Positions 1 to 64,000 of a DNA stretch of 64,000 nucleotides are shown in pieces. The stretch is from Mariniplasma anaerobium. Lineage in GTDB: Bacteria; Bacillota_I; Bacilli_A; Acholeplasmatales; Acholeplasmataceae. The DNA lies in assembly GCF_016865445.1 (NCBI RefSeq), contig NZ_AP024412.1, positions 1,116,001 through 1,180,000 on the forward strand, in the 5' to 3' direction. Numbering within the stretch: position 1 is the first letter of the stretch; each line of letters starts with the position of its first letter. Position numbers and translations under genes: made by a program. The notes under the pieces were generated by a model. That model made no database searches, was not told the DNA's origin, and saw only the letters and a program-made list of their open reading frames with translations.

Positions 1-114
1 GGTCAAAAAGTTGATCCAGAAAATTATCTATTGATGCATGCGATGGGTCCAAATGTCGCAGGTGTTATAGGTTCTGCGATTGCTGCTGGTCTATTCTTGA
101 TGTTCTTTGCTTAA
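1..114 (+). CDS. Na+-translocating decarboxylase beta subunit, C-terminal fragment (OadB/GcdB type)
   Basis: This is a partial gene whose 5' part lies outside the window. The last 37 residues read [20 protein letters not shown] followed by [17 protein letters not shown] and a stop. The [16 protein letters not shown] block is typical of the C-terminal membrane helix of the beta subunit of sodium-pumping oxaloacetate, methylmalonyl-CoA or glutaconyl-CoA decarboxylases. That subunit decarboxylates carboxybiotin in the membrane and exports Na+. The adjacent biotin ligase, one base downstream, fits because the complex needs a biotinylated carrier. The substrate cannot be told from this fragment. 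Confidence 0.8.
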
Positions 115-115
115 T

Positions 116-838
116 ATGAATATCATAAACTTTAAAACAATTGATTCAACCAATAGTTATTTAAAAAGAGAATATAAAGAATTAAACCACTTCACTTGGG
201 TTAAAAGTGATGAACAAACACAAGGAAGAGGAAGAATTCATAACACATGGATAGGAAATGATGATTCATTAATGTGTTCTATTCTTTTAAAGCATGATAT
301 CAATATATCAAACATAGCTTTATATCCCTTAATTGCAGCACAATCCCTACATAAAGTCTTATCAACTTATCATCATGACATGAAGATAAAATGGCCTAAT
401 GATTTATATATAGGTGATAAAAAAATTGCTGGTATTTTAACTGAGAGTATCATTGAATCAAGTAATGTTCTTGCAATCATTTTAGGCTTTGGTATTAATT
501 TAAATCAATCAAGTTTTTCTAATGATTTAAAAAAGATTGCTTCTTCTCTATATTTAAATACAGATCAAACATATGATAAAACAATCATATTAAAACAACT
601 ATCAAAACAATTGTTATCTGATTTGAAACATTATCATCAATTTCCTTTAGATATTATTAACTACTGTAATGATTATAATTATTTAAAAGGACAAAATATT
701 ACATTTGTTGAAGATGATCAATTATATGATGCTAGAGCTCTAAATATCAATGACCAAGGTCAATTAATCGTAGAAACTAAAGCTGGATTGAAAACATTAA
801 ACAGTGGATTAGTCTCTTTAAAAAGAAATAAAGATTAA
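116..838 (+). CDS. birA: Biotin--[acetyl-CoA-carboxylase/carrier] ligase
   Basis: Monofunctional biotin protein ligase of about 240 residues. It attaches biotin through biotinyl-AMP to a lysine of a carrier protein. Visible motifs are STNSYLK near the N-terminus, the nucleotide/biotin loop QGRGRIHNTW, KWPNDLYIGDKKIAGIL and the GFGINLN strand. There is no N-terminal helix-turn-helix, so it should not act as a biotin-operon repressor. I chose ATG 116, one base after the upstream decarboxylase stop, over an in-frame TTG at 107 that overlaps that stop. The coupling suggests one transcript and that the decarboxylase biotin carrier is a main target. Confidence 0.9.
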   Translation: MNIINFKTIDSTNSYLKREYKELNHFTWVKSDEQTQGRGRIHNTWIGNDDSLMCSILLKHDINISNIALYPLIAAQSLHKVLSTYHHDMKIKWPNDLYIGDKKIAGILTESIIESSNVLAIILGFGINLNQSSFSNDLKKIASSLYLNTDQTYDKTIILKQLSKQLLSDLKHYHQFPLDIINYCNDYNYLKGQNITFVEDDQLYDARALNINDQGQLIVETKAGLKTLNSGLVSLKRNKD

Positions 839-871
839 ATAATATTAAATTGATGTATACTATTCACAAAT

Positions 872-998
872 GAGGTGACTAACTATTAAAAGTCAAGTAC
901 TTTAATAGATTAAATAGTAAAAACCTCCTATAGCAGACAAAAATAGAGGTGTGCTTTAATTACAGATGACTTTTACTTAACCGCCACAGTTTAAGTAA
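872..998. other. Structured non-coding flank on the transposase-3' side of the IS110 element
   Basis: This stretch between birA and the IS110 transposase contains a short hairpin (ACCTC 923-927 with GAGGT 946-950) and an 8-bp stem (973-980 with 991-998) five bases from the transposase stop. GAGGTGAC at 872-879 recurs inverted at 2286-2293 on the other side of the gene. The decamer ACTAACTATT at 878-887 recurs directly at 2248-2257. The exact end of the element cannot be fixed from one copy. Confidence 0.45.
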
Positions 999-1002
999 TC
1001 AG

Positions 1003-2163
1003 TTATTTTAACTTCTTTGAATCGAAATCTTCTTTGTTGGCCTCAATGTGGTGAATGACTCTAATGAGTTTCTTAGCGAGATGAACGAGTGCGACACGGT
1101 GATGTTTACCCTCTTGTTTCTTCTTATCGTAATAAGCATAAAATACAGGATTATAAATCATTACGGTTTGACAGATGTTAATGAGTGTAGCACGTAAGTA
1201 TTTACTTCCTCGCTTGACAAGTTTACCTGTAGAAGACATCGTTCCAGATTGTTTAATTGATGAATCAAGACCTGCATAGGATAACATTTCAGCAGGATTA
1301 GAAAACAAAGAGATGTCACCATATTCACAAATAATAATAGCTGCTGAGATGACACCGATACCTTTAATCGTCTGAATATAGGTTGGATATTGATCCATTA
1401 AAGCTGTGATTTGTTTCTCCGTTTCGTCGATATCTTGATTGATCATCTCAACATAAGAAATTGAAGTCTTCAGTTTGAAGAGTTGATGATCTTGTGTGAC
1501 ACCAATCGTTTGAGATGCCAATGCTTTGAGTTTTACAAATTTGGGATAGTTAAACTTACCCCTTGAAAGTTTCCTTAAAGTTTCAAAATGATTTTCCTTC
1601 ATCTTTGCGATTCTATCTGGAGATGAAAAGCGCTTTAAAAGGTATAAGGATATCTCTGAATAGCCTTGTTCATGCATGAAAGGCTTATACTCAGGAAAGA
1701 TGACATCTAAGACCTTAGTTATCATATTGTAATGCTTTGTCCTCATAGAAATGAGTTTAGAACGTAGTCTAGTTAGTGATTTTAAAGCACTTATATGATA
1801 AGATTGATGATGATAGGCTTTGTAGTCTACAGATCTCATATAAGATGAAATCATTTGTGCATCTTTCTTATCCGTCTTCGTTTTTCTCAGTGATTGGGCT
1901 TCTCCAAACTTCTTCACTAGAAAAGGATTAATCTCCATGAACGAATAGCCATGGAAGGTAAGAAATGACTTAAGGTTTTCACCGTAGTGACCTGTGGCCT
2001 CTAAGCCTATTATCATTTCTTGCTTAAGGTAGGGTTTAAAATAACGTAGTAGTTCCTTAAACCCAGATTGACTGTTCTCAAATGAGAACTGATGATTGAT
2101 TGTTTCGGTGGCGATGAAACAATCGTGCTTGTACTTTGAAATATCGATGCCGATATAATTCAT
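1003..2163 (-). CDS. IS110-family transposase (DEDD recombinase)
   Basis: A 386-residue transposase of the IS110/IS116/IS902 type. The N-terminal DEDD (RuvC-like) domain starts MNYIGIDISKYKHDCF and continues with GLEATGHYG and KTDKKDAQMI. The C-terminal Tnp20 domain carries IKGIGVISAAIIICEYGDIS, AGLDSSIKQSGTMSSTGKLV and the RGSKYLRATL block containing the catalytic-serine region. The length is normal and the frame is intact. A Shine-Dalgarno AAGGAGG lies a few bases before the ATG. Family members use an element-encoded bridge RNA to choose both donor and target. No terminal inverted repeats are evident, as is usual for IS110. Confidence 0.95.
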   Translation of the reverse strand: MNYIGIDISKYKHDCFIATETINHQFSFENSQSGFKELLRYFKPYLKQEMIIGLEATGHYGENLKSFLTFHGYSFMEINPFLVKKFGEAQSLRKTKTDKKDAQMISSYMRSVDYKAYHHQSYHISALKSLTRLRSKLISMRTKHYNMITKVLDVIFPEYKPFMHEQGYSEISLYLLKRFSSPDRIAKMKENHFETLRKLSRGKFNYPKFVKLKALASQTIGVTQDHQLFKLKTSISYVEMINQDIDETEKQITALMDQYPTYIQTIKGIGVISAAIIICEYGDISLFSNPAEMLSYAGLDSSIKQSGTMSSTGKLVKRGSKYLRATLINICQTVMIYNPVFYAYYDKKKQEGKHHRVALVHLAKKLIRVIHHIEANKEDFDSKKLK

Positions 2164-2340
2164 AAGTACACCTCCTTAAAGTATTTGTACGTGTGGTAGG
2201 TCCAGCGAGTCTTTATCTCATAATCATGTAAAAAGCGTCAAACGCTAACTAACTATTGCTGATTAAAATAAAGACCGTGGTAAGCGTCACCTCTAAACAG
2301 TCAAAGCTGTAATAAAATGAAACAAATCCACAGTACATTA
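2164..2340 (-). ncRNA. Candidate IS110 bridge RNA region upstream of the transposase
   Basis: The non-coding DNA 5' of the transposase can fold. An 8-bp stem GTCTTTAT (2209-2216) pairs with ATAAAGAC (2268-2275). Inside it is a 5-bp hairpin AGCGT-CAA-ACGCT (2234-2246). The hexamer GTGGTA occurs on both sides of the outer stem. In IS110-group elements the bridge RNA is encoded in this 5' flank. Position and folding fit, but the boundaries and the target- and donor-binding loops cannot be assigned from a single copy. Confidence 0.4.
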
Positions 2341-2416
2341 TTAGTATATTAAATTAGAGAAAAGGAGTAAAGACTTAAAGTTATTAAGATCTAACTTAAT
2401 ACACTTTAAATCTTAC

Positions 2417-3076
2417 ATGATTTATATGAAATTTATTAAAGTTTTTCTTAGTATCATTATTGGTTTAATTGTCATTATTTTTGTTGGTGTATTAATCTTT
2501 TTGAATTCAATTAAAGTTGAAGTCACAGATGATGACTTACCACAAGGCATATATACTGAAACAGGTGATTTAGAATCTATTTCACAAGTATATCTACTTG
2601 GTATAGTAGTCGCATCAGATGCTGACCAATATACTTTAATCAATGGATTTATGAATTATATGATTCTAGATTCTATTAGAAAAAATATCAATCCTGATTA
2701 TGATCCCCTTGCTGATCTAGATACAGTTGAAGCTGATTATGTCACTTATGATAAAAACTTCTATATAGATTATATATATGCAAACTTAAATGATGATAAT
2801 CAAATTGTTGTTACTGCTGCTTTTGGTTCTGATAGTATCATCAAAGTAGATTCTGCATTAAATTTAGTCTTTGATATCGATCTTGATATTTCATTTACAA
2901 ATATTGGTTTCACACTTACTTTAGTAGATTATTCACTATCTGATACTGCTCTATCTTTTCAAGTACTTGATTTCATTATGTCAAAACTAGACAAAACAGA
3001 AATTGAAGGACAAATGAGTATGGGTGTTCTAGATTTAGATACATATACTTACACATTATCAATACTTAATCCATAA
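2417..3076 (+). CDS. Hypothetical protein with one N-terminal membrane segment
   Basis: I do not recognise a family. The 216-219-residue protein has one hydrophobic segment (roughly residues 5-30, FIKVFLSIIIGLIVIIFVGV) followed by an acidic extracytoplasmic part rich in D, Y and T with alternating beta-type patterns. It looks like a membrane-anchored domain facing outward. Either ATG 2417 or ATG 2426 may be the start, and neither has a convincing Shine-Dalgarno site nearby. The upstream DNA is the IS110 flank, so the native 5' region may have been altered by the insertion. A strong terminator follows the stop. Confidence 0.55.
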   Translation: MIYMKFIKVFLSIIIGLIVIIFVGVLIFLNSIKVEVTDDDLPQGIYTETGDLESISQVYLLGIVVASDADQYTLINGFMNYMILDSIRKNINPDYDPLADLDTVEADYVTYDKNFYIDYIYANLNDDNQIVVTAAFGSDSIIKVDSALNLVFDIDLDISFTNIGFTLTLVDYSLSDTALSFQVLDFIMSKLDKTEIEGQMSMGVLDLDTYTYTLSILNP

Positions 3077-3094
3077 AATAAGATTTAATATATA

Positions 3095-3126
3095 AAACGG
3101 ATATCAGATGATATCCGTTTTTTTTT
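3095..3126 (+). terminator. Intrinsic terminator after the 2417-3076 gene
   Basis: An 11-bp perfect stem (3095-3105 with 3110-3120) with a 4-base loop is followed by a run of T to 3126. It lies between convergent genes. The leading A residues would also give a short U-run on the minus strand. Confidence 0.9.
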
Positions 3127-3150
3127 ATGATAATAAATATTTTTTTATAT

Positions 3151-4458
3151 CTAAATTGCGATGTTAGTATTATAGTTTGTATAAGTTTCATCAACAACAA
3201 CTTCATATTGGTCATTCATGATGCCATACAAACCATCTTTTTTATAGATAATAAAGCCATCATCAAATACTTTGAGCATACTATATTCATGATCAATCAC
3301 TAGATTTTTATCTCTATCATATGCACCAAATAAACCATCAACTCTTGTAATAAATAAATCATCAGAAACTTCATAAAGTGAGTCTGCTTCTAGTATATAG
3401 GTTTTATCTAATCCATAGACTGCAACATTATTTTCAGTATATATAACTAATAAATATTGCATTTCATGATTAGATTCATATCTTACATATCCACTTTCAC
3501 TTATAGGTGCACTAGCTTTTATAGTTCCATCGTCATTAAATATAAAAAACTCTCTTAAATCATTTTGATACATATCAGTTGGAACTGCATTTTTATCTTG
3601 TGCAGAGACGATATATCCACCATGAATGATTAAATAAGTATAATCATTCTGATTAAATCTATTACCTTCATGATCATAGATTTCTCTATACTGATCACGA
3701 ATAGCTCCATAAAGCATCCCACCTGCAAACCAATCATTCGTATAAATAAATTTATAATCATTTAAAAGAATTTCTTGACTTGGTGCATTTACTAAATCAA
3801 ATACAGGTGTAAGTTGTTGTGTTGTATAAGCTATGACATTTCCACTTGAATCAACATTTGATATATCATCATATACAAAATCAATAATAGTATCTTCATT
3901 TGTATCAATTACTCCAAAGCTAATCCCATTTTCTGATACTACCGCATATCCATTATAAAACTTTCTTGCAATTGGATATGTAACATCAATTGCAACTTCA
4001 CCATCTTGATTGATATATCCAAAAAGATCATCGGTTGAAACTAAAGCTAGATCATTTTCAAATGCACCTATATAATCATAAGTTGCCTCTATTAGAATAT
4101 CACCGTTTAGGTCCATTAAACCATAAATTTCGTCTTGTTCAAATACTATTAATCCTGTATTTGTATCTCTTAGTAAAGAACTATAACCTTGTTCAAGCAC
4201 ATACTTTCCTTTTTGATCAATGAGTTGATATAACTCATCTTTTAAAACAACAGCTATATCTTTATAAAAAGCAGACGCTTCGTCATAGGTAAAGTCGATA
4301 ACAACTTCTCCTGATTCATTGATATATCCCCAAGATTGGTCATCTCCTCTAACAGCTAAAAGGTTTGAATTGAAAAGATTATTTTCATTAAACTCTGTAT
4401 TTTTGCTGCATCCAACAAGTATTAAACTTAAGATGATGACTATAATTACTTTTTTCAT
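3151..4458 (-). CDS. WG-repeat lipoprotein
   Basis: The protein starts MKKVIIVIILSLILVGCSKN, a lipoprotein signal with lipobox LVGC. About 435 residues of degenerate WG-type beta repeats follow, with recurring units such as SWGYINESGEVVIDFTY, IYGLMDLNGDILIEATY, LFGYINQDGEVAIDVTY and LYGIMNDQYEVVVDETY. WG repeats form small beta-sheets of unknown ligand. It is expected on the outer face of the membrane. I chose ATG 4458 because GAGGT lies 6 bases before it; a longer frame beginning at 4473 lacks this site. No enzymatic motif is seen. Confidence 0.85.
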   Translation of the reverse strand: MKKVIIVIILSLILVGCSKNTEFNENNLFNSNLLAVRGDDQSWGYINESGEVVIDFTYDEASAFYKDIAVVLKDELYQLIDQKGKYVLEQGYSSLLRDTNTGLIVFEQDEIYGLMDLNGDILIEATYDYIGAFENDLALVSTDDLFGYINQDGEVAIDVTYPIARKFYNGYAVVSENGISFGVIDTNEDTIIDFVYDDISNVDSSGNVIAYTTQQLTPVFDLVNAPSQEILLNDYKFIYTNDWFAGGMLYGAIRDQYREIYDHEGNRFNQNDYTYLIIHGGYIVSAQDKNAVPTDMYQNDLREFFIFNDDGTIKASAPISESGYVRYESNHEMQYLLVIYTENNVAVYGLDKTYILEADSLYEVSDDLFITRVDGLFGAYDRDKNLVIDHEYSMLKVFDDGFIIYKKDGLYGIMNDQYEVVVDETYTNYNTNIAI

Positions 4459-4558
4459 AAATACCTCACTCATTTTTATTTATAACAATTAAATCTTATT
4501 TTATTTCATGAACATTATAACATAATACGTAGACTCATAAAAAATTATAATTTGTGAT

Positions 4559-4593
4559 AAAAAATAAAGCACCTCATTAAAATAAGGTGCTTT
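4559..4593 (-). terminator. Terminator of the SGNH lipoprotein operon
   Basis: A 9-bp stem (4566-4574 with 4585-4593) lies just downstream of the stop at 4603. On the minus strand it is followed by a U-rich tract (plus-strand A-run 4559-4568). Confidence 0.85.
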
Positions 4594-4602
4594 CTTATAT
4601 TT

Positions 4603-5748
4603 TTATTGAATATTTGTATACAGATTAATAGCTTCTATAATAAGATCTGCGCTCTTTTGATGTGTAATATAAGATGCATGATTATGAGCTCCTGCTAGAT
4701 CTCCATCATCACCAACTTGTTTAATAACCACAACATGAACACATGCCAAATCATCAGGATCAAGTAAATTTATAACCTGAGTTGCAGCTGTACCATTTAA
4801 AGAGCCATCTGTCATTGTCCAAAAGATATGAGCTTCTGGTGCATCTTCTCTTAATTTTAATATGAATGCTGCAACCATAGCTTTAAATTCTTGAATTTTT
4901 TGATCTTTTTCAAATCCACTTAATCTATTAATAACCGCACTATAATCATTGCCACCAACATTAATGATGATGACGTCAGGTATCATTTGATGATCATATG
5001 TGACATCAATGATATCTTGATTTGAATCAATACCTATAGCATCATAAGCTTTATATATATTGTTTTCACCCGATGTATCATTATATCCAAACGCTAATCC
5101 CCATCCAGAATTACTAACAAACTCGTAAGTTCCATTAAAATGACTTGCTGATAAATAACCAAATGAATGCAAAGACGAAGAGTTTTCAGTGGTTCTTGGT
5201 TGACCAGGATAACCCAGTGCACCATGTCCTGATATGCCTGATGCTCCCATAATTAAAAAATGTGGTGCATCGCTTTCTAAATCAACAATTTCATTAAAAC
5301 TTCCATTTGTCTCTAAAGAGACTAATGAAGTTATGCCATCTTCTGGTTCGCTTCTTTTAATGATTTTAATTTCATGATCTCCATATGTATCAAATGAAAA
5401 TCTAAAGCTTTGTGTTGCTTCACTTAAGATAATCACTTCATCATCTAAAAGATCACTACCATCTTTTGATACTGAAAAATATATATCATTATTTTTATCT
5501 TCTAAAGATAAGGTAATATCAACAACTCTACCTGTAAAGTTTGCTTTAAAGCCGGTTGCTGTATAGTAAAAATATTGACTATCTTCTATCTCTTGATGTC
5601 TACCATACCAATATATATATTCACTATCTAGATTACTACCTTCTAATAGCGTTAATTTCTCTTCTGGAGCGATAGGATCAATTGGATTGATTGTCTCACA
5701 GCCAACCAGAAGAAAAGCCATGAGAAGGAAAATTATGATTTTCTTCAT
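4603..5748 (-). CDS. SGNH/GDSL-type esterase lipoprotein, CE2-like
   Basis: A 381-residue lipoprotein with lipobox LVGC (Cys17). An N-terminal beta-rich region, about 40-150, resembles the jelly-roll of carbohydrate esterase family 2. The SGNH hydrolase domain runs from about residue 163. Block I is FLIMGASGISGHG, with Ser170 the likely nucleophile. Block III is NVGGNDYS (265-268 GGND). The C-terminal HNHAS supplies the likely catalytic His. In this family the role would be removal of acyl groups from sugars outside the cell. The start codon overlaps the malic enzyme stop by 4 bases (ATGA), so translation is coupled. The substrate is unknown. Confidence 0.8.
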   Translation of the reverse strand: MKKIIIFLLMAFLLVGCETINPIDPIAPEEKLTLLEGSNLDSEYIYWYGRHQEIEDSQYFYYTATGFKANFTGRVVDITLSLEDKNNDIYFSVSKDGSDLLDDEVIILSEATQSFRFSFDTYGDHEIKIIKRSEPEDGITSLVSLETNGSFNEIVDLESDAPHFLIMGASGISGHGALGYPGQPRTTENSSSLHSFGYLSASHFNGTYEFVSNSGWGLAFGYNDTSGENNIYKAYDAIGIDSNQDIIDVTYDHQMIPDVIIINVGGNDYSAVINRLSGFEKDQKIQEFKAMVAAFILKLREDAPEAHIFWTMTDGSLNGTAATQVINLLDPDDLACVHVVVIKQVGDDGDLAGAHNHASYITHQKSADLIIEAINLYTNIQ

Positions 5749-6911
5749 TGACTTGCTTTCACATCTATAATTGCTTTACAAATTACTTTAACAACGTCTT
5801 TATTAAACACATCAGGAATAATATATTCTGCTGATAGTTCTTTATCACTTACTAGTCCAGCTAGCGCATGACAAGCTGCTTTTTCCATTTCTGTATCTAT
5901 TTGTTTAACAGGATGAGCGAGTGCTCCTTTAAAAAGACCTGGAAATACAAGTGCATTATTAATTTGGTTAGGAATATTAGAAATACCTGCACCATAAATT
6001 TTTGCACCAGCTTCAAGAGCATCATCTCTTGAAATCTCAGGTGTTGGATTAGCTAGAGCAAAAATGATTGGTTCTTTATCCATCAACTTAACCATATCTT
6101 TATTGACAACATTGCCAACACTTACACCAATAAATGCATCTGCACCTTTTAGGGCATCTGCTAAACTACCTTTCACATGTTTTTGATTCGTTTTTTGTGA
6201 AAGTAGAATTTGTGAATCATTTAAGTCTTGTTCACTTGGATCAAGTATCCCGTTTTTATCACAAACAATTAAATTTTTAACTCCTAATTCAATTAAAAAA
6301 CTAGATATTGCTATACCTGCACTACCAGCCCCATTAATAACGATTTTCGCTTTGTCAAGAGGTATATCTACAACTCTTAAAGCATTAATAAGTGCTGCAC
6401 CAACTGCAATAGCTGTTCCATGCTGATCATCATGAAATACTGGGATATCTAACATATCTCTTAATCTTTTTTCAACTTCAAAACATCTAGGTGCACTTAT
6501 ATCTTCTAGATTAATCCCACCAAAAGATGGAGCTAGATGAGAAATAGTTTTAACTAATTCATCAACATCTTTAGTATCTAAAACGATTGGGATTGCGTTA
6601 ATATCCGCAAATTCTTTAAAGATTGCACATTTACCTTCCATCACTGGAATGGCAGCTAATGCTCCTATATCACCTAAACCTAATACTGCAGTTCCGTCAC
6701 TTATAACAGCAACTGTATTATTTTTTGCTGTTAGATTATACACTTCTTTTTTATTATCCTTAATTGCAAGACAACTGCTTGCGACTCCCGGCGTATAAAC
6801 CAATGCTAAATCTTTTTTATTCTTGATTGGATATGTAGATCTTATTGCTATTTTACCTTTTAATTTTCTATGTAATTCTAATGATTTTTCCATTATGTCC
6901 ATTGAGTTCAC
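5745..6911 (-). CDS. NAD(P)-dependent malic enzyme
   Basis: A short MaeB-type malic enzyme of about 388 residues that lacks the C-terminal phosphotransacetylase domain. It oxidatively decarboxylates malate to pyruvate. Seen are VYTPGVASSC with the catalytic Tyr, KCAIFKEFADINAIPIVLD with the catalytic Lys region, the metal-binding DDQHGTAIAVGAALINAL and the Rossmann motif NGAGSAGIAISSF. The start is uncertain. GTG 6911 is only 3 bases after AAAGG, while ATG 6902 is 12 bases after it. Pyruvate from this enzyme could feed acetate kinase (36.7 kb), and it fits the Na+ decarboxylase at the window start. The gene ends with TGA. Confidence 0.92.
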   Translation of the reverse strand: MNSMDIMEKSLELHRKLKGKIAIRSTYPIKNKKDLALVYTPGVASSCLAIKDNKKEVYNLTAKNNTVAVISDGTAVLGLGDIGALAAIPVMEGKCAIFKEFADINAIPIVLDTKDVDELVKTISHLAPSFGGINLEDISAPRCFEVEKRLRDMLDIPVFHDDQHGTAIAVGAALINALRVVDIPLDKAKIVINGAGSAGIAISSFLIELGVKNLIVCDKNGILDPSEQDLNDSQILLSQKTNQKHVKGSLADALKGADAFIGVSVGNVVNKDMVKLMDKEPIIFALANPTPEISRDDALEAGAKIYGAGISNIPNQINNALVFPGLFKGALAHPVKQIDTEMEKAACHALAGLVSDKELSAEYIIPDVFNKDVVKVICKAIIDVKASQ

Positions 6912-6940
6912 TAACCTTTCATGTCTATTTTAGCATAATC

Positions 6941-6973
6941 AAAAGATAGTTTAGATAAAATTTCTAAACTATC
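6941..6973 (-). terminator. Terminator after the repeat lipoprotein gene
   Basis: A 10-bp stem (6945-6954 with 6964-6973) lies 20 bases downstream of the stop codon at 6995. The minus-strand U-tract is short. Confidence 0.65.
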
Positions 6974-6994
6974 TATTTGATTTTATCAGTTTAT

Positions 6995-9900
6995 TTAGTC
7001 GACGACTACAGTTGTAAATCTATAATTTAATTCACCAATCGCTGTATCTTCAAACGTTACATAAATTGATACGCTACCAGCTCCTGAACCAAGAACAAAT
7101 GTAACGACATTTCCATTTACTTCTGCTCTAGAATTCGATGTAGTAACAGTATAATTTTGATTTGTCGCATTTGCTGGAAGAATACTATCAACACTAATCG
7201 TCACAACTGTTCCAATATCAACAGCATCCCTAATTGCATCGTTATTAGCTTCAGGTAAAGTTAGGACATCTGCTGTAACAACAACACTTGTAATAGGGAC
7301 ATCTGCTACAACTTCAACAGTTGTAAATCTATAGTTCAATTCTCCAATTGCTGGATCTTCAAAGGTTACATAAACAGATACACTACCAGGTCCTGTAGAT
7401 CCATATACAAAGGTTACAACATTTCCTACAGCTTCTGCTCTAGAATTTGAAGTTGTAACTGTATAGTTTTGGTTTGTTGCATTTGCTGGAAGAATTTCAA
7501 CACTAAATGTTGCAACTGTTCCAATATCAACTAAATCTCTAACATCAGCATTATTAGCTTCAGGAAGAGTTAAAACATCTGTTGTGACAACAACACTTGT
7601 AATAGAGATTTCTGCTGGCGCTTCTAGAGTTGTAAATCTATAATTTAATTCTCCAATAGCTGGATCTTCAAAAGTTACATAAACAGATACACTACCAGGT
7701 CCTGTATCTCCATATACAAATGTTACAACATTGTCTACAGCTTCTGCTCTAGAATTTGATGTAGTTATTGTATAATTTTGGTTAGTTGCATTTAAAGGAA
7801 GAATATCAATACTAAATGTTGCGACTGTACCAATATAAACTTCATCTCTAATTGCATCATTATTAGCTTCAGGTAAAGTTAGAACATCTGTTGTTACAGT
7901 TACATCTGTAATAGAAATATCTTCTCCTGCACCTTCAATGGTTGTAAATCTATATTCTAAAGTATCCATACTTGCATCTTCAAAATCTATTTTAATACTT
8001 ACACTACCAGGTCCTGTATTTCCATATACAAAGGTTACAACATTCCCAACAGCTTCTGCTCTTGAGTTAGATGTAGAAATTGTATATCCTTGATATTCTG
8101 CATCTAATGGTAGTATTTCTACAGTAAGTTCGATAATTGAACCTATTTCTATTTCATCTCTTACATCAATATTATTAACTTCTGGCAATGTAATACTATC
8201 AGCGGTAACAACTACGCTAGTAATTTGAGTGTAATCTTCTACTGTAACTTCAATAGTATCTGTGTATCCACCATCTCTTGTTGTCACAGTAACTGTTGCA
8301 TTACCTGCACCAACACCTGTAATGACACCATCACCTGATATTTCAACAATTGCTTCATCACTTGAAGTCCATGTTGTAAATGCATCAGGAGCATTTGCTG
8401 GTGAAATTGAAAATTCTAAGTTTTCTGTTGCTCCAAAAGGTAAGACAACTGAATCTAAAACGATATTAACACCAGTTACAGCACCTTGTTGCCATAATAA
8501 GACACCACTTGCTGCAAATTTATTACCAAGTTTTGTTAAATCAGCTGCATTAAATTCTGGTAACATAGGTAATTGACTATCTCCAGATTTCCATGCATTA
8601 GATGTAGATGAATTCACTAAATCTCTAAAAAATACTGTATTTGCATCAAAACCACTAGGAGCGATATCATATTTAGTTAAAGTTGTTTTTGTATTAGCTG
8701 CTGTCAATTTGACACCACCATCATCTTTAATTGCAACTTCTGCAAATACATATGTATTGGTAATTGTTCCACCAGTTAAAGTTAAACCTGTGACACCACC
8801 AACAAAATCTCTACCACCAATGATTGCACCACCGACATAAGTATTTGTGATTTCACCAGCATTAATACCAGCTATACCACCAACATATAAGTCACCATGT
8901 ACTGAAGCAACGCCTAAATTATTTGCTGAATCACCTAGTGCTTCTGCCATTGATTTATCAATAAATTCTTTTGCACTTAATGATCTTGCAAATGAAGACT
9001 CACTAATAACGCCTTCGTTATATCCTGCAATACCACCAAATCCAACATTTTTACCTTCATTGCCATCTCCACTCGTGCTATATGCACTTTGTGCAAATAC
9101 TCTACCACTAACTACACTTTGTGTAATGGTTCCAAAATTATATCCTGTAATCCCACCACCAAATGAATAAGTATTAGAACTTCTACCACTATTTGCTTGA
9201 TTTCCAGCAGGAAGTGTTGCAGTTACATAAGCTTGTTGAATCAAACCATAATTATAAGCGGATACTCCACCTACACCGCGACCAGCTTTAACTGCTCCAG
9301 CACCACCAACAGATACATTACTAATAGTACCAGTTAATCCATTAACTCCTACTAATCCACCAGCACCACTTGTTTGATCAGTTAAATCTACTGTACCAGT
9401 AAATACTACCAATTCACCTTGATATCTAGCATTTGTTAATGACGCTCTTGCATCAATATTTTCAATTAAACCATTATTAGTATCAGCAACAGCACCTATA
9501 GGATATAGATTATCTTCTGCTGCACTTAAAGTTGTTGTAGCATCTATAATAAGATTTTTAACAACACCAGCTTCACCAATTTCATGGAATAAACCACCAT
9601 TACCTGTAAATGATATTGCCTTATTATTACCATCATATTGTCCATTAAATACAATCTTGCGATCATTATTAATTTCAATTGGTTCTGTTAATGTCATTAA
9701 TACATCTTGTACTTGTTGATAGTAAGCATCAGCAGATACATCACCATCTAATATAGCTAGGACATCAGAAACCATAGAGACTCTATAAGGATTTTCTTGA
9801 CTACCAAGACCACCTAATAAAACTTCTTCACTAATAGCTTCTTCAATACCAGCAACGACTTTAACCAAGTAATATCCACCTTGTGGAATAACTGTTGGTG

Positions 9901-10378
9901 TGAATACTACAGTATCTAGCACTTCTTGATCATCAATATCAAATGCACCATCGACTTCAGTGTAGCTAGTGCCATCTACAGGTTTAACATAAACGCTAAA
10001 CGTTTGTAGTTCTGCATCTGTTTGTTGCCAAGTAATATTTGATGAGAATATTTCATCAGTCACCATAATATTTGTTGGTGTTGATGATATTTCTATCCAT
10101 GTAGCAACTAAAGTAATATCTTCAGTTACAATATCAATATTAAAATCCCATTCAAATGTACCATTCATCCATATATCAGAGAATAAATATCCGTCTCTTA
10201 ATGGATCACTAGGTTTAGTGACTTTACCGCCATTTAAAACTTCTTGTTCAGCAATTAAAGTACCACCTGCTGTGTCAAATGTAACTGTATACTTTAATTC
10301 CTCTTCTGTTGTTTGTTTACATCCTACAGCGAATCCTAATAAAAGTACTGCTGCAATTAATAAAAACATTTTTTTCAT
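6995..10378 (-). CDS. Large multidomain surface lipoprotein (InlB-B/Flg_new, GLUG, BIG2 and four tandem repeats)
   Basis: The 1127-residue protein starts with signal MKKMFLLIAAVLLLGFAVGC (lipid-modified Cys20). Domains in order: an InlB B-repeat/Listeria-Bacteroides type unit (about 29-95, YTVTFDTAGGTLIAEQEV); a fibronectin-like stretch (about 100-185); a long GLUG-rich region (about 300-550) with GGLVGVNG, GGVSAYNYG, GGITGYNFG, GGIAGYNEG and GGIAGINAG; a BIG2 domain (about 632-716, TTWTSSDEAIVEISGDGVIT); then four tandem units of about 103 residues (ITSVVVTADVLTLPEAN...TTSNSRAEA). The plan suits an adhesive or structural surface protein. No Shine-Dalgarno site lies next to the ATG. A GGAG is separated from it by a small hairpin (10390-10408). 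Confidence 0.88.
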   Translation of the reverse strand: MKKMFLLIAAVLLLGFAVGCKQTTEEELKYTVTFDTAGGTLIAEQEVLNGGKVTKPSDPLRDGYLFSDIWMNGTFEWDFNIDIVTEDITLVATWIEISSTPTNIMVTDEIFSSNITWQQTDAELQTFSVYVKPVDGTSYTEVDGAFDIDDQEVLDTVVFTPTVIPQGGYYLVKVVAGIEEAISEEVLLGGLGSQENPYRVSMVSDVLAILDGDVSADAYYQQVQDVLMTLTEPIEINNDRKIVFNGQYDGNNKAISFTGNGGLFHEIGEAGVVKNLIIDATTTLSAAEDNLYPIGAVADTNNGLIENIDARASLTNARYQGELVVFTGTVDLTDQTSGAGGLVGVNGLTGTISNVSVGGAGAVKAGRGVGGVSAYNYGLIQQAYVTATLPAGNQANSGRSSNTYSFGGGITGYNFGTITQSVVSGRVFAQSAYSTSGDGNEGKNVGFGGIAGYNEGVISESSFARSLSAKEFIDKSMAEALGDSANNLGVASVHGDLYVGGIAGINAGEITNTYVGGAIIGGRDFVGGVTGLTLTGGTITNTYVFAEVAIKDDGGVKLTAANTKTTLTKYDIAPSGFDANTVFFRDLVNSSTSNAWKSGDSQLPMLPEFNAADLTKLGNKFAASGVLLWQQGAVTGVNIVLDSVVLPFGATENLEFSISPANAPDAFTTWTSSDEAIVEISGDGVITGVGAGNATVTVTTRDGGYTDTIEVTVEDYTQITSVVVTADSITLPEVNNIDVRDEIEIGSIIELTVEILPLDAEYQGYTISTSNSRAEAVGNVVTFVYGNTGPGSVSIKIDFEDASMDTLEYRFTTIEGAGEDISITDVTVTTDVLTLPEANNDAIRDEVYIGTVATFSIDILPLNATNQNYTITTSNSRAEAVDNVVTFVYGDTGPGSVSVYVTFEDPAIGELNYRFTTLEAPAEISITSVVVTTDVLTLPEANNADVRDLVDIGTVATFSVEILPANATNQNYTVTTSNSRAEAVGNVVTFVYGSTGPGSVSVYVTFEDPAIGELNYRFTTVEVVADVPITSVVVTADVLTLPEANNDAIRDAVDIGTVVTISVDSILPANATNQNYTVTTSNSRAEVNGNVVTFVLGSGAGSVSIYVTFEDTAIGELNYRFTTVVVD
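6998..8228 (-). repeat. Four tandem coding repeats of about 306-312 bp
   Basis: Repeat units begin near 8225, 7915, 7603 and 7297 (minus strand), with spacing of 310, 312 and 306 bases. All are in frame and encode the C-terminal units of the surface lipoprotein. The three units nearest the C-terminus are most alike, sharing VTFEDPAIGELNYRFTT or a close variant. Such near-identical units can change number by recombination. Confidence 0.85.
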
Positions 10379-10450
10379 TTTTTTTGTTTACTTGAAATTT
10401 TTTCAAGTATGCTCCCTTCGTTTTTTATATTCTAAATTTTATATATCAAA

Positions 10451-12421
10451 TCAATTAGGTATATATGCAACTGAGTTACTAATAGCTAGTAAAATAAAGA
10501 TTGCAGTGATAATGATTGGTCCTAAATATGAATTACCACTTAATTTATAAAACCATCTATTAAAGAATGGCATTAAGAACATCACAGGTAATAATGTAAA
10601 TAAGATATTGACATATAACCATTGAGTCGTTCCATCACTTAATTCAGTAAACGCAATTGTTCCTGTATTAAAAAATGCGATGTATTGAACAAGTAAAATA
10701 ATTGCTAGTCCTGAAATATTCATTAACCCTGCAAGTAATAATTTAACATTTTCATGTAATTTCCCATGCATTTGACTACCATTTACTCTAATTGAATTAG
10801 AGAAATAAAAGACAAAGAATAATGGGAAATACATCAAGAGTTGAATCACTGATTTTAGATTGACTCGTCTTGCTGCCATCACAAATATGAATCTATAATC
10901 CACATGGAACAATCCATAAACAAGCATTAGGGTTGAAAAATAAATAACAACAACACTTAATCCTAATAAAACAGTCTTTCCAAAATCTTTTAATGAGATT
11001 TTTAATCCCCATAAATCAACTTCATTTTTTAATCCTTTAGTATATACACCCTTTTTAGGTCTCATGAAGAGTATATGGCTTAAGAAAAACATTAATGCTG
11101 AGAATAATCCACTCATGACTGCCCATATAGCTACTGCATTGGTCATTCTTTGCGGGAAAAACCATGTATTGACTGAACTACTTGCTTTTGGAAATAATAT
11201 AAATGTGAGCTGACTTGAAGGCAAGTAAGTCAATGCAGCAAATGATGCAGAAATGATAAATACTACAATATATACAATCAATCGCTTATGCGTTCTTTTT
11301 TGTGTAATAATGATTGGATCTTTTTTAGATTTTTCAAAAAATGGAATTCTATATAGTAATGAGCCAATTGGAACAATCATCGTAAGTGATGCAACCAATG
11401 AAATTGTTGTTAAAATTTCTTTATATATCCAAACTTGATTACTATATGAAATATCAGTATTTGTAAAATCAAGTGCAATTTCAAAAAATCTTATGATTTT
11501 CCCTGTTGCCTCTGTACTATAAGGTTGAAAAGCATGAATAGTCTCAGTATTAAATACTTGTCGCATATTGCCAAGATTTGGATTTCCATAAATCTTGCCA
11601 ATTTCTATTTGTGTTCCATACCCAATGGTTGGTAAACCAGCTTTGACTAAACCTGAATTTACAAAATCATGTGATTCAACCATCCAAGTTACATCAGATA
11701 AACTTGTTCCCTCTGGTGCATCTACATTGATTGAGTTTCTAAATGCGCCTTCATCATATAAAGCATAATCCATACCCATATTACTTTTAGAGTATGTGAT
11801 ATCAGAAGCTATTGATAATACATATCCACTAATAAAAACTGAATTAACTTTACTTACTCCACCATTGTTGACAGAATCTTTACCAAAATATACTGCTGCT
11901 TGATAAGCTGCGTTACCACCAGCTGAATGTCCTGTGACTCCAATCTTATCTTTATCTACAAATGGATAAACATCATCATTATCATAAATATAATCAATCA
12001 AATCAAATGAACCATATCCTTCTACTGTTGCAATAGCACTACCTTGAACTGCTGAACTACTTGAAGAATCCCCTTGAGAGTATGGGTCAATATTTATAAC
12101 AACAAATCCTCTTCTTGCAAACTCTAGTGCAACATGCCCTTGAGTTTCTCTAGATCTTTGAAATCCAGCAATAACAATCATCAGAGGTGCTTTATCATCA
12201 ACTGTAGCACTATCTGGTTTATAAATATCATAAGCTACAATTTGATTATCTCTAGCTTCGAAATAAACAGTATCAATATCTACATTTCCAAAGTCATTTT
12301 GGATTAAAGAAGCGAATAATGAAGCAATCATTATAACTAAAATTAATATGATTGACCATAGACCTGCCTTACCAAGAACAAACTTTTTACCCTTTATCTC
12401 TTCTATTGCGTTGTTTTCCAT
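10451..12421 (-). CDS. Membrane-embedded alpha/beta hydrolase
   Basis: A 656-residue protein with one N-terminal membrane helix (about 20-40) and an alpha/beta hydrolase domain on the outside (about 50-320). The nucleophile elbow is GVTGHSAGG with Ser166, and strand blocks include PLMIVIAGF and GFVVINIDPYSQGDS. The C-terminal half holds about 8 hydrophobic helices. It resembles dienelactone-hydrolase/acetylxylan-esterase type proteins fused to a membrane domain. The substrate is unknown. GGAGGG lies 8 bases before the ATG. The repeat lipoprotein gene follows 72 bases downstream on the same strand and may share its transcript. Confidence 0.75.
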   Translation of the reverse strand: MENNAIEEIKGKKFVLGKAGLWSIILILVIMIASLFASLIQNDFGNVDIDTVYFEARDNQIVAYDIYKPDSATVDDKAPLMIVIAGFQRSRETQGHVALEFARRGFVVINIDPYSQGDSSSSSAVQGSAIATVEGYGSFDLIDYIYDNDDVYPFVDKDKIGVTGHSAGGNAAYQAAVYFGKDSVNNGGVSKVNSVFISGYVLSIASDITYSKSNMGMDYALYDEGAFRNSINVDAPEGTSLSDVTWMVESHDFVNSGLVKAGLPTIGYGTQIEIGKIYGNPNLGNMRQVFNTETIHAFQPYSTEATGKIIRFFEIALDFTNTDISYSNQVWIYKEILTTISLVASLTMIVPIGSLLYRIPFFEKSKKDPIIITQKRTHKRLIVYIVVFIISASFAALTYLPSSQLTFILFPKASSSVNTWFFPQRMTNAVAIWAVMSGLFSALMFFLSHILFMRPKKGVYTKGLKNEVDLWGLKISLKDFGKTVLLGLSVVVIYFSTLMLVYGLFHVDYRFIFVMAARRVNLKSVIQLLMYFPLFFVFYFSNSIRVNGSQMHGKLHENVKLLLAGLMNISGLAIILLVQYIAFFNTGTIAFTELSDGTTQWLYVNILFTLLPVMFLMPFFNRWFYKLSGNSYLGPIIITAIFILLAISNSVAYIPN

Positions 12422-12480
12422 TGGTTAAACCCTCCTTGCTATTCAAACATGAAAGCGTTATCTATTGACATCTTATCAAA

Positions 12481-12518
12481 AAAAGACAGTGAATACTACC
12501 ACTATCTTTTACTGTTTT
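12481..12518 (-). terminator. Probable terminator of the LysR gene
   Basis: A 10-bp stem with one mismatch (12481-12490 with 12501-12510) sits between the LysR stop and the hydrolase start. A-runs on its left give a U-tract on the minus strand. Confidence 0.6.
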
Positions 12519-12546
12519 TTTATACTCTATAAATTTTATTTATACC

Positions 12547-13419
12547 CTAGGTAACATTTTTTAAATAATTAACGAATTCTATGGCTCCTAAATGCAATTC
12601 TACATTTTTTCTCCATATTAATCCAATCCTTAATTTAAGACTTTCTTTAAATGGAATACCTACAATAGTTTTATCTTCTGGATCAACAAGTTCTTTAATT
12701 AAAAAAGCTCCTCCAGCATTAATCTTAACAAAATTACGAATGACTAAAATTTGACTAGATACTAATACAATGTTTGGTGTTTGACCAATATCATTATACA
12801 TACCTTTAATCAACCTAGATTGAAAAAATCCTTCTCGCATCAAAATAATAGGTTCGTTTTTAATATCACTTATATCTAAATACTCTTTTTTAGACAACGG
12901 ATTTGATTTAGAGACACAAAATAGTAATTCAGTTTCTAAAATGACTTCTTTTTGATAAGCTTCATGTTCACTATCATTCAAAATTGAAAATCCTAAATCT
13001 AGGGTATTAGTTAAAATCTTATTTCTGATACTCAAAGATCCTTCTTCCCATATCTCAAATTTCGCATCCAGATGTTCTAACATATATTGATCATATATTT
13101 TAGGAAATAAAAATGATCCTATCATTGGTGGCACACCAATTCTTATCGTTGTCTTTTTCTCTGACAAATCTACTAAATCACGTTCAAATATATCAACATG
13201 CTCTAAAATGACTTTTGCTTTTTCATAAAAAAACTCGCCATCCTTAGTTAAAATCATTGAATTATGTTTTCTTTCAAATAAACTCAAATTATATTCTTTT
13301 TCTAAATTATTAATAGCTGAAGTTAAAGCAGGTTGAGTTATATACAGGACTTTAGCAGCTTGACTTAAAGATCCATGATCACACACTGAAACAAAATATT
13401 TTAATTGTTGTAAGGTCAT
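12547..13419 (-). CDS. LysR-family transcriptional regulator
   Basis: About 290 residues with the N-terminal winged helix-turn-helix (MTLQQLKYFVSVCDHGSLSQ, then AAKVLYITQPALTSAINNLEKEY). A type-2 periplasmic-binding-like effector domain follows, from about residue 90. ATG 13419 was chosen because GGTG lies 6 bases before it; ATGs at 13425 and 13431 are in frame but less well placed. The gene is divergent from the DraG-like gene at 13596, the classic arrangement for a LysR regulator and its target, and the membrane hydrolase lies just downstream on the same strand. The inducer is unknown. Confidence 0.9.
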   Translation of the reverse strand: MTLQQLKYFVSVCDHGSLSQAAKVLYITQPALTSAINNLEKEYNLSLFERKHNSMILTKDGEFFYEKAKVILEHVDIFERDLVDLSEKKTTIRIGVPPMIGSFLFPKIYDQYMLEHLDAKFEIWEEGSLSIRNKILTNTLDLGFSILNDSEHEAYQKEVILETELLFCVSKSNPLSKKEYLDISDIKNEPIILMREGFFQSRLIKGMYNDIGQTPNIVLVSSQILVIRNFVKINAGGAFLIKELVDPEDKTIVGIPFKESLKLRIGLIWRKNVELHLGAIEFVNYLKNVT

Positions 13420-13595
13420 ATTCATCACCATTTGTTTTATATTTATAGAGAAACTTTATGTTTATTTTAGTATAACACATTAACTATTAGATAGAATACT
13501 ATTTTTAGCTTAAAGTCTTATGAGTTAAATCAATAAAGTATATGTGTTTATCAACTCTCATCGATATGATATGATAAGCATATAGAGGTGATAAC

Positions 13596-14477
13596 TTGAA
13601 AAAATATATATACCCAGCATTACTAGCAAATGCCGCAACATTAGGTGTCCATTGGATTTATAATGTTCAATATTTACAAAACTTGTCTGAAAAACAATCT
13701 TTATTATTTTTAGTTCAAGACGAACAAGTATTCAAGCAAGCTGCTCCATCTTTCTTTGCATATCCCAATACAGTACTTGGCGACTTATCAGTTCAAGGTG
13801 AAATCCTGAAATGGCTTTATGATGCAAAATCAAGTAATAATAAATTTAATCAAGCTGATTATAAAACCTTATTGTTAAGTAAGTTCTTACCTGGTGGCTC
13901 ATATAAAGGTTATGTGGAAAGTTATGGGAAAAAATTAGTTGCTATTGACTTATTAGATCAGCTAAAAACAGATAGTAGTCAGATAACTTTAAATGATGAT
14001 CAACTCGTCGGATTCATTCCTTATATCCTTGCCAAAGAATTAGATTTATCTCTTGATGATGCATGGTCTTTAGCAAGTCTATTTACAAAACAATCTTTTT
14101 ATCTTGATTATTATCGTATGTTTGACTCCATATTAGAAAATCCTGAAGAAGAAAATATAAAACATGCTATTGAGCAATCACTTATACTTGCCCCTAAAGA
14201 CAAGTTACCTACTTTAGAAAAGGCAATACAAATGTCAAACACGAATGACTTTATTGAAGAGTATGCTGGCAGAGCTTGTTCTGTTGATGATGCTATCCCT
14301 GTAATCATTCATGTTTTATATCATTCAACAAGTTTTGAAGATGCTTTAAATATAAATGCTAAAATAGGTGGTGCTTCAGCAGATCGATCACTTTTAATTG
14401 GTGCAATCCTTAGTCAAGTATATGATATACCTACTGACTGGAATGAAAAAGTATCTCCTAAACTCATCTTAAAATAA
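13596..14477 (+). CDS. DraG-like (ADP-ribosylglycohydrolase superfamily) protein with degenerate metal site
   Basis: A 293-residue helical protein. The N-terminal ALLANAATLGVHWIYN, the middle helices and the C-terminal IGGASADRSLLIGAILS resemble the ADP-ribosylglycohydrolase/crystallin-J1 fold, where these blocks read GDALG and GGDxDT. The acidic pairs that hold the two metals are not visible: the DDT block appears as VLGDLSVQGEI and the GGDxD block as GGASAD. It may have lost hydrolase activity or use another site. The start is TTG 13596 with GAGGTG 5 bases upstream. The fold assignment is by pattern only. Confidence 0.55.
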   Translation: MKKYIYPALLANAATLGVHWIYNVQYLQNLSEKQSLLFLVQDEQVFKQAAPSFFAYPNTVLGDLSVQGEILKWLYDAKSSNNKFNQADYKTLLLSKFLPGGSYKGYVESYGKKLVAIDLLDQLKTDSSQITLNDDQLVGFIPYILAKELDLSLDDAWSLASLFTKQSFYLDYYRMFDSILENPEEENIKHAIEQSLILAPKDKLPTLEKAIQMSNTNDFIEEYAGRACSVDDAIPVIIHVLYHSTSFEDALNINAKIGGASADRSLLIGAILSQVYDIPTDWNEKVSPKLILK

Positions 14478-14491
14478 GAACTTAAAGCTAT

Positions 14492-14516
14492 AAAAAAACA
14501 CCTTTAACAGGTGTTT
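14492..14516. terminator. Terminator copy left of IS1182 copy 1
   Basis: An 8-bp stem (AAACACCT/AGGTGTTT) with loop TTAAC serves the DraG-like gene ending at 14477. Bases 14497-14516 are repeated exactly at 16231-16250 on the other side of the insertion sequence. Confidence 0.85.
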
Positions 14517-14639
14517 CAGACTGTAGACAAAAGGACTTTTCAAAAACGAGTTTTCGTTATGAATCGTCCTTTTTTTGTTTTTTGTGGATAAATATAAAAA
14601 AAAGATCTCTATTTGCTCGATATCAATAATAAAGTAAAG

Positions 14640-15989
14640 CTATGTCCACATTAATGCGGCTAACTTTTTCAAATTATACATACTAAAAATCATGAAGCTT
14701 CGATCTTCATTCTTTTGACGTCCCCTTAAATAGGTAACACCTAGACAGTGATTCATCTTTGAAATCCCAAAAACTCTTTCAACTGATGATTTTCTTTTGG
14801 GATAAAGCTCCCTTCCAATCTCTGAGAGTCTCGTTTCTTTGATTAAAGGATTTACATACTCTAATTGATGTCTTGTTAAACTTCTTGTTTTTTGATTTGT
14901 ACACTGTGCTTTAAATGGGCATTCTATACAATCTTTAACACGTGTCTTGTATTCACGGTATCCTAGTTTATTGGTTCCTCTGTAAGTTAGTATCTTTTCA
15001 TTAGGACATATATAATAGTCATGCATTTCAATATAATCAAATCTATTCTTTGTAAGGTGCCGTTCTCCATTTAGACCTATAGAACCATCTTTTCCTTTAG
15101 GCCGTTTATATGGCAATACAGGTAGGACTTTTCGCTTATATATTTCATTAAGAAGAATTGGATTATCATATCCAGAGTCCATGACTGCCACTTTAACTTC
15201 CTTATGGGTATCTAGATAGTTAACTACTGTATCTAATCCTGTTATACTATCATGAAGGTTTCCTGCAAACATCTCAGAGGATAAAACCCAACCGTTCTCA
15301 TCGCTGATCACTTGATTGCTGTAGGCTAATTGTCGCTCTTTTTCACCTTTATGAAACATCCCGCAATCTGGATCAGTTAAACTGATGATTGCTTTCTTTG
15401 GGCTATCATAATCAATGATTTTCTTACCTTCTTTTAGTCTAAGTTCATTAATTTCTTCATGGAGCTGTTTAACATATTTATGTGTTGAATCATTGATTAA
15501 GATATCATTAACACGTCTTTTATTGGCATATGCTTTAATATGTGTTGAATCGACAAAGATGTTATCCATCTTGACTAACTTTAAGTTCATTGCTTGATAT
15601 AAAATGGTGTTGAAAATTTCTTCAAATATATCTGTGTCTTTAAATCGTCTAACGTAATTTTTTCCAAATGTTGAGAAATGAGGAATGTCATCGGAAAAAT
15701 CATATCCTAAAAACCAACGATATGCAACGTTTACTTCGATTTCTTCAATCGTACGTCTCATCGAACGAATGTTAAATAAATATTGAATAAAGACAATTTT
15801 AAATAAAACGACTGGATCAATTGAAGGTCTGCCCATATCATCTGAATATAAATGCTCGACAATATCATAGATAAAATCAAACTGCATCACTTTATCCACC
15901 TTGCGGACTAAATGATTTTGTGGGACAAGTGAATCAATATCAACGACTTGTAGATTCTTGGTGTTGTTTTTTTGATCTCTATTTAACAT
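14640..15989 (-). CDS. IS1182-family DDE transposase, copy 1
   Basis: A 449-residue transposase. The N-terminal DUF772-type region reads LVPQNHLVRKVDKVMQFDFI and GRPSIDPVVLFKIVFIQYLF. The DDE core shows FVDSTHIKAYANKRR, VAVMDSGYDNPILLNEIYKR and the C-terminal glutamate region KSSVERVFGISKMNHCLG. A zinc-type cluster CPNEK...CIECPFKAQC precedes the last domain. The frame is complete and the protein is identical to that of copy 2, so the insertion is probably recent. Shine-Dalgarno AAGGTGG lies before the ATG. Confidence 0.95.
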   Translation of the reverse strand: MLNRDQKNNTKNLQVVDIDSLVPQNHLVRKVDKVMQFDFIYDIVEHLYSDDMGRPSIDPVVLFKIVFIQYLFNIRSMRRTIEEIEVNVAYRWFLGYDFSDDIPHFSTFGKNYVRRFKDTDIFEEIFNTILYQAMNLKLVKMDNIFVDSTHIKAYANKRRVNDILINDSTHKYVKQLHEEINELRLKEGKKIIDYDSPKKAIISLTDPDCGMFHKGEKERQLAYSNQVISDENGWVLSSEMFAGNLHDSITGLDTVVNYLDTHKEVKVAVMDSGYDNPILLNEIYKRKVLPVLPYKRPKGKDGSIGLNGERHLTKNRFDYIEMHDYYICPNEKILTYRGTNKLGYREYKTRVKDCIECPFKAQCTNQKTRSLTRHQLEYVNPLIKETRLSEIGRELYPKRKSSVERVFGISKMNHCLGVTYLRGRQKNEDRSFMIFSMYNLKKLAALMWT

Positions 15990-16023
15990 ATATAAGCACC
16001 ACCTTATACATATATTTTACCAC

Positions 16024-16049
16024 TTACCTATATATTTATATATAGGTAA
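16024..16049. promoter_or_regulatory. Palindrome upstream of the IS1182 transposase (copy 1)
   Basis: TTACCTATATA (16024-16034) and its exact complement (16039-16049) flank a 4-base loop, 35 bases before the transposase ATG. It may be an operator, a promoter-blocking hairpin or part of the end-binding site. The same sequence occurs in copy 2 at 48416-48441. Confidence 0.5.
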
Positions 16050-16069
16050 AAGTGATTTTTTAGAGACAT

Positions 16070-16160
16070 AAAAAAAGAGGAGGACTCAGAACGCCTTTTA
16101 GAACCTTAATAGCTCACGCGTTTTTAAGCAGTCTAAGCCGCACATTTTAAACTGGTCCTC
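16070..16160 (-). terminator. Structured leader/terminator-like region inside the IS1182 right end (copy 1)
   Basis: On the minus strand GAGGAC (16160-16155) can pair with GTCCTC (16085-16080), followed by CTC and seven or more U. About 70 bases between them could fold further. This would stop transcription entering the element before the transposase. The same region in copy 2 is about 48462-48552. Confidence 0.5.
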
Positions 16161-16230
16161 ACATTTGTATTTTATCACTTTTGTAAAAAAAATACCATAT
16201 CCGAAGATATGATACTTTGTCTACAGCCTG

Positions 16231-16250
16231 AACACCTTTAACAGGTGTTT
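16231..16250. repeat. Right 20-bp target duplication (terminator hairpin) of IS1182 copy 1
   Basis: An exact copy of 14497-14516: AACACCT, loop TTAAC, AGGTGTTT. It directly abuts the stop codon of the flavodoxin gene (16251) and so provides that gene with its terminator. Confidence 0.93.
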
Positions 16251-16685
16251 TTATTTACTGTATTTTTTAATAATTTCAATCATAACATCATTACTATTCT
16301 TAGATCTTCTATTGATAGAAGTTTGATATCTAACATGTCCACCTCTTGCTTTAATGATTCTAGTCATTTGTTTAAGTGTTTGGTTTCCTCCAAGAAATGA
16401 AAATCTAAATAAATGTGTTACAAATAAATCAATAACTTTATGATTTAAATCTTTTAGTCCAATCATATAAGCTCTCATAATTTTTGACATTTGAAAGCCA
16501 TGCACAGGACAAGCAAAAATTATATGATCGTATGTAAGGATATCAGGTATATTTGTTAATACAGGATGATCATTGTTTGGATCATCTGACTCTGCACTTA
16601 CCACAAATACATCAAAATCATTAAACTTATCAACTACATTTTTAGTATGTCCAGTTTTTGAATAATATACAATACATTTTTTCAT
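16251..16685 (-). CDS. Flavodoxin-like protein
   Basis: A 144-residue single-domain flavodoxin fold. The N-terminal FMN-phosphate loop is VYYSKTGHTKNVVDKF, and IIFACPVHGFQMSKIMRAYM fits the 50s-loop strand. It is probably a small FMN electron carrier or quinone-reductase type protein; the partner is unknown. The ATG follows AGGA about 7 bases upstream. Its transcription end is supplied by the duplicated hairpin at the edge of the insertion sequence. Confidence 0.8.
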   Translation of the reverse strand: MKKCIVYYSKTGHTKNVVDKFNDFDVFVVSAESDDPNNDHPVLTNIPDILTYDHIIFACPVHGFQMSKIMRAYMIGLKDLNHKVIDLFVTHLFRFSFLGGNQTLKQMTRIIKARGGHVRYQTSINRRSKNSNDVMIEIIKKYSK

Positions 16686-16759
16686 AAGGATTCCTCAATT
16701 TCATAAATTCTTATACTTAAAGTATCATAAATAACTCAAACTTTCAAATATAAAGTAAA

Positions 16760-16781
16760 AAAATGTCCAAAAGGACATTTT
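16760..16781 (-). terminator. Terminator of the CapD/FlaA1-type gene
   Basis: A 9-bp stem (16760-16768 with 16773-16781), loop AAAA, lies just after the stop at 16788. The A-run on its left gives the minus-strand U-tract. Confidence 0.85.
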
Positions 16782-16787
16782 ATTATT

Positions 16788-18662
16788 TTAGTTTTTCTTA
16801 TGTTCACCATTACCATTACGATTATAAGTTTTGATGATTTTTGCTACACAATCTTTGACTTCTTCATTATCAAGATTTTCTAATTTACCACATAATATTT
16901 CAAAATCAAGCTCTTCTTTTTTAACATCTCTTTGCTTTTCAATAAATATTTTTTCATTTTGAGTTTTTAATTGGCTACCATATTCATGATCAACCAATAA
17001 TTCTTCAAATAGTTTTTCGCCTGGTCTTAATCCGGTAAATTCAATTTCAATATCTTCATAAGGTTTAAGTCCATTTAAACTTATCATTTTTTCTGCTAAA
17101 TTAACGATTTTAGTTGGTTCACCCATATCTAAAATGAAGACTTCTCCACCTTGAGCAAATACACCACATTGTAGAATCAATCCTACAGCTTCAGGAATGG
17201 TCATAAAATATCTTGTAATCTCTTGATGAGTTACAGTCACTGGACCACCATCTTCGATTTGCTTTTTAAATAAAGGAATAACACTACCATTGCTACCTAA
17301 TACGTTTCCAAATCTTACAGCACTAAATTTAGTGCCCTTTTGTCCGTTTTGTTGATCTTGGATAATAAGCTCAGCAAAGCGCTTAGTTGCACCCATAATA
17401 TTTGTAGATCTAACTGCTTTATCACTACTTACTAAAACAAATTTTTTAGCATTGTATTTTTTCGCTAGACTTGAGCAATTATAAGTACCAATGACATTGG
17501 TTCTAACTGCTTCAACAGCACTATCTTCCATTAAAGGAACATGTTTATATGCTGCTGCATGAAATACAAGTGTAGGTTTAAAGGTCTGAAATAATGTTTC
17601 AAGTCGTTTTAAATTATAAACACTACCAATCCAAACAACTAAGTCAATTTCTTTATTTTGTTTTTTAAAAGTTCTTAAAATTTCTTGTTGAATATCATAT
17701 GCATTATTTTCATAAATATCAAAAATAATAATTTTTTTAGGTTCTAGTTTAACAATTTGTCTACATAATTCACTACCAATAGATCCACCACCACCAGTAA
17801 CTAAGACAACTTCACCTTTGATAAATGTTTCTATTTGATCATCTTCTAATGTGATTTCTTCTCTATCAAGCAAATCTTCAATTCTAATATCTATAATTCT
17901 AGGTCTACTTTGTTCATTTAATTCCGATACAGACATCATTTTTTTAATTCTTACATGTCTATGTGTAGTTAATTGACTAAGTTCACGAATTTTTTTAGAT
18001 GGGAAATCATTAATTGCGATAACAATTTCTTCTATTTGTAATTGATCGATAAAATTTTCAATTTCATCAAGTTTTCCTAAAATTTTAATACCTGATAGTC
18101 TTGAGCCTATTTTAGTGACATCATCATCTATAAAGCCCATAGGCATATTGTTTAAATCCTTATTTCGATAAATTTCTTTTAAAATTGCTTCACCTGCTGA
18201 ACCAGCACCAATAATTAATGTTCTTCTTCCTAAAGCTTTATTCCAATCCCAATTGATTTTAAAATATAAAATCAAACGATTAGCAACTCTAGGTAATGTA
18301 ATTAATGAAACTTCAGCAATTGTAATAAAGAAATAGGCTGTTTTATACATAAAATGTGCATCTGTTAGCCAAATAAAGACAACAATTGAAACATTTGTGA
18401 AAATAGTTACAAATGTTATTTTAACCACATCTTCAAATCCAATATGATTAACCAGCATACTATACATTCCAAAAAAGCTATAAATAAGTACTTTAAATAC
18501 AATAATAATTGGTAAAGCATACCAGATTTCACCTGTATTGACTGGGACATCTAATACTCTAAACATAAGTATAGCAATCATATATGTAATTGATATAGCA
18601 ATAACATCAAAACTAATGAATGCAATAATTTGTTTAATACGTTTCATTCTAGATTGTTTCAT
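16788..18662 (-). CDS. Membrane UDP-N-acetylglucosamine 4,6-dehydratase-like protein (FlaA1/CapD/PglF type)
   Basis: A 624-residue protein with four N-terminal membrane helices (within residues 10-125). A CoA-binding-type Rossmann domain follows (RRTLIIGAGSAGEAILKEI, about 146). The catalytic extended SDR domain comes next, with VLVTGGGGSIGSELCRQIVK (about 280), VFHAAAYKHVPLME, SSDKAVRSTNIMGATKRFAE and FTGLRPGEKLFEEL. Family members convert UDP-GlcNAc to a 4-keto-6-deoxy sugar, the first step to bacillosamine-type sugars for polysaccharide or glycoprotein. The active-site SxxK holds SDKAV and MGATK in place of YxxxK, as usual for this membrane group. No other glycan genes are adjacent. Confidence 0.9.
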   Translation of the reverse strand: MKQSRMKRIKQIIAFISFDVIAISITYMIAILMFRVLDVPVNTGEIWYALPIIIVFKVLIYSFFGMYSMLVNHIGFEDVVKITFVTIFTNVSIVVFIWLTDAHFMYKTAYFFITIAEVSLITLPRVANRLILYFKINWDWNKALGRRTLIIGAGSAGEAILKEIYRNKDLNNMPMGFIDDDVTKIGSRLSGIKILGKLDEIENFIDQLQIEEIVIAINDFPSKKIRELSQLTTHRHVRIKKMMSVSELNEQSRPRIIDIRIEDLLDREEITLEDDQIETFIKGEVVLVTGGGGSIGSELCRQIVKLEPKKIIIFDIYENNAYDIQQEILRTFKKQNKEIDLVVWIGSVYNLKRLETLFQTFKPTLVFHAAAYKHVPLMEDSAVEAVRTNVIGTYNCSSLAKKYNAKKFVLVSSDKAVRSTNIMGATKRFAELIIQDQQNGQKGTKFSAVRFGNVLGSNGSVIPLFKKQIEDGGPVTVTHQEITRYFMTIPEAVGLILQCGVFAQGGEVFILDMGEPTKIVNLAEKMISLNGLKPYEDIEIEFTGLRPGEKLFEELLVDHEYGSQLKTQNEKIFIEKQRDVKKEELDFEILCGKLENLDNEEVKDCVAKIIKTYNRNGNGEHKKN

Positions 18663-18782
18663 ATGATTCCCCTGTCTATAATTTAGATATTCAAGTATAC
18701 TAAATCATTTTATCATAAACTTAAGTATTTTAAAAGATTTTAAATCGTAATTTAAAAGTAAGAATTAGAATGGAAAAAATAG

Positions 18783-19484
18783 CTATTCGCTGTTTTGTTG
18801 ACATAATTTATAATTTAAACGATATCCGATGCCCCAAACTGTTTCCAGTAGTTGTATATTTGGATCATGTTCTATCTTTTTTCTAAGTCTAGTTATATGA
18901 ATACCTAAAGCATTATCAGTTGCTGATTTGTCGTTATCCCAGACAAAATCAATGATTCTATCTTTAGTCACAGTTTCATCTTTTTTATCTAGCAATAATA
19001 AAAGAATTTTATATTCAACTTTTGTTAAATGATAAGTCTTTTTACCATTCTTGATACTGTGATTTAATAAATCAATTTGTACTGGTCCATAGATGATTTT
19101 TTTAATGTCTTTTTTAGTTAATTTATGTAAATATTTAATAACTGCATTAATTCGCCCGTATACTTCTACACTAGAAAATGGAAATTCAATATAGCCTACT
19201 GAACCTGCATTAAATAATGCAATTTTTTCTAAATCTGTATGGTTTTTACCAAATATACATAATGGAACTTTACTTTGTTCTTTTATCGATGAAATCAAAT
19301 GCTGATTAATGATATCATTGTATTCTAGATTTAAACAAATAAAATCAATTTCTGAAAAATTTTTGTGATTATCTCCAATATCATTCATATTTAAAAGTAT
19401 GATTTCATATTGATTATCATTGAAAAGTTCTATCAACTCTTTAAACGGTTCTACATCTTTTGTTATTAATGCTATTTTATGCAA
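18783..19484 (-). CDS. OmpR/PhoB-type regulator with degenerate receiver domain
   Basis: A 233-residue protein. The C-terminal winged helix (about 130-228) is well kept: YHLTKVEYKILLLLLDKKDE, VWDNDKSATDNALGIHITRL and VWGIGYRLNY. The N-terminal receiver fold has lost its phosphorylation site. The strand-1 acidic pair is TKD, the acceptor Asp is Asn52 in ICLNLEYND, the strand-4 Thr/Ser is Gly and the strand-5 Lys is Glu100 (GYIEFPF). It is therefore probably not a phosphorylated response regulator, and no histidine kinase gene is near. The target is unknown. GGGGGTGAC lies before the ATG. Confidence 0.88.
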   Translation of the reverse strand: MHKIALITKDVEPFKELIELFNDNQYEIILLNMNDIGDNHKNFSEIDFICLNLEYNDIINQHLISSIKEQSKVPLCIFGKNHTDLEKIALFNAGSVGYIEFPFSSVEVYGRINAVIKYLHKLTKKDIKKIIYGPVQIDLLNHSIKNGKKTYHLTKVEYKILLLLLDKKDETVTKDRIIDFVWDNDKSATDNALGIHITRLRKKIEHDPNIQLLETVWGIGYRLNYKLCQQNSE

Positions 19485-19665
19485 AGAAAGTCACCCCCAA
19501 ATGTTTTTTGTTATTACCATTATATAATAAAATTACTTCATATTCGTTTCATTTTTATATATGTTATTATATATTCTTACTTTTTTCTTACTTTTGTATA
19601 TGAAAGCGATTTCTTTTTGTAATTATTGCTGTTTTTTATATAAAAATGAAAATTATTTATTTCAA

Positions 19666-19697
19666 AAATAAAAAAAAGACCTTGATTAAGGTCTTTT
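19666..19697 (-). terminator. Terminator of the manA locus
   Basis: A 10-bp stem (AAAAGACCTT 19675-19684 with AAGGTCTTTT 19688-19697) overlaps the end of the manA frame. The A-run 19666-19677 yields the minus-strand U-tract. Confidence 0.85.
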
Positions 19698-20619
19698 TGT
19701 CATCATAATTTTCAAATTTCCTTCAATTTTGATGTCCTTATTATCATTAGAACCTGAAATAATAAAATGGTCACCTTTTTCAATAGATATATTTGTTATA
19801 GTTCCGTATCCATCTAAAACACTGCATAATACATATTTATTTGTATTAAATATATATTTATTCTTTATATCTACTCTTTTTAAACTGAAATATTTATTAT
19901 TTGTATAATCATATATATCGTAATCTGAATGTTTTTCAATTTTAACATCTACACTTGCTATTTTTGCTGGAATATCAATAACTTCCAATGCTTTATCTAA
20001 ATGTAGTTCTCTAAGATTTCCTTGTTTATCTTTCCGATCATAATCATACAATCTATACGTAGAATCTGAAGATTGCTGAACCTCATATATTAAAGCACCT
20101 TTTCCAATCGAGTGAACAGATTTAGAAGGAATATATGAAATCATCTTTTTTAATACTTCTATAATGCCACAATGATAAGTCATTATCCTTAATTTTTTGT
20201 ATAAATTCTGTTTTCGAAGTTGCTAAATGACCATCAATAATTTTAGCATCTTTTTTTGCATCAATTACATACCAACATTCTGTTTTCCCAAATTCATTCT
20301 CATGGCTCAAAGCAAATGCATCATCAGGATGAACTTGAACAGATAGATCATCATCAGCGTCTAATATTTTTATTAATAAAGGAAATTTAGCACTAGGATC
20401 ATCATTGAAAAGTTCTTTTTTATGTTTGTCATAAAGTTCTTTTAAATTAAGTCCTTTGTAATTTCCTGATATAACCATTGAAGATCCATTATCATGACCT
20501 GATATAGCCCAGCATTCTCCTATTTTATCCTTTTGGATATCATAATTAAAAACATCTTTAATTCTTTTCCCTCCCCATATACGTTCCTTAAATACAGGCT
20601 CTAAAAATATTATTGCCAT
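19686..20619 (-). pseudogene. manA: Class I mannose-6-phosphate isomerase split by a frameshift
   Basis: Two overlapping frames, 20619-20122 and 20183-19686, together make one full-length (about 310 residue) class I phosphomannose isomerase, a cupin enzyme interconverting mannose-6-P and fructose-6-P. The first frame carries LSVQVHPDD and FGKTECWYVI (metal ligands) and ends ...KKDDFIYSF. The second resumes at YIPSKSVHSIGKG with the third ligand His, then QQSSDSTYRLYDYDRKDKQG. Joining them needs two more bases in the AT repeat at 20131-20136, so one AT unit appears lost. It could be a real pseudogene, a slippage-switched gene or a read error. The first start has GGAG 6 bases upstream. Confidence 0.9.
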
Positions 20620-20790
20620 AAAATCTCCTCTTTCTAGCTTAAATAAATTACATAAGTATAATTTTCGTTTTCATTCATTAAGATTTTATTATATATATTT
20701 ATAAAATTCATGCTTTATTCATCATATACTATCATTTTCTTATAATCTCTTATTCTATGTTAGTTTTTTAGCATATATTTGTAGTTCTAT

Positions 20791-20817
20791 TTGACAAACC
20801 CGTACTTTTAATATAAT
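20791..20817 (+). promoter_or_regulatory. Probable sigma-A promoter of the BadF-type kinase gene
   Basis: TTGACA at 20791-20796 and TATAAT at 20812-20817 are separated by 15 bases, a little short. The gene starts 31 bases further on, with AAAGGAGA as its ribosome site. Confidence 0.55.
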
Positions 20818-20848
20818 GTTAAACTATAGGGTATAAAAGGAGATAACA

Positions 20849-21769
20849 ATGAATCTATATTTAGGAATAGATGGTGGTGGAACAAAAACCAAAGTCACAA
20901 TCATCGATAAAAGAGAACAATTAATTTATGAAAATACAAGTGGTCCTTCTTCTACTGATAGTGTATCACTTGATGAAACCATAACAGCAATCAATGAAGC
21001 AATAAAACCTTATTTTGATAAAAACCCAAAGAGAAAAATCGATGGGTGTTTTGCAGGTCTTAGTGGTATTGTTTTTCCTACAGATTCACTTGATGTTGAA
21101 CGTGGACTTAGAGATCTCCCTTATTTTAAAGAAGATGCCTTAATAATAGTTAAAAACGATATGGAAAACTCTCTATATTCTGGTGCTTGTTTCGAAGAAG
21201 GTATTGCCTTAATATCTGGAACTGGAATGGTGGCATTTGGTAAAGATATCCATAAGAGTCATAAAGCTGGTGGTTGGGGATATAAAGAAGGCGAACTTGG
21301 AAGTGGCTTTCATTTAGGAACTGAAGCAATCAGATATGCAATCAGAGCTTATGACGGCAGATATGAAAAAGATGCTTTTGCAAATGAAATAGCTAAGTCT
21401 ATTGGTTTAAATCAACCTTCTGATATCGTTTATGTCATGAATGACTTTTATGATGATAGAACGAGAGTTGCTAGTCTAGCACCAATCGTAACCATGTTTG
21501 CTAATCAAGATAATCAACATGCTAAAAAAATCATCGATCTTGCGACCGATGAATGTGCACTTGCTGTTAAGGCAGTGTATAATTATATTTCTATGAAGAA
21601 CAAGACTTGTGTTATCGTTGGTAGTCTTGGAAATTCTAGAGGATACTTTAAGGAACAGCTTCAATTAAAAATAAAAGCTATTGATCCTTATATCAATATT
21701 ATCAATCCAATATTAGACCCATCATTTGCAGCAGCAATGATGGCAAAGAAAAACGATCAAAACCTTTAG
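20849..21769 (+). CDS. BadF/BadG-type sugar kinase (N-acetylglucosamine kinase-like)
   Basis: A 306-residue ASKHA-fold kinase. The phosphate-1 loop is LGIDGGGTKTKVTII (8-14 DGGGTKT), the phosphate-2 block is ALISGTGMVAFG, and GGWGYKEGELGSGFHLGTEA is the signature of the BadF/BadG/NagK group. Family members of this size phosphorylate amino sugars such as GlcNAc. The substrate is not proven here, but the gene lies beside manA and opposite glycerate kinase, which fits sugar catabolism. AAGGAGATAAC precedes the ATG. Confidence 0.82.
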   Translation: MNLYLGIDGGGTKTKVTIIDKREQLIYENTSGPSSTDSVSLDETITAINEAIKPYFDKNPKRKIDGCFAGLSGIVFPTDSLDVERGLRDLPYFKEDALIIVKNDMENSLYSGACFEEGIALISGTGMVAFGKDIHKSHKAGGWGYKEGELGSGFHLGTEAIRYAIRAYDGRYEKDAFANEIAKSIGLNQPSDIVYVMNDFYDDRTRVASLAPIVTMFANQDNQHAKKIIDLATDECALAVKAVYNYISMKNKTCVIVGSLGNSRGYFKEQLQLKIKAIDPYINIINPILDPSFAAAMMAKKNDQNL

Positions 21770-21790
21770 TCAATCTAAAGGTTTATTTTT
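21760..21790. terminator. Bidirectional terminator between the BadF kinase and glycerate kinase genes
   Basis: A 10-bp stem (21760-21769 with 21775-21784), loop TCAAT, is followed by a T-rich stretch. It overlaps the stop codons of both convergent genes. Confidence 0.85.
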
Positions 21791-22889
21791 TTAGCTCAAT
21801 ATCTTTAATCATTTCTAATATGTATTTTTTAGGATGATCAAATGACTCTTGAAAGCTAGCATACGTTGGAACAATCGTATAAACTGAATCTAAAAAACTC
21901 ATATCTACATCTATATCTTTCATACCAAATACTCCAATTACTTTCTTATCCATGCTTTTTGCTAGTTTAGCTATACCAAATGGAGCTTTTCCATTTAAAG
22001 TTTGCTTATCAAGTTTGCCTTCTCCTACAATCATAAGGTCACACTTTGTGATATCTTTTTTTATATCAAGAAATTCTATCATATAATCTATACCATGACT
22101 AATTTTTGCGTCTAAAAATACTTTTGCTCCAAATCCAAATCCACCAGCTGCACCACTACCTTTTAAGAACTGATAATCTTTATGATACTTTTCTTTAGTT
22201 ATCACACAGAAATGACTTGTGTGTGCTTCTAATGTTTCTATCATATGAATGTTTGTTGCTCCTTTTTGTGGAGCATATGTATATGCAGCACCCATAATAC
22301 CTAATAAAGGATTATTAACATCTGTTATCATCTCAAAAGATATATTTTCAATCCTTTGATCTAAAATTGATGTGTCATATGAAGTAATGCTTCCTAAAAG
22401 ATTACCATTGATATGTTGTTTTATTTCATATTCTTTATCATAAAACTTAACACCTAATGCCTGCATCATACCCAAACCAAGATCATGGGTTGCTGATCCT
22501 CCAATGCCCATCATGATATGAGATGCACCTTTATCAATCGCATCTAAAACTAGTTTTCCTAATCCATATGTTGTTGTTTTAATAGGATTTAAACTATCTT
22601 TATCTATTAAAGATATTCCGCATGCTTTACTAAGTTCAATATAAGCAACATTTTTATCAAGCAAATATGAAGCCATAATCTTTTCATCAAATGGTCCTGT
22701 TGTATTTATCTGCATGTGTTGACACTTTTTTTTAGACATAATAGCATCCAAAAAACCCTCACCACCATCACTTATATCATAAGATATAACTTGATGCCCA
22801 AGAGTTTCAATATATTTTTTTATAATATTATTTAAACTTTTTGAATCTAAACTACCTTTATAACTATCTACAGCTACTAAAATTTTCAC
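21783..22889 (-). CDS. Glycerate kinase (GarK/GlxK family)
   Basis: A 368-residue class II glycerate kinase. It starts KILVAVDSYKGSLDSKSLN, followed by DISDGGEGFLDAI (substrate phosphate region), MMGIGGSATHDLGLGMMQAL (glycine-rich block), LKGSGAAGGFGFGAKVFL and LMIVGEGKLDKQTLNGKAPF. These are all family signatures. It phosphorylates D-glycerate to 2- or 3-phosphoglycerate, linking glycerate to glycolysis. The length is normal. Convergent with the kinase at 20849. Confidence 0.93.
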   Translation of the reverse strand: MKILVAVDSYKGSLDSKSLNNIIKKYIETLGHQVISYDISDGGEGFLDAIMSKKKCQHMQINTTGPFDEKIMASYLLDKNVAYIELSKACGISLIDKDSLNPIKTTTYGLGKLVLDAIDKGASHIMMGIGGSATHDLGLGMMQALGVKFYDKEYEIKQHINGNLLGSITSYDTSILDQRIENISFEMITDVNNPLLGIMGAAYTYAPQKGATNIHMIETLEAHTSHFCVITKEKYHKDYQFLKGSGAAGGFGFGAKVFLDAKISHGIDYMIEFLDIKKDITKCDLMIVGEGKLDKQTLNGKAPFGIAKLAKSMDKKVIGVFGMKDIDVDMSFLDSVYTIVPTYASFQESFDHPKKYILEMIKDIELKK

Positions 22890-23053
22890 ATCATCATCTC
22901 CATGACATCTTTATGATATACGAAATTCACTATTTATTCAATATGAGATATATATCAAGAGTTATAATTTGATTAAATTTATGCTTATCAAATCTTTATT
23001 TATTATATTTATTATGTATATACATGAAAAACTTAAACTTACGAAAAAAGATA

Positions 23054-23117
23054 TTGAAAAATACCTGAAAGTAATGGTATAATCTTAATAGTAATAACAA
23101 AAAAAGATAATAGGAGG
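23054..23117 (+). promoter_or_regulatory. Promoter and ribosome site of the nucleoside-binding lipoprotein gene
   Basis: TTGAAA at 23054-23059 and TATAAT at 23078-23083, with an 18-base spacer. AGGAGG at 23112-23117 lies 5 bases before the ATG. This is a strong initiation region for a binding protein expected in high amount. Confidence 0.75.
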
Positions 23118-23122
23118 AAAAA

Positions 23123-24253
23123 ATGAAGAAAATATTATCATTGTTAGTTATAATCACTCTATCTGCAGTTTTACTTGTAGGTTGTGGTGGAAAAGAGTAC
23201 GAAATTGCTCTTATTACAGATAAAGGAAATATCGACGATAAATCCTTTAATCAAGGTGCATGGGAAGGTGTTGTTGCATTTGCGGAAGAAAATGACCTAA
23301 CACATCAATACTATAAACCTGAAGAAGCATCAGATACTGGTTATCTAGCTTCAATCGCTTTAGCTGTTGAAGGTGGAGCAAAAGTTATCGTAACACCTGG
23401 ATACTTATTTGAAGTTCCAATTTACGAAGCTCAAACTCTATATCCTGATGTTAAGTTCATCTTATTAGATGGCGCACCACATACAGCTGATTATTCTACA
23501 TTTGAAACAAAATCAAATGTTGCATCAATTTTCTATGCTGAAGAAGAATCAGGTTACTTAGCTGGATACGCTGCTGTTAAAGATGGCATGACAGACCTAG
23601 GTTTCATGGGTGGTATGGCAATTCCTGCTGTACAAGCTTTCGGTTATGGTTTCTTGCAAGGCGCTGAAGATGCTGCTGCTGCAATGTCATTAGCTGCTGG
23701 CGATGTTACAGTAACTTATCATTATACTGGTAACTTTGACGAATCAGCTGCTAATAAAGCAACTGCAAGCGTTATGTATCAAGAAGGTGTTGAAGTTATA
23801 TTTGCTGCTGGCGGTTCAGTTGGTAAATCAGTAATGTCAGCTGCATCAGAAGCTGAAGCACTAGTAATTGGTGTTGACGTTGACCAAAGATATGACAGCC
23901 CTACTGTTATAACTTCTGCTACTAAAGGTTTAGCTGCATCAGTTATTCAAGTATTAAATGCAATTTACTTTGATAATGCATGGACTACATATGCTGGTAC
24001 AAGTACTTATTTCAATGCTACTAATGACGGTGTTGGTCTACCAACAATGGTTATTGGCGACGAAAATGGCGATGCATTTGACAGATTCACTACATTTGAC
24101 AAAGCTGCTTATGACTTAGTATTTGCTATGTTAGTTGATGGCGATGTTGATCCAGTTCGTTCAATTACAGTTGCAGATGCAAACGGTAATGCTACAGCTG
24201 CAGAATTAGAAACAGGTCTTGGATTAACTTTAGTTGATGTAACTGTTAGATAA
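23123..24253 (+). CDS. BMP-family nucleoside-binding lipoprotein of ABC transporter
   Basis: A 376-residue lipoprotein (LLVGCGG lipobox) of the BmpA/PnrA/Med family. Typical blocks are IALITDKGNIDDKSFNQGAW, VIVTPGYLFEVPIYEAQ, GFMGGMAIPAVQAFGYGFLQG, EVIFAAGGSVGKSV and VIGVDVDQRY. These proteins bind purine or pyrimidine nucleosides outside the membrane and deliver them to the permease. The permease and ATPase genes follow directly. A terminator hairpin separates it from the ATPase gene, which should make it more abundant than the rest. Confidence 0.92.
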   Translation: MKKILSLLVIITLSAVLLVGCGGKEYEIALITDKGNIDDKSFNQGAWEGVVAFAEENDLTHQYYKPEEASDTGYLASIALAVEGGAKVIVTPGYLFEVPIYEAQTLYPDVKFILLDGAPHTADYSTFETKSNVASIFYAEEESGYLAGYAAVKDGMTDLGFMGGMAIPAVQAFGYGFLQGAEDAAAAMSLAAGDVTVTYHYTGNFDESAANKATASVMYQEGVEVIFAAGGSVGKSVMSAASEAEALVIGVDVDQRYDSPTVITSATKGLAASVIQVLNAIYFDNAWTTYAGTSTYFNATNDGVGLPTMVIGDENGDAFDRFTTFDKAAYDLVFAMLVDGDVDPVRSITVADANGNATAAELETGLGLTLVDVTVR

Positions 24254-24312
24254 TTCGATTTTTAAAAAGAATGTTGGCTTTTAATAAATATTTAATACTT
24301 ATTAGAGGCTAT

Positions 24313-24352
24313 TAGAGGAGAATGGCTAATACCCTTCTCCTCTATTTTTTTT
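24313..24352 (+). terminator. Intercistronic terminator between binding protein and ATPase genes
   Basis: A 10-bp stem TAGAGGAGAA (24313-24322) with TTCTCCTCTA (24335-24344) and eight T. It is likely to attenuate read-through, or to split the locus into two transcripts. Confidence 0.88.
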
Positions 24353-24483
24353 ATATTTAAAACATATTTTATCTAATCAAGAATTAAAAGTTTCATTTAT
24401 TTCATTTATGAAGGAAAAAATATTAAATTCTATCTTATCTATGATAAAATATTTACATAATAAAAGATGGCGGTGAAATACAT

Positions 24484-26028
24484 ATGGAAAACTACATCAT
24501 TGAAATGCTTAACATCAGGAAAGAATTTCCTGGCATTGTTGCAAATGATGATATTACACTACAGCTTAAAAAAGGTGAAATACATGCACTTCTTGGAGAA
24601 AATGGTGCGGGTAAATCAACTTTAATGAGCGTCCTTTTTGGTTTATACCAACCAGAAAAAGGTGAAATTAGAAAAAACGGTGTGAAAGTTGATATCAATA
24701 ATCCAAATGATGCAAATGCTTTAGGCATTGGCATGGTGCATCAACATTTCAAACTAGTAGAAATTTTCACTGTATTAGAAAATATTATATTAGGTGTTGA
24801 ACCTAATAAATATGGTTTTTTACAAGAAAAAGATGCTAGACAAAAAGTTATTGATTTATCTGAACAATATGGTCTACAAGTTGATCCTGATGCTTTAATT
24901 GAAAAGATATCAGTTGGAATGCAACAACGTGTAGAAATATTGAAAATGCTTTACAGAGAAAACGAGATTTTAATATTTGATGAACCTACAGCAGTTCTGA
25001 CACCTCAAGAAATTGAGGAACTTATGGATATTATGCGTGGGTTTGCTAAAGAAGGCAAATCTATATTATTTATTACTCATAAATTGAATGAAATCATGGC
25101 AGTTGCTGATCGTTGTACTGTTTTACAAAAAGGTAAATATAAAGGTACTGTTGAGATCAAAAATACTACAAAGAAAAAACTATCAAAAATGATGGTTGGA
25201 CGTGATGTTAACTTTACAATTGAAAAAGAAAAAGCTAAACCTAAAGATGTTGTTCTATCTGTTAGAAACATTAGTGTTAAATCAAAAGTATCTGATTTAC
25301 ACAGTGTAAAAAATGTTTCTTTTGATGTAAGAGCTGGTGAAGTAGTTTGTCTAGCTGGAATTGAAGGTAATGGTCAAAGTGAAGTTGTTTATATCATTAC
25401 AGGGCTAGAAAAACCAAGTTCAGGTGAAATCTTTTTAAATGGTGAAGACATTACAAAAGCCTCAATTAGAGATCGTTCTAAAAAAGGCATAAGTCATATT
25501 CCAGAAGATAGACATAAATATGGACTAGTACTTGATTATTCTTTAGAAAAAAATATGGTCCTACAAAGATATTGGCAACCAGAATTCTCTAAAAAAGGAT
25601 TCCTAAGATTTGATAATATTAGATCTTATGCTGAAAGACTCATAAAAAAATATGATGTTAGAAGCGGTGAAGGTCCAACAACTCCTGCAAGAGCTATGTC
25701 TGGCGGAAATCAACAAAAGGCAATTATTGCTCGTGAATTAGAAAAAACATGTGATCTTTTAGTTTCTGTACAACCTACAAGAGGTCTTGATGTAGGTGCA
25801 ATTGAATTTATACATGAACAAATCGTGCTTGCAAGAGATGATGGTAGAGCTGTTCTTCTTATGTCACTTGAATTAGACGAAGTTATGAACTTAGCTGATC
25901 GTATACTAGTCATGTATGAGGGTGAAATTGTTGGCGAGTTAGATCCTAAGAAAGTTTCAGTTGAAGAATTAGGTCTATATATGGCTGGTTCTAAGAGAAA
26001 CACTAAGAAGGAGGTAGCACATGCCTAA
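24484..26028 (+). CDS. Nucleoside ABC transporter ATP-binding protein (two ABC domains)
   Basis: A 514-residue protein with two fused nucleotide-binding domains, as in sugar/nucleoside importers (RbsA, NupO type). Domain 1: Walker A GENGAGKSTLM, signature ISVGMQQR, Walker B ILIFDEPTAVLTPQE. Domain 2: degenerate Walker A GIEGNGQSEVV, signature MSGGNQQKAIIAREL, Walker B-like LLVSVQPTRGLDVGA, the usual asymmetric state in this family. It overlaps the next permease gene by 8 bases. It acts at the cytoplasmic face with the two permeases below. Confidence 0.95.
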   Translation: MENYIIEMLNIRKEFPGIVANDDITLQLKKGEIHALLGENGAGKSTLMSVLFGLYQPEKGEIRKNGVKVDINNPNDANALGIGMVHQHFKLVEIFTVLENIILGVEPNKYGFLQEKDARQKVIDLSEQYGLQVDPDALIEKISVGMQQRVEILKMLYRENEILIFDEPTAVLTPQEIEELMDIMRGFAKEGKSILFITHKLNEIMAVADRCTVLQKGKYKGTVEIKNTTKKKLSKMMVGRDVNFTIEKEKAKPKDVVLSVRNISVKSKVSDLHSVKNVSFDVRAGEVVCLAGIEGNGQSEVVYIITGLEKPSSGEIFLNGEDITKASIRDRSKKGISHIPEDRHKYGLVLDYSLEKNMVLQRYWQPEFSKKGFLRFDNIRSYAERLIKKYDVRSGEGPTTPARAMSGGNQQKAIIARELEKTCDLLVSVQPTRGLDVGAIEFIHEQIVLARDDGRAVLLMSLELDEVMNLADRILVMYEGEIVGELDPKKVSVEELGLYMAGSKRNTKKEVAHA

Positions 26029-27178
26029 AAAATTCACTTTTGCCAGTATCATGGCAAAACTTAAAAGTCTTTCAAAGACTAAAGGTTCCGCTTCTTTCTT
26101 TGCTACTTTATTAGCAATCGCATTTGGCCTATTATTTGGATTAATCGTTTTACTTATTGCTTCTCCTGAAAATACATTTGGTGGATTTAATAAGATCCTA
26201 TTTGGTGGGTTTGATAAAATTGGTGATGTGCTATATTTTGCAACTCCAATTTTGATGACAGGCTTAGCAGTAGGATTTGCATTTAAGATGGGTTTATTTA
26301 ACATTGGTGCTTCTGGACAATACACAATGGGTATGTTCTTTGCATTATATGTTGGTTTTATGATTGATATGCCAAGTTCTATTCACTGGCTTGTTGCTAT
26401 ACTTGCAGGTTTACTTGGTGGTATGCTCATGGGATTAATACCTGGTATTTTAAAAGCTTTCTTTAATGTAAATGAAGTTATTACCTCTATTATGTTAAAT
26501 TATATTGGGATGTTTTTAGTTGATATGTGGATTAAAGGTAATGATGTTATGTACGTATCATCTTTATCTAGAACACAATATCTACCAGAATCTGCACAAT
26601 TAGCTTCTCTAAGTATCCAAAATTCAAATGCAAACATTGGGTTATTCTTTGCAATCTCTATTGCAGTTATCTTATATATAGTGCTTCATAAAACTACATT
26701 TGGATATGAGTTAATCGCTACTGGTCATAATAAGGATGCTGCTAAATATGCTGGTATCAATTATAAGAGAAATACAGTATTAACAATGGTTATCGCTGGT
26801 GGTCTTGCTGGTCTTGGTGGTGCATTCGCAATTCTTGCTCCTTCAACTATAGCAGGTAGTTCACAAACTTATGAACCAGTCAATATCATTGCAATCAATG
26901 GATTTAACGGGATTGCTGTTGCCTTGTTAGGTAACTCTAATCCAATTGGTATTATATTTTCCGCATTATTCATCTCTCATATACAGCGAGGTGGTACATC
27001 AGCAAGTCTTTTTGGTTACAAACCAGAAATTATTGATGTCGTTATATCAGTTATCATTTACTTCTCTGCATTCTCATTAATTATGAGTGGTGTCATCGGT
27101 AAATTCTTTAAGAATTTGAGGAAAAAGAAAGATAAAGCCGATGCTGCTAAAATAGCAGATGTAAAGGAGGTAAGTTAA
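26021..27178 (+). CDS. Nucleoside ABC transporter permease 1 (NupP type)
   Basis: A 385-residue BPD_transp_2 family permease with about 9-10 hydrophobic helices. It contains FKMGLFNIGASGQYTMGMFF, NEVITSIMLNYIG and the cytoplasmic EAA-like region ATGHNKDAAKYAGINYKRNT. The C-terminal tail is rich in K and D. The start overlaps the ATPase gene by 8 bases, and GGAGG lies just upstream. It pairs with the next gene to form the channel. Confidence 0.93.
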   Translation: MPKKFTFASIMAKLKSLSKTKGSASFFATLLAIAFGLLFGLIVLLIASPENTFGGFNKILFGGFDKIGDVLYFATPILMTGLAVGFAFKMGLFNIGASGQYTMGMFFALYVGFMIDMPSSIHWLVAILAGLLGGMLMGLIPGILKAFFNVNEVITSIMLNYIGMFLVDMWIKGNDVMYVSSLSRTQYLPESAQLASLSIQNSNANIGLFFAISIAVILYIVLHKTTFGYELIATGHNKDAAKYAGINYKRNTVLTMVIAGGLAGLGGAFAILAPSTIAGSSQTYEPVNIIAINGFNGIAVALLGNSNPIGIIFSALFISHIQRGGTSASLFGYKPEIIDVVISVIIYFSAFSLIMSGVIGKFFKNLRKKKDKADAAKIADVKEVS

Positions 27179-27179
27179 C

Positions 27180-28145
27180 ATGGATGTTATCTATTATTTA
27201 ATTCAAAATATGCTTCCTGTTGCAATTCCTTTATTACTAGTTGCTCTTGGTGGAATGTTTAGTGAACGTAGTGGTGTTGTCAACATCGCATTAGAAGGGA
27301 TTATGTTATTTGGCGCATTCTTTGGTGCATTGTTTATTTTAAATGTTCAAGACTCTTCTATAAATCCACAGTTATTACTTCTTATCGGTATGATTGTAGC
27401 TGGTGCTGCTGGGATTGCATTTTCAATGTTACTGGCTTACGCTGCAGTCAATATGAAAGCAAATCAAGTTATTTCAGGGACAGCGATGAATATGTTTATT
27501 CCTGCTGCAATCCTTCTATTTTCTAAAATGAGTTTTAATTCAGATGGTATTACAACTGATATTAGTTTATATATTCGTGAAGTTCCATTATTATCAAAGA
27601 TACCTGTTATCGGTGATTTATTCTTCCAAAATACTTATTTAACTGTATATATCGGATTCTTATTTTTAATTATTTCAACAATACTTTTATACAAAACTAA
27701 GTTTGGTCTTCGCTTGAGAGCTTGTGGAGAACATCCACATGCAGCAGACTCTGTTGGGATTAATGTATCTAAGATGAGATATTATGGTGTAGGTCTATCA
27801 GGCTTATTAGGTGGTATTGGTGGTTATTTCTATTCAGTTGGTATCTTAACAAGTAATATTAGTGGTCACACTGGTGTTGCTGGCTTTGGGTTCTTAGCAT
27901 TAGCTGTTATGATCTTTGGGCAATGGCAACCAATTAAAATTATGTTTGCAGCTTTATTCTTTGCATTCTTATCAACACTTGCTTATTCAATTCCACTTAT
28001 TCCATTTTTACAAAACCTAGGTATTGATACAACATATTATAAGATCCTACCTTATTTTGCAACTCTAGTTGTTTTAGTCTTCACTTCTAAGAAGTCTAGA
28101 GCACCAAAAGCTGAAGGTATTCCTTATGATAAAGGATTAAGATAA
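27180..28145 (+). CDS. Nucleoside ABC transporter permease 2 (NupQ type)
   Basis: A 321-residue BPD_transp_2 permease with about 8-9 helices. Blocks include GGMFSERSGVVNIALEGIML, the coupling region LRACGEHPHAADSVGINVSK and GLSGLLGGIGG. It begins one base after the preceding stop, with AAAGGAGG upstream. It is the last gene of the transporter set; its former terminator region is now occupied by an insertion sequence. Confidence 0.93.
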   Translation: MDVIYYLIQNMLPVAIPLLLVALGGMFSERSGVVNIALEGIMLFGAFFGALFILNVQDSSINPQLLLLIGMIVAGAAGIAFSMLLAYAAVNMKANQVISGTAMNMFIPAAILLFSKMSFNSDGITTDISLYIREVPLLSKIPVIGDLFFQNTYLTVYIGFLFLIISTILLYKTKFGLRLRACGEHPHAADSVGINVSKMRYYGVGLSGLLGGIGGYFYSVGILTSNISGHTGVAGFGFLALAVMIFGQWQPIKIMFAALFFAFLSTLAYSIPLIPFLQNLGIDTTYYKILPYFATLVVLVFTSKKSRAPKAEGIPYDKGLR

Positions 28146-28206
28146 TTTAGTTTAAAATGATAAAAGGGGCTGTAATGAAATAAAATCATTATAGTCTATA
28201 AAACAC

Positions 28207-28238
28207 AAAACCACTCTGGAAAATCCAGAGTGGTTTTT
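28207..28238 (+). terminator. Terminator hairpin in the left end of the second IS type
   Basis: A perfect 14-bp stem (28207-28220 with 28224-28237), loop AAA, ends in TTTTT. It lies 15 bases before the transposase ATG, so it stops transcripts coming from the permease operon and shields the transposase. Confidence 0.92.
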
Positions 28239-28252
28239 GATATAATTGAAGT

Positions 28253-29797
28253 ATGCAAAGTACTCAATTAACTCAATCTTATTTTAGCGCAAAACAATTA
28301 AAATTACCACTAGAAATGAACATTTTAATACCATTTGATAGTGAAGTCAGAACATTTGACGAAGTATTTTCAAAAATCGAGGTTAAAAAATACTTAGTAT
28401 CCAAATCTCATCAAGGTAGACTAGGATACAATTCAGTCAATATGTTGAAATTGGTATTGTTTTGCCAGATGGAAAAAATCCATAGTTTAAGAGCAATGGA
28501 AAAGGCAGCTAAAAATGATATTAGGCTCATGTGGTTGACTAATGAGTTAAAACCAAGCCATAATACCATCAAAGAATTTATTAATACCCACTTAAAAACA
28601 TCCATCGAAGATATCTTTTTAGAGATCAATCAATATATCGCAAAAAAAGAACAAATTGATATCAATACCTTATATATAGATGGGACAAAGATAGAGGCAA
28701 ACGCAAACAAATATAAATTTGTTTGGAAGAACTCAATTCTTAAGTTTAAACAAAAACTTCAACTCAAAATTACCAAGACTCTGCACAAATTAAATGAAGA
28801 CTATAAACATTTAGGCATCTACTTTCTGATCAAAGAAGATTATGAGATATCATATTTAGAAAAGATTAGAGATTTCTTAGTCAATGAAATTGACAAAGAA
28901 GGCATTGATTTTGTCTATGGCAAAGGGAACCACAAAAGTGGATTACAAAGAGATTATGAAGATATCGTAGACTACATAGAAAAACTAACAAGCTATAATC
29001 ATGATTTAGAGATCATAGGTCCATCAAGAAATTCATATGCAAGAACAGATCATGGTGCAACATATATGCGCATGAAAGACGATCATATGAGAAATGGTCA
29101 ATTAAAGGCTGGATACAACATTCAAATTGGCGTGTCAGATGGATATATCATGCATATGGATGTCTATCAGAATCGAAGCGATTATAAAACATTAGAACCA
29201 TTTCTAGAAGGATTTAATCATAGCTATGGATTTTATCCTAAATATCCTGTAGCAGATGCTGGATATGGTGGACTTATAAATTATAGATATTTAAAATCCA
29301 AAGATATGGAACTCTATCAAAAATATCCAATGTATAAAAAAGAAACCAGCAATCAGAACTATATAAATAGTCCTTATCGTGCAGAAAATTTCACTAAAGA
29401 TAAAAACGGGAATCTAATTTGTCCAAAAGGACGAAAGATGAATTATCTATTTACAAGACACAATGGTAAAGATGTTTATGAGTCATCTACTTGTTTAAGA
29501 TGTCCGCTAGCTTCAAAGTGTAAAAAAGGGAAAGCTCCAAGACGTATTGAAGTCAATGAAGAATTATGGAACTATCAAAAAAAAGCAAGAGATAATCTTC
29601 AATCTGATTTAGGTATAGAACTTAGGATTCAACGCTCAATTCAAGTTGAAGGCGCATTTGGGGTTTTAAAAGAAGACTTTAAATTTAGAAGATTTAAGCG
29701 ACGTGGCATCCAAAATGTTAAATTAGAGTTTATGTTACTCTCAATTGGGTATAATTTATCAAAATATCATAACAAGCAACAACGATTCGTTCAATAG
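28253..29797 (+). CDS. IS1182-family DDE transposase (second type)
   Basis: A 514-residue transposase. N-terminal DUF772 region: GRLGYNSVNMLKLVLFCQME, LMWLTNELKPSHNTIKEFI. DDE core: LYIDGTKIEANANKYKFVW, YPVADAGYGGLINYRYL, and the Glu region IQVEGAFGVLKEDFKFRRFK. A cysteine cluster CLRCPLASKCKKGK precedes the last block. It is complete and unbroken. No Shine-Dalgarno sequence is present before ATG 28253, and TATAAT at 28241-28246 is only 7 bases upstream, so any message from that promoter would be leaderless. It is clearly different from the transposase at 14640 and 47032. Confidence 0.9.
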   Translation: MQSTQLTQSYFSAKQLKLPLEMNILIPFDSEVRTFDEVFSKIEVKKYLVSKSHQGRLGYNSVNMLKLVLFCQMEKIHSLRAMEKAAKNDIRLMWLTNELKPSHNTIKEFINTHLKTSIEDIFLEINQYIAKKEQIDINTLYIDGTKIEANANKYKFVWKNSILKFKQKLQLKITKTLHKLNEDYKHLGIYFLIKEDYEISYLEKIRDFLVNEIDKEGIDFVYGKGNHKSGLQRDYEDIVDYIEKLTSYNHDLEIIGPSRNSYARTDHGATYMRMKDDHMRNGQLKAGYNIQIGVSDGYIMHMDVYQNRSDYKTLEPFLEGFNHSYGFYPKYPVADAGYGGLINYRYLKSKDMELYQKYPMYKKETSNQNYINSPYRAENFTKDKNGNLICPKGRKMNYLFTRHNGKDVYESSTCLRCPLASKCKKGKAPRRIEVNEELWNYQKKARDNLQSDLGIELRIQRSIQVEGAFGVLKEDFKFRRFKRRGIQNVKLEFMLLSIGYNLSKYHNKQQRFVQ

Positions 29798-29840
29798 TTA
29801 TCCTGTGGAAAACTAAAGAATTTTGAAGTTCTCTTTTAAA

Positions 29841-29868
29841 TATGCCTAAAAACAGGTATTTTTTTATG
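29841..29868 (+). terminator. Terminator of the second IS transposase
   Basis: Stem ATGCCT (29842-29847) with AGGTAT (one G-T pair), followed by eight T. It lies 45 bases after the transposase stop. Confidence 0.7.
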
Positions 29869-29882
29869 TTTATCCACAAAAC

Positions 29883-29907
29883 AAAAGAAAAAGGGACTGT
29901 GTAGTCC
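29883..29907 (-). terminator. Outward-protecting terminator in the right end of the second IS
   Basis: GGACT (29894-29898) pairs with AGTCC (29903-29907), and the A-rich 29883-29892 gives a minus-strand U-tract. It would end transcripts of the DUF1801 gene after they enter the element. Confidence 0.65.
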
Positions 29908-29949
29908 ATGAAGATTAAATATTCTTCATTTCATTACAGCCCCTTTTTT

Positions 29950-30360
29950 TTATTCATATATTTTAGTAATGATCGGATTATGCTTTAATGAATCAACAGC
30001 TTCTTTAATTAAGCCTTTTAATACGCCTAAATTGACATCAGATAGCTTTTTAATATATAAACACCCTTTCCCCGTTTTATAGGTTCCTAAGTGTTTTAAA
30101 GCCTTAAATTGATTGACATCCCAACTTAAGTATAAAGTGATTGCTTGTTTCCTACTGGCAAACCCGAATTCAAAAGTGTCACCTTGTCTTTTAGATGCAT
30201 AAGTATATTGGATTTTACCAAATCCAATGATAGATCCCCACATGAAGGGTTCTTTTTTTGTTATGTCTTTTGCGATATCAATAAGTTTTTTAATATCATC
30301 TACTCTATTTTCTTCTAAATTTTCTATATATTGACTTAATGTTTGTTCTTGTTTTTGCAT
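29950..30360 (-). CDS. DUF1801-domain protein
   Basis: A 136-residue YdhG-like DUF1801 protein. The family pattern includes LSQYIENLEENRVDDIKKLI at the N-terminus, PFMWGSIIGFGKIQYTYASK, and YKTGKGCLYIKKLSDVNLGV near the C-terminus. The biochemical role of the family is not established. The stop codon lies three bases inside the T-run next to the insertion sequence. Confidence 0.85.
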   Translation of the reverse strand: MQKQEQTLSQYIENLEENRVDDIKKLIDIAKDITKKEPFMWGSIIGFGKIQYTYASKRQGDTFEFGFASRKQAITLYLSWDVNQFKALKHLGTYKTGKGCLYIKKLSDVNLGVLKGLIKEAVDSLKHNPIITKIYE

Positions 30361-30426
30361 AACATAACCTCGCTTTTATTATATCTTAGCAAAAACTATT
30401 CATAGAAAACATATATTGGCTTATGT

Positions 30427-31314
30427 TTAAATAAAACCAATGGTAAGGAAGGTAAGAATTAATGTAATCACATTTGCGATAAATGCATAACCCATTGCTT
30501 TTGATCTACTATGTTCTTTTAAAACATACCCATATAATAAAATTTCTGTAATAAACACAAGAATTTCTCCTAGTATTAAAACACCAAGAAGACCAAAGAA
30601 TGAACCCCATGCATAAAAGCCTATTGCCATAAAGACAGTTAATAGCGTTTGTGTAACTAAATTGGTTAACCCAACAATCATATAACTTTCTTTTCTTCGA
30701 TAATTATAGGCAAACAAAATAAGTAATTCTACACCAACCGTAATGATCACTCTTATTAAAAGTGAAATTGAGACGTGAGTGTAGGGTATTGATTCTGTTA
30801 GGACACCAACATCTTGTTGATTAAATGATAAATCAACATCAGATAGATCATAAGTCATTGTTGATTGAAATAGTTTTCTATCGATTATTTTAGATGTAAT
30901 CATCGTATCATCATCTAAGATGATTACAATCTTGAATGTTTTTGGTGCACTAAAATATCCTACATGATAGATTTCTTTTGAATCATCTGGTTTTGATAAG
31001 ATTGCTGGTATACCATTATAAAGTGTTCTAGATACGAATCCATCCTCATCTTGATATCCATTTAAAATATCACTAGGATAATCATCTTGATAATAATTAC
31101 CTTCTATTTCATTTGCAAGATCAAAAAGATCTAGAATTTCTATATCATTACTCTCATAGATTAAGACATCAAAATAATAAGGTTGATCAACACCTATAAT
31201 TTCTATATCGATAGTTGATTTAGGTCCCATATCAGCATTGATATCAAGCGCAAGAAAACTAAATAATATAAATGTAATAACTAAAAAGCTTATAATTCTT
31301 TTCCCCATATTCAT
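30427..31314 (-). CDS. Hypothetical membrane protein with extracytoplasmic N-terminal domain
   Basis: Not recognised as a named family. The 295-residue protein has a signal-like N-terminus (KRIISFLVITFILFSFLAL), an outside domain of about 150 residues starting DMGPKSTIDIEI, and four membrane helices from about residue 180. Related proteins of unknown role occur widely in Firmicutes, as far as I recall. It is the last gene of a four-gene minus-strand run with gaps of 8-18 bases. AGGGAGGAT lies before the start. Confidence 0.65.
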   Translation of the reverse strand: MNMGKRIISFLVITFILFSFLALDINADMGPKSTIDIEIIGVDQPYYFDVLIYESNDIEILDLFDLANEIEGNYYQDDYPSDILNGYQDEDGFVSRTLYNGIPAILSKPDDSKEIYHVGYFSAPKTFKIVIILDDDTMITSKIIDRKLFQSTMTYDLSDVDLSFNQQDVGVLTESIPYTHVSISLLIRVIITVGVELLILFAYNYRRKESYMIVGLTNLVTQTLLTVFMAIGFYAWGSFFGLLGVLILGEILVFITEILLYGYVLKEHSRSKAMGYAFIANVITLILTFLTIGFI

Positions 31315-31322
31315 CCTCCCTT

Positions 31323-32039
31323 TTATAAGAAAAATATTGATAAAGCTATAAGTAATTGTCCTAAATAATAAGTTGCAAGATTTGAAACAACAAATACATT
31401 TGATTTTTCATTTTTAAAATAAATTGGTGCTAACAATAAATCAGATAAACCAAATAGGAGTGCACCTATCATAAAGCTTAAACTATATAGATTAAATGAT
31501 AGGTCGATTGCTTGTAAGATAGAAAAACCTACCATGGTAAAAATCACAAATGTATAAATATAGGTCATGATTTCTAGTTTCCCCATTTTTAAATCCATAA
31601 GTTTTCCGCCTATATAAACAACAATAGTCATTATTAGACCTATACCTAAAGCAATGATATTAAATTTGGTGTAATTAATGATGCCTACGATATAAAGCAG
31701 ATGTCCAATTAAAAAGATAATCATTCCATTATTGATAGTGAAGATTCTCTTTTGATCATAAAAATACTGAACTCCAAGAAATAGATCACCAATAAGCCCA
31801 GAAACTAATCCTAAAATGATTAATAAAATAAGTCTAGCATATTTGTATTCAAATATTAACATGCCCACTCCATTAGCCGGTGTAGTCATGAAATGAAATG
31901 CACCATAAAGAGCTATTGCAATAAACATAAAGCTAGCAAAACCTTTATAAAAAAATCCTTCTAAACGTTTTTGTTTGACGACATGATAAATAAACACAAA
32001 CCATGAAACTAAAAATAGGCCAATCAGAACAAATATCAT
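31323..32039 (-). CDS. YhhN-family membrane protein (lysoplasmalogenase-like)
   Basis: A 238-residue protein with about 8 membrane helices. The family pattern is GLIGDLFLGVQYF followed by NNGMIIFLIGHLLYIVGI and, near the end, IGALLFGLSDLLLAPIYF. Eukaryotic TMEM86 members hydrolyse the vinyl ether of lysoplasmalogens, but the role of most bacterial members is unknown. It shares a run with its neighbours. Confidence 0.8.
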   Translation of the reverse strand: MIFVLIGLFLVSWFVFIYHVVKQKRLEGFFYKGFASFMFIAIALYGAFHFMTTPANGVGMLIFEYKYARLILLIILGLVSGLIGDLFLGVQYFYDQKRIFTINNGMIIFLIGHLLYIVGIINYTKFNIIALGIGLIMTIVVYIGGKLMDLKMGKLEIMTYIYTFVIFTMVGFSILQAIDLSFNLYSLSFMIGALLFGLSDLLLAPIYFKNEKSNVFVVSNLATYYLGQLLIALSIFFL

Positions 32040-32057
32040 AATGTATTTCCTTTCAAG

Positions 32058-32411
32058 TTAACTATATGTATTTATATTTTTTGAATCTATAAAAAGTAAA
32101 ATTGATAATGAAGCCATGGGTATAAAAATCAAAACAATAATTTCAAGTGAATCAAAGATATAATACATTTTAAAAAATATAAAGAAAATAATTGCCATAA
32201 TTCCTATAAAATATGATAAAATTCTTTCTTTATGCCAGCATATCATAGTTGTTAATAACAAGAATAACCCTGGCAATATGGATATTAAAAGCCCTAATAT
32301 CTCATTTGTGATATTTCCTTCAGTAGAGCCAAATACATTAAATGCAAACATTACAAATAAAAGTGAAATGATAATCATGTATATTTTTAATACATTAATT
32401 ATTTTTGTCAT
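32058..32411 (-). CDS. Small four-helix membrane protein, unknown
   Basis: A 117-residue protein with four hydrophobic stretches (IYMIIISLLFVMFAF, LLISILPGLFLLLTTMI, FIGIMAIIFFIFF, IIVLIFIPMASLSILLF). No family is recognised. It is placed between the acetyltransferase and YhhN genes with 17-18-base gaps, so it is probably co-transcribed. Confidence 0.6.
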   Translation of the reverse strand: MTKIINVLKIYMIIISLLFVMFAFNVFGSTEGNITNEILGLLISILPGLFLLLTTMICWHKERILSYFIGIMAIIFFIFFKMYYIFDSLEIIVLIFIPMASLSILLFIDSKNINTYS

Positions 32412-32428
32412 ATATACACTTTCTTTCT

Positions 32429-33037
32429 TTATGAATTAGATAAGGACTTTTCTTTTTCTTTTTGCCAAAAAATTCTATCTTTTTCTGTTATTTTTCTAAT
32501 AACTCTACAAGGATTTCCATAACATAAAGTATCATCTTCTAAATCATTTGTAACAACACTACCTGAACCAATGACGACACCACTACCAATAGTAACTCCA
32601 GGATTAATAACTACGTTTGCCCCAATCCAAACATCATCTTTAATCGTAATATCGTAGCCAAATTCATAAAGTTCTGCTCGTATCACTTTATCCAAAGGAT
32701 GACCTGCTGTCATAATGCCAACATTAGGTCCAATCATGACTCGATTGCCTATTGTTACTTTTCCTATATCAAGAACTGTAAAGTTATAATTAGCAAAAAA
32801 ATGGTCCCCTATGTATAAATTACATCCATAATCAACTAAAAAAGGTTGATTGATCCATACATCTTTGCCCATAGAGCCTAACAATTGGTTTAAGATTGCT
32901 TGTTGTTCTTCTTTTTGGCTTGGTCTTAAATGATTATAGTCGTAAGTTAGTTCGCTAGCTCTTTTTCTCATTGAAGATAATTTCTTTTCTCCTGCTTGAT
33001 AAAGCATACCTTTAAGCATTTTTTCTTGTTCTGTCAT
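32429..33037 (-). CDS. Sugar O-acetyltransferase (maltose/galactoside acetyltransferase family)
   Basis: A 202-residue left-handed beta-helix acyltransferase. It has the N-terminal Mac domain (MTEQEKMLKGMLYQAGEKKL), then hexapeptide repeats: NYNFTVLDIGKVTIGNRVMI, catalytic-His block MTAGHPLD, and DVWIGANVVINPGVTIGSGV. It uses acetyl-CoA to acetylate sugars. The normal length of the Maa/LacA family is kept. First gene of the four-gene run. Confidence 0.9.
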   Translation of the reverse strand: MTEQEKMLKGMLYQAGEKKLSSMRKRASELTYDYNHLRPSQKEEQQAILNQLLGSMGKDVWINQPFLVDYGCNLYIGDHFFANYNFTVLDIGKVTIGNRVMIGPNVGIMTAGHPLDKVIRAELYEFGYDITIKDDVWIGANVVINPGVTIGSGVVIGSGSVVTNDLEDDTLCYGNPCRVIRKITEKDRIFWQKEKEKSLSNS

Positions 33038-33090
33038 ATATAGTTTTCCTTTTTAATAATTTCTTTTATTATATCACGTATTAGGTATTA

Positions 33091-33140
33091 AAAAAAGATT
33101 GATTACATCCTTTATGAATAAGGAATATAAGCAATCTTTA
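33091..33140 (-). terminator. Terminator of the LLM oxidoreductase gene
   Basis: AAAGATTG (33094-33101) pairs with CAATCTTT (33132-33139) around an inner small hairpin (TCCTT/AAGGA). The A-run 33090-33096 gives the minus-strand U-tract. Confidence 0.65.
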
Positions 33141-33154
33141 TATTTAGTATTTAA

Positions 33155-34186
33155 TTATTTTCTAACACTCTTTTTCAGTTTAGAAACTACTTCTTGTCCA
33201 TATGTTCTAATGCTTTCCATCGTCATTTCATGTGGCATATAAGAACCTGGTGTATGAAATAATAGACGGTTAATGTTAAGTCCCTGTATTAAAGATAATA
33301 GTCTTTTGGTGACTTCTTCTTTATTACCTACATAAAATGGTCCACGCTTCATATTAGCCATATAGCTTTCTTTAGAATAAGAAGGCCAACCTCTCTCACT
33401 AGCTATTTTAGAAAATTGAGCATGATGAGATGGATAATATTTTTCTAAAATATCAGGATCACTACTGATAAGTCCATGAACAGCAACTCCAATTTCCATA
33501 TCCTCTTCTTTAAATCCTTTTTCAAGATAAGTCTTTTTATATAAATCAACAAGTGGTTTAAAATTTAAGGGATTGCCTCCAATTATCGCAAAAACGATAG
33601 GAAGACCTAGATTTGCAGCTCTTAAAACAGATTCATATGAACCACCAACTGCAATCGATATTTTTAAACTAGATTTTGCTCTTGGATAAATCGTCTTGTT
33701 TTTAAATGGTGCTCTTAATTTACCATTCCAAGTTACATTTTCATGATCTCTTATTTTAAGTAGTAAATCTAGTTTTTCTGAATAGAGTTGATCATAGTTT
33801 CTTAAATCATATCCAAATAACTCAAAAGATTCAGTAAACGAGCCTCTACCTGCAATGATTTCTGCTCTACCATTAGAGATTAAATCAAGAGTAGCAAATG
33901 CCTCATAAACTCTTACTGGATCATCTGAAGATAAGACTGTTACAGCTGAACCTAGATGTATTTGTTTTGTAATTGCAGCTGCAGCTGCCAATATAATTTC
34001 AGGACTTGTTGCGGCATAATCAGACCTATGATGTTCTCCAATGCCATAATAATCTAATCCTAACTCATCTGCCAACTTAACCTCTTCTAATGCATGATTT
34101 ATTCTAGTTTCATGATCTATCATAAAACCTTCGCTACTTAATCCTGTTTCTAAAAATGTCATCAATCCAAAACTCATTTTTTTCAT
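33155..34186 (-). CDS. LLM-class flavin-dependent oxidoreductase
   Basis: A luciferase-like TIM-barrel protein of about 343 residues. Blocks: MSFGLMTFLETGL, LGLDYYGIGEHHRSDYAATS, LGSAVTVLSSDDPVRVYEAF, LDLISNGRAEIIAGRGSF, ISIAVGGSYESVLRAA and KRGPFYVGNKEEVTKRLL. These match the bacterial-luciferase group that oxidises small substrates with FMNH2. The substrate is unknown. ATG 34186 was chosen because AAGGTGATG lies just upstream; an extended frame from 34231 has no ribosome site. Confidence 0.9.
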   Translation of the reverse strand: MKKMSFGLMTFLETGLSSEGFMIDHETRINHALEEVKLADELGLDYYGIGEHHRSDYAATSPEIILAAAAAITKQIHLGSAVTVLSSDDPVRVYEAFATLDLISNGRAEIIAGRGSFTESFELFGYDLRNYDQLYSEKLDLLLKIRDHENVTWNGKLRAPFKNKTIYPRAKSSLKISIAVGGSYESVLRAANLGLPIVFAIIGGNPLNFKPLVDLYKKTYLEKGFKEEDMEIGVAVHGLISSDPDILEKYYPSHHAQFSKIASERGWPSYSKESYMANMKRGPFYVGNKEEVTKRLLSLIQGLNINRLLFHTPGSYMPHEMTMESIRTYGQEVVSKLKKSVRK

Positions 34187-34346
34187 ATCATCACCTTGAT
34201 TTAATATAACATGCAATAAAAAAAAAGACAAAACATATGTTTTATATTAAGTTAAACCTTATTATCAAAAGTAATTTAGTTTATATTTTATCACTTCTCC
34301 TGTCAAATAAATGTAATATGTTATAAAATAGAATAGGTGATAAAAA

Positions 34347-35174
34347 ATGATATTAAAAAATAATGAATTAACAGTGACTATAGATAATTTAGGTGCTGAA
34401 GCTAAAAGCATCATAAAAAATAATGTTGAATACCTCTGGCAAGCAGATCCTTTATATTGGAAAAGATCTAGTCCAGTACTTTTTCCTATTGTCGGTAGAT
34501 TATTAGATGATGAATATATATATAATCAAAAAAAATATCATATGACACAACACGGTTTTGCTAGAGACAATGAGTTCATCCTAATCAGTTATAGTGAAAC
34601 CAAAGTATTATATCTATTAAAAGAAAACGCAAGCACTTTAAAAAATTATCCATTTAAATTTAATCTATATATAGAATATGAGCTTATTGAAAATCAATTA
34701 ATTGTCACATGGACAGTACAAAACACAAATAGTTATGATATGTATTTCCAAATTGGAGCTCATCCAGCATTTAATTTCTTAAATGGCTCTATAGTAGAAG
34801 TTAATAAGCAAACAAATCTTTATGAACTTAAAGGGACGCCTAATATAAATAACATCAAAAAGAACATCAAGGTTACTGTGATACCTATAGATGATACATC
34901 ATTTTTAAATGATGCGATTATCTATGACAATATAGATGAAATCACTTTAAAAGATAATAAAAAATCTATCACACTAAAAACAAAGGATTTTCCATATTTA
35001 GGTATATGGACAAAAGTTATTGAAGGTAAAAACTCTCCTTTTATTTGTTTAGAACCTTGGTATGGCATTTCTGATTTTATGGATCATGATAAACAACTCA
35101 TACATAAAATAGGAATTCATAAATTGAAAGTAAATGAAATTTTTAAAACTTCTTATACGATTGTTATAAACTGA
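34347..35174 (+). CDS. Aldose 1-epimerase-family protein (LacX-like)
   Basis: A 275-residue galactose-mutarotase-fold protein. Blocks are YLWQADPLYWKRSSPVLFPI, HMTQHGFARDNEF, FQIGAHPAFNFL (catalytic His region) and GIWTKVIEGKNSPFICLEPW. It is predicted to interconvert alpha and beta anomers of a sugar or sugar phosphate. The substrate is open. It stands alone on the plus strand. AGGTGA lies before the ATG. Confidence 0.88.
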   Translation: MILKNNELTVTIDNLGAEAKSIIKNNVEYLWQADPLYWKRSSPVLFPIVGRLLDDEYIYNQKKYHMTQHGFARDNEFILISYSETKVLYLLKENASTLKNYPFKFNLYIEYELIENQLIVTWTVQNTNSYDMYFQIGAHPAFNFLNGSIVEVNKQTNLYELKGTPNINNIKKNIKVTVIPIDDTSFLNDAIIYDNIDEITLKDNKKSITLKTKDFPYLGIWTKVIEGKNSPFICLEPWYGISDFMDHDKQLIHKIGIHKLKVNEIFKTSYTIVIN

Positions 35175-35206
35175 TTTTTAACTATTTAAATACAAATATA
35201 TATAAA

Positions 35207-35240
35207 AAGGGACTAGAAAATTATTATTTCTAGTCCCCTT
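35207..35240. terminator. Terminator between the mutarotase and rRNA methyltransferase genes
   Basis: A 12-bp stem (about 35208-35219 with 35227-35238) lies between convergent genes. A-rich and T-rich sides could serve both strands. Confidence 0.8.
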
Positions 35241-35262
35241 ACTATTTTATAAACTTAAATCA

Positions 35263-36642
35263 TCAATTAATTGTATTTTCGACTGGCTTTAATGTAAGTA
35301 ATGAAACACTTTCAACTAATGAAGTGTAAGGAAACATATCTAAAGGTGATGTTTCTTCTAAAAAGTAATGATCTAATAAAACATTTAAATCTTTAGCTAG
35401 TGTTGAAGGATTACATGATCCATAAATAATTCTCTTTGGTTTAGATTCTAAAATTAATTTAATAGTTTCTGTGCCTAAACCAGTTCTTGGTGGATCAAAA
35501 AACATGACATCAATTTCTTTTTCTTTTAAACCACTTAATGCTCTATTAAAGTCACTATGAAGTACAGTAACGTTATCAATACCATTTTCATTTAAAGATT
35601 TTTTAGCACTTATACATGAACTTTCATCAAGTTCAATAGCATAAACATGTTTACAATCTTTAGCGATGTAATGGCTTACTGGAGCAACTCCTGCATATGC
35701 ATCAATTGCAACTTCACTTTTTTTAAGTCTAGCAAGTTCTTTCATTTTTAAATAGAACTTATGAGCTTGAGGCGTATTTAATTGGAAGAATGCATCTGGT
35801 TTTAAATCAAATGTATATCCATCTAATTTAGCTTGGATTGTATCTTTACCATATAGTTTAATTGGTGCATCAGAGAAGAATGGGTTCTTTTTGTTTGGTT
35901 TACTTAAAACTTTAAATACTGACTTAATCATCGGTTCTACTTCAATTAACTTTTTAACCATTCTATCTAAGAATTTAGAATCATTAAATAATATAAATGA
36001 TACTTGTGCTTCTTTAGTATCCTCAGATACTCGAACCACTAAGCTTTTAATATAACCTTTATTAAATTTAGGATCAAATCCATCAACTTTATATGTATTC
36101 ATTAAGTCTAAAATGGTTTTTAAGATTCTATTGATATTTTTATCTTGAACTGGACAAGCATCAATAGCAATAAACTTATGACTATTAGCTTGATACATGC
36201 CTATCTCATTTCTCTTCTTACTTTGAACAGGAAGACTTGCTTTATTTCTGTAATTTTTAGGATCATCTGCACCAATCGTATCTTTTACCAATTCTCTAGG
36301 AACTTTAAATGAGATGTATCGATCAAAACTACTTAAAATCATCTCTCTTTTTTCAATTAATGATTGTTCATATGTGATGTGTTGGAATTGACATCCTCCA
36401 CATTGTTCATAGACTGGACAAAAAGGCGTTGCTCTAAATTCACTTTTCTTATGAATTTTAACTAATTTCGCCATTGCTCTATTATCATAAACTCTTGTGA
36501 TCATCACATCAACAGTCTCATTAGGTAGTGCATAATCAACAAAAATAGCTAGTTTTTTATAATAGCCAATACCTTCTCCATTAATCCCTGTTTTTCTTAT
36601 TTCTATTTGTATTACTTCATTTTCTTTTATAAACGTATTCAT
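35263..36642 (-). CDS. 23S rRNA (uracil-C5)-methyltransferase, RlmCD/RlmD type
   Basis: A 459-residue TrmA/RumA family enzyme. An N-terminal TRAM domain (about 8-65) is followed by the [4Fe-4S] cluster cysteines C75, C81, C84 (PVYEQCGGCQFQH) and a fourth near 164 (DACPVQD). The SAM-binding domain has VAIDAYAGVAPVSHYIAK, DVMFFDPPRTGLG and the catalytic Cys in IIYGSCNPSTLAKDL. It methylates uridines in 23S rRNA; one or both of U747 and U1939 are typical in Firmicutes. AGAGGT lies 7 bases before the ATG. Confidence 0.9.
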   Translation of the reverse strand: MNTFIKENEVIQIEIRKTGINGEGIGYYKKLAIFVDYALPNETVDVMITRVYDNRAMAKLVKIHKKSEFRATPFCPVYEQCGGCQFQHITYEQSLIEKREMILSSFDRYISFKVPRELVKDTIGADDPKNYRNKASLPVQSKKRNEIGMYQANSHKFIAIDACPVQDKNINRILKTILDLMNTYKVDGFDPKFNKGYIKSLVVRVSEDTKEAQVSFILFNDSKFLDRMVKKLIEVEPMIKSVFKVLSKPNKKNPFFSDAPIKLYGKDTIQAKLDGYTFDLKPDAFFQLNTPQAHKFYLKMKELARLKKSEVAIDAYAGVAPVSHYIAKDCKHVYAIELDESSCISAKKSLNENGIDNVTVLHSDFNRALSGLKEKEIDVMFFDPPRTGLGTETIKLILESKPKRIIYGSCNPSTLAKDLNVLLDHYFLEETSPLDMFPYTSLVESVSLLTLKPVENTIN

Positions 36643-36742
36643 ATCTATACCTCTTACTTATTTTATCATACTATATAACATTTCAAACTTAATCATTAAA
36701 AAAGCACAAGCCAAATGACTCATGCTTAACTTATATATGTTA

Positions 36743-37918
36743 TTACTTATTTAATCTCATAACTTCTCTTGCAATCATAACTTCTTCATTTGTTGGAATG
36801 ACAAAGACTTTAATCTTAGAATCTTTAGATGATATTAAGTGTTCTCCACGTTTTTGATTTTCAACTGGATCTATTTTTGCACCTAATACTTTAATAGCTT
36901 CGATAACATCATTTCTTACAATCGGAGCATTTTCACCGATGCCTGCTGTAAAGCAAATCGCATCAAGTCCACCCATATAAACATAATATGATCCAATAAA
37001 GTCTGCGATTCTCTTAATTTGGATTTTATAAGCTAGTGTAGCTCTTTTATGTCCTTCATTCATATTATCAACAATATCTCTACTGTCATTAGATATACCT
37101 GAAACTCCAAGATATCCACTACGTTTGTTTAAATCATCTAAAACATCTGCATAAGATCTATTTTCTTTTTGTGAAACTAACATTAATACAGATGGATCAA
37201 TACTACCACTACGTGTACCCATTGGAATACCATCTAATGGTGTTAATCCCATGGATGTATCAACGCTTTTACCTGAGTCAACTGCACAAAGTGATGCGCC
37301 GTTACCTAAATGTGCAACGATAATTTTCGCTTTTGGATTATCAAGTAATTCCATAGCTCTTTGGCTTACAAATTGATGAGATGTTCCATGAAAACCGTAT
37401 TTTCTTACGCCATATTTTGTATACCATTCATATGGTGCTGAATATAGATATGCATCTTCTTTCATCGTTTGATGAAAAGTTGTATCAAATACTGCAACTT
37501 GTATGACATTTGGTAAAATTGCTTGAAATGCTTTAATGCCTGTAATGTTTGCTGGATTATGAAGCGGAGCAAGATCATTTAAACTTTCAATGTCTTTAAT
37601 CACTTGATCTGTAATGACTACAGAATCTTTAAATATTTCTCCACCTTGAACAACACGATGACCAACACCTTTTATTTCATCAAGTGAGTCAATAATCTTG
37701 TTTTCAATAAGTCCCTTGATCACAAGTTCTACTGCAACTTTATGATCTAATATAGTTTGTTCTTTACTTACTTTTTGTCCATTTACTTTAATAACGAACA
37801 CTGCGTTGTCATAGCCGATTCTTTCAACTAATCCAGATGTAATTTCTGTTTCTTCTGGCATGTTTAATAATTGAAATTTCAGAGATGAACTGCCTGCGTT
37901 TACTGCTAATATTTTCAT
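36743..37918 (-). CDS. ackA: Acetate kinase
   Basis: A 391-residue enzyme. It begins MKILAVNAGSSSLKFQLL; other signatures are GHRVVQGGE, VAVFDTTFHQTM, YGFHGTSHQFVSQRA, VAHLGNGASLCAV, DTSMGLTPLDGIPMGTRSGS, FTAGIGENAPIVRNDV and VIPTNEEVMIAREV. It makes ATP from acetyl-phosphate, a major fermentative energy step. ATG 37918 is preceded by AGAGGT 6 bases upstream; a longer frame from 37951 would lack a ribosome site. No pta gene is adjacent. Confidence 0.97.
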   Translation of the reverse strand: MKILAVNAGSSSLKFQLLNMPEETEITSGLVERIGYDNAVFVIKVNGQKVSKEQTILDHKVAVELVIKGLIENKIIDSLDEIKGVGHRVVQGGEIFKDSVVITDQVIKDIESLNDLAPLHNPANITGIKAFQAILPNVIQVAVFDTTFHQTMKEDAYLYSAPYEWYTKYGVRKYGFHGTSHQFVSQRAMELLDNPKAKIIVAHLGNGASLCAVDSGKSVDTSMGLTPLDGIPMGTRSGSIDPSVLMLVSQKENRSYADVLDDLNKRSGYLGVSGISNDSRDIVDNMNEGHKRATLAYKIQIKRIADFIGSYYVYMGGLDAICFTAGIGENAPIVRNDVIEAIKVLGAKIDPVENQKRGEHLISSKDSKIKVFVIPTNEEVMIAREVMRLNK

Positions 37919-38033
37919 AATTGTACCTCTTTCTACAATGATATAATACATTAATTTTTATGAATTATCAAGTATATGAACAAATATTCATGTTAATACT
38001 TGTATTTGCTTTATTTTTTGTATATTTTATCTA

Positions 38034-38690
38034 TTAATACAAGTATAAATAGATGGCGAAAAAATGAAGAATGGTTCCTGTTGCGGTAAATAAATGCCAA
38101 ATAAAATGAAAATATTTTATTTTAGGTTGTGTATAAAATATGACGCCAATACTATAAGCAAGACCACCTGTTAAAATAAACCAAAATGATGCAGGTTCAT
38201 ATGCGTATAGTTGTCTAATAAAAACAACTGCACTCCAACCCATTGCAAGATATAAGACCAAATGAAGCTTCATATATTTTTTGATCCAAATTGATTTAAA
38301 AACAACGCCTATTGCGATTAAAATCCATTGAATGATAAAGATCAGTGGACCTAACCCTATCCCACTGGTTCCAAGAACTGGTTCTTGAAGCTCAGGGATT
38401 AATAAAAGTGCTGGGGCAAAAGTTGCTCCTATTAAAATATAGATACTTAAATGATCAAATCTTTGAAATATACCCTTTGCAGTTTTATGAAATAATGAAT
38501 GATACATCGTTGACATTGTATATAAATTAATCATCCCGAATCCAAAAATAATAGCTGCAAACACTTCAATGGTTCTATCACTCTTAATAAGCATTAAAAT
38601 CATCGCAACGATTCCAAATATAGCCATAACTCCATGACTTACAGCATTTGCGATTTCTTCTCCTACAGTTTGTTCGTGTGTTAGTTTCAT
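38034..38690 (-). CDS. Hemolysin III-family (PAQR) membrane protein
   Basis: A 218-residue, seven-helix protein. Signatures are EIANAVSHGVMAIFGI, STMYHSLFHKTAKGIFQRFDH and the C-terminal HFIWHLFTATGTILHFFAIY, containing the conserved His residues of the PAQR metal site. The function in bacteria is uncertain. Its start overlaps the trmL stop by 4 bases, so the two genes are coupled. Confidence 0.9.
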   Translation of the reverse strand: MKLTHEQTVGEEIANAVSHGVMAIFGIVAMILMLIKSDRTIEVFAAIIFGFGMINLYTMSTMYHSLFHKTAKGIFQRFDHLSIYILIGATFAPALLLIPELQEPVLGTSGIGLGPLIFIIQWILIAIGVVFKSIWIKKYMKLHLVLYLAMGWSAVVFIRQLYAYEPASFWFILTGGLAYSIGVIFYTQPKIKYFHFIWHLFTATGTILHFFAIYLYLY

Positions 38691-39220
38691 ATGTCGTCCT
38701 CGTTTATAAATTGATCTAGAAAATCTTTTCCTTTATGTGTTTCAGGTTCTGTTTTAATAAGATCTGGAAAATCTAATTGTCTTAATACTTCATAGCTGAC
38801 TAAAGCCACACAATTACTCAAATTTAGACTTCTTACTTTATCTGTTGTAGGAATTCTATAACAAGAATCTAAGTGGTTGGCTAAAATATGTTTTTCTACA
38901 CCCGTTGATTCTTTTCCAAAGATTAAATAGATATCTTGGTCAATAGCTTTATAATCAAATTCTGTATAAGATTTTTTCCCATATCTTGTTAAAAAGAAAT
39001 ATCTACCTTTGTTTGCTTTTTCAAACTCAACATAATTCTTATAAACCTTATATGCGATATGCTCATAATAATCTAGAGCACTTCTTTTTAATCTTTTTTC
39101 ATCTAGTTTAAATCCCATAGGTTCAATTAAATGTAGTTGGGCCCCAATGGCAACACAAGTTCTCATAATATTTCCTGTATTTTGTGGGATTTCAGGTTCA
39201 AATAATACGATATGTAGCAT
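38687..39220 (-). CDS. trmL: tRNA (cytidine/uridine-2'-O-)-methyltransferase TrmL
   Basis: A 177-residue SPOUT-class enzyme. Blocks are HIVLFEPEIPQNTGNIMRTC, LHLIEPMGFKLDEKRLKRSA, the knot region IYLIFGKESTGVEKHIL, and IPTTDKVRSLNLSNCVALVSYE. TrmL modifies position 34 of tRNA-Leu isoacceptors CmAA and cmnm5UmAA; a tRNA-Leu(CAA) gene, its expected substrate, lies at 55.9 kb. It is the first gene of a coupled pair with the hemolysin III-type gene. Confidence 0.93.
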   Translation of the reverse strand: MLHIVLFEPEIPQNTGNIMRTCVAIGAQLHLIEPMGFKLDEKRLKRSALDYYEHIAYKVYKNYVEFEKANKGRYFFLTRYGKKSYTEFDYKAIDQDIYLIFGKESTGVEKHILANHLDSCYRIPTTDKVRSLNLSNCVALVSYEVLRQLDFPDLIKTEPETHKGKDFLDQFINEDDI

Positions 39221-39240
39221 TTAAATCACTTCCTTCTTTA

Positions 39241-39268
39241 AAAATGGTATTGCGTGCAATACCATTGA
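39241..39268 (-). terminator. Terminator of pncB
   Basis: An 11-bp perfect complementarity (39243-39253 with 39256-39266) lies six bases after the stop, with A residues on the left giving a short U-tract. Confidence 0.7.
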
Positions 39269-39273
39269 AAAAT

Positions 39274-40710
39274 TTATCTTTTATATTTTTTGATAAGCTT
39301 TTGTTTTAAAGTCCATAGTTTTTCAGATAAATCCACATAATATTCATGAGGATTTTCTAATCTGATAACCGCTGGCCATAATGTATTAAATTCTTGTTTA
39401 TGATATGCTCTAATTTCTTCTAATGAAGGTGTTTCATAAACTAATTTTCCTTTTTTAAAAATAGGTATTAGTAAAGGTTTAACATTATAAGTCTCAATCA
39501 TTTTTTTCTTCCAAACATAATCAGGATCGAATAATAGATAAGGTTTAGATGCGTCTATTTCTTCTTCAAAAAGTGTCATAACATCTGCGATAGCCATACA
39601 ATTTTCATCATAAAATCTATAGACTTGTTTAAACCCTGGAGTAGTTGTTTTTTGAACATTCTCACTAATCTTAATTTTTGGTGTTAGTTTTTTATTAACT
39701 TCTATAGCTGATAATTTAAATACGCCACCAAAAACAGCTTCAGATCTTGCTGTAACTAAGCGCTCACCAACACCGAAAGTATCAATTTGCGCTCCTTGGC
39801 TAATAAGTTCTTTAATTAAGTACTCATCTAGTGAATTAGAAACTGTTATTTTACAATCTTCTAACCCTGCTTCATCTAGCATTTTTCTAGCTTGAATCGT
39901 TAAATAAGCTAAATCTCCACTATCTAATCTAATCCCTTTAAGTTTTTTACCTAAAGGATCTAGAACCTCTTTTTGCACTTTAATCGCATTTGGAATACCT
40001 TGTTTTAATGTGTTGTATGTATCTACAAGTAACACACAACTATCCGGATATACATCTGCATATGCTTTAAAAGCTGTATATTCATCTTCATAACTTTGAA
40101 TATAACTATGTGCCATCGTACCTAGTGCAGGTATACTATATTTAAAATCTACATAAGTATTAGATGTACCTAGGACACCAGAAATATATGCTGCTCTTGC
40201 ACCATAAATAGATGCATCATAGCCATGCGCACGTCTCGCTCCAAATTCAATAACAGATCTGCCTTTAGCGGCATGTACAATTCTTGCTGCTTTTGTTGCA
40301 ATCAAAGATTGATGATTTATCGTTAATAAAATCATCGTTTCAACCAATTGACACTCTATAATTGGCCCCTTAACGACTAATATAGGTTCATGAGGGAAAA
40401 TTGGAGTGCCTTCTCTCATTGCGTAAACATCTGCAGTAAACTCAAAGTTTGATAAATAATTTAAAAAACCTTTATCAAATATTTTTTTTGATTCTAAAAA
40501 TTCTATTTCATCTTTACCAAATTTTAAATTTTGAAGATATTCTATGACTTGTTCCAATCCAGCAAATATCGCATATCCACCTTTATCAGGTATGGATCTA
40601 AAAAAAACATCAAATACAGCAATTTCTTTATCTTTTTTATCCACATAATATCCGTTTGCCATTGTTAATTCATAAAAATCCATAAGCATTGTTAGTTTTC
40701 TATCATCCAT
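39274..40710 (-). CDS. pncB: Nicotinate phosphoribosyltransferase
   Basis: A 478-residue enzyme. Signatures: LTMLMDFYELTMANGYY, SLIATKAARIVHAAKGRSVI, EFGARRAHGYDASIYGARAA, GTMAHSYIQSYEDEYTAF, GIRLDSGDLAYLTIQARKML and DTFGVGERLVTARSEAVFGG. It joins nicotinate and PRPP to form nicotinate mononucleotide for NAD synthesis, a salvage route that suits a small-genome organism. GGAGG lies before the ATG. Divergent from yaaA. Confidence 0.95.
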   Translation of the reverse strand: MDDRKLTMLMDFYELTMANGYYVDKKDKEIAVFDVFFRSIPDKGGYAIFAGLEQVIEYLQNLKFGKDEIEFLESKKIFDKGFLNYLSNFEFTADVYAMREGTPIFPHEPILVVKGPIIECQLVETMILLTINHQSLIATKAARIVHAAKGRSVIEFGARRAHGYDASIYGARAAYISGVLGTSNTYVDFKYSIPALGTMAHSYIQSYEDEYTAFKAYADVYPDSCVLLVDTYNTLKQGIPNAIKVQKEVLDPLGKKLKGIRLDSGDLAYLTIQARKMLDEAGLEDCKITVSNSLDEYLIKELISQGAQIDTFGVGERLVTARSEAVFGGVFKLSAIEVNKKLTPKIKISENVQKTTTPGFKQVYRFYDENCMAIADVMTLFEEEIDASKPYLLFDPDYVWKKKMIETYNVKPLLIPIFKKGKLVYETPSLEEIRAYHKQEFNTLWPAVIRLENPHEYYVDLSEKLWTLKQKLIKKYKR

Positions 40711-40807
40711 AACAAATTGCCTCCTTTAATTGACACTTACTATTCTATCATTTTTTCTCTAATTTTGATATAATAATGTATGTCTAGATAAGAAAGGATG
40801 TACGCAG

Positions 40808-41524
40808 ATGATCTTATTCATTTCTCCAGCAAAAACTTTTAATTCAACTGATAAATCAAGTGATCAAAAACCAATATTTCATACCCAAACAAAACAGTTG
40901 GTTAAACATCTTAAATCATTGAGTATTGATCAATTAAAAAAAGATATGAAAATATCAGAAAAAGTTGCGCTAAAAACACATCAATATTATCAAACATTTA
41001 ACAAACATTTACAGCCTGCAATATATACATATTATGGGCATCAATATAGATTCATTGATATTAAATCTTTTACATCAGAGCAACTAACTTATACCAATAA
41101 CCATTTATATATAATGTCTGGGCTTTATGGTTTATTAAAACCTCTAGATTTAATCTCTTTTTATCGTCTTGAAATGATGGATAAATCTTTTATGAATTTA
41201 TATGATTTTTGGACTCCAAAAATCACATCATATCTTAAAAAACATCATCAAGATGATATCTTATTAAATCTTGCTTCTAACGAATTTGGTCAAATCATTA
41301 AAAATCTTGATTTTGTATATACCGTAGAGTTTTATATATTAAAAAACAATAAACCAACCATACATTCTATGGAAGCGAAAAAGCTTAGAGGCTTATTAAC
41401 AAATTACATCATGACTCACTATATTAAAACTTTGGACGAATTAAAACTAATATCTCTAGATGGTTATACTTACAATGCAAGTCTATCATCTAATCAAAGC
41501 ATACTATTTACTAAGAAAGGATAA
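40808..41524 (+). CDS. yaaA: YaaA-family protein (peroxide stress)
   Basis: A 238-residue DUF328/UPF0246 protein. Blocks are ILFISPAKTFN, YIMSGLYGLLKPLDLISFYR, LEMMDKSFMNLYDFWTPKIT, LLNLASNEFGQII and a KKLRGLLTNYIM motif. In E. coli YaaA lowers free iron during peroxide stress and binds DNA. AAAGGATG lies before the ATG. Two bases separate its stop from the cls start, so the two are co-transcribed. Confidence 0.9.
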   Translation: MILFISPAKTFNSTDKSSDQKPIFHTQTKQLVKHLKSLSIDQLKKDMKISEKVALKTHQYYQTFNKHLQPAIYTYYGHQYRFIDIKSFTSEQLTYTNNHLYIMSGLYGLLKPLDLISFYRLEMMDKSFMNLYDFWTPKITSYLKKHHQDDILLNLASNEFGQIIKNLDFVYTVEFYILKNNKPTIHSMEAKKLRGLLTNYIMTHYIKTLDELKLISLDGYTYNASLSSNQSILFTKKG

Positions 41525-41526
41525 CT

Positions 41527-43008
41527 ATGAAACGTATTTTAAGACTTATCTTAAGTAGAACAACCTTCATTTTATTACTACTACTGGCACAAATTATGTT
41601 CTTCTTTGTGACCATCAATTACTTATCTCAATTCCAGTATGTTCATACTGCACTTTACGGTGTTACAGTTATTATTATTGCTTACTTAATTTATAAAGAA
41701 GAAAATCCTATATATAAACTAGCTTGGATCATTCCTATTTTAATCTTTCCTCTATTTGGAGGATTATTTTACTTGTTTTATAAAAATACAAACATATCTA
41801 AAAAAGTTCAAAGCAGATACGATAAAGTCGAAAATGATCGAATAGCATTACATGCTAATGACATAGAACACGGCAACAATAAAATCTATCACTATCTTTA
41901 TGGACTTGGTTGGCCAACATATAAGAACACAAAACTTACATACCTAAAAAGTGGAACTGTTATGTATGAAGATATGCTAACTTCATTTAAAAATGCTAAG
42001 AAATTTATCTATCTAGAATTTTTCATCATCAATCCTGGACATATGTGGGACACTATCTTAGAAGTTTTAAAACAAAAAGTTAGTGAAGGTGTTATCATCA
42101 AAATCATTTATGATGATTTTGGAAGTTCTAAGCTACCCTACAGATACACAAAAGTTTTAAAGTCTTATGGCATCGATGCTTATAATTTTAATCCTATGAA
42201 ACCCCATTTAAATTTTCAAATGAATTATAGAGACCATAGAAAAATTATAGTTATCGATAATAAAATAGGCTATACAGGTGGTATGAATATAGGTGATGAA
42301 TATATTGGTTTAACAAAACCCTTTAAAGATTGGCAAGATGCTGGTATAAAGCTTGAAGGAGACGCTGTATACGGCTTATATACAAGTTTTATGGACCAAT
42401 TGAAGTTTCTTACCGATGAAAGTAATCAACTAGATTTAAAACCTGAAAGAATCGATTTAAAAACAGATTCATTTGTCATTCCCTTTCTAGATTCACCACT
42501 TGATAAAGAATATACAGCTAAAAACATATATCTTCAAATGATTAATCAAGCTAGAAATTATATTTATATAACGACACCTTATCTTATTTTAGATTATGAA
42601 CTAACATCTGCATTAAAGTTTGCTGCTAAATCAGGGGTGGATATTAAAATCATTATTCCTTATGTGCCAGATAAAAGAACTGTTTATATGGTCAGTGAAT
42701 CCTATGCAAAAGATTTATCAGATCATGGCATTGATGTCTATAAGTACAAACCTGGCTTCATCCATCAAAAAATGATGGTTGTTGATGGTATGGATGCGAT
42801 CATTGGTACTGTTAATCTAGATTTTAGAAGCTTATACTTACATTTTGAAAATAGTATTTATCTAAAAAATGATCCTGAAATAGAAAAAATGAGCTCTCAT
42901 TTCCTAGAACTCATCCATGTATCTATTAATTTAAAAGATGATAAAAAGCATCTCATATTATATAAACTTATTCAAATTATTTTAAAAGGATTCTCATCCA
43001 TTTTATAA
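41527..43008 (+). CDS. cls: Cardiolipin synthase
   Basis: A 493-residue phospholipase-D family membrane enzyme. Two N-terminal hydrophobic helices (about 10-30 and 40-85) precede two HKD motifs: HRKIIVIDNKIGYTGGMNIG and HQKMMVVDGMDAIIGTVNLD. It joins two phosphatidylglycerols to make cardiolipin and glycerol at the membrane. The length is normal for the family. A tight terminator follows. Confidence 0.95.
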   Translation: MKRILRLILSRTTFILLLLLAQIMFFFVTINYLSQFQYVHTALYGVTVIIIAYLIYKEENPIYKLAWIIPILIFPLFGGLFYLFYKNTNISKKVQSRYDKVENDRIALHANDIEHGNNKIYHYLYGLGWPTYKNTKLTYLKSGTVMYEDMLTSFKNAKKFIYLEFFIINPGHMWDTILEVLKQKVSEGVIIKIIYDDFGSSKLPYRYTKVLKSYGIDAYNFNPMKPHLNFQMNYRDHRKIIVIDNKIGYTGGMNIGDEYIGLTKPFKDWQDAGIKLEGDAVYGLYTSFMDQLKFLTDESNQLDLKPERIDLKTDSFVIPFLDSPLDKEYTAKNIYLQMINQARNYIYITTPYLILDYELTSALKFAAKSGVDIKIIIPYVPDKRTVYMVSESYAKDLSDHGIDVYKYKPGFIHQKMMVVDGMDAIIGTVNLDFRSLYLHFENSIYLKNDPEIEKMSSHFLELIHVSINLKDDKKHLILYKLIQIILKGFSSIL

Positions 43009-43010
43009 AG

Positions 43011-43034
43011 AAAAAAGGGCTAAGCCCTTTTTTT
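43011..43034 (+). terminator. Terminator of yaaA-cls
   Basis: Stem AAAAAGGGC with GCCCTTTTT around TAA, followed by T, directly after the cls stop. It may serve both strands, because the gene at 43052 converges. Confidence 0.85.
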
Positions 43035-43051
43035 TATACTTTATCATTATT

Positions 43052-43750
43052 TTATTTTCTAGAAAATCCAATAAAACCAAATACTCCACCAACTACAAAT
43101 AGTAAATAAGTAACCATATATAGTGCGATTTGAACTGTCATATACCAATTTTGAAGAGCTAGAGTTGTTAAGAATAAATCTCCTAAGACTAATGATAGAA
43201 TTGCTAAGAACAATGCAATAGATCCTAATCTCATCATTAACACTGAAAATCTACCTGGTTTTTTATTCGCAAATAATGCCCATAAAAACATTGGAGCTGC
43301 AACCATGACGCCAGGAATAACAAATTCACTTAACCCAATAATTGAAATGTAAAATGAATCAACTAAATTTAATACTGTACTCATCCATGAAGGATTAGTA
43401 AGTGTAATTGGTACTAATGAAGATGAACTATTAATTGCGCTTTCTAAATATCCAAATAATAGAACAACTGTAATTAAAACTCTTAAGATAATACCTTTTC
43501 TAATTGCCCAAGTTAATAATATTAACCCTACAACTAAGAATAATCCAATATAATCAGCAATGAATGCTGGTAATGTATCGATAATACCTTCTAATTGTTG
43601 TGCGAATGGTAATAAGCTTGATACAAATGGTAACGTATCATTTTGTATAATTAAATACGTTGAAATGTATAAAGATGAAACTAAAACTAATAAGAATCCT
43701 AAAGTTCTAACAATTTTCCCAAATGTTGAATTATAAACTCTTTTATTCAT
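43052..43750 (-). CDS. Hypothetical polytopic membrane protein
   Basis: A 232-residue protein with six hydrophobic segments and no recognised family motif. It ends FVVGGVFGFIGFSRK. ATG 43750 was chosen because GGTGGAG lies 3-4 bases upstream, while the longer frame begins with GTG at 43762. The next gene upstream on the same strand is the PTS IIC-type protein, 65 bases away. Confidence 0.6.
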   Translation of the reverse strand: MNKRVYNSTFGKIVRTLGFLLVLVSSLYISTYLIIQNDTLPFVSSLLPFAQQLEGIIDTLPAFIADYIGLFLVVGLILLTWAIRKGIILRVLITVVLLFGYLESAINSSSSLVPITLTNPSWMSTVLNLVDSFYISIIGLSEFVIPGVMVAAPMFLWALFANKKPGRFSVLMMRLGSIALFLAILSLVLGDLFLTTLALQNWYMTVQIALYMVTYLLFVVGGVFGFIGFSRK

Positions 43751-43827
43751 AAACTCCACCACTTTCTAATAATATACTACATATATTTTATCACAAATAT
43801 ATAAATAGTTAAGGATTTTTTAATAAT

Positions 43828-44853
43828 TTAATTTATATCATTAGCAACTGATAAGTCACCATCAACAATTAAATTATATTTTCTAAATATCAAATCAATG
43901 AAAAATACCAATACGACTGAAAGCCCGATTGCTAAAGCAATAGATATCCAACTTTCAAAACTATAGTTCATTTCAGCAAGTGTTTGCAACGGTCCAACTA
44001 AACCAGATGAACCCATACCTGCTCCAAATCTTGATGTTTCTGTATTTAAAGTCAATACAATAATTGGTGATAATATCGCCGATGCAATAATTGTAGGTAG
44101 CCAAATAATTGGTTTCCTTAAAATGTTTTTAAATTGAAGCATTGATGTTCCAAATGCAATTGATAATACCATACCAATATTATTATCTTTTCTAGATTGA
44201 ACTGCAAATCCGATCATTTGAACTGTTGTGCCTACTAGTGCTGCTCCTCCTGCTATCCCATTTAAATTGATTGCAATCGCAATAGCTGCACTTGAAATTG
44301 GAGATGTTAATAACATACCCATAACAACAGCAATGATGATTGTCATTGGAAATGGTGCAATCATAGTTGCATTTTGAATTCCACTAGAAATTAAATCTAA
44401 TACAAATCCAATAGGTCCACTAATTCCTAACGTTAAGACTAAAGCTATGATAGATCCTAATAAAGGAACTAATAAAATATCAATAGGTGTTTTTCTAATT
44501 AGGACTTTCTTTAAAATAAAAATACCAAGAACAACGACTAAATAAGTTGTTACTGGATCATTATTAATACCTACAACGATACCTGTACCAAATTGATATT
44601 TAAAACTTGTTGCAATACCACCCATGACAGCAGCAACAACCATCTTTAAACCATCCATTTTTAAGCTTAAAGCAATTCCCATACCAATACCAACACCCAT
44701 TAAAGAAAATAAGGCTGAGTAAAGTGTAAATTCAATTAAATCTATATTTAGTAATTTGCCAAACTGTTGAAAAATGACCGCAATGATTAATGTCGCAAAC
44801 AATCCATAGACCATACCATTTAAAGTTGTCATTAAAAAGCTTCTTAGTTTCAT
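43828..44853 (-). CDS. PTS IIC-type sugar transporter protein (PTS_EIIC_2 family)
   Basis: A 341-residue membrane protein with about 9-10 helices. Blocks are LNGMVYGLFATLIIAVIFQQ, GVINNDP-like region GIVVGINNDPVTTYL, SPISSAAIAIAINLNGIAGG and RFGAGMGSSGLVGPLQTL. These fit the stand-alone PF13303 group of IIC-like proteins, which lack IIA and IIB domains. No IIA, IIB, HPr or enzyme I gene is visible nearby, so a phosphotransferase role is uncertain. GAAGGGATGAT lies before the ATG. Confidence 0.82.
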   Translation of the reverse strand: MKLRSFLMTTLNGMVYGLFATLIIAVIFQQFGKLLNIDLIEFTLYSALFSLMGVGIGMGIALSLKMDGLKMVVAAVMGGIATSFKYQFGTGIVVGINNDPVTTYLVVVLGIFILKKVLIRKTPIDILLVPLLGSIIALVLTLGISGPIGFVLDLISSGIQNATMIAPFPMTIIIAVVMGMLLTSPISSAAIAIAINLNGIAGGAALVGTTVQMIGFAVQSRKDNNIGMVLSIAFGTSMLQFKNILRKPIIWLPTIIASAILSPIIVLTLNTETSRFGAGMGSSGLVGPLQTLAEMNYSFESWISIALAIGLSVVLVFFIDLIFRKYNLIVDGDLSVANDIN

Positions 44854-44984
44854 ATCATCCCTTCTCTCAAAAATAATTTTAACATAAAAAGGCTCGCTTT
44901 GTATTAAAAAAGTCTATTAATCGTAATCATTTCTCATAAGTTATTTATAAAATAATGTATAATATGAATAGGAGTGATATGTAT

Positions 44985-45593
44985 ATGGCAAAAAAGAAAT
45001 CCTATTTAAAACAAATCTATAAATATGATGACACAGAAAGATGTTATGTTGTTGAAGTATCTCTTGAGACTTATCAAGAGTTATTTAACGAATGGGATGC
45101 TGCACCAACAAGAAAAAAAGATTTAAATTCAGAATTAATTGATTTCATTGAACAAGCAGCTTATGAGATACCTATGAAAAGTAAAGTAAAAATCTCATTT
45201 GGTATTCCTTTGAATAAAAAAGATGAAAAACTTGAAGCTTCAAGTAAATCTGCAATTTACAACAATTTTAAGATGATCATCCATTTCATTAATAAAACAT
45301 TACGTGTTAATAATAGAAAAGTAATGACTTATTTATCATTTGCGTTATCATTTATTACATTATCATATTTAACCATTTCCTTTATTGTAGATAATCTAGG
45401 ATTTACAATTATTAGAGAAGGCTTAATGATTGGTGGTTGGTTTTTAATGTGGGAATCATTCTCACTATTCTTCTTTGATAGTTATGAAGTACGAAATCGA
45501 AGAAAAAGATATCAAAGATTCTTAGATTCTGATATAGAGTTTAGATATATTGACGATGAAGCCAAAGAAAATTTAGACAAGATAAACACTTAA
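44985..45593 (+). CDS. Hypothetical protein with two membrane helices
   Basis: A protein of about 202 residues. The cytoplasmic N-terminal domain (about 1-110) is charged, with YVVEVSLETYQELFNEWDAA. Two helices follow (YLSFALSFITLSYLTISFIV and MIGGWFLMWESFSLFFF), then a basic tail with RNRRKRYQRFLDSD. Not assigned to a named family. The start is uncertain: AGGAG is 10 bases before ATG 44985 and 4 bases before ATG 44979; an upstream ATG at 44955 has no ribosome site. Confidence 0.65.
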   Translation: MAKKKSYLKQIYKYDDTERCYVVEVSLETYQELFNEWDAAPTRKKDLNSELIDFIEQAAYEIPMKSKVKISFGIPLNKKDEKLEASSKSAIYNNFKMIIHFINKTLRVNNRKVMTYLSFALSFITLSYLTISFIVDNLGFTIIREGLMIGGWFLMWESFSLFFFDSYEVRNRRKRYQRFLDSDIEFRYIDDEAKENLDKINT

Positions 45594-45613
45594 ATATTTT
45601 AAGTGTTTTTTTT
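45585..45613 (+). terminator. Terminator overlapping the stop of the 44985 gene
   Basis: AAACACTTA (45585-45593) pairs with TAAGTGTTT (45601-45609) and is followed by T residues. Confidence 0.8.
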
Positions 45614-45666
45614 ATATTAAATTGTCATACATGTTATACTAATAAAAAATACTAAGGAGTTTTACA

Positions 45667-46875
45667 ATGCTTATTAATCCAAGTCTTAGAAGTAATTTCT
45701 TTACAAACGCTCATCCTATCGGGATTAAAAAAAATATGGAAAACTTAATTAAAGAAGTTAAAACTTACCCTTCATTTAAAGGACCTAAAAATGTCTTAAT
45801 TTTAGGTGGTTCTTCTGGTTATGGACTAGCCTCAAGAATCAGTTTAGCTTTTGGCTCAAATTCAAACACCATTAATGTTTCTTTTGAAAGAGCAGCAAGA
45901 TCTAATCAAAGTGGTTCTGCTGGATATTGGAACAATGTCTTTTTTAGATATTTTACCAAAGATAGTCAGCAAAAACATATGGATTTCAATGGTGATGCCT
46001 ATAGCCTTGAGATGAAACAACAAGTTCTAGCTTATGTTAAAGAAAATTTTGGAACACTTGATTTAATCATTTATTCACTTGCCTCAGGTAGACGAAACAA
46101 TCCTGAAACAGGACATATTGTCAATTCATATATAAAACCTTTAGGTAAAACAGCTGTTGGAAAAACACTTGATATTGCAAATATGGAAGTTGTTGAATTA
46201 AGCATTGAACCAGCAAGCGAGCAAGAAACTAAAGATACAGTATATGTCATGGGTGGTAGTGATTGGAAAGATTGGATTGATTTCTTTGATCAAAATGAAG
46301 CTTTATCAAAAAACTTTAAAACTATTTCTTATACATACATTGGCGGTAAAAACACAGATGAAATATATCGAAGTGGTACTTTAGGCAAAGCTAAAGAAGA
46401 CTTAGAGCTAGCAGCATATCAAATGAATCCTATATTAAAAGAAAAATATCAAGGAGAAGCCTTGATATCATCTAGTAAATCAGTTGTTTCAAAAGCAGGT
46501 GTATTCATTCCGCAAATGCCTATCTATGTGGCTTGTTTATTTGATGTTATGAAAGCTCACGAAGTTCATGAAACGACCTTAGAACATAAATATAGACTCT
46601 TTAAAGATATGGTCTATGGACACAAGCGCATCCTTGATGAAAAAGGTAGACTTCGCTTAGATCATAGAGAAATGCAAGATGAAATCCAAGATGAAACACA
46701 AAAGCTTATGAACTCACTTGATGATCAAGCTATTCTAGAGCTAAATGGAACAAAAGAGTTCTTAAAAGAATTCTATCAAATCAATGGATTTGATATGGAT
46801 GGTGTTGATTATGAAAAAGATGTAGATTTAGATCAATTAATTAAGACCTATAAACCTGATAATTATATTTTTTAA
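45667..46875 (+). CDS. fabV: Trans-2-enoyl-[ACP/CoA] reductase, FabV/TER type
   Basis: A 402-residue enzyme. It begins LINPSLRSNFFTNAHPIGIK, has the nucleotide-binding VLILGGSSGYGLASRISLAF, then SGSAGYWNNVFF, IYSLASGRRNNP, and the family active site Tyr-x8-Lys in YRSGTLGKAK. It reduces the enoyl double bond with NADH in fatty-acid synthesis or butyrate-type fermentation. CTAAGGAG lies 9 bases before the ATG. Its terminator hairpin (46882-46908) was duplicated by the insertion next to it. Confidence 0.93.
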   Translation: MLINPSLRSNFFTNAHPIGIKKNMENLIKEVKTYPSFKGPKNVLILGGSSGYGLASRISLAFGSNSNTINVSFERAARSNQSGSAGYWNNVFFRYFTKDSQQKHMDFNGDAYSLEMKQQVLAYVKENFGTLDLIIYSLASGRRNNPETGHIVNSYIKPLGKTAVGKTLDIANMEVVELSIEPASEQETKDTVYVMGGSDWKDWIDFFDQNEALSKNFKTISYTYIGGKNTDEIYRSGTLGKAKEDLELAAYQMNPILKEKYQGEALISSSKSVVSKAGVFIPQMPIYVACLFDVMKAHEVHETTLEHKYRLFKDMVYGHKRILDEKGRLRLDHREMQDEIQDETQKLMNSLDDQAILELNGTKEFLKEFYQINGFDMDGVDYEKDVDLDQLIKTYKPDNYIF

Positions 46876-46881
46876 TTAAAA

Positions 46882-46908
46882 AAAACTATATCTTCAAGAT
46901 ATAGTTTT
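46882..46908. terminator. Left 27-bp target duplication: fabV terminator hairpin
   Basis: AAAACTATATC, loop TTCAA, GATATAGTTTT: an 11-bp perfect stem. It is repeated exactly at 48623-48649 beyond the insertion sequence. Confidence 0.93.
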
Positions 46909-48622
46909 CAGACTGTAGACAAAAGGACTTTTCAAAAACGAGTTTTCGTTATGAATCGTCCTTTTTTTGTTTTTTGTGGATAAATATAAAAAAAAGATCT
47001 CTATTTGCTCGATATCAATAATAAAGTAAAGCTATGTCCACATTAATGCGGCTAACTTTTTCAAATTATACATACTAAAAATCATGAAGCTTCGATCTTC
47101 ATTCTTTTGACGTCCCCTTAAATAGGTAACACCTAGACAGTGATTCATCTTTGAAATCCCAAAAACTCTTTCAACTGATGATTTTCTTTTGGGATAAAGC
47201 TCCCTTCCAATCTCTGAGAGTCTCGTTTCTTTGATTAAAGGATTTACATACTCTAATTGATGTCTTGTTAAACTTCTTGTTTTTTGATTTGTACACTGTG
47301 CTTTAAATGGGCATTCTATACAATCTTTAACACGTGTCTTGTATTCACGGTATCCTAGTTTATTGGTTCCTCTGTAAGTTAGTATCTTTTCATTAGGACA
47401 TATATAATAGTCATGCATTTCAATATAATCAAATCTATTCTTTGTAAGGTGCCGTTCTCCATTTAGACCTATAGAACCATCTTTTCCTTTAGGCCGTTTA
47501 TATGGCAATACAGGTAGGACTTTTCGCTTATATATTTCATTAAGAAGAATTGGATTATCATATCCAGAGTCCATGACTGCCACTTTAACTTCCTTATGGG
47601 TATCTAGATAGTTAACTACTGTATCTAATCCTGTTATACTATCATGAAGGTTTCCTGCAAACATCTCAGAGGATAAAACCCAACCGTTCTCATCGCTGAT
47701 CACTTGATTGCTGTAGGCTAATTGTCGCTCTTTTTCACCTTTATGAAACATCCCGCAATCTGGATCAGTTAAACTGATGATTGCTTTCTTTGGGCTATCA
47801 TAATCAATGATTTTCTTACCTTCTTTTAGTCTAAGTTCATTAATTTCTTCATGGAGCTGTTTAACATATTTATGTGTTGAATCATTGATTAAGATATCAT
47901 TAACACGTCTTTTATTGGCATATGCTTTAATATGTGTTGAATCGACAAAGATGTTATCCATCTTGACTAACTTTAAGTTCATTGCTTGATATAAAATGGT
48001 GTTGAAAATTTCTTCAAATATATCTGTGTCTTTAAATCGTCTAACGTAATTTTTTCCAAATGTTGAGAAATGAGGAATGTCATCGGAAAAATCATATCCT
48101 AAAAACCAACGATATGCAACGTTTACTTCGATTTCTTCAATCGTACGTCTCATCGAACGAATGTTAAATAAATATTGAATAAAGACAATTTTAAATAAAA
48201 CGACTGGATCAATTGAAGGTCTGCCCATATCATCTGAATATAAATGCTCGACAATATCATAGATAAAATCAAACTGCATCACTTTATCCACCTTGCGGAC
48301 TAAATGATTTTGTGGGACAAGTGAATCAATATCAACGACTTGTAGATTCTTGGTGTTGTTTTTTTGATCTCTATTTAACATATATAAGCACCACCTTATA
48401 CATATATTTTACCACTTACCTATATATTTATATATAGGTAAAAGTGATTTTTTAGAGACATAAAAAAAGAGGAGGACTCAGAACGCCTTTTAGAACCTTA
48501 ATAGCTCACGCGTTTTTAAGCAGTCTAAGCCGCACATTTTAAACTGGTCCTCACATTTGTATTTTATCACTTTTGTAAAAAAAATACCATATCCGAAGAT
48601 ATGATACTTTGTCTACAGCCTG
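46909..48622 (-). mobile_element. IS1182-type insertion sequence, copy 2 (1714 bp)
   Basis: Same length, orientation, terminal repeats and internal signals as the element at 14517-16230; I found no base differences on reading both. It is flanked by a 27-bp direct duplication that is an intrinsic terminator. It lies between the convergent fabV and amylase genes. A DnaA-box TTATCCACA lies on the minus strand at 46975-46983. The palindrome upstream of the transposase is at 48416-48441. Confidence 0.93.
47032..48381 (-). CDS. IS1182-family DDE transposase, copy 2
   Basis: A 449-residue protein identical to the product of 14640-15989, with the same FVDSTHIKAYANKRR, VAVMDSGYDNP and VERVFGISKMNH blocks of the DDE core. 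It is intact, with AAGGTGG before the ATG. The identity of the two copies points to recent movement or gene conversion. Confidence 0.95.
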   Translation of the reverse strand: MLNRDQKNNTKNLQVVDIDSLVPQNHLVRKVDKVMQFDFIYDIVEHLYSDDMGRPSIDPVVLFKIVFIQYLFNIRSMRRTIEEIEVNVAYRWFLGYDFSDDIPHFSTFGKNYVRRFKDTDIFEEIFNTILYQAMNLKLVKMDNIFVDSTHIKAYANKRRVNDILINDSTHKYVKQLHEEINELRLKEGKKIIDYDSPKKAIISLTDPDCGMFHKGEKERQLAYSNQVISDENGWVLSSEMFAGNLHDSITGLDTVVNYLDTHKEVKVAVMDSGYDNPILLNEIYKRKVLPVLPYKRPKGKDGSIGLNGERHLTKNRFDYIEMHDYYICPNEKILTYRGTNKLGYREYKTRVKDCIECPFKAQCTNQKTRSLTRHQLEYVNPLIKETRLSEIGRELYPKRKSSVERVFGISKMNHCLGVTYLRGRQKNEDRSFMIFSMYNLKKLAALMWT

Positions 48623-48649
48623 AAAACTATATCTTCAAGATATAGTTTT
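48623..48649. repeat. Right 27-bp target duplication (terminator hairpin) of IS1182 copy 2
   Basis: An exact copy of 46882-46908 immediately after the element's CAGCCTG end, six bases from the amylase stop. It serves as the terminator of the amylase gene, with A residues in the stem flank and a T-run on the plus strand. Confidence 0.93.
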
Positions 48650-48655
48650 ATTTTT

Positions 48656-50176
48656 TTATACACGCTTATAAGCAGTATAGCTTTCTACTACTTTTGTATT
48701 AGGTTTTACAACTACAAAAGCCTTTGGTTTCAATGACACCTTGATAAAGCCTGCCCAAAAATCAATGATTTTGCCATCACCTAAAATGATATCAAAATTA
48801 GAAAAGTTCATGATTTTAGAATCCGCTATTAAAATATCTTCTATGACTTCTTTGTCTGTTGGATTCATAAATACTAAAACCGTATCATCAACGTTATCTG
48901 TTTTTCTTTCAAATGCAATAATTTTTTCAGCCCTAGTTGAGATAAAATCTCCTATTTTTAATGCTCTTTGATTTTGATGCATATGAATTAAGGATTTAGT
49001 CCATCGATATGTTTCATTTGAGTCATTGACCATATCCCATCGCATAGGTGCTCTTGATAGTGGTTCATTGCCACCTTCCATACCAAGTTCTGTGCCATAA
49101 TAAACATTAGGTGAACCCGGTAAAGTAAATTGCAACACTTGTGCTAATTTACGATCTTTATCATCTTTGATTTGATCTGTTAATCTTGCTGTATCATGGT
49201 TATCTAGAATCAACCAAGATTTTAGCAACCCTTCCATATTAGAATCAGTAATCATTTGATCTAAATACGTGTTAGCTTGTTTTGGTGATAAATCACCATT
49301 GATTGCTCTTTTAGTTAATTCTCTAAAAGTAAAATTCATAACTCCATCAATTGAATCTAACCAATCCTTAGGGTAATTCCAAATTTCACCAACTACTAAA
49401 CTACCCTTTTTTTCATCATGAGCATTTTCAGTTAACTCAGATAAAAACTTATAACCAATATCAAATGCAACATCTAATCTCCATCCATCAATTCCATTTC
49501 TTAAATAACTTCTAATCACTGAATCTTTTGCACGATATAAATAATCTCTTACTTTTTCGTTTTCTAAATTCCATTCAGGCATGCTAGGTACATCAGCCCA
49601 TAGTCTAACACCATGAGGATATTTTTCATTAAAGTCAAACCAATCATGTTTATCACTTTTTGGATCTTGAGCTTCTATGTATATAGGATTGTTAATCCCT
49701 ACATGATTAAAAACTCCATCTAAAATGATTTTCATGTCTTCTTGATGTAGTCTGTCACATAGTTCTTTTAAGTCTTCTGCTGTGCCATATTCTTTTGAAA
49801 TCTTCATATAATCAGAGGCATCATACTTGTGATTAGAAAGAGATTCAGGAATTGGATTTAAATAAAGAACATCTACACCTAAATCTTTAATATATTTTAG
49901 TTTTGAAATAACACTCTTTAAATCTCCACCCCAATATTCTAATTCATGTTCCCAATATTTTACATCTTTATTAAAAGGACCTGGCTTAGGAGTTTCATCC
50001 CAAGCTTTTAATACTTTAGGATATTTGTATAAATCTTTTTTAATCTCTAGGTTTTCACTTGGCGCAAATCGATCAACTAATATTTGATATACGATTGCTC
50101 CATTTCTGAAATCTTTTTCTCTTTTCGAAAACTTTTTGACTTCTTTTTCTACTCTATTTTTATAAAGATTACTCAT
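48656..50176 (-). CDS. GH13 alpha-glucan hydrolase (alpha-amylase/neopullulanase-like), cytoplasmic
   Basis: A 506-residue glycoside hydrolase family 13 protein without a signal peptide. The four conserved regions are DGVFNHVG, GWRLDVAFD (nucleophile Asp), VVGEIWNY (acid Glu) and LLDNHDTARL (third Asp). It starts GAIVYQILVDRFAPS. The family in this form splits maltodextrins or cyclodextrins inside the cell. The product type cannot be settled. AGGTGAT lies before the ATG. glgA at 61 kb is the only other glucan gene in the window. Confidence 0.9.
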   Translation of the reverse strand: MSNLYKNRVEKEVKKFSKREKDFRNGAIVYQILVDRFAPSENLEIKKDLYKYPKVLKAWDETPKPGPFNKDVKYWEHELEYWGGDLKSVISKLKYIKDLGVDVLYLNPIPESLSNHKYDASDYMKISKEYGTAEDLKELCDRLHQEDMKIILDGVFNHVGINNPIYIEAQDPKSDKHDWFDFNEKYPHGVRLWADVPSMPEWNLENEKVRDYLYRAKDSVIRSYLRNGIDGWRLDVAFDIGYKFLSELTENAHDEKKGSLVVGEIWNYPKDWLDSIDGVMNFTFRELTKRAINGDLSPKQANTYLDQMITDSNMEGLLKSWLILDNHDTARLTDQIKDDKDRKLAQVLQFTLPGSPNVYYGTELGMEGGNEPLSRAPMRWDMVNDSNETYRWTKSLIHMHQNQRALKIGDFISTRAEKIIAFERKTDNVDDTVLVFMNPTDKEVIEDILIADSKIMNFSNFDIILGDGKIIDFWAGFIKVSLKPKAFVVVKPNTKVVESYTAYKRV

Positions 50177-50206
50177 AAAATCACCTCAACCATATTATAG
50201 CATAAT

Positions 50207-50232
50207 AAAAAGGCACATTGTTGTGCCTTTTT
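50207..50232 (-). terminator. Terminator of the XRE membrane regulator gene
   Basis: AAAAAGGCACA pairs with TGTGCCTTTTT; A-rich flanks give a U-tract on the minus strand. Confidence 0.85.
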
Positions 50233-50276
50233 TATGCCATGCTTGTTTATGTGAATTGTGATTATTTTAATAATAG

Positions 50277-51533
50277 TTAATCATAATAAATCGTTTGTTT
50301 ATAGACAAACCCATAATCATCACTCGCATATACATCAAATGTATCACCAACAAAAACCTGTAAGGTGTTCACATATGTATAAAGATGTAAAAATTGATCT
50401 TCTTTAATACTATTGATTTTAATATATGCATAAATTGTATCCGCTTCTATCTGGTGATCTAGTTTTAAATCCAAGTGATCATCATATGTAGAAGTTTCTA
50501 TGAGTGTATTATTTTGATCATATTCAAAAATATCAATTGTTTCAAAAGAACTTACAGGATTTAAAGTGATATTTATAGTTAACTCATAACTATGGACATT
50601 AAAGTAATCATCAGAGTAATTATGCTCTCCTTTATAATAATAAGTTTGAATACTAGGTTTAGTTATTGTTTGCACATAATTGATGCCTGATTCATAGATT
50701 AGACCAATTCTTATACTATTATCTAGTTTCAAACTATCATAATATAAATTAAAACTTATATTTTTTTCATTGTCTTCTTCACTATACATTGATGTTGAAT
50801 CCGTAAAAGAAAAATTCGTATTAAAATCTATATCTTCTTCATAATAATATCTAATGCCTTGCAAATCAAACGGCAAGTCTTCTATTGATGAATATTCTAC
50901 TCCATCCGAGACAATTATGACACCTAAAAAATTATCTTCGACAACAGTATCTAAAACTTTAATTTCTTTTATCTTTTTAGATGTAATTTCTTTATCAAAA
51001 AATACTTCAATTGTATCATTGATTTTCAACTCATCTATATCTATTAGCGCTTGTGTAACTCTAGAGGTTATAGTAACATCATTAAATTCATCAGAGTTCA
51101 AGATGTATACAGTGTTACCTCTATCTGAAATCTCAATTTTTGTATGACTATTATCAAGGCTAGTAATGACTGCTTGAAAAGAATATATTTTTTCTTCGTT
51201 TGCTTTTCCAATTGCAATTATCATGCTAGTTAGTGATATGACCATCAAAATCATTGATATAGATAAAAAGATATACGTATTTCTTTTGTTTTTAGTTGTT
51301 TTATTTGCTGTATCCAATGTAAAAGTTCTTAACACATCATTATCTAGTAAATCTTCAATTTTACACTCATATATTCCAGCAAGTTTTTCTATAGAATGAA
51401 TATCAGGAATTGTTTTGCCTTGTTCCCATCTAGATATGCATTGTCTAGTAACAAACAAATGATCTGCAACTTCTTGCTGAGTGTATCCAGATTTATTTCT
51501 TAATGATTTTAGATTTTCATGTAAATTATTCAT
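50277..51533 (-). CDS. Membrane-anchored XRE-type regulator with extracytoplasmic domain
   Basis: A 418-residue protein. An N-terminal XRE helix-turn-helix (about 4-65, SGYTQQEVADHLFVTRQCIS, RWEQGKTIPD) is followed by a cytoplasmic linker and one membrane helix (about 88-110, TYIFLSISMILMVISLTSMI). A long outside domain of about 300 residues follows, rich in D, Y and T, with no recognised fold. The plan suggests a one-component sensor that reads an outside signal. The target is unknown. AGGTGG lies before the start. Confidence 0.85.
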   Translation of the reverse strand: MNNLHENLKSLRNKSGYTQQEVADHLFVTRQCISRWEQGKTIPDIHSIEKLAGIYECKIEDLLDNDVLRTFTLDTANKTTKNKRNTYIFLSISMILMVISLTSMIIAIGKANEEKIYSFQAVITSLDNSHTKIEISDRGNTVYILNSDEFNDVTITSRVTQALIDIDELKINDTIEVFFDKEITSKKIKEIKVLDTVVEDNFLGVIIVSDGVEYSSIEDLPFDLQGIRYYYEEDIDFNTNFSFTDSTSMYSEEDNEKNISFNLYYDSLKLDNSIRIGLIYESGINYVQTITKPSIQTYYYKGEHNYSDDYFNVHSYELTINITLNPVSSFETIDIFEYDQNNTLIETSTYDDHLDLKLDHQIEADTIYAYIKINSIKEDQFLHLYTYVNTLQVFVGDTFDVYASDDYGFVYKQTIYYD

Positions 51534-51630
51534 TTTCCCACCTCACAAATTATTATACAACAACCCCTTAAAATATAGTAATTATATTTAGAAACAATTT
51601 GTTGCTATAGATAAATGACATAAAAAAATG

Positions 51631-51675
51631 AGAATTCCATTAGTGTAAAAATACACTTAGAATTCTTGTTTTTTT
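51631..51675. terminator. Terminator after the dsrE-like gene
   Basis: AGAATT(C) 51631-51637 and TAGTGTA pair with TACACT and AATTCT (51652-51666), with a small internal mismatch. A-run on the left and T-run on the right allow use on both strands. Confidence 0.75.
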
Positions 51676-51705
51676 TAGTAGATAATAAAACACCATAATT
51701 ATTAT

Positions 51706-52053
51706 TTATATTGTAATTAATTTATGATCACCTTTAATTAATTCAGTTAATGGAATACCCTTATACTCTAACTTGATACCCATAGCTTCTAACTCTTTGT
51801 CTACACCTAATTCTTGAGCACAGTGTAAGCATCCACTTACGTTAACACCTATTGCCATTGCTTCTTTTACTAATTCTTGTATTCTCTTGTTTTCTATAAT
51901 TAATTTTGCAGGTGAACCCCAAACAATAATATTCACTTGATCAAACCAACCTCTTTTTTGTGCATTGATTGTATATAATAACAAAAAGTGTTCTGAAGTT
52001 ATTGGATCTCCATTAGTCCATAAAACATTAAGTTCATTTTTATTCATTTTCAT
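51706..52053 (-). CDS. DsrE-family protein
   Basis: A 115-residue DsrE/DsrF/YchN-fold protein. Blocks: NELNVLWTNGDPITSEHFLL, VNIIVWGSPAKLI and GVNVSGCLHCAQELGV, with two Cys near residue 75. Family members handle sulfur or form small hexamers; the Cys pattern leaves sulfur transfer possible. No other sulfur genes are adjacent. Confidence 0.82.
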   Translation of the reverse strand: MKMNKNELNVLWTNGDPITSEHFLLLYTINAQKRGWFDQVNIIVWGSPAKLIIENKRIQELVKEAMAIGVNVSGCLHCAQELGVDKELEAMGIKLEYKGIPLTELIKGDHKLITI

Positions 52054-52174
52054 CTCTCCTCTCTGATCTTGCTTATATCATATCACAGCAAAGTTTTAAA
52101 AAGTTATTTTAACGCATAAACATTCATACAAGAACAAAAAAACAATCTTTAATTATAAAAATATCTCATTTCTA

Positions 52175-52204
52175 TTGACAAATTGACACCCTGTCATTTA
52201 TAAT
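52175..52204 (+). promoter_or_regulatory. Promoter and probable operator of the exporter-TetR operon
   Basis: TTGACA (52175-52180) and TATAAT (52199-52204) with an 18-base spacer. Inside the spacer is a perfect dyad TGACA-CCC-TGTCA (52184-52196). An operator placed between the -35 and -10 boxes is typical for a TetR repressor, and the operon's second gene encodes one. AAAGGAGAT lies before the first ATG. Confidence 0.75.
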
Positions 52205-52231
52205 GCTTGTATTGCAACTAAAGGAGATCAT

Positions 52232-54382
52232 ATGAAAGCATACATCAATTTAATATTTAAGAAACAATTATTATTTAAAATAATCTTAGCAATCACGATT
52301 ATCATGTCAATCGCTGGTATTGTTCAACTAAAGCTAAACACTAATTTCTCTAGTTTCTCACCTGATGAATCTATTTATCAAGATCGATTAGATGAAACAA
52401 CACAAATTTTTGGAGAATTAAACCAATTAATGGTTATTGTAGAAGTTGATACAATCAATCGCACTACATTAGATGACATGAATAGCTTACAAAATGAATT
52501 ATCAGCTATCAGTGACATTAGTTTCATTCAAGGTGCAGCACCAAATGAATTAATGATAAATGGATCTGCTGTAGAATTTGGAGACATCCCTTCTGAAACA
52601 GTCATTTCGTATTATGAAAAGTTTGAAGATTTTTCACCTATTAAAATTAATGAGGATACAAATTATTTTGTTTTTACACTATTTATTAGTTCAGATTTCA
52701 CTAATGCAAGCATCAAAGATATTGAAAATACATTAGAGGATATTTCATATACTTCTTATATTTCTGGTGATTCTTACAATCAATTAAAGATTACTGATTA
52801 TATTATTAGAATTTTACTTATACTTCCACCACTTGCTTTACTTGTGATTTTTCTAGTGTTTAGATCACAAATGGGAGCAATCAAACCTACGATTTTAAGT
52901 CTTTTGCCTGCAGGCATTGGTTCATTGTGGACATTTGGTCTCATCGGATGGATTGGAAATGAAGTTTCAATTTTGACAGCTGTTGTCCCAATATTTATTA
53001 TCGTTATAGGGAGTGCAGATGGACTTCATTTCATGAGCCACTATCAAGATGACAAAGCTCAAGGCATGGATGACAAATCAGCTTTATTAAGCACTTTAAA
53101 GTTAGTTGGTATCCCAATGGTTGTGACTACATTAACTTCGATTGCAGGATTTTTATCATTGTTATCAATGAATACATCTAGTATCAAAGATTTAAGTATA
53201 TATTCAGCTGTTGGTATCTTACTTGCAGGACTTGCTACTTGGTATGTCCTACCACTTATCCTTTCTCATGGTTTAAATGTCTCAAGAAAAAGAAATCCTC
53301 GTTATAAATTAAATCTTTCACAAGGATTAAAAAAACTTTCAGGTATACCAAGTTTAATTATTGTATTGGTCATTATCATTGTTACTGCTTTTTCATTTAG
53401 TCATATTAATAATGAATTTAATATGCTAATGCTATATAAAGATTCAACCATAGTTGCACAGAATGCTGCAAAAGTTTCAGAAGTTAATGGTGGCAGTATA
53501 CCAGTTTATGTCTCTATAAAAACTGATGGTGATGTAATCACACTAGATGCACTTCATGAAGTATCAGTTGTTGTAGATCAACTCAACACATTAGATGAAG
53601 TCAATAAAGTTGTTAATCCATTTGAACTGATTCAAATCATCTATGAAAATCAGTTTAATGGTGATATTCCTAATGATATCGTTTTAAATAATATTTATAT
53701 GACTTTATCAAGCGACCCAAATAGTACAATTAACGATTTAATCTCTCTTGATTCTAATGTTGTTCGTTTATTAGTGTTTCCTGCTGATTTAGAAAATAAT
53801 ACTCTAGATGTCATTGAAACATCCGTTGATGAATTAAATTTGGATACGAATGTGACTGGTGTGCAATATTTAATGAAAGATCTAAATGATTCGATTTCAC
53901 AAATGCAAATCAATAGTATTATATTAGCTTTAAGTATTGTCATCGTGATGTTAGTTATTACGTTAAAAAGTTTTAAAGTTGCTTTATTCAGCATGATTCC
54001 TATTATCATCACAGTGATTAGCTTATATGGGTTTTTAGGATTAAGTGGCATACCACTAAACATAACAACTGTTATTATATTCAGCATCACCATAGGTGTA
54101 GGAATTGATTACGCAGTGCATTTCAGTAGTTTGTACAAATACTATTTAAAAGATAATAGTAATGACCAAGCAATTGAAAAGGCATATCATAGTTCTTCTC
54201 GTCCTATTATCACCAATGCATTTGGGATTTCCTTAGGATTTAGTATCCTAATGTTTTCTCCACTCACAATTCATTTTAATGTATCTGTCTTAATGTGGGT
54301 TAGTATGGTTGTAAGTGTATTATTAACTTTAACACTTCTTCCATATATATTTCATATAACAAGGAGGAAACATCATGCCTAA
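52232..54382 (+). CDS. MMPL/RND-superfamily exporter
   Basis: A 716-residue protein with about 12 membrane helices in two halves, each half carrying a large outside loop after its first helix. The core reads VVPIFIIVIGSADGLHFMSH and TIGVGIDYAVHFSSLYKYYL, where the Asp residues in helices 4 and 10 are typical of proton-driven RND and sterol-sensing-domain proteins. The substrate is unknown; lipids or drugs are usual. It ends overlapping the TetR gene by 8 bases. Confidence 0.88.
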   Translation: MKAYINLIFKKQLLFKIILAITIIMSIAGIVQLKLNTNFSSFSPDESIYQDRLDETTQIFGELNQLMVIVEVDTINRTTLDDMNSLQNELSAISDISFIQGAAPNELMINGSAVEFGDIPSETVISYYEKFEDFSPIKINEDTNYFVFTLFISSDFTNASIKDIENTLEDISYTSYISGDSYNQLKITDYIIRILLILPPLALLVIFLVFRSQMGAIKPTILSLLPAGIGSLWTFGLIGWIGNEVSILTAVVPIFIIVIGSADGLHFMSHYQDDKAQGMDDKSALLSTLKLVGIPMVVTTLTSIAGFLSLLSMNTSSIKDLSIYSAVGILLAGLATWYVLPLILSHGLNVSRKRNPRYKLNLSQGLKKLSGIPSLIIVLVIIIVTAFSFSHINNEFNMLMLYKDSTIVAQNAAKVSEVNGGSIPVYVSIKTDGDVITLDALHEVSVVVDQLNTLDEVNKVVNPFELIQIIYENQFNGDIPNDIVLNNIYMTLSSDPNSTINDLISLDSNVVRLLVFPADLENNTLDVIETSVDELNLDTNVTGVQYLMKDLNDSISQMQINSIILALSIVIVMLVITLKSFKVALFSMIPIIITVISLYGFLGLSGIPLNITTVIIFSITIGVGIDYAVHFSSLYKYYLKDNSNDQAIEKAYHSSSRPIITNAFGISLGFSILMFSPLTIHFNVSVLMWVSMVVSVLLTLTLLPYIFHITRRKHHA

Positions 54383-54998
54383 AGATATGTTTTTTAATAT
54401 TCCTGAAGAAAAAAGACAAATGTTTGTTCAAGTAGCTGTTGAAGAATTTTCAACAAAGTCATTTGAAGAAGTTAGTGTTAACTCTATTATTAAAAAAGCA
54501 AATATTTCAAGAGGTTCTTTTTATACATATTTTGATAATCTAGAGGAACTCCTTCACTATATTATGCAACCTGTTAAAGATGAACGCATTAAACATATTA
54601 AGGATTTTTTAGATGAGTCAAATTCTAATTTTTTTGAATTTGTAAGAAAACTATTTTTATATGACTATGATAAATATAATCAAAATGGAACACATTCTTT
54701 ATTTAAAAATTATATACACTTTATACAAGTCGTTAAAAAAGGTAGTCTTAAGGATAATTTGATTAAAGATTTTCTTGGGACTTTAAGTGATCCTGATTTT
54801 TTAAAATTGAAAAATGTACTAGCAAAACCACTTGAATTAAGCGAAGATGAATTCTTTGATCTAATAGAAGTATCTCTTATATTAATGGTAAATACATTTA
54901 TTAAATCTGAAAATGAACATTTGAATAAACGTGAAACTATCTCAATTTTTAATCATAGAATCACTCAATTAGAATTTGGAGTAAGAAAAAGAAGTTAA
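54375..54998 (+). CDS. TetR-family transcriptional regulator
   Basis: A 207-residue repressor. Its N-terminal helix-turn-helix is FEEVSVNSIIKKANISRGSF followed by YTYFDNLEELL, and a helical ligand domain follows. It is co-transcribed with the exporter (8-base overlap, AGGAGG inside the preceding gene), and it very likely represses its own promoter through the dyad at 52184-52196. The ligand is unknown. Confidence 0.92.
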   Translation: MPKDMFFNIPEEKRQMFVQVAVEEFSTKSFEEVSVNSIIKKANISRGSFYTYFDNLEELLHYIMQPVKDERIKHIKDFLDESNSNFFEFVRKLFLYDYDKYNQNGTHSLFKNYIHFIQVVKKGSLKDNLIKDFLGTLSDPDFLKLKNVLAKPLELSEDEFFDLIEVSLILMVNTFIKSENEHLNKRETISIFNHRITQLEFGVRKRS

Positions 54999-55004
54999 CT
55001 ATGA

Positions 55005-55035
55005 AAAAGTGATCTAAAAAGATCACTTTTTTTAT
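55005..55035 (+). terminator. Terminator of the exporter-TetR operon
   Basis: AAAAGTGATC (55005-55014) pairs with GATCACTTTT (55021-55030), followed by T. Confidence 0.88.
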
Positions 55036-55074
55036 TGTATTTAAAAAAATAATAGTGTAATACGCATCCATTCA

Positions 55075-55677
55075 TTAATCAAACTGACGTTGCGAAAATT
55101 GTATCTTTTCACCATTTTTTATAAAATAGATGATTGCAGCATTATCATGTGTTGTTTCAAAACTTACTATTTCTCCATCAATATTATTCTCATCCATAAA
55201 TGTTTCATAAAATCTGATAAATATAACACCGTTATCAAAATCAAATGCTGAGAAATCTACTGATATCTCATATTCATTGTTATATTTAACTTTACTAAAA
55301 ATCCATTTTCCTGGATCACATTTATAATCATCAGATAACAACTCATCACCTGTTATGTTTTGTTCATATAAAATGATTCCATTTTCTGGTTCTATATTTG
55401 ATGCACTTCCATCAATTACATAAACAACTAACTTATGACTTATAATGATATAATCGTCAACATTGTATTGATAGTCATGACCATAACTAATATCGATATT
55501 GACCATATTATTCAAATCATATTTCTTATGATCCAAGCTTATTTGCGCATATCCTGGCCATGTACTACCATCTCCTGTAGAAGTTCCAAGATTAACTCCT
55601 TTAATTTCATTAAAAACAAGTAATCCAAAAAAAATAAGAATTGCACCGATAATTATAATTTTAAAATATCTTCTCAT
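55075..55677 (-). CDS. Hypothetical protein with N-terminal membrane anchor
   Basis: A 200-residue protein with one hydrophobic segment (about 5-22, FKIIIIGAILIFFGLLVF) and an outside beta-rich domain rich in D, Y and N. I recognise no family. The ATG is preceded by AGGGGATACG. It lies alone between the TetR operon and the tRNA gene. Confidence 0.6.
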   Translation of the reverse strand: MRRYFKIIIIGAILIFFGLLVFNEIKGVNLGTSTGDGSTWPGYAQISLDHKKYDLNNMVNIDISYGHDYQYNVDDYIIISHKLVVYVIDGSASNIEPENGIILYEQNITGDELLSDDYKCDPGKWIFSKVKYNNEYEISVDFSAFDFDNGVIFIRFYETFMDENNIDGEIVSFETTHDNAAIIYFIKNGEKIQFSQRQFD

Positions 55678-55796
55678 ATCGTATCCCCTATTTTGTATTA
55701 TATGCGTAATTATACCATAATTTATTTTAAAAAAAATACCTTGATAATTGATATCTACTTAATGATTTTTTTTAAATGTTAGATAAGATTATAAAA

Positions 55797-55826
55797 ATTA
55801 AAAATCCATCTCGAATTAGAGATGGA
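55797..55826 (-). terminator. Terminator of the tRNA-Leu gene
   Basis: Stem TCCATCTC (55805-55812) with GAGATGGA (55819-55826), loop GAATTA; A-rich 55797-55804 gives the minus-strand U-tract just past the tRNA end. Confidence 0.85.
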
Positions 55827-55842
55827 CTTCACATGTTTTGTA

Positions 55843-55929
55843 TGGTCCCCGCGGCCGGGCTCGAACCAGCACGAGCTTTCGCCCACCAGATTTTGAGTCT
55901 GGCACGTCTACCAATTTCATCACGCGGGG
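55843..55929 (-). tRNA. tRNA-Leu (anticodon CAA)
   Basis: A class II tRNA of 87 bases including encoded CCA. Acceptor stem CCCCGCG with CGCGGGG, discriminator A. D-loop AATTGGTAGAC. Anticodon stem CCAGA/TCTGG with loop CTCAAAA, giving anticodon CAA (reads UUG). A long variable arm (GGGC-GAAA-GCTC region) and T-arm GCTGG TTCGAGC CCGGC. It is followed by its own terminator. TrmL encoded at 38.7 kb is expected to modify its wobble base. Confidence 0.95.
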
Positions 55930-55997
55930 TTTATATAAGTCTGCTCAAAGAAGCAAACTTATGATAACACGAACATATATAATTTTCAATATATAAT

Positions 55998-57668
55998 CTA
56001 CATTTCTTTTAAAGATTTAATGCCTAACAATCTTAAAGACTCATTAATAATAATTTGGATTGATCTTGCAAATAATAAATTTGCTTGTAAAACACTTATA
56101 TCTTCTACAATAATTCGCTCTTTTCCATAAAAACTATTAAATGCTTGAGCTAGACTCATGACATATTTAGATATAACACTTGGTGAGCTCGTATCTTTTG
56201 CTCTATGCAAGATATTTGGAAATTGTGCGAGTGACTTAACAATTTCAAAATAATGATCTTGTTTATACACATCAGCATTAACTTGATCAATATCGATGTC
56301 ATAACCTTTAACGATTGATTCAATTCTTACACTACTATATTGTAGATAAGGACCTGTTTGACCTTCAAATTTAAGCATATTTTCTAAATCAAAATCTACA
56401 TCTAAATGCTTATCATTTTTTAAATCATTATAGATGATCGCTCCAATAGCAACTGCTTTTGCAACTTCATCTTGATTCTTTAAGTTAGGATTTTTACTCA
56501 TAATAGCGTCTTTTGCTAATACAATCGCTTGATCAATAACTTCTTCTAAACGTTTGAATTTGCCACCTCTTGTTGACATTTTTTTACCATCAACTAAAAC
56601 GAGGCCAAAATTGATATGTTCAATATCAAAATTATATCCTAATAAATCTGTTAATTTTTTTAATTGTTTGAAATGAAGTTGTTGCTCGTTTCCTACAACA
56701 TATAACAGCTTAGTTGCGCCATATGTGCGATAACGATATAAAATTGCAGCTAAGTCTCTTGTGATATAAAGAGTTGCTCCATCGCTACGTTTGATTAGTG
56801 CTGGTGGCATATCATCACCAAGATCAACAATAGTTGCTCCATCATCTACTTTTAATAAATGCTTTTGTTCTAATTCTTCAACAGCAGCATCCATTTTATC
56901 ATTATAAAAACTTTCGCCTGTAAAATAATCAAATGAAACATTTAATAAATCATACATTTGCATAAATTCTTTCATTGATTCTTCTTTAAACCATTGCCAA
57001 AGTTCTGTATATACTTCATCATGATCTTCTAGTTTCTTAAATACATCTCTAGCTTGTTGTTCTAAAGTATCATCATTTTTTTCTTCATCATGAAATTTAA
57101 CATATAGTTTTTGCATCTCTGCAATTGGATTTTTTTGAACATCTTCTTTTTTGCCCCATTTTTGATAAGCAACAATCATTTTACCAAATTGAGTTCCCCA
57201 ATCACCTAAATGATTGACTGCAACTGTTTTGTATCCTAATTTTTTATAAATTAATTGAATAGAATTTCCTATCATCGTTGATCTCAAATGTCCAACACCA
57301 AAACTTTTAGCGATATTTGGTGATGAATAATCCATGACAACAGATTGTTTGTCTTCTAATAGTTGATCTCCATAATGATTTTGTTTTTCAAAAATATTAT
57401 GTAAAATTTGTTCTGATAGATTTTTACGTTCTAAATAGATATTTAAAAAACCATTCATAAATTCTATACGCTCTACATGCTCAACTAAAACATCATCTTT
57501 GATTTTGTCAAAAACAAGTTTAGGATTCATCTTCCACTCTTTAGAAAGATTAAATAAAGGAATAGCTATATCTGCAAATCCTCTTTTAGGTTCTTCTACA
57601 ATGACTTGTGTTAGATTGTATTTAGATTCAATTTTTTGTTTAATTTCTTGTTTGATAAGTTCTATCAT
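55998..57668 (-). CDS. argS: Arginyl-tRNA synthetase
   Basis: A 556-residue class I synthetase. The N-terminal Arg-specific domain is followed by the HIGH-type motif in SPNIAKSFGVGHLRSTMIGN, AVNHLGDWGTQFGKMI, DGATLYITRDLAAILYR, VVGNEQQLHFKQL, VLVDGKKMSTRGGKF (KMSKS equivalent) and the C-terminal DALR anticodon domain. It charges tRNA-Arg. AAGGAAGAAG precedes the ATG. It follows the thioredoxin-like gene after a terminator. Confidence 0.97.
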   Translation of the reverse strand: MIELIKQEIKQKIESKYNLTQVIVEEPKRGFADIAIPLFNLSKEWKMNPKLVFDKIKDDVLVEHVERIEFMNGFLNIYLERKNLSEQILHNIFEKQNHYGDQLLEDKQSVVMDYSSPNIAKSFGVGHLRSTMIGNSIQLIYKKLGYKTVAVNHLGDWGTQFGKMIVAYQKWGKKEDVQKNPIAEMQKLYVKFHDEEKNDDTLEQQARDVFKKLEDHDEVYTELWQWFKEESMKEFMQMYDLLNVSFDYFTGESFYNDKMDAAVEELEQKHLLKVDDGATIVDLGDDMPPALIKRSDGATLYITRDLAAILYRYRTYGATKLLYVVGNEQQLHFKQLKKLTDLLGYNFDIEHINFGLVLVDGKKMSTRGGKFKRLEEVIDQAIVLAKDAIMSKNPNLKNQDEVAKAVAIGAIIYNDLKNDKHLDVDFDLENMLKFEGQTGPYLQYSSVRIESIVKGYDIDIDQVNADVYKQDHYFEIVKSLAQFPNILHRAKDTSSPSVISKYVMSLAQAFNSFYGKERIIVEDISVLQANLLFARSIQIIINESLRLLGIKSLKEM

Positions 57669-57688
57669 ATTTTTTCTTCTTCCTTGTT

Positions 57689-57712
57689 AAAAAAAAGCAC
57701 TTATGTGCTTTT
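57689..57712 (-). terminator. Terminator between the thioredoxin-like gene and argS
   Basis: AAAAGCAC (57693-57700), loop TTAT, GTGCTTTT (57705-57712); the A-run gives a U-tract on the minus strand. argS may need its own promoter or read-through. Confidence 0.82.
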
Positions 57713-57714
57713 AA

Positions 57715-58281
57715 TTATTCAGCTAATAAATCAATTACATCTTCGTAGAAATCTCTTACACTACGATTTAGTAGTTGAGAATCTTCTGCACTTACAACTT
57801 CAAATTGATATAAGATTTCGCCATCTTGAAATACGATTAATTGTGGAGTTGTTTCTTTAACGCCTTCATAATCTAAAACAAAATCCTCAAATTGATCTAA
57901 ATCCTCTGATGGATTAAGATAGTAGATTGTGTCTACATATTGATCCATTTCTAAAGATTCATAGTATTTTTGAAAAGCTCCTATATGAGCTTGACAAGAT
58001 GTACAATCTGGAGAGCCAATATAAACAAATACTAACGCTTCATCTTCAATGATACTTTTTAAACCTTTTTTAAATAAAGTTGATTTATAATTAACTTCAT
58101 AAAATGGATGGTCTTCAGTTAAATCATTTGTTGAATATGGTGAATACGCATTATAAATGCTTTCTCTATTTGTTGGTTGTAAAATAATAATTAATGCAAC
58201 TATTAAGACAAAAAAGCCAACAATTGCTGTAATTGTTATTGGATGAACCTTAGGTTTTACCTTTGTATATTTGTCTGCCAT
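57715..58281 (-). CDS. Membrane-anchored thioredoxin-fold protein
   Basis: A 188-residue protein. One N-terminal helix (about 15-38, HPITITAIVGFFVLIVALII) is followed by an outside thioredoxin-like domain with CTSC in YIGSPDCTSCQAHIGAFQKY, and TTPQLIVFQDGEIL where thioredoxins have the cis-Pro strand. It is a probable thiol-disulfide oxidoreductase on the outer face. No DsbB/CcdA partner is in view. Confidence 0.82.
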   Translation of the reverse strand: MADKYTKVKPKVHPITITAIVGFFVLIVALIIILQPTNRESIYNAYSPYSTNDLTEDHPFYEVNYKSTLFKKGLKSIIEDEALVFVYIGSPDCTSCQAHIGAFQKYYESLEMDQYVDTIYYLNPSEDLDQFEDFVLDYEGVKETTPQLIVFQDGEILYQFEVVSAEDSQLLNRSVRDFYEDVIDLLAE

Positions 58282-58378
58282 TTCATGTCCTCCTAAATTT
58301 CGACTATTACGATTATAGCATAAAATTGTGTGTTTATCAACGATATTATGCCTATTTTAGTGATTATGTAACTAATTT

Positions 58379-59668
58379 TCAATTAAAGATTTTGTTAAAG
58401 ATATAATCCGTGTGTTTCAGGTATTGTTTTGGGTTAAATATAGGATTTAACTCATCTATTTTTATCGCTTGATTAATCTCTTGATGGCTTAAAATCAATT
58501 CTTTAAATGATATTTGTTCATTCATTGCTTGATATGCTAATTTTTGAATAATATCATATGCATATGTTCTATCAAATCCTTTATCAATTAAAAGATTTAA
58601 GACATGTTGTGCATAATTTGCGCCATAAGATAAATTGATGTTTTCTAACATCTTATTTTCATACACAATAAGCTTGCTTAAGGTGTTTGTATATCTATTG
58701 AGCATATAATCAATTAAAGTTGTAGAATCAACTAGAATAATTCGCTCAACAGAGGAATGCGAGATATCTCTTTCATGCCATAGGGCAATATTTTCTAAAG
58801 CTGGAATTGTATATCCTCTTAAGATTCTTGATAATCCTGTAATGTTTTCACTACTGATTGGATTTTTTTTATGTGGCATTGCAGATGAACCTTTTTGATT
58901 GATATCAAAAAATTCACTGACTTCATGAACTTCACTTCTTGATAGATGTCTAATTTCAACTGCCATTTTTTCTAATTGACTGCCTATGATTGCGATTTGT
59001 AAAACATATTTGGCATGACGATCACGCTGAAGAGTTTGTGTTGATATATATGCAGGTGTCAATCCTAATTTCTTACTCGCTATTTTTTCTATCTCAGGGT
59101 TATTAGCCGCATAATTGCCAACAGCACCACTAAATTTAGATGCTTCAACAAGCTTAGAAGCCTCTACAAAGCCTTGGTAAAGTCTTTTGAAGTCTTCATA
59201 CCATAATGCGAATTTTAATCCAAAACTAGTAACTTCTGCATGCATGCCATGGGTTCTACCCATAATCGGTGTATCTTTATATAGATATGCTTTTTCTTTA
59301 AGAACTTCCATTAAAGCTTTCATATCTTTTTTGATCAATTTATTTGCTTTTTTTAATAACACTCCATGTGCACTATCTACAACATCTGTTGAAGTTAATC
59401 CATAATGAAAATACTTTTTTTCTTCTCCTAATGAATTAGATACAGCTTTTGTGAAAGCTACCACGTCATGTTTTGTTTGTTTTTCAATGTCTAGTATATC
59501 TTTTAACTTATAATTTGCATTGCTTATTTTCTCATAAGTATCCAAATCAAAAAGACCTAGTTGTTGCCATGCATAGCTTGCTGCAAGTTCAACTTTCAAA
59601 TATGCATCAAATTTTGATTTGTCACTCCAGATTTTCTTCATCTCAGCTCTTTGGTAACGCTCAATCAT
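58379..59668 (-). CDS. purB: Adenylosuccinate lyase
   Basis: A 429-residue fumarase/aspartase superfamily enzyme. Blocks: KYFHYGLTSTDVVDSAHGVL, PIMGRTHGMHAEVTSFGLKF, VGNYAANNPEIE and the signature GSSAMPHKKNPISSENITGL. It cleaves adenylosuccinate to AMP and fumarate, and SAICAR in the full purine path. It starts 11 bases after the purA stop, so the two form an operon for AMP from IMP. AGGAGG lies before the ATG. Confidence 0.97.
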   Translation of the reverse strand: MIERYQRAEMKKIWSDKSKFDAYLKVELAASYAWQQLGLFDLDTYEKISNANYKLKDILDIEKQTKHDVVAFTKAVSNSLGEEKKYFHYGLTSTDVVDSAHGVLLKKANKLIKKDMKALMEVLKEKAYLYKDTPIMGRTHGMHAEVTSFGLKFALWYEDFKRLYQGFVEASKLVEASKFSGAVGNYAANNPEIEKIASKKLGLTPAYISTQTLQRDRHAKYVLQIAIIGSQLEKMAVEIRHLSRSEVHEVSEFFDINQKGSSAMPHKKNPISSENITGLSRILRGYTIPALENIALWHERDISHSSVERIILVDSTTLIDYMLNRYTNTLSKLIVYENKMLENINLSYGANYAQHVLNLLIDKGFDRTYAYDIIQKLAYQAMNEQISFKELILSHQEINQAIKIDELNPIFNPKQYLKHTDYIFNKIFN

Positions 59669-59679
59669 CTTTTTTCCTC

Positions 59680-60945
59680 CTAAAAGATATCTTTAACACA
59701 AATTGTTTGCAATCTATCAGGACCTACTGAAAAAATTGCGATATCAACTTTGACTAACTTACTTAATGTTTTTAAATATATTTGTGCGTTTTCTGGTAGG
59801 TCTTCAAAAGATTTCACTTGTGTGATATCTTCTTGCCATCCATTTAATGTGATGTAATTTGGAATACATCTATTAAAATCATCAATGTCGGCAGGTACAT
59901 AATCAATGGTTTGTCCATCTAAATCATAGGATACTGCTATTTGTAATTCATCAATACCTGATAAGACATCAAGTAAAGTAACTGCTAAATAACTCAGGCC
60001 ACTAACTCTTTTTGAATGACGAAGAACAACGGTATCAAGCCAACCAATGCGTCTTGGTCTTCCTGTTGTTGTACCAAACTCATTTCCTTTAATTCGTATC
60101 TTATTTCCTAATTCACTTTTTATCTCCGTTGGCATAAACCCCTCACCAACTCTTGTAGAATAGGCTTTTGTAACACCTAGTGCACCATCTAATAACCATG
60201 GAGCAATCCCAGCGTTAACTGGTACAGATGCTGCAGTTGGTGATGATGATGTCACATATGGATATGTGCCTTGATCAAGACAAAGCATCACACCTTGTGC
60301 ACCTTCAAATAAAATTTTCTTATCTTGTTCTATAAACTCATTTAATAAATATGATGTGTCAATTACATAGGGTCTCATCAAGTCTGCGTATGTTTTATAT
60401 TCATTAAATACTTCATCAAAATTAAGTTCAGGAAATCCTAGTGAAATAAGTTCTTTGTTTTTTAATATCATTAAATGTTTCAATTCATCATGAAATTTCT
60501 TTTCTTGTATGAAACTTGAAACTCTAATACCAATTCTAGCACTTTTATCTGAGTATGCTGGACCAATACCTTTATGGGTTGTACCAATCTTAACATCTTT
60601 TTTTATGGTTTCATATGCTTTATCTAATTCTATGTGATATGGCATAACCACATGTGCCCGATCCGATATATAAAGGCTAAATTGATCAACTTTTGCAATT
60701 TCAGCTGCAAAAGCTTTAGGATTTATAACCATCCCATTTGCCATAACATTTTCTATTTTTGGATTTAGGATACCTGATGGCAATAAATGTAGGCTATATT
60801 TTTTATCATCAAAAACGACTGTATGCCCTGCATTATTTCCACCTTGATATCTAACAACTACGTCTGCTTTTTGTGCTAGATAATCTGTTATCTTTCCTTT
60901 ACCTTCGTCACCCCATTGAGTACCTACAACAACTAGTCTTTTCAT
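59680..60945 (-). CDS. purA: Adenylosuccinate synthetase
   Basis: A 421-residue enzyme. Signatures: VVVGTQWGDEGKGKITDYLA, YQGGNNAGHTVVFDDKKY, IGTTHKGIGPAYSDKSARIG, FEGAQGVMLCLDQGTYPYVT, GRPRRIGWLDTV and the C-terminal GPDRLQTI. It joins IMP and aspartate using GTP. It is the first gene of the purA-purB pair; AAGGGGAT lies before the ATG. Together with the nucleoside importer it supplies adenine nucleotides. Confidence 0.97.
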   Translation of the reverse strand: MKRLVVVGTQWGDEGKGKITDYLAQKADVVVRYQGGNNAGHTVVFDDKKYSLHLLPSGILNPKIENVMANGMVINPKAFAAEIAKVDQFSLYISDRAHVVMPYHIELDKAYETIKKDVKIGTTHKGIGPAYSDKSARIGIRVSSFIQEKKFHDELKHLMILKNKELISLGFPELNFDEVFNEYKTYADLMRPYVIDTSYLLNEFIEQDKKILFEGAQGVMLCLDQGTYPYVTSSSPTAASVPVNAGIAPWLLDGALGVTKAYSTRVGEGFMPTEIKSELGNKIRIKGNEFGTTTGRPRRIGWLDTVVLRHSKRVSGLSYLAVTLLDVLSGIDELQIAVSYDLDGQTIDYVPADIDDFNRCIPNYITLNGWQEDITQVKSFEDLPENAQIYLKTLSKLVKVDIAIFSVGPDRLQTICVKDIF

Positions 60946-61088
60946 AAAAATCCCCTTTATGTTTTTTGCTACATTTTTATTATAACATTAAACAATATGA
61001 AGCACTCAAAAAAATCCTATGATTTATATAAAAATACTGGGTTGTTTATTATCATCTTCTAAAGTATAATTGTTTTAGGTGATAAAAC

Positions 61089-62513
61089 ATGAAAATATTA
61101 TTTTGCAGTGGCGAAGCACATCCTTTCTCTAAATCAGGAGGACTTGCAGATGTATCTTACGCACTCTCAAAAGCATTACAAAAAAAGGGACATGAAGTTA
61201 AAATCATAACCCCACTATATCAAAGTCTAATATCAAAAAAAGATACATTTGAAAATATAGGCCAAGCCAAGATCAAAGTTGGTAGTCAGTCTGAAACTGC
61301 TACATTTTATAAAACAACTTATGATGGGCTTTCTTATATATTTGTTGATCATGAAAAGTTTTTCAATAAGTCTCGTTATTATGGATACTCTGATGATGCA
61401 CTAAGATTTACTTTTTTCAATTTAGCTATCTTAGAGTATATAAAACTTACTAAAAACTATCCTGATATCATTCATGCTAATGACTGGCAAACAAGTTTAG
61501 TTCCATTTTTCTTAGATGTCTTTTATAGACGCATAGATCAATCATTTAAAAACATAAAAACATTATTATCAATTCATAATCTAGAAAAACAAGGCGCATT
61601 CCCAATGGATATAGAAGCGCTCTTTAATCATAAAAATTTCACTTATATACATATGAATCAAGTGAACTTCTTAAAATGTGGTATTATGCGTGCTAATGCG
61701 ATTAACACTGTATCAGAAAATTATAAAGATGAGATCTTAACAAGATTTTATGGGTTTTCTTTAGATGGTCCACTAAAATCTAGACAACATGATTTATACG
61801 GCATTCTAAATGGATTTGATGATGAATTGTACAATCCTAAAAATAATGAAAATATTTATCAAGGATATGATGAAGAAACACATACGATTGGCAAAAAAAT
61901 TAATCGTAAAGAACTCATAAAAACTTTAAAATTAACTCCAGGATTAAATATCCCAATCGTTTCATTTATCCATCGTTTTGCTAGACAAAAAGGATTGGAT
62001 ATTATGATGGAAGTACTAGAAGATTATTTAAAAATCGGAGCATTTTATTTTATAGCAATCGGTTCTGGTGATGCTTTATATGAATCATATTTTATGAAAC
62101 TTCAAAAGAAATATCCTGAATTTGTTTATTATAACGAAGGCTTTGATGTTAATTTAGAGCAAAAAGTTTATGCTGCATCAGATTTATTTATGCTACCTAG
62201 TTTATTTGAACCATGTGGGTTAAATCATATGGTCGCGATGAAATATGGTGCACTTCCAATTGTTAGAGAAACTGGTGGATTAAAAGATACAGTAACTCCT
62301 TACAATAAGTTTAGTGGTATTGGTGTAGGATTTACATTCAAAAATTATAATAAATCAGAGTTTGTAGAAGCAATTGACCAAGCTTTAAACTTGTATCATG
62401 AAGATAAAGAAGCTTTTAATTCAATGGTTCGTCAGGCGATGCATATTAAATATTCAGTGTCAAAAATGGCTTCTCAATATGAAGAACTATATAATAAAAT
62501 ATTAAATTCTTAG
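61089..62513 (+). CDS. glgA: Glycogen synthase (ADP-glucose type)
   Basis: A 474-residue GT5 enzyme. It has the ADP-glucose motif KSGGLADV (15-22), FVDHEKFFNKSRYYGYSDDA, IIHANDWQTSLVPFFL, FIHRFARQKGLDIMMEVLED and LFEPCGLNHMVAMKYGALPI with RETGGLKDTV. It extends alpha-1,4-glucan. No glgC, glgB, glgD or glgP gene is adjacent, unlike the usual glycogen operon, so the other steps must be encoded elsewhere. AGGTGA lies before the ATG. Confidence 0.95.
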   Translation: MKILFCSGEAHPFSKSGGLADVSYALSKALQKKGHEVKIITPLYQSLISKKDTFENIGQAKIKVGSQSETATFYKTTYDGLSYIFVDHEKFFNKSRYYGYSDDALRFTFFNLAILEYIKLTKNYPDIIHANDWQTSLVPFFLDVFYRRIDQSFKNIKTLLSIHNLEKQGAFPMDIEALFNHKNFTYIHMNQVNFLKCGIMRANAINTVSENYKDEILTRFYGFSLDGPLKSRQHDLYGILNGFDDELYNPKNNENIYQGYDEETHTIGKKINRKELIKTLKLTPGLNIPIVSFIHRFARQKGLDIMMEVLEDYLKIGAFYFIAIGSGDALYESYFMKLQKKYPEFVYYNEGFDVNLEQKVYAASDLFMLPSLFEPCGLNHMVAMKYGALPIVRETGGLKDTVTPYNKFSGIGVGFTFKNYNKSEFVEAIDQALNLYHEDKEAFNSMVRQAMHIKYSVSKMASQYEELYNKILNS

Positions 62514-62521
62514 TCATAAAG

Positions 62522-62556
62522 AAAAAGCACAAATCAATTAAGATTTGTGCTTTTCT
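62522..62556. terminator. Bidirectional terminator between glgA and nfo
   Basis: A 13-bp stem (62523-62535 with 62542-62554), with A-run and T-run on its sides, lies between convergent genes. Confidence 0.9.
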
Positions 62557-63446
62557 TATGATTTTTCTTCAATTTTTTCTTTTAAATTTGGATCAAACTT
62601 TTTATCTCTTATCATTTGGATTTCTTCCAAATATGGTGCATTTTTTTCTATATAGGGTGTTTCTAATATTTTTGGAATATCTAAGAAATCTTTATGATAA
62701 ACAACTTTCATAAGTGCATCATATCCAATATGACCAAAGCCAATATTTTCATGTCTATCTTTACTTGCACCTTTTTCATTTTTTGAATCATTAATATGAA
62801 ATACTGATATATATGATGCGCCGACAACTTTGTCAAAATGTTTAATAACACTATCAAAATCATTTTTTACATCATATCCAGCATCATGCGTATGACAAGT
62901 GTCAAAACATACACTAACTCTATCTTTATGATCAATGAGATCAATAATTTCTTTTAATTCTTCAAATGTTTTACCAACTTCATTACCTTTACCAGCCATT
63001 GTCTCTAAAGCAATTTTCACTTTTAAATCTTTTGTGTTTTCAATCACTTCATTCAAACCTTCAGAAATCCATTTGATGGCTTGAGGTCTATCTTTTCCAA
63101 CAGCACTTCCAGGATGTAATACGATTTGATCTGCATGCATATATGCAGTTCTTTTAATTTCTTCAGTTAAGAATGAAACTGCAAATGCTCTTTTTTCTTC
63201 ACTAGGATTTGCTAGATTCATAATATATGGTGCATGAACAACAACATTGTGTGGATCAAAACCTATCTCTTGCATATACGTAAGTGCTTCTTGGACTTTT
63301 AAAAGACTAGTATCTTTTCTTCTTGTATTTTGTGGTGCACCTGTATAAACCATTAATGCATTTGCTTTATAACTAGCTGCTTCTTGAACTGAAGCTAAAA
63401 ACATATCGTCACCAGACATGGATACATGACTACCGATTTTTACCAT
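62556..63446 (-). CDS. nfo: Endonuclease IV
   Basis: An AP-endonuclease family 2 TIM-barrel enzyme of about 296 residues. Blocks: VKIGSHVSMSGDDMFLASVQ, VVHAPYIMNLANP, QIVLHPGSAVG, KIALETMAGKGNEVG, VSVCFDTCHTHDAGYDV, FHINDSKNEKGASKDRHENI and GHIGYDAL. These give the zinc-binding His/Glu/Asp set. It cuts abasic sites in DNA repair. ATG 63446 was chosen because AGGAGG is 10 bases upstream; ATG 63455 is only 1 base from it. It follows the helicase gene, overlapping its 3' end, the same order as cshB-nfo (yqfR-yqfS) in Bacillus. Confidence 0.95.
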   Translation of the reverse strand: MVKIGSHVSMSGDDMFLASVQEAASYKANALMVYTGAPQNTRRKDTSLLKVQEALTYMQEIGFDPHNVVVHAPYIMNLANPSEEKRAFAVSFLTEEIKRTAYMHADQIVLHPGSAVGKDRPQAIKWISEGLNEVIENTKDLKVKIALETMAGKGNEVGKTFEELKEIIDLIDHKDRVSVCFDTCHTHDAGYDVKNDFDSVIKHFDKVVGASYISVFHINDSKNEKGASKDRHENIGFGHIGYDALMKVVYHKDFLDIPKILETPYIEKNAPYLEEIQMIRDKKFDPNLKEKIEEKS

Positions 63447-64000
63447 ATAGTTCATTCCTCCTAGCTTGTTTTTTTGCTGTTTGTACTTCTATTTTGTTCT
63501 TCTTTTTATAGTTAGGTTTAACTCTACCTGGTTTTTTAATAGATTTGATAGCTTGTTTTTCAGCATCAGAAATCGTTTTTGCTTTACGTTGTTTTTTAAT
63601 GAGTCCTTCATTTGTAATGATATACTCTTTAAAATCAACAAGTTTTCTAAGTTTTTCTACTTTTCTATGATCATATACACTTAAGAAAGTGATTACTTTA
63701 CCAGAACTATGCATTCTACCTGTTCTACCACTTCTATGCATAAAGAATTCTAAATGATGTGGGAGATCAAAGTGAATCACATGTGATATTTCAAAATCAA
63801 GCCCTCTTGCTCCAAGATCTGATGTAACAACATATTGATATCTATGTGCTTTAATTTCTTCTATGACTTGTTTTCTTCTTTTGACACCTAAGCTTGATTT
63901 AAAACTAATAACATTTAATCCCATTTCATGCAATGCTTCATAAACTATATCTTGATTTTCTTTTTTACTAACGAAAATAAAACATGTAAATGGATTAATA
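63430..64000 (-). CDS. DEAD-box RNA helicase, C-terminal part (CshB-like), runs off the window
   Basis: A partial gene. The frame is open to the last base of the window and reads INPFTCFIFVSKKENQDIVY before the region from LHEMG onward. Helicase domain 2 motifs are present: motif IV region TCFIFVSKK, motif V VVTSDLGARGLDF and motif VI HRSGRTGRM. A basic tail (KKPGRVKPNYKKKNKIEVQT) follows. It unwinds RNA in ribosome or mRNA metabolism. Order and orientation relative to nfo match Bacillus cshB. Confidence 0.9.
   Translation of the reverse strand, partial: INPFTCFIFVSKKENQDIVYEALHEMGLNVISFKSSLGVKRRKQVIEEIKAHRYQYVVTSDLGARGLDFEISHVIHFDLPHHLEFFMHRSGRTGRMHSSGKVITFLSVYDHRKVEKLRKLVDFKEYIITNEGLIKKQRKAKTISDAEKQAIKSIKKPGRVKPNYKKKNKIEVQTAKKQARRNELYGKNR

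Follow-up and report, generated by a model that had tools for sequence, protein, structure and literature searches.

An insertion sequence of the IS1182 family, present twice in the window (the whole stretch of 64,000 nucleotides of Mariniplasma anaerobium that was analysed), is flanked in each case by two exact copies of a complete terminator-like hairpin. The same arrangement recurs among relatives of the element, where the repeats are again hairpins, vary in length and are centred on the stem-loop, and where natural empty sites at the loci of two relatives hold one hairpin instead of two. The explanation that we consider probable is that this element inserts at terminator-like hairpins, which its predicted transposase would recognise as a cruciform, joining the 3' ends of the element at the 5' feet of the hairpin, and that repair would then copy the hairpin onto both flanks.

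Both window copies lie on the minus strand with a length of 1,714 bp (copy 1 at 14517..16230 and copy 2 at 46909..48622), and they are reported as 100% identical. The ends of both read CAGACTGTAGACAAA and, inverted, CAGGCTGTAGACAAA, with 14 of 18 end bases matching; in copy 2 the terminal inverted repeats were placed by sequence at 46909..46923 (CAGACTGTAGACAAA) and 48608..48622 (TTTGTCTACAGCCTG). Each copy encodes on the minus strand a transposase of 449 aa, at 14640..15989 in copy 1 and at 47032..48381 in copy 2, which is a predicted DDE enzyme and is assigned to the IS1182 family by the NCBIfam profile NF033551 with 361 bits versus a cut-off of 270. Pfam domains comprise DUF772 and two DDE domains, that is, a DDE catalytic core, and the domain search, showing only DDE and DUF772, gives no HUH transposase of the IS200/IS605 type. 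A search of solved structures by sequence returned no close match (best E 0.019), and the likeness to Tn5 is moderate, because in Foldseek alone the first rank goes to Mos1, and the TM-score with Tn5 is only 0.36-0.37. Elsewhere in the window, four tandem repeats of about 309 bp, with 64-85% identity to the reference copy, were seen at 6993-8222 within a frame of 1,127 aa at 6995-10378.

Copy 2 sits between the 3' ends of two convergent genes, fabV on its left (45667..46875, plus strand, identified as FabV by profile) and a gene with an alpha-amylase domain on its right (48656..50176, minus strand, by domain match). The 27-bp repeat AAAACTATATCTTCAAGATATAGTTTT stands exactly on both of its flanks, as a terminator-like hairpin 3' of fabV at 46882..46908 and again at 48623..48649, and copy 1 is bordered in the same way by the exact 20-bp repeat AACACCTTTAACAGGTGTTT at 14497..14516 and 16231..16250, all four hairpins being assigned by sequence and DNA folding. 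When folded as DNA, these four flanking hairpins gave z of -4.4, -3.1, -8.1 and -2.7, and the shuffles folding equally well numbered 0, 0, 0 and 2, each out of 200. The 27-bp duplicated stem-loop between convergent fabV and amylase genes, first described in a sequence-only reading of this DNA, is borne out by the exact repeats and by folding that beats the shuffles. The dimensions given there need correction: stems of 7/8 bp for copy 1 and 11 bp for copy 2 are replaced by up to 10 and by 12 bp, the stem of copy 1 being able to reach 10 bp at its rebuilt empty site because the A:T tail pairs, and the five-base loop ascribed to both hairpins is contradicted by the right hairpin of copy 2, which folds with a 12-bp stem and a 3-base loop. 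No same-strain empty site was found for either window copy. In the IS-free species G003 a terminator-like hairpin occupies the same place as the copy 1 locus, and in both IS-free relatives G003 and G004 such a hairpin directly follows fabV at the copy 2 locus; the orthologous hairpin for copy 2 concerns only the fabV side, because the amylase gene is not adjacent to fabV in the relatives.

In the host genome there are five insertions of the element at five different hairpins, with repeats of 20-27 bp. Repeats of 20, 24 and 27 bp can be read directly, and those of 22 and 26 bp emerge from two copies with swapped flanks, located on the main contig C1 and on the 12.8-kb contig C2, which yield two perfect repeats when their flanks are paired crosswise. 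The arrangement resembles what would be left by recombination between two ordinary, directly oriented insertions that set C2 free. On C2 itself (L016, 12,782 bp), frames resembling parE, parC, plsY and tsf were noticed by eye, and its single element copy is split across the contig ends with hairpin flanks swapped relative to the copy at C1:962 kb; the contig may be a genuine excision circle, or else the assembly was broken at the repeat.

Relatives of the transposase were sought in overlapping searches that include the host. Within the genus 3 of 5 genomes had a match and within the family 6 of 88, and the samples taken at class and phylum level gave 12 of 296 and 14 of 393, respectively. Public genome contigs gave 26 matching loci, plasmids 330 records at E 1e-40 and phages 14 records, and no relatives were found in viral contigs. 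The pool of loci, L018-L112 minus L074-L085 (which had been fetched by DNA search for flanks), comprised 83, and after exclusion of L105 and L107, with one or both ends missing, 81 loci were passed to the repeat finder. They were divided into 38 distinct insertions with a repeat of at least 10 bp, 15 duplicates, 14 loci without an end pair and 14 with a repeat below 10 bp; the 38, together with the two rebuilt from swapped flanks, make up the 40 insertions analysed below. These come from Acholeplasma-like bacteria, Bacillota, plasmids (of Enterococcus, Sutcliffiella, Peribacillus, Brevibacillus and Providencia) and streptococcal phages, and their best-segment identity to the window transposase ranges from 33% to 100%. 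The loci with a repeat below 10 bp are two of a distant group (L102, L104), a recombined copy (L018), two contig breaks with the same hairpin (L051, L052), one with one hairpin altered (L089), one that was misparsed and in fact has hairpins at both ends (L090), three with one end recognised, with a hairpin (L035, L056, L093), and four with two different hairpins (L054, L055, L058, L095). At a locus in an Acholeplasma sp. contig (L048), the 17-bp repeats differ at the central loop base only, A versus T, and are exact reverse complements of each other, which represents either a flipped hairpin or a single mutation.

When the element ends are considered one by one, 90 of 102 distinct motif-recognised ends abut a perfect stem of at least 6 bp, compared with 48 of 1,924 random positions at the same loci. 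The remaining 12 ends lack a perfect 6-bp stem, and those displayed have mostly mismatched hairpins; an ISEfa7 end on the E. faecium plasmid pSU8419_1 (L105), with no visible hairpin, is the sole such case noticed among them. At the loci of two relatives it is proved that one hairpin turned into two, because the natural empty sites hold a single hairpin. The first is a relative with 33% identity, lying between traL and a hypothetical gene on the Providencia IncC plasmid NZ_CP120532. Among 963 plasmid records matching any part of this stretch, only NZ_CP120532 covers at least 80% of it, and two fetched plasmid records contain the same 636 bases with a single AGGCGGCCTAAGCCGCCT, of which the filled site has two. 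The second is ISEfa7 in E. faecium NZ_CP025427 (L109), flanked by two copies of GGATTGAACATTATGTTCAATCC, a 23-bp hairpin, of which CP130862, with the same 895 bases, has one. No empty sites for L108 and L110 were read out from the searches with these two loci.

These sites bear directly on the proposal that the hairpins on the two flanks belong to the element or arose by recombination, instead of being copied from the target, for which the four loci with different hairpins at the two ends (L054, L055, L058 and L095) might be quoted. Such ends, however, would be the expected leftover of recombination between copies; the hairpin sequences vary among insertions; the two empty sites show a single hairpin between identical flanks; and the swapped hairpins of C1 and C2 pair into two perfect repeats, as recombination of normal copies predicts. 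We give this proposal practically no credence, and for the two loci with empty sites, carriage of the hairpins by the element is refuted.

Over the 40 insertions the repeat measures 17-36 bp, which agrees with the widely varying direct repeats of the IS1182 family, and in 37 of 40 it is centred within half a base on a hairpin that was searched for up to 25 bases beyond the repeat. The length of the repeat tracks the stem only moderately. With the stem barred from passing the A:T tail, the correlation with the G:C-closed core has rho 0.59 (p 6e-5, n=40) and a regression slope of 0.52, under a stem definition that was revised twice after results, the earlier versions having given rho 0.42 and 0.40 to 0.57. 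For the full stem the values are rho 0.48 and slope 0.36, on which a strict full-stem rule is rejected, and with the loop there is no significant correlation (rho 0.23, p 0.16); loops are 3 to 8 bases in size, and constant five-base loops are likewise rejected. Among the 16 closest relatives, the full stem is uncorrelated with the repeat (rho 0.26, p 0.33), whereas the core is correlated with it (rho 0.55, p 0.026). Subtraction of the core narrows the standard deviation per side from 2.17 to 2.13 bases, a value as low in only 4 of 20,000 permutations. The repeat is never shorter than the core (40 of 40; with permuted repeat lengths the mean is 34.3 and the maximum 40), and a bounding rule picked after the data were seen, by which the repeat lies between the core and the full stem plus 4, holds in 39 of 40 and is equalled in 0 of 20,000 permutations (mean 29.6, highest 38).

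The earlier expectation that the repeat follows the stem length survives as a correlation with the core, and it fails as a strict rule, given the slope and the barely narrower deviation. The plot of duplication length versus stem length across related insertions, which had been recommended as a check, yielded variable repeats with a correlation, and neither a fixed length nor independence from the stem was seen. As to the claim that DNA or RNA structure sets the target length, no fixed stagger fits repeats of 17-36 bp, which speaks for structure, while nothing favours RNA.

Symmetric pairing inside the repeat, measured about its exact middle with no mismatch or G:T permitted, has a mean of 0.86 versus 0.27 in random windows; it is at least 0.75 in 35 of 40 repeats and lower in the other 5. 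This symmetry, together with the dyad centring in 37 of 40, would also suit a target read as a B-form dyad, with one subunit bound to each arm and cutting immediately beyond it, the spacing of the half-sites setting the repeat. We regard that as an unlikely reading, though one deserving some weight: no half-site sequence common to the repeats is evident by eye, and a spacing of 17 to 36 bp would put the subunits on many helical faces, which should be hard for a dimer of fixed geometry.

In the cruciform model that we prefer, the hairpin would be extruded as a cruciform and recognised by the predicted DDE transposase, each 3' end of the element would be joined to the 5' foot of one hairpin arm, and repair of the gaps would copy the hairpin onto both flanks. 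The steps that we infer are that a cruciform (or two strand hairpins) is extruded, that the 5' feet are attacked and that the gaps are filled in by repair. The cut sites would lie across the four-way junction, and an enzyme of fixed geometry could thereby give a linear repeat of 17 to 36 bp. Measured from the outermost G:C pair, the repeat edge is on average 3.05 bases further out per side, with a range of 0 to 10.5, and the G+C of the 5' arm, read inward from the edge, is 0.15, 0.22 and 0.22 and then 0.62 at the fourth base; under the model, sliding of the junction within the A:T margin of the terminator stem would make the edges float in this manner. Against the model count the poor extrusion of short AT-rich stems in plasmids and the merely moderate correlation of the repeat with the stem.

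In 40 of 40 insertions there is an A run or T run of 4 bases or longer within the 16 bases around an edge, in 32 of 40 on both sides, and in the left flank the six bases outward from the repeat edge have a G+C of 0 to 0.15. It may be argued from these figures that insertion is directed to the border between A-tract and T-tract in bidirectional terminators, with the hairpin as a bystander, an account that we hold to be very improbable. Exact AAA and TTT bounds are present in only 7 of 40, and a centred stem of at least 6 bp is found in 28 of the 33 others; moreover, such a stem is present in 35 of 40 repeats, whereas among tract-bounded segments, which overlap and were counted at all repeat lengths, it is present in 261 of 1,209 in intergenic DNA and in 136 of 4,934 within genes. 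Tract borders alone as the target were rejected on these stem counts.

At 34 of the 38 scored insertions an open frame directed towards the hairpin has its 3' end no more than 120 bp away, and at 16 of 38 a frame points in from each side, where frames run from stop to stop with at least 70 codons, are not annotated genes and are counted without a control set. The proximity of such 3' ends places transcription near the sites, and the HUH elements of the IS200/IS605 family use single strands, both of which would agree with a target in the form of a single-strand hairpin, on the lagging-strand template or in a transcription bubble, or with terminator RNA guiding the enzyme. We find this quite unlikely, since duplication of a whole hairpin would need two coordinated attacks on opposite strands, the only domains detected are DDE and DUF772, and frames point in from both sides at the 16 sites mentioned. 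A likely consequence of hairpin duplication is that both neighbour genes keep a terminator and that the element is insulated; this suggests a route to a near-harmless element, with terminators retained on both sides.

The window contains another member of the family, element 2 (28166..29943, plus strand, with ends GGGGCTGTAATG..CATTACAGCCCC, where the bordering A and T runs may belong to the element), which has no target repeat; its transposase of 514 aa (28253..29797, plus strand) scores 288 bits with NF033551. There are four copies of element 2 in the host genome (515-codon frame, up to 288 bits), one of them in the window, and no target repeat was found in the 3 of 4 parsed by their own ends (L117-L119, with L117 in its second-ranked parse), L116 being misparsed. 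At the window site, the IS-free G003 has a hairpin between an A-run and a T-run with the same two flanking genes; at the L117 site there are hairpins in both G003 and G004; and for the L119 site no contiguous empty counterpart was found in G003 or G004. By comparison with an IS-free species, and not with the same strain, element 2 appears to have replaced a hairpin in the manner of IS1272.

In a tree of 34 transposases, which includes only part of the 40 insertions and omits the duplicators L048, L064 and L099 with their short frames, a branch with a support of only 86/90 sets the 23 hairpin duplicators apart from the rest. Element 2, IS1182 itself, ISSep1 and relatives constitute a separate group (100/100), and four proteobacterial members without hairpin repeats a third (100/99), the joins between groups being unsure owing to long branches. 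No hairpin repeat was found in the distant proteobacterial members (Thioclava, ISCfr1, Sphingobium, Sinorhizobium; L101-L104), with one copy each and ends partly unsettled. ISCfr1 on an E. coli plasmid (L102) appears to be bordered by a short repeat (GGCC or CGGCCG), with no hairpin beside it. For three members of the no-repeat group (L142, L143 and L145), whose ends are unsettled, the absence of a target repeat means one sought without success, and L146, whose best parse is 1,945 bp without a repeat, is a candidate IS1272 by size, the size of IS1272 being 1,945 bp (PMC5678879). We put at about even the chances of the wider proposition that a DDE transposase gauges its target by DNA shape, the feet of the cruciform setting the cuts, and that the IS1182 family is split between duplication through the 5' feet, in the present group, and deletion through the 3' feet, in the IS1182/IS1272 group. 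If this is true, duplicating and deleting kinds coexist in one genome on the same class of target.

It is common practice to regard the length of the target repeat as a constant signature of a given transposase, and the IS1182 family is exceptional in its quoted range of 2 to 60 bp. For one widespread group of IS1182 elements the hairpin rule explains why the length varies, and the two kinds of element would provide a natural pair of related enzymes that act on similar targets with contrary results. Insertion guided by structure at terminators could in addition become a safe-harbour tool.

Among known systems, Tn5 makes a fixed 9-bp repeat, unlike the 17-36 bp found here. The IS200/IS605 elements and the REP-associated tyrosine transposases resemble the present element in that hairpins matter for recognition, but they work by HUH chemistry and make no target repeat, whereas DDE domains are found here. 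ISEfa7 of Enterococcus faecium, a known named element whose transposase is 44% identical, duplicates a 23-bp hairpin at L109. The IS1182 family as given by ISfinder is the same by profile and by its widely varying direct repeats, the range of 2 to 60 bp being quoted without explanation in the part of PMC7335449 concerned. The spread of repeat lengths is thus already known, as is the targeting of hairpins by the family, through the DDE elements IS1272 and TnSha1 of staphylococci (PMC5678879, PMC4923244). The behaviour had been called unusual for a DDE transposase, and what is surprising is the duplication with a length set by structure, because hairpin targeting by IS1182-family DDE elements has been published. 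Among the open-access papers listed, no printed demonstration of whole-hairpin duplication was found, and ISfinder may list such repeats; duplication through attack at the 5' feet was drawn as the hypothetical pathway b (PMC5678879), and the duplicating half of this drawing-only model is now supplied. Like IS1272 and TnSha1, the window element uses hairpins of unrelated sequence, some of them terminators, with structure recognised over sequence. Unlike them, since with IS1272 and TnSha1 the hairpin is lost by deletion or replacement and no target repeat arises (PMC5678879, PMC4923244), it has exact repeats with the hairpin on both sides, and two of its relatives duplicate the hairpin into which they inserted.
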